NCBI GenBank assembly: GCA_030591125.1
Contig: JAUVBP010000027.1
Coordinates: 1-10,451 of the forward strand
Source of the DNA: Candidatus Woesearchaeota archaeon
Lineage (GTDB): Archaea; Nanobdellota; Nanobdellia; Woesearchaeales; UBA11576
Length of the DNA: 10,451 nt
Direction: 5' to 3'
The notes beneath the pieces are model-generated. The model made no database searches. It had not been told where the DNA came from and was given only the letters and a program-made list of their open reading frames with translations. Shown piece after piece: positions 1 through 10,451 of the stretch. Numbering within the stretch: the first letter of the stretch is position 1; each line of letters opens with the position of its first letter. The translations under genes were made by a program, and so were the position numbers.

Positions 1-360
1 ATGGTCTGCCCAACGCTCAGCTATCTTGGATATCTTACTGAGGTCATCATACTCTTCCCGCTCAAGTTCGATAACAATAGAATCAGTCTCCTTGAATAAC
101 CTGTTGATCTCCTCAATGAAAAGGACACAGTTAGACATCAGCTTATGCAGCTGCTTGACGAGTTTCGCCCTTGCTTTCTCAGGATTGTTCCTATACCTGA
201 GGTTGACCTTATTGATTTTCTTCTCAGTCACCTTCAACATACGCTTCCTGGCTTTCTTGTAGATCTTCTGATCAGCCTTGAGAGCCTTGCTCAGCTTGTA
301 GGCTTTCTTTAGCTTATTGCCCACATCAAGAGCGCTGGAGACATTGTTGACTTCTGACAT
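1..360 (-). CDS. Lysine-rich helical protein of unknown function (C-terminus missing)
   Basis: The reading frame is open from the ATG at 358-360 to the left edge without a stop, giving 120 codons of an incomplete protein. I do not recognise a family. Residues 12-60 are very rich in Lys and Arg (for example KKAYKLSKALKAD and YKKARKRMLKV). Residues 65-115 look like amphipathic helix with alternating charge (KLVKQLHKLM, then FIEEINRLFKE). There is no signal peptide or membrane segment, so it is probably a soluble, helical and perhaps nucleic-acid-binding protein; that role is inferred from composition only. A TATA box at 383-390 is about 26 bp upstream of the ATG and no ribosome-binding site is present, so translation is probably leaderless. 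It lies downstream of the Lrp-like regulator on the same strand, behind its own promoter. Confidence 0.75.
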   Translation of the reverse strand, partial: MSEVNNVSSALDVGNKLKKAYKLSKALKADQKIYKKARKRMLKVTEKKINKVNLRYRNNPEKARAKLVKQLHKLMSNCVLFIEEINRLFKETDSIVIELEREEYDDLSKISKIAERWADH

Positions 361-372
361 AAGGAGAATCAG

Positions 373-417
373 GGTTGTACGGTTTAAATATGTTTCGCTG
401 GAAGATACCGTACAACC
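373..417. promoter_or_regulatory. 11-bp perfect inverted repeat enclosing a TATA box (putative operator)
   Basis: GGTTGTACGGT at 373-383 is mirrored exactly by ACCGTACAACC at 407-417. The spacer of 23 bp contains the minus-strand TATA box. Half-site centres are 34 bp apart, about three helical turns. The repeat lies between the Lrp-like regulator gene and the leftmost gene, so binding by that regulator is a natural guess. A stem-loop ending the regulator transcript is the alternative, but no T-tract follows. Confidence 0.55.
383..390 (-). promoter_or_regulatory. TATA box of the leftmost gene
   Basis: TATTTAAA on the minus strand matches the archaeal TATA consensus. Its centre is about 26 bp from the A of the ATG at 360, which places transcription start at or next to the start codon. 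Confidence 0.65.
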
Positions 418-426
418 TGTGTGTCG

Positions 427-903
427 CTATATCACTCCCAACAACTCTGCATGCACCTTATCCGTCATGAACAACTCCCTTGCCAGATCCTCTATTATGT
501 AATAGACGTTCTTCTCCTTTATCTTGAACTTCTCATCAGTGCGTTCCAGAAACTCGTCCACTTCCTTCAGGTCTTTGAAGACAGTCTCCACAAGGAAATC
601 ATACCCGTTGTTTATCTTATAGACAGAGTTCACATTCGAATGCTTTGTAAGATAGTCCTTCATCGCATCCCGCTCTTCCTTCTTCACCTTGAACACCATC
701 TGCGCCCTGCAGTTGAACCCAAGGAGCGTGAAGTTCAACAGACATGTGAATCGCTTTATGAGCTCATCCCTATTGTGCTTGAGCCGATCAAAGATTGTCG
801 AGACAGGCATGTTGATCTTCCTGCTTATCTCAGTCAATGGCTGCCTGCCATCCTTCCTGAGCTGCATGATGAGCTCCATATGTTTCTTATTGTGCCTGAA
901 CAT
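427..903 (-). CDS. Lrp/AsnC-family transcriptional regulator
   Basis: A 158-residue protein with the layout of the Lrp/AsnC (feast/famine) regulators. An N-terminal winged HTH covers about residues 8-55, with the typical LTEISRKINMPVSTIFDRLK helix-turn-helix. A C-terminal alpha/beta ligand-binding (RAM-like) domain covers about residues 65-140 and includes YDFLVETVFKDLKEVDEFL. Members bind DNA as dimers or octamers and respond to amino acids or other small molecules. The ATG at 903 was chosen because GGAGG lies 8 nt upstream; an in-frame GTG at 918 would add five residues but overlaps that site. The gene is divergent from the AbrB-PhoU gene and followed by a minus-strand gene with its own promoter. 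Both flanking spacers carry inverted repeats, which suggests autoregulation and control of the neighbours. The effector cannot be read from the sequence. Confidence 0.85.
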   Translation of the reverse strand: MFRHNKKHMELIMQLRKDGRQPLTEISRKINMPVSTIFDRLKHNRDELIKRFTCLLNFTLLGFNCRAQMVFKVKKEERDAMKDYLTKHSNVNSVYKINNGYDFLVETVFKDLKEVDEFLERTDEKFKIKEKNVYYIIEDLARELFMTDKVHAELLGVI

Positions 904-922
904 CGTATCGCCCTCCACCCTT

Positions 923-952
923 TTTCCGGGTATATTGTATAATGTCCGGAAA
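923..952. promoter_or_regulatory. Inverted repeat around the regulator's promoter
   Basis: TTTCCGG (923-929) and CCGGAAA (946-952) form a perfect 7-bp inverted repeat with a 16-bp AT-rich spacer. On the minus strand the spacer contains a weak TATA-like stretch (TTATACAATATA) at 932-943, about 30-40 bp before the ATG at 903. This is a candidate autoregulatory operator, although its sequence differs from the repeat at 373-417. Confidence 0.45.
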
Positions 953-953
953 G

Positions 954-991
954 ACCTTATACTTTATCTATAAGGTATATATACTACCTTA
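954..991. promoter_or_regulatory. Three alternating ACCTTA/TAAGGT half-sites in the divergent promoter region
   Basis: ACCTTAT (954-960), ATAAGGT (970-976) and ACCTTA (986-991) alternate in orientation. The first two are exact 7-bp inverted copies. The middle copy also pairs with the third as TAAGGTA (971-977) and TACCTTA (985-991). The array lies just upstream of the TATA box of the AbrB-PhoU gene, where an activator or repressor would bind. Confidence 0.45.
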
Positions 992-1011
992 AACTATATA
1001 TTCTGGAAAAA

Positions 1012-1019
1012 CTTAAATA
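1012..1019 (+). promoter_or_regulatory. TATA box of the AbrB-PhoU gene
   Basis: CTTAAATA, preceded by a purine-rich stretch (GGAAAAA) that could act as a BRE. Transcription should start near 1040, leaving a leader of about 33 nt. The leader contains the ribosome-binding site GGTGAT at 1064-1069, matching the 3' end of archaeal 16S rRNA. Confidence 0.65.
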
Positions 1020-1072
1020 GTCTGACGACCATAGATATATGTGGATATGTGTGATGAATCCAGGGTGATACC

Positions 1073-1993
1073 ATGAGACGTAAAGTGATAAAACTAGCCA
1101 ACAATACGCTAGTCATGTCCCTGCCCGCTGCATGGGTCAAGAAAGTAGGACTCGTGAAAGGCGACCAGATATGCGTAGATGAGTCTGGCGACGCACTTCT
1201 GGTATCCACAACAGGATCAGGCAAGTCAGGCCGCTTTGTCCTGGACTGTGACAAGATAAATTTCGACAAGAACATTCTCCCATACCTCTATCAGAAAGGA
1301 TATGATGAAGTTGAGATTGTAAACATAGATAACAAGTCGTTCTCAGATGCCAAAGAGAAAGTGAGCGACCTGATGGGATTCGAGTTCATAGATCATGGCG
1401 AGAGAAGGTGCGTAATCAAATCAGTATCACGCGAGATGGATTCTGAATTTGACAATCTTCTGAGAAGAACATTCCTCATAACTCTTGAAATGTCACGCAA
1501 CCTGCTTGATGCTGTAGAGAAAAAAGAGCTGTCACGCATGCAAGAGATACGGAATCTTGAGAAGACCACAAACACATTCACAGACTTCTGCAAGAGAATA
1601 ATCAGCAAAGGAGGCTACAATGATCCTGAGAACACCATCTATATGTATGTGGTGGTGCGTGACCTTGAGAAAGTCGCTGATGGGTACAAACGGATATGTG
1701 ATGTGTTCATACATAAAAAGAGAAAGATAATACTGTCTAAGAAAACACTAGATATTATCAAACAGGCCAATGAGCTCTTTGAAATGTTCTATACCCTGTT
1801 CTACAAGTTTGACCCTGCGTTGCTTGCCAAGCTCAAATCTGAAGGGAAAAAAGTGAAAGCAGATGCTGAAACACTACTCAAAAGATGCTCTCATGAAGAT
1901 GCATTGATAGCGAGCAACATACTTTTTGTCGTCATGACAACATACGATCTTATCGGACCGTATATGATATTAAAATTTGACAAGATACAATGA
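1073..1993 (+). CDS. AbrB/SpoVT-domain PhoU-like regulatory protein
   Basis: A 306-residue protein. Residues 2-46 form a swapped-hairpin AbrB/SpoVT DNA-binding domain (MRRKVIKLANNTLVMSLPAA, followed by WVKKVGLVKGDQI). Residues from about 105 to 300 are all-helical and PhoU-like, with the recurrent 'LEKVADGYKRICD'-type pattern near residues 200-212 where PhoU proteins carry metal-binding E/D motifs. This AbrB-PhoU fusion is a common archaeal architecture usually annotated as phosphate uptake regulator. It may act as a DNA-binding sensor of phosphate or of another transport system. No Pst/Pit transporter or other phosphate gene is in the window, so the phosphate link rests on family only. The ATG is fixed by GGTGAT 4 nt upstream and by the start of the AbrB domain. 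It is convergent with the 75-residue gene, with 20 bp between stop codons. Confidence 0.85.
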   Translation: MRRKVIKLANNTLVMSLPAAWVKKVGLVKGDQICVDESGDALLVSTTGSGKSGRFVLDCDKINFDKNILPYLYQKGYDEVEIVNIDNKSFSDAKEKVSDLMGFEFIDHGERRCVIKSVSREMDSEFDNLLRRTFLITLEMSRNLLDAVEKKELSRMQEIRNLEKTTNTFTDFCKRIISKGGYNDPENTIYMYVVVRDLEKVADGYKRICDVFIHKKRKIILSKKTLDIIKQANELFEMFYTLFYKFDPALLAKLKSEGKKVKADAETLLKRCSHEDALIASNILFVVMTTYDLIGPYMILKFDKIQ

Positions 1994-2013
1994 TAGCTGT
2001 GTGTTGACTTGAG

Positions 2014-2241
2014 TCATTCCAAATCATAATTCTCATTTACGCTTCCAAGATATCTCTGTATGCGCCTTAACCTCCTATATGTAGGGGAATCACGCTTCAC
2101 TTTCGCAACATATTCTTCGCTCCCAGGGATGCCTCGTCCATATATCTCAATATCCTCTCTCGACAACCTCACAAGATGTCTGCGCACTATCCTGCGGACC
2201 ACATCAGCGATCTCTTCTTTGACATCCACCTTGCCTGTCAT
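2014..2241 (-). CDS. Small basic protein of unknown function
   Basis: A 75-residue protein rich in Arg and Glu with no recognised family. The N-terminal half is predicted helical (VKEEIADVVRRIVRRHLVRL). The C-terminal half carries another basic helix (YRRLRRIQRYLG). There is no membrane segment. Its ATG overlaps the stop of the TPR-kinase gene in an ATGA junction (2238-2241). The two are therefore almost surely co-transcribed and translationally coupled, and the small protein may be a partner of the large one; this is inference from context. Base composition matches its neighbours. Confidence 0.7.
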   Translation of the reverse strand: MTGKVDVKEEIADVVRRIVRRHLVRLSREDIEIYGRGIPGSEEYVAKVKRDSPTYRRLRRIQRYLGSVNENYDLE

Positions 2242-3983
2242 GTCCGTACACCCTCTTCAATCTCCAGGAGCGACTCTATGCCTCTTCTGAACAAGGAATA
2301 CTGCTTGACATCTGTGGAATCGATGGTACCGACATATTCATCCTGAAGCCTGTTCGCAGAATGCAACGCGTTACGCAGATACGCACGTCTTATCTTCCTG
2401 TTGAGTGTCGATTCGTATGATGCACAGAAATAAGACACTGTCCTTATCAGGTCTGCGTTGAGTTTCCTGAACTTGAACTCATCGACAGGTGGAATCGGTA
2501 CAGATCCAAAAGAGCTCATCTGACCATGATATACTTCAATCATGCTCTCACGGGCAAGGTCTCCTACAGCATCGTTCTTGAAATAGCACCCTATCTCCAA
2601 AAGTTTCGACAAGTCATCCTCTGGCCGTACAGCACCCTTGAGCTGGAAGTCTATCGCAGTTATCCTCCCCTCAGGACTTATGTTCCAGTTCTTGCCATGC
2701 GCATCCTTGTCAAATACAGCAGGTGAATCCCAGATAGCATCTATAGGAGTCTTGCAGGCATCAAGAAGCATAGAGAATGCAGGATCATAATCTCCTGATG
2801 GTCTCCCTTCGGCCGCCAGCATCGCCTTGGCTTCGTCGAGCCTCTGCCTGAAATGCAACCTCTCCTCCCTCGGCTCTGCATCATTACGCATCATGCTGTG
2901 GATGGCTGCCAGAAACCTCACTGCAGATTCCAGAGCACACATGTCTTTTGTGTCCTCTACGTGCTCAAGTAATGTCCTTCCACGCTCATATAATGATACC
3001 AAAGAATACTTGCCATTCTTTGTAGTGCTTATGCTCCTTGCTATCGCAAAATTATCATATATGCCTTCTGAAGCGATCCAGCTTCCAAGGACCTCGTGAG
3101 CCTCATGCGTAGTCCTTAGTTCATCCTCAAGAAGCTGCCGGTCATCAGATACCTTTATCACAAATACATTCTCCAATACATCAGACTCATTGAGCTTATA
3201 GACCTCTGCATCACCGATCTGCTCCAGTGAGATGTCCCCTCTCTCTTTGGCCTCTGCACGCACCAGCTTGAGCACCCTCTTCCACTGGTCCATCGCAATA
3301 TCCTTCTTTCCCATGGACTCCAAGGCCCGCCCGTATAATATGTTCATGTCTATATCCTTCGGCAGATGACCTAACGCTTCCTGCCAGTACCGCATCGCGT
3401 TGTCGTAGAAACCATCGTATTGCCACCTCAATGCGAACTGGATCGCGAGCTTGTATGGCTCCTCTTTCCTGTGCTGCATACGATGGACAGATTCTGCCAA
3501 GCTAAGTCCTGCCCTGTGGAATATGCCCGTATCAAACGGCTCCTGCATAATCGCGATCACCTCTTCGTACTTGTCGAATGCAGACTCTATCTTTCCCTCA
3601 AGAAGGTCAAGTTCAGCCACACTCTTCAGATATTCCCCTTCGATATAGATATCCTTCAACTTCGCTTCCAACCTACGATGCCTCGGCACATCCGCTGCCT
3701 TTGATGGTCCGAAGAAACCTGCCAGCCCGACACGGACAATCTTAGGAAAATCCTTGACAGGATGCCTGAAGTAGCTGGCCAATGAGACTAAAGATCGGGT
3801 AATGCCTGCACCTGCCAGGGTACCATAACCTAAAACAAATGCGTTTGTCTGGATGGACTCAATAGCAAAAGAATCAAGTTCCAGTGCACCCATCAATGCG
3901 CCGCCTACGACAGCGCCTGCTAGAGTGACAACTCCTTTGTTGTTCTTCAGGAATCTACGCCCCCTGCTAATATCCCCACCCAT
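2238..3983 (-). CDS. Membrane-anchored TPR protein with an APH/choline-kinase-like phosphotransferase domain
   Basis: A 581-residue protein. Residues 17-34 and 46-70 are Gly/Ala-rich hydrophobic segments that probably form a membrane hairpin. Residues 104-245 are helical repeats of TPR type (LLEGKIESAFDKYEEVIAIM; GFYDNAMRYWQEALGHLPKD). Residues 255-480 look like a kinase fold of the aminoglycoside/choline phosphotransferase group. They include a VFVIKV strand with candidate ATP-binding Lys277, a Glu-rich helix after it (E286, E288), a catalytic loop D427-A-H-G-K-N432 with the D-x4-N spacing of APH enzymes (the usual preceding His is Asp425), and I-D445-F as the metal-binding Asp. The substrate is unknown; it could phosphorylate a small molecule or a protein bound by the TPRs. 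The start ATG has a TATA box 28 bp upstream and no ribosome-binding site. The 75-residue gene is coupled downstream. The kinase assignment comes from motifs only. Confidence 0.75.
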   Translation of the reverse strand: MGGDISRGRRFLKNNKGVVTLAGAVVGGALMGALELDSFAIESIQTNAFVLGYGTLAGAGITRSLVSLASYFRHPVKDFPKIVRVGLAGFFGPSKAADVPRHRRLEAKLKDIYIEGEYLKSVAELDLLEGKIESAFDKYEEVIAIMQEPFDTGIFHRAGLSLAESVHRMQHRKEEPYKLAIQFALRWQYDGFYDNAMRYWQEALGHLPKDIDMNILYGRALESMGKKDIAMDQWKRVLKLVRAEAKERGDISLEQIGDAEVYKLNESDVLENVFVIKVSDDRQLLEDELRTTHEAHEVLGSWIASEGIYDNFAIARSISTTKNGKYSLVSLYERGRTLLEHVEDTKDMCALESAVRFLAAIHSMMRNDAEPREERLHFRQRLDEAKAMLAAEGRPSGDYDPAFSMLLDACKTPIDAIWDSPAVFDKDAHGKNWNISPEGRITAIDFQLKGAVRPEDDLSKLLEIGCYFKNDAVGDLARESMIEVYHGQMSSFGSVPIPPVDEFKFRKLNADLIRTVSYFCASYESTLNRKIRRAYLRNALHSANRLQDEYVGTIDSTDVKQYSLFRRGIESLLEIEEGVRT

Positions 3984-4006
3984 TAGTAGTCAATAAAGTG
4001 TCCACA

Positions 4007-4015
4007 TTATTTAAA
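4007..4015 (-). promoter_or_regulatory. TATA box of the TPR-kinase gene
   Basis: TTTAAATAA on the minus strand, centred 28 bp from the ATG at 3983. It implies a leaderless or almost leaderless mRNA. Confidence 0.6.
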
Positions 4016-4051
4016 ATTTACCTTAATCTGATATGTCAGACCCCAGAAAAC

Positions 4052-4059
4052 CTTAAATA
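4052..4059 (+). promoter_or_regulatory. TATA box of the coiled-coil gene
   Basis: CTTAAATA centred about 26 bp before the ATG at 4082. It argues for the start at 4082 rather than the in-frame ATG at 3998, which would lie far upstream of the promoter. Confidence 0.6.
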
Positions 4060-4081
4060 CACAACACGAGACCTGCTTTAC

Positions 4082-4381
4082 ATGATAAAAAACCTGCTCG
4101 GCAAGAAGGAGAAGACAAAGAAGCACGGATCTAAAGTACCTATGAAAGAAGAGTCTGCAAAGACCGTCTCGGCACAAAGGTTCAATGACATGATAGGATA
4201 TTATACCGATGAGCTCAAGTCAAGGCTGAAAGAGATCCATAGGCTCAAAGAAGATAATGAGATGCTGATCAAGACATCCCTCAAGAGTTCTGCGCGTTCT
4301 GATGAATTCAGGGAGCACGTAAGTAAACTGCAGGAAGAAGTGCGCAAACTGCATGAACGCGTACAAGAGAATAAGAAGTAA
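4082..4381 (+). CDS. Small coiled-coil protein of unknown function
   Basis: A 99-residue highly charged protein with no recognised family. Residues 1-25 are basic (KNLLGKKEKTKKHGSK). Residues 38-95 show heptad-like patterning typical of a coiled coil (LKSRLKEIHRLKEDNEML; later VSKLQEEVRKLHERVQ). There are no membrane segments or cysteines. It probably oligomerises or acts as a scaffold, which is inferred from composition. The reading frame also contains an ATG at 3998, but the TATA box at 4052-4059 would leave that start outside the transcript. It is divergent from the TPR-kinase gene with about 100 bp between starts, so the two could share control. The structured element at 4388-4570 begins seven bases after its stop codon. 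Confidence 0.65.
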   Translation: MIKNLLGKKEKTKKHGSKVPMKEESAKTVSAQRFNDMIGYYTDELKSRLKEIHRLKEDNEMLIKTSLKSSARSDEFREHVSKLQEEVRKLHERVQENKK

Positions 4382-4387
4382 AGTATC

Positions 4388-4570
4388 TGTTTAGCTTAAC
4401 CCTATCAGCACTGCCACGCTGCTAGAGCGCATAGGGGCATGCTAACCAAATATCAGCAACACCGTGCTTGCGCAACATACACATATCCTGTCGAAGTGCA
4501 GCCACAAAACCGCCATCATCCCTAAGGACACGCAAAGAGCGGTGGCGGTGCTGACCATAATAGCTAAACA
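4388..4570. other. Gene-free structured element: nested inverted repeats, candidate ncRNA or MITE-like element
   Basis: The ends are perfect 9-bp inverted repeats, TGTTTAGCT (4388-4396) and AGCTAAACA (4562-4570). Inside them TCAGCACTGCCAC (4405-4417) pairs with GTGGCGGTGCTGA (4542-4554) over 13 bp. The only non-Watson-Crick position is a G-U wobble if the plus strand is transcribed. Competing local stems exist: 4391-4395 with 4441-4445 plus CCCTAT (4400-4405) with ATAGGG (4431-4436), and ACCGCCA (4509-4515) with TGGCGGT (4543-4549). TATCAGCA is directly repeated at 4403 and 4451. It matches no RNA family I know: no RNase P, SRP, 5S or tRNA motifs are visible. No target-site duplication is evident, so a MITE is possible but unproven. 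The block looks more GC-rich than the spacers around it. Confidence 0.5.
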
Positions 4571-4588
4571 AATAAGAAATTAAAAAAT
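4571..4588 (-). terminator. T-rich terminator after the four-helix membrane protein gene
   Basis: Immediately after the stop codon of the minus-strand gene the transcript would read ATTTTTTAATTTCTTATTT. Such a T-rich tract is typical of archaeal transcription termination. Confidence 0.4.
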
Positions 4589-5053
4589 TCATATGCTGCT
4601 CTTCAACATCTTTTCTGTCGCATGTATCGCAAAGCCTATCGCAAATACGTTCAATGCTATCAATGCAGTATAGAACACCATGTAACCGAAGCTCGTATTG
4701 TGTATCAGGAATATTGCCACGAGGTCTCCCAGGATAGCACCTCCTGAATACAACAGGAGAGGTCTGGTCCTGAAGTAATAATGGAATTCCCTGTCCTCCT
4801 TTGTCCTGCCACCCAAGAATACTATGTTAGCGATGACTGTGAACGCAGCCACCATTATGGCTATTACAGAGAACACATCACGCAGTATCAATGACGCATC
4901 AGGCACGTCCTGGAGCAGATGGAGGTTGACTGATGCAAAGACCTCAACCACTATCACGACTATGAGTGCCAATAAGTAAGTCAGCAGAAGTTTAGGTACA
5001 CCTACTTTATTCACATGCTTCCGCATCAGCTCCCGTTCTCTTTTCAGGATCAT
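4589..5053 (-). CDS. Four-helix membrane protein of unknown function
   Basis: A 154-residue integral membrane protein with a basic N-terminus (KRERELMRKH). Four hydrophobic segments lie near residues 21-42, 60-80, 98-117 and 121-145. A charged cytoplasmic-type loop (GRTKEDREFHYYFRTR) lies between the second and third. No catalytic or transport motif is evident and I do not recognise the family. It follows the gene at 5057-5545 with only three bases between that gene's stop and this ATG, so the two form an operon and may work together in the membrane. An alternative in-frame ATG at 5026 is preceded by GGGAG at short spacing and would remove nine residues. Confidence 0.7.
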   Translation of the reverse strand: MILKRERELMRKHVNKVGVPKLLLTYLLALIVVIVVEVFASVNLHLLQDVPDASLILRDVFSVIAIMVAAFTVIANIVFLGGRTKEDREFHYYFRTRPLLLYSGGAILGDLVAIFLIHNTSFGYMVFYTALIALNVFAIGFAIHATEKMLKSSI

Positions 5054-5056
5054 CTT

Positions 5057-5545
5057 TTACTTCCGGGTCCCGACAATGAACCCCTGGGTCGTGTGGGGAA
5101 GCCCTGTATAACTCACATGGGTCATGTATATTTTCTTACGCACAGTCCCGCCATCAGTAGCGCATTCAAACGTATATATCTCTTTTGTATTAGGCTTCAC
5201 TGTATGTGACTGCTCACCTTCGCAGCCTTCAAGCTCAAGAATTATGTTCAGGTCCTCTTTCATATGGTTGCTGACATCTAGGCTTATCGTAGCACCTGTA
5301 ATGACAACATTATTGCAGTCGATGCCCGGCATCAGCGCGCAGTCTTCCTTGACAATGACTTCCATGTTGAAGTAACCATATACCAAAGAAAGTATGACAA
5401 GGACGACCAATATCAGTGTCAGGGTCCGGGTAGATGGGAGGTAGGATCTCTGAGGCTTGTTGAGGATATCATCTATCTCATGTATCCTCTGCTCCTTCTC
5501 TTCCCTCTTTTTTTTCCTTAGAGCTACATTCGATTCCAGGCTCAT
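5057..5545 (-). CDS. Single-pass membrane protein with a cysteine-containing extracellular domain
   Basis: A 162-residue protein. The N-terminus (residues 1-40) is highly charged and likely cytoplasmic (ALRKKKREEKEQR). Residues 41-60 form one membrane helix. Residues 61-162 are beta-rich with four cysteines (C69, C77, C108, C128), enough for two disulfides in an exported domain. The stretch around residues 86-130 resembles an Ig-like beta-sandwich, which is only a pattern impression. The family is unrecognised. The frame is open back to an ATG at 5608, but a TATA box at 5566-5577 lies 26 bp before the ATG at 5545. I therefore start at 5545, giving a leaderless mRNA. It is the first gene of an operon with the four-helix protein and is divergent from the thermosome gene. 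Confidence 0.7.
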   Translation of the reverse strand: MSLESNVALRKKKREEKEQRIHEIDDILNKPQRSYLPSTRTLTLILVVLVILSLVYGYFNMEVIVKEDCALMPGIDCNNVVITGATISLDVSNHMKEDLNIILELEGCEGEQSHTVKPNTKEIYTFECATDGGTVRKKIYMTHVSYTGLPHTTQGFIVGTRK

Positions 5546-5565
5546 GGGGGGTGTATGGTTATAAT

Positions 5566-5577
5566 GGTTTAAAAAGG
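5566..5577 (-). promoter_or_regulatory. TATA box of the membrane protein operon
   Basis: CCTTTTTAAACC on the minus strand, centred about 26 bp from the ATG at 5545. It supports a leaderless transcript and excludes the upstream in-frame ATG at 5608. Confidence 0.6.
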
Positions 5578-5612
5578 TTATGTGTGGAGCAGTCCTGAGC
5601 AGAACCATAACC

Positions 5613-5620
5613 TTTATATA
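5613..5620 (+). promoter_or_regulatory. TATA box of the thermosome gene
   Basis: TTTATATA, an excellent archaeal TATA box. Transcription should start near 5642, leaving a leader of roughly 88 nt, unlike most other transcripts in the window. Confidence 0.7.
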
Positions 5621-5646
5621 CTACCAGTAAGAGACTTTTAAGTCAT

Positions 5647-5698
5647 AAAAATCCTAAGGATTTTTAGGACACCAAAAACCAGAAAGCAAACTTTCTGG
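5647..5698 (+). promoter_or_regulatory. Two perfect hairpins in the thermosome 5' leader
   Basis: The first stem is AAAAATCC (5647-5654) with GGATTTTT (5658-5665), loop TAA. A competing stem pairs CCTAA (5653-5657) with TTAGG (5664-5668). The second stem is CCAGAAAG (5679-5686) with CTTTCTGG (5691-5698), loop CAAA, followed by CTTTT. Both should form in the mRNA leader, upstream of a weak ribosome-binding site (GGGGG at 5717-5721). They could act in thermal or attenuation control, or as stabilisers. Confidence 0.55.
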
Positions 5699-5729
5699 CT
5701 TTTGCGTGTTAAATACGGGGGTTTTCTAA

Positions 5730-7382
5730 ATGTCAAAAGACGTACAACCAATATTCATAATGCCTGAAGGCACACAGAGGAGCACAGGAAGGAATGCTCA
5801 AAGGAACAACATAATGGCTGCAAAGTTAGTAGCTGAGACTGTCAGGACCACACTGGGCCCTAAAGGCATGGACAAGATGCTTGTGGATTCTTTGAATGAT
5901 GTGACTATCACTAATGATGGGGTGACCATCTTAGAAGAGATGCAGATAGAGCACCCTGCAGCAAAGATGATCGTTGAAGTCGCAAAGACCCAGGAAGATG
6001 AGGTAGGTGATGGTACTACAACTGCTGTGGTGTTAGCTGGAGAGTTATTGAAGAAAGCTGAGGCTCTATTGGAGCAGGAGATACACCCTACTGTGATCAT
6101 CAAAGGTTACAGGATAGCTGCAGAGAAGGCACAGGACATCCTGACAAGTGTCGCAGAACCTGTTTCTGTGAAGGATACGCTTACATTGAAGAAGATAGCC
6201 ATGACTGCAATGACAGGAAAAGGCGCAGAGTCATTCAAGGAACTATTGGCAGACCTTACTGTCACCGCAGTGAAGAATGTATCTGAAGAGTCAGATGGCA
6301 AGTTCTACATCGACAAGGAAGACATCAAGATAGAGAAGAAGGTCGGCGGCAGTGTTGATGATACCAAGTTGGTCAAGGGGATAGTGTTGGACAAGGAGAA
6401 AGTACATGCTGCAATGCCACGGCAGGTTGTTGGTGGTAAGGTTGCACTCATTGATTCTGCTATCGAGGTCAAGAGCACAGAGATGGACGCGAAGATACAG
6501 ATCACGGACCCTAACCAACTCCAGAGCTTCCTTGACATGGAAGAGAAGATGCTCAAAGACATGGTCGCAAGCATTGTCAATGCAGGTGCGAGCGTAGTGT
6601 TCTGCCAGAAAGGCATCGATGACCTTGCACAGCATTATCTTGCTAAGCATGGGATATATGCTTCTCGAAGGGTGAAGAAGTCAGACATGGAGAAGCTTGC
6701 AAAAGCTACCGGTGCTTCTGTCGTGACGAAGATTGATGATCTGACTACTAAGGATCTCGGCAATGCAGGCATAGTTGAGGAAGTGAAAGTCGGTGATGAG
6801 GAGATGACCTTTGTGAGCGAGTGCAAGAATCCGAAGGCAGTCACGATATTGGTTAAAGGTGCTACTGAGCATGTGATTGATGAGGTCAAACGTGCGATGG
6901 AAGATGCTATCGGCGATGTTGCCTCTGCTTTACAAGGCGGGCAGGTTGTTGCAGGTGCAGCATCTGTAGAAATGGAAGTGTCTAAGCAGTTAAGGAAGTT
7001 TTCGGATTCTCTGTCTGGACGGGAACAGCTTGCAGTGATGGCTTTTGCAGATACCATGGAAGTGATACCACGGACTTTGGCAGAGAACGCTGGTCTGGAT
7101 CCTATAGACGTTGTGACTGAGCTGAAAGCAGCACATGACAAGAACAGGAAATGGGCAGGGATTAATGTGTTTTCAGGTAAGGTAATGGACGCATGGCAGG
7201 CAGGCGTGATTGAGCCACTGAAGATAAAGACACAGGCTGTGAGTTCAGCATCAGAAGTCGCAATCATGATACTCAGGATAGATGACGTGATTGCCGGCGG
7301 TCCAGGCGAAGGCGGCGGAATGCCACCAGGCGGTATGCCCCCAGGAGGAATGCCTCCAGGCATGGATGGCATGGGGATGTGA
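5730..7382 (+). CDS. thsA: Thermosome subunit (group II chaperonin)
   Basis: A 550-residue archaeal chaperonin subunit of normal length. It builds an ATP-driven double ring with built-in lid that folds proteins in the cytoplasm. Visible family motifs are [12 protein letters not shown] (residues 40-51), TNDGVTIL (61-68), the nucleotide-binding GDGTTT (93-98), and the late Asp of the MEDA stretch (D392) expected for hydrolysis. The C-terminus ends in Gly/Met/Pro repeats (GGMPP three times, then GMDGMGM), the flexible tail that projects into the cavity. It is transcribed alone: its promoter is at 5613-5620, a T-rich terminator follows, and the upstream neighbour is divergent. The leader holds two hairpins, which may adjust expression to stress. 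Whether other subunit genes exist elsewhere is unknown, so the symbol follows common usage only. Confidence 0.97.
7318..7376 (+). repeat. GGMPP-coding repeat in the thermosome tail
   Basis: About four near-identical 15-bp units encode the Gly-Gly-Met-Pro-Pro tail. Codons differ between units (ccaccaggcggt, cccccaggagga, cctccaggc), so the amino acid pattern is kept despite synonymous change. Confidence 0.7.
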
Positions 7383-7383
7383 T

Positions 7384-7410
7384 TATTTAATTATTTTATT
7401 TTTCTTAATT
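7384..7410 (+). terminator. T-rich terminator after the thermosome gene
   Basis: The stretch after the TGA is almost pure A/T with several T runs (TTATTTTATTTTTCTT). This is the usual form of an archaeal intrinsic terminator. Confidence 0.55.
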
Positions 7411-7452
7411 CTTAGGGCTTACATTACCTAATTGAAATCCGCACCGCGGATT
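7408..7452. repeat. Flanking repeat, copy 1 (thermosome side of the methyltransferase gene)
   Basis: ATTCTTAGGGCTTACA (7408-7423) is identical to 8322-8337. Exactly 12 bp later AATCCGCACCGCGGA (7436-7450) matches 13 of 15 positions of 8350-8364. In this copy AATCCGC (7436-7442) and GCGGATT (7446-7452) form a perfect 7-bp stem with loop ACC. A second hairpin, TTCTTA/TAAGAA, follows at 7451-7466. The 12-bp spacers of the two copies differ. Confidence 0.7.
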
Positions 7453-7500
7453 CTTAGTATTAAGAAGTTTAGTTCGCTTTTTCAAGCATATTCTGGGTTA

Positions 7501-7534
7501 AACTAACTAATACTTCGTTTAATAGTTGTTAGTT
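7501..7534. repeat. 7-bp inverted repeat downstream of the methyltransferase gene
   Basis: AACTAAC (7501-7507) and GTTAGTT (7528-7534) enclose 20 bp. It lies just past the methyltransferase stop codon on the minus strand and could help end or protect that transcript. Confidence 0.4.
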
Positions 7535-7553
7535 ACAATTTAGAATTATTTTG

Positions 7554-8183
7554 CTATTGTTGAAGTAGCACTAAATTATGTGTTCCATAAGCGCAATTTT
7601 CGACATGTACTTGATTAAAAGATTGTTTCCCAATTTTTTCAAATTCTTCTGCATCAAATAGGTTGTAACTGTGTCCGATTCTATTTGAGATTCTGCCACT
7701 CATACCTTTGATTAATTGAATTAGATTTAATTGTCTACTTCCATTAATTTGTGGTAATGCATAATCCCAAAGACTTGGTTTTGGATGAGCAACAATAGCT
7801 AACCCTTGACCAGTATGTTCTGCCAACATGTCAAGACTTACATTTAAATCGGGATGATATAAACTTCTACAAGCTATTGTAATATCAGAATCATAAGTAT
7901 TTGGTATTTCTTTATAAAAATCTGTTTGGATAAATTCAACATTTTCTCCAGCTAATTTTTTAGCTTTCTCAATAGCCTTTTCTGAAAAATCAAGTGCTCT
8001 AATTTTTGATGTTGTTGGCAATCTTCTAGTTAATTGTCCAGAACCACTGCCTAATTCATCAATTGAATCATGCTTTGAATCTTGAACTACTCTTACAACA
8101 TCTGAGTATAATTTTTTATCTACTTCACATAGAAATCTATCATAAAGAAAGCCCATACTAATATTCCAACCTATTTTACTCAT
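7554..8183 (-). CDS. Class I SAM-dependent methyltransferase, AT-rich and probably acquired
   Basis: A 209-residue Rossmann-fold methyltransferase. Motif I is IDELGSGSG (41-49), the SAM-binding Gly loop, with Glu43 where Asp or Glu is usual. Asp65 at the end of the next strand (RALDFSEKAIEKAKK) should bind the ribose. Residues 82-89 (VEFIQTDF) carry the adenine-contacting acidic position, and motif IV is around 100-107 (DITIACRS). The substrate cannot be read from the sequence. Base use differs sharply from its neighbours: a sample of 60 bases at 7921-7980 has 18 G/C, against 27 of 60 in the thermosome at 6241-6300, and codons favour A/T ends. The gene is bracketed by two copies of a composite repeat (7408-7450 and 8322-8364). 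These facts suggest horizontal acquisition as a single-gene unit. A TATA-like box 25 bp before the ATG suggests a leaderless mRNA. Confidence 0.85.
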   Translation of the reverse strand: MSKIGWNISMGFLYDRFLCEVDKKLYSDVVRVVQDSKHDSIDELGSGSGQLTRRLPTTSKIRALDFSEKAIEKAKKLAGENVEFIQTDFYKEIPNTYDSDITIACRSLYHPDLNVSLDMLAEHTGQGLAIVAHPKPSLWDYALPQINGSRQLNLIQLIKGMSGRISNRIGHSYNLFDAEEFEKIGKQSFNQVHVENCAYGTHNLVLLQQ

Positions 8184-8203
8184 AATTTTTGGTACTAATC
8201 AAG

Positions 8204-8213
8204 TATTAATAAA
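8204..8213 (-). promoter_or_regulatory. TATA-like box of the methyltransferase gene
   Basis: TTTATTAATA on the minus strand, centred about 25 bp before the ATG at 8183. The region is AT-rich, so the match is less telling than elsewhere. Confidence 0.4.
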
Positions 8214-8321
8214 GTTATGCAAAATAATTCTAAACTCTGCGGTTTCTCTTCGGGACGTTGCACTAAATTCAGCCTTTTGGGGAATATAACAGTGATTAAG
8301 AGACTTCGTCTTGCAAGCCTC
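8214..8321. other. Gene-free spacer between methyltransferase and M50 protease genes
   Basis: The whole spacer 8184-8478 holds no recognisable gene. This part contains only small features: a hairpin AGAC-TTC-GTCT (8301-8311) and the palindrome CTTGCAAG (8310-8317). A 50-codon open frame at 8217-8369 has no ribosome-binding site and runs through the flanking repeat, so I do not call it. Confidence 0.4.
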
Positions 8322-8369
8322 ATTCTTAGGGCTTACACACTCAAGTCACAATCCGCATCACGGACTTGA
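8322..8369. repeat. Flanking repeat, copy 2 (M50 side of the methyltransferase gene)
   Basis: ATTCTTAGGGCTTACA (8322-8337) is identical to copy 1. After a different 12-bp spacer, AATCCGCATCACGGA (8350-8364) differs from copy 1 at two positions. This copy keeps stem-forming ability through other bases: TCAAGTC (8341-8347) pairs with GACTTGA (8363-8369). Both copies are in the same orientation, 914 bp apart. Confidence 0.7.
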
Positions 8370-8450
8370 ATTCTTCTGAAATCCCCTATATCTGCTCTAA
8401 ACCATACACTGCTCGCACAAGACATTTATGCAGGGTTTTACCAAAACATT

Positions 8451-8458
8451 CAAATATA
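8451..8458 (+). promoter_or_regulatory. TATA box of the M50 protease operon
   Basis: CAAATATA centred about 24 bp before the ATG at 8479. There is no ribosome-binding site, consistent with a leaderless mRNA. Confidence 0.55.
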
Positions 8459-8478
8459 CTGCACCCTAATCAATCCCT

Positions 8479-9102
8479 ATGAGGCACATCAACCCGCATT
8501 TCCATAAAGGGATAAGGAGTTCTCGTAAGGAGATCATCGATCTGGCTAAGTCCTGGATAGTGATAGGTATCGCTTTTGCTATCGCCTTGAATGGGGCGAG
8601 TCTGAGTCCTACTTTCTTTATTGCATTGTTCATATCGCTGATCACTGTGGGTACAGGATTCCTGTTGCATGAGCTTGCGCACAAGTTCGTTGCGCAGAGA
8701 TATGGATGCTTTGCAGAGTTCAGGAGCTTTGACAAGATGCTGGTATTCGCATTGATAATATCTTTCTTCGGATTCATATTCGCAGCACCTGGAGCGGTGA
8801 TGATAAGAGGCCACATAACAAAAGCACAGAGAGGATTGATATCTGCAGCAGGGCCTTTGACAAATATCATATTATCACTAGGATTCTTACTTCTTGCATC
8901 AAGCAGCGGAGGGATACTGCAAGCGATAGGAGCTTACGGGTTCATAATCAACGCATGGCTTGCGCTGTTCAACATGATACCTTTCGCGATGTTCGACGGC
9001 AAGAAAGTGATGGACTGGAGCAAACCAGTCTATGCAGGTATGGCAGTGGCATCATTATCACTGATAGTGATACATAACCTGATAATAACAGGGGTTTTAT
9101 GA
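8479..9102 (+). CDS. M50-family membrane metalloprotease (site-2-protease-like)
   Basis: A 207-residue polytopic membrane protein with about six hydrophobic segments (near 24-42, 47-66, 86-106, 122-142, 147-165, 185-205). The zinc-binding H64-E-L-A-H68 motif lies at the end of the second segment. AGPLTN (124-129) is the conserved GPxxN-type element. N165-M-I-P-F-A-M-F-D173-G supplies the third zinc ligand, as in the NxxPxxxxDG motif of site-2 proteases. These enzymes cleave substrates within the membrane, often in regulated proteolysis. This is a minimal form without PDZ or CBS domains, and the substrate is unknown. Its stop codon overlaps the ATG of the next gene (ATGA, 9099-9102), so the two are co-transcribed. 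Confidence 0.88.
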   Translation: MRHINPHFHKGIRSSRKEIIDLAKSWIVIGIAFAIALNGASLSPTFFIALFISLITVGTGFLLHELAHKFVAQRYGCFAEFRSFDKMLVFALIISFFGFIFAAPGAVMIRGHITKAQRGLISAAGPLTNIILSLGFLLLASSSGGILQAIGAYGFIINAWLALFNMIPFAMFDGKKVMDWSKPVYAGMAVASLSLIVIHNLIITGVL

Positions 9103-9470
9103 TGAAGTCAGTATTCATTGCAGGAAGCAGGAAATTCTATGATGAGATAGAGGCATTGATGAAAAGACTCAATGATTCAAGTATAACTGCGCAGACATCA
9201 GGGAAATGGAGCTCTGATCAGGAAGATAATCTTGAGAACCAGAACGATGCCTTACTAATCGCGTTCGAGAGGATAGACAAGTCAGATGTCACATATGTGT
9301 TCTGCAAAGATGGTTATGTAGGCAAGACTGTAGCTATGGAGATAGCTTATGCATACTCCAAAGGGAAAGAAGTCATATCCTCTAATGAGATTGAAGAGCT
9401 TTCTGCACAGGCGTTAGTCTCGAAAGTGCTGTCTCCAGAAGAATTGGAAAAATATTGTAAAATTATTTGA
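9099..9470 (+). CDS. Nucleoside 2-deoxyribosyltransferase-like protein
   Basis: A 123-residue soluble protein. It begins with a Rossmann-like strand and glycine turn (SVFIAGSRKF, residues 4-13). It ends its core with DGYVGKTVAMEIAYAYSKGKEVI (residues 71-92 region), where Glu81 matches the Glu-plus-small-residue pattern of the nucleoside deoxyribosyltransferase and DUF4406 folds. Family members cleave or transfer the base of nucleosides or nucleotides. Some relatives only bind nucleotides (SLOG-like), and that alternative cannot be excluded. Either ATG at 9099 or the next codon ATG at 9102 may start it; 9099 overlaps the protease stop. Its stop overlaps the convergent dUTPase gene by 8 bp, so each 3' end is antisense to the other. 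A nucleotide-hygiene role alongside dUTPase is plausible but inferred. Confidence 0.6.
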   Translation: MMKSVFIAGSRKFYDEIEALMKRLNDSSITAQTSGKWSSDQEDNLENQNDALLIAFERIDKSDVTYVFCKDGYVGKTVAMEIAYAYSKGKEVISSNEIEELSAQALVSKVLSPEELEKYCKII

Positions 9471-9891
9471 GTCCAGTACTGCCGAATCCACCTGAACTTC
9501 TATCAGTATCATCAAGAGAATCAACTTCTGTAAGCTTGGCTGTGGCAACTGGCTGGATAAGCATCTGTGCAATCCTCATGTTCTTCTCGATCAGGAACTC
9601 TTCAGTGCCTAGGTTCTTCATGACAACGCCGACCTCTCCACGATATCCAGCATCTATCACACCAGCAAGGCAGTGTATGCTGTGCTTTGCAGCAAGACCT
9701 GACCTGTCCCAGATGAGACCTACATGCCCTTCTGGTATTGCCATGCGCATACCTGTCTTGACTATGAGCTTCTCTCCTGGCCTGAACACCTTCTCCTCAG
9801 AACTCCGTATATCAAAAGCAGCATCATTCTCTTTAGCATATTTAGGAGCGTCAACTGTCTTATCTGTCATATGTATCTTCACTTCGACCAT
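9463..9891 (-). CDS. dut: Trimeric dUTPase (dUTP diphosphatase)
   Basis: A 142-residue enzyme of normal length that hydrolyses dUTP to dUMP and diphosphate, keeping uracil out of DNA and feeding dTMP synthesis. All five motifs are present: DAAFDIRSS (23-31), DRSGLA (62-67), GVIDAGYRGEVG (77-88) with catalytic Asp80 and uracil-gating Tyr83, RIAQM (106-110), and RSSGGFGSTG (131-140) with the C-terminal Phe136. DCD-type deaminase features are not evident, and the complete motif 5 favours a true dUTPase. The ATG overlaps the end of the upstream small membrane protein by 13 bp, with AGGA as a modest ribosome-binding site, so it is the last gene of an operon. Its 3' end overlaps the convergent deoxyribosyltransferase-like gene. 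Confidence 0.93.
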   Translation of the reverse strand: MVEVKIHMTDKTVDAPKYAKENDAAFDIRSSEEKVFRPGEKLIVKTGMRMAIPEGHVGLIWDRSGLAAKHSIHCLAGVIDAGYRGEVGVVMKNLGTEEFLIEKNMRIAQMLIQPVATAKLTEVDSLDDTDRSSGGFGSTGLK

Positions 9892-10181
9892 TTTCTTTTC
9901 CTCTTCTTGATACTGAGTTCTGCTCCGCTTCTGCTTTTCATATGCACATAACGATGCCTGAAATCCTCACCATCACGCCAGCCGCGGAGGCCCTGGCCTG
10001 CTATCAGAGTGCCGAAGAACAGCAGTGCTGCTGCAAAGATCCCTGTGAGCTCATCACCACCTACAGCGTAATGGTACTTGTATAGCCATACTGCTACGGC
10101 TATCAGGACAGCACCGAAAAGCACGATGCCTTCATAATAATGGATGATCACATCCGCGACTGAGTTTATGTCTTTCTTCAT
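9879..10181 (-). CDS. Two-helix membrane protein of unknown function
   Basis: A 100-residue protein with two hydrophobic segments (about residues 17-36 and 46-64) and a long, strongly basic C-terminal tail (YVHMKSRSG, then KKRKRKWSK) that is probably cytoplasmic by the positive-inside rule. I recognise no family. GGAG lies about 8 nt before its ATG, within the end of the preceding gene. It starts one base after that gene's stop and its own stop lies 13 bp inside dUTPase, so translation is likely coupled through all three. A functional link to dUTPase is not evident; the grouping may be only transcriptional. Confidence 0.7.
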   Translation of the reverse strand: MKKDINSVADVIIHYYEGIVLFGAVLIAVAVWLYKYHYAVGGDELTGIFAAALLFFGTLIAGQGLRGWRDGEDFRHRYVHMKSRSGAELSIKKRKRKWSK

Positions 10182-10182
10182 C

Positions 10183-10356
10183 TCAAGCGCTCCTTATGTA
10201 CTCTGTTATCCTATCCTCTAACAGGACGAAAATGATGGCTAAAGCAAAGAATGCTATTGACACTACTGCGTTCTTGCTCAGCAATGCAAATGAAGCTATC
10301 AATGCAAGGATGATGAATACCAGGTCCTGTCCGAGAGAATACCTTATCATACTCAT
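10183..10356 (-). CDS. Small hydrophobic membrane protein (57 aa)
   Basis: A 57-residue reading frame starting MSMIRYSLGQD. It has two hydrophobic stretches (about residues 12-27 and 30-46) and a charged end (LEDRITEYIRSA). The family is unknown. Its ATG overlaps the stop of the partial upstream gene in an ATGA junction (10353-10356), and one base separates its stop from the next ATG. This tight packing between two other genes supports it as real despite its size. An internal ATG at 10350 could also start it. Confidence 0.65.
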   Translation of the reverse strand: MSMIRYSLGQDLVFIILALIASFALLSKNAVVSIAFFALAIIFVLLEDRITEYIRSA

Positions 10357-10451
10357 ATACCTCTGATGCTGACTTTCTTAAAGTTATCGGCTATTGCTTC
10401 CATCATCTCATGCAGAGCCTCAGGAGAATGGGCTTTCCTATCTTTGTATTC
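10353..10451 (-). CDS. C-terminal end of an unidentified protein (truncated by window edge)
   Basis: The frame is open from the right edge to a TGA at 10353-10355, giving 32 residues that begin EYKDRKAHSPEALHE and end KKVSIRGI. The sequence is charged and helical with no membrane segment. Too little is present to name it. The ATGA overlap with the next gene makes it part of the same operon, so the operon promoter lies outside the window. Confidence 0.6.
   Translation of the reverse strand, partial: EYKDRKAHSPEALHEMMEAIADNFKKVSIRGI

Follow-up and report, generated by a model that had tools for sequence, protein, structure and literature searches.

The window, the whole stretch of 10,451 nucleotides that was analysed, is a complete contig (C137) of a draft Woesearchaeota genome (1.31 Mb in 226 contigs, 67% complete). 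Its proteins include a thermosome, a PhoU-domain protein, an AsnC-type protein, a dUTPase and an M50 peptidase, which is archaeal-type content, and neither the whole window nor its right part alone had another match in the same genome. Between the thermosome and M50 peptidase genes lies a methyltransferase gene on the opposite strand, surrounded by two sets of repeats, the features being, from left to right:

5730-7382, plus strand: thermosome (TCP-1/cpn60) gene, left neighbour (E = 1.8e-183)
7408-7423, plus strand: direct repeat copy 1, box A (ATTCTTAGGGCTTACA), 16/16 identical to 8322-8337
7424-7435, plus strand: direct repeat copy 1, unmatched spacer (3/12)
7436-7450, plus strand: direct repeat copy 1, box B (13/15), most of the dyad 7436-7452 (fold)
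7451-7466, plus strand: small hairpin TTCTTA-gtat-TAAGAA adjoining copy 1, absent at copy 2 (sequence; fold)
7539-7554, plus strand: inverted repeat, left arm (TTTAGAATTATTTTGC), at the methyltransferase 3' end (repeat search; shuffles)
7554-8183, minus strand: intact gene for a class I SAM-dependent methyltransferase of 209 aa, 31% GC (Methyltransf_25, E = 2.6e-7)
8219-8234, minus strand: inverted repeat, right arm, on the upstream side of the methyltransferase gene (repeat search; shuffles; composition)
8235-8321, no strand: host-like DNA, 87 bp, 46% GC, between the inverted repeat and copy 2 (composition)
8322-8337, plus strand: direct repeat copy 2, box A (16/16)
8338-8349, plus strand: direct repeat copy 2, unmatched spacer (3/12), containing the left arm of the dyad 8341-8369
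8350-8364, plus strand: direct repeat copy 2, box B (13/15)
8479-9102, plus strand: M50-family peptidase gene, right neighbour (E = 8.7e-9)

Three Pfam methyltransferase models exceeded the cut-off with the encoded protein, and the glycines G45, G47 and G49 of its glycine-rich motif are invariant across five sequences. Beyond this, the hits in libraries of families and structures were generic or weak (a Mad2 model at 27 bits). The family looks small: a word-based search of 5.8 billion proteins (E ≤ 1e-3) returned five matches, the window's own included, amongst them P0002 and P0003 (67% and 73% identical, on contigs of 2194 and 1368 bases). Relatives occur at one locus in the genome collection, labelled Nanoarchaeota archaeon, and at none in the viral collection, and a protein search of phages gave no match. 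With its own genome counted each time, the gene is present in 1 of 10 genomes of the family, 4 of 352 of the order (E ≤ 1e-12) and 3 of 371 of the phylum; it was not found in the three other same-genus and six other same-family genomes (drafts, 80–96% complete). A single-sequence query at E ≤ 1e-3 matched 13 of 59 genomes, own included; the other 12, with a best E of 2.7e-6, were discounted as generic methyltransferases.

An earlier note on this DNA had observed that the base composition of the gene departs from that of its neighbours, and the figures bear this out: 31% GC compared with 48% in the thermosome gene and 45% in the M50 gene, a difference of 14–17 points. No window of the same genome was as AT-rich, either among 141 windows (lowest GC 38.6%), which are not fully independent because some loci overlap (e.g. 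L008/L068, L018/L019 and L004/L060), or among 329 in a second sample (lowest GC 34.9%). Because a patchy distribution coincides with a GC content unequalled in both samples, recent acquisition is well supported. The earlier note would have given up its reading had relatives kept the gene in place with the same composition, which did not prove to be so, as the gene was not found in the nine family relatives searched.

The position behind the thermosome gene is itself variable. In no relative did the thermosome adjoin the M50 gene, in stretches of at most ~1.5 kb on either side (shorter where contigs end), and two of the three same-genus relatives carry a foreign-looking module there, the third (G002) being unreadable at this spot as its contig stops 97 bases past the thermosome stop. 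In G001, two AT-rich genes (37% and 42% GC, neighbours 53–57%) directly follow the thermosome (L096:2078-3971), and in G003, contig C113 starts with the thermosome tail and continues with the same gene pair (L163:274-2078), the first gene having 38% GC vs. 52% over positions 3000–6000 of that contig. The paired proteins are 45% and 74% identical between the two genomes, the second protein of the G001 module is a radical SAM protein, and the G001 pair, the only one scanned, resembles the candidate defence models PDC-M41A/B and M30A/B. As G001 and G003 may have inherited the module from a common ancestor, the two genomes represent one or two events. Neither module has a repeat pair outside its ends, which favours a variable spot that is independent of the direct repeat; one 15-nt imperfect inverted pair lies just within the module ends in G001 (2138 / 3947). 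Elsewhere in the family, a 383-residue frame separates the thermosome gene of G007 from the one that follows (L098:3624-4775), and G009, which carries the same genus label, lacks one as long in this position. We consider it likely that the methyltransferase gene is a foreign one-gene insertion into a variable spacer.

A perfect 16-bp inverted repeat (16/16; 7539-7554 and 8219-8234), overlooked in the earlier note, closely flanks the gene. One as long was generated by none of 1500 shuffles of 7451-8234, by one of 1500 shuffles of 7451-8321 and by none of 300 flank shuffles. The best estimate of the right composition break is 8234 (8213-8306 within 3 log units), which is the outer end of the right arm and sits 16–109 bp on the gene side of direct repeat copy 2. 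Because the break falls at 8234 and is followed by 87 bp of host-like DNA, the inverted repeat, rather than the direct repeat, appears to mark the end of the foreign block. The left break (7361-7393) is uninformative because the spacer there is AT-rich itself, and 7451-7538, outside the inverted repeat, has 27% GC. No target-site duplication was seen by eye outside the inverted repeat, where the outer flanks differ, and no second copy of the inverted pair was found in the genome, one near match (C156, one mismatch) being single. Across the family, the 16-mer occurs with up to two mismatches at 61 places, vs. 27 for a reversed control; G008 and G004 hold 51 of the 61 (control 19 there), an excess which may reflect their AT-rich composition. 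Alternatively, the inverted repeat could have a regulatory role, given its AT-richness and the position of its right arm, which by eye directly precedes a TATA-like stretch of the gene. Downstream of the gene, 7501-7534 holds an imperfect dyad, AACTAACTAATA ... TAGTTGTTAGTT, which is possibly the methyltransferase terminator.

A counterpart of the inverted repeat at the related methyltransferase genes has little support, being weak at one locus and absent at the other. At L094 (G277), an imperfect inverted pair brackets the gene (6915-6927 / 7641-7653, 92%), and at L095 (G308), the bracketing pair (780-799 / 1607-1626, 85%) contains many runs of A and T. Shuffles equalled the best inverted match close to the gene in 9 of 300 cases at L094 and in 297 of 300 at L095. 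Exact repeats of at least 11 bp around the gene were found at neither of these two loci, to which the test was confined, the third relative (G251) being cut by a contig end.

Further out is the direct repeat that the earlier note had described on both sides of the gene, which we confirm at 7408-7450 and 8322-8364, in the same orientation, 914 bp apart and enclosing the methyltransferase gene. Each copy consists of ATTCTTAGGGCTTACA (16/16 identical), a spacer (3/12) and AATCCGCAYCRCGGA (13/15), with 32 of 43 positions identical in total, and identity beyond the copies is close to chance (11/40 upstream, 15/40 downstream). An exact direct repeat of at least 16 bp arose in 0 of 400 shuffles of 7383-8478 and 2 of 400 shuffles of 6800-9000; such a repeat alone is no great rarity within 2.2 kb, but none of 300 segment-wise shuffles matched the ungapped repeat score of 21. 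Two constant boxes flanking an unmatched spacer suggest that something binds or folds there. Dyads made by different bases, also reported earlier, are visible by eye in both copies (AATCCGC/GCGGATT with loop ACC at 7436-7452, TCAAGTC ... GACTTGA at 8341-8369). Folded as single-stranded DNA, copy 1 gives a clear structure (z −3.1 on the plus strand, −2.8 on the minus), whilst the fold of copy 2 is weak, with z only −2.1 and −1.6, respectively.

With up to three mismatches allowed, the direct repeat occurs at two places in the 352 genomes of the order, both in this window; the hunt for further copies in the genome (67% complete), proposed in the earlier note, thus ended with these two sites. Box A alone, at the same tolerance, has 25 places in its own genome including the window's two, vs. 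38 for the reversed control; the best other match (C166, two mismatches) was rejected, as it sits in a stretch that reads as coding (by eye). The bipartite pattern, again with up to three mismatches, has 15 places in the genome and 15 in the control, the window's two being exact and the remaining 13 at 2–3 mismatches. Exact bipartite matches numbered zero in both the viral and the genome collections, and a DNA search against phages and plasmids gave no match. One match with a relaxed spacer in the viral collection lies within a 428-codon open frame and was taken as chance.

From these patterns we infer the limits of the inserted unit, the direction of the transfer and both the age and the role of the direct repeat as follows. 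The stand-alone methyltransferase gene would have been taken recently from an AT-rich relative or a co-resident organism and inserted in the spacer behind the thermosome, where two congeners carry different AT-rich genes. The inserted unit would most likely span roughly 7539-8234, with the perfect 16-bp inverted repeat at its ends, and would resemble a small non-autonomous transposon-like unit with its enzyme supplied elsewhere. The outer direct repeats would probably be a separate structured spacer element, two constant boxes around variable small hairpins, the pair having pre-existed or been duplicated independently of the methyltransferase gene. We favour this combination of an acquired gene, an inverted-repeat unit and separate direct repeats only tentatively, its likelihood as a whole falling somewhat short of an even chance, and insertion as an inverted-repeat unit, taken on its own, is a plausible step about which we are similarly cautious.

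The direct repeat pair could instead belong to the host's own spacers, as 3'-end hairpins of a terminator-like or REP-like type which flank the gene by chance, an alternative that is unlikely, if still worth serious attention. Copy 1 starts 25 bases past the thermosome stop, and other spacers of the genome contain hairpins joined by constant linkers (L135, L004 and window 5645-5705), one linker, ATTTTTAGGAC, resembling ATTCTTAGGGC. The resemblance is without statistical support, however, because ATTYTTAGGRC occurs once in 40 further stretches (217,883 readable bases) vs. three times in the reversed control, and the direct repeat is not dispersed in the genome. Furthermore, the 3' regions of thermosome genes fold mildly at best (z −1.3 to −3.4 in G000, G001, G002, G003, G005 and G009, +0.7 to +1.4 in G004, G006, G007 and G008), and the 100 bases around copy 2 have a fold z of −0.95.

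In the hairpin runs themselves (L135:2047-2150, L004:2825-2965 and window 5645-5705), the stems vary and the linkers are constant. L135 and L004, on different contigs, have modules in common, L004 with extra hairpins inserted. An Rfam search of the window gave a single match, to CopA and below threshold (E 0.76), at the hairpin spacer (5634-5702).

That the direct repeats are recombination sites is doubtful, and so is a one-gene integrated element or cassette of the kind suggested in the earlier note. In such a scheme, a circle with the gene and one repeat would have recombined site-specifically with a chromosomal copy behind the thermosome, so that each end now has one copy, the recombinase acting in trans or since lost. 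The copies share their orientation, the gene between them is foreign-looking, dyads are present at both, and the boxes are far better conserved than the spacer (29/31 vs. 3/12, Fisher p = 1.8e-5, a comparison chosen after seeing the data). Against this, there is no third copy in the 352 genomes and no exact bipartite match in the viral and genome collections, and the two other gene-family members tested are without exact flanking repeats. The composition break also lies inward of copy 2, and the 87 bp of host-like DNA is ill-suited to a repeat-bounded cassette: of the marks of an att-type element, an identical core is present at both ends (16/16), but the foreign DNA does not extend from core to core, with the right break at 8234 (8213-8306) and the core at 8322. 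Most tyrosine recombinases are, moreover, ill-suited to two sites with differing spacers. The nearby tyrosine recombinase that the earlier note had thought worth seeking was not found, PF00589 having no match in this genome (67% complete) whilst the controls were positive in 14 of 14. The core pair of an attC site is RYYYAAC ... GTTRRRY, 40–160 bp apart; strict motifs within 7300-8500 comprise RYYYAAC at 7934 and GTTRRRY at 7497 on the plus strand and one each on the minus strand (7503, 7940), and no strict pair in range occurs on either strand, in agreement with the earlier note, which had found no convincing pair. Of the recombined cassette, then, the foreign-looking single gene and a real repeat pair stand, whilst folded recombination sites find no support.

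It is improbable that both sets of repeats belong to one minimal archaeal single-gene element, with bipartite end sites recognised by structure (constant boxes on both sides of a variable spacer, with hairpins that differ in sequence), an inner inverted repeat around the gene and mobilisation in trans into a turnover spot behind the thermosome. If the direct repeats were recombination sites, the locus would represent a novel type of single-gene mobile unit in little-studied archaea; on present evidence, it clearly exemplifies a lone foreign-looking gene in a spacer with differing genes across related species. Just as improbable is an old gene of the lineage, lost in relatives and drifted in composition: the gene family has other members within the order, and two of three are near the GC content of their own locus (34.6% in 36.9%, 35.2% in 35.6%), but the third has 49.8% in a 44.8% locus, and the window's gene departs from its neighbours and was not found in the nine other family genomes. 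An assembly chimera joining foreign DNA to the contig is more improbable still, for although the genome is a draft of many contigs, host-like sequence lies on both sides of the gene within one contig and a 16-bp exact repeat is shorter than the usual assembly words.

Amongst known systems, integron cassettes invite comparison, including CALINs, which by definition are without the integrase IntI. The locus, with one gene between two similar foldable direct sites in an archaeal host, is like the archaeal integrons reported by Ghaly et al. 2022 (PMC9668308), which are said there to have attC sites with the bacterial fold and tyrosine-recombinase integrases, and to be mostly clusters without an integrase. 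It differs in having no strict attC pair in 7300-8500, no tyrosine recombinase found in the 67%-complete genome, one gene and only two sites found. In Xer-dependent dif modules (pdif cassettes), a single gene is flanked by conserved boxes, which enclose a variable spacer of ~6; the locus likewise has conserved boxes, a variable spacer and a single flanked gene, but its spacer is 12 bp, its repeats are in direct orientation and the search for a tyrosine recombinase found none. Small non-autonomous transposon units (MITE-like with a passenger gene) have inverted repeats close round a gene and no transposase inside. The locus is unlike these in being without a visible target duplication, a second copy of the pair or an assigned transposase, and like them in its perfect terminal inverted repeat (16/16), close around one gene with no transposase inside. 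Finally, gene-turnover spots are variable spacers filled by differing foreign genes in relatives, and the locus resembles them in that, of the same-genus relatives (two of three being readable here), two congeners carry another AT-rich module behind the thermosome.
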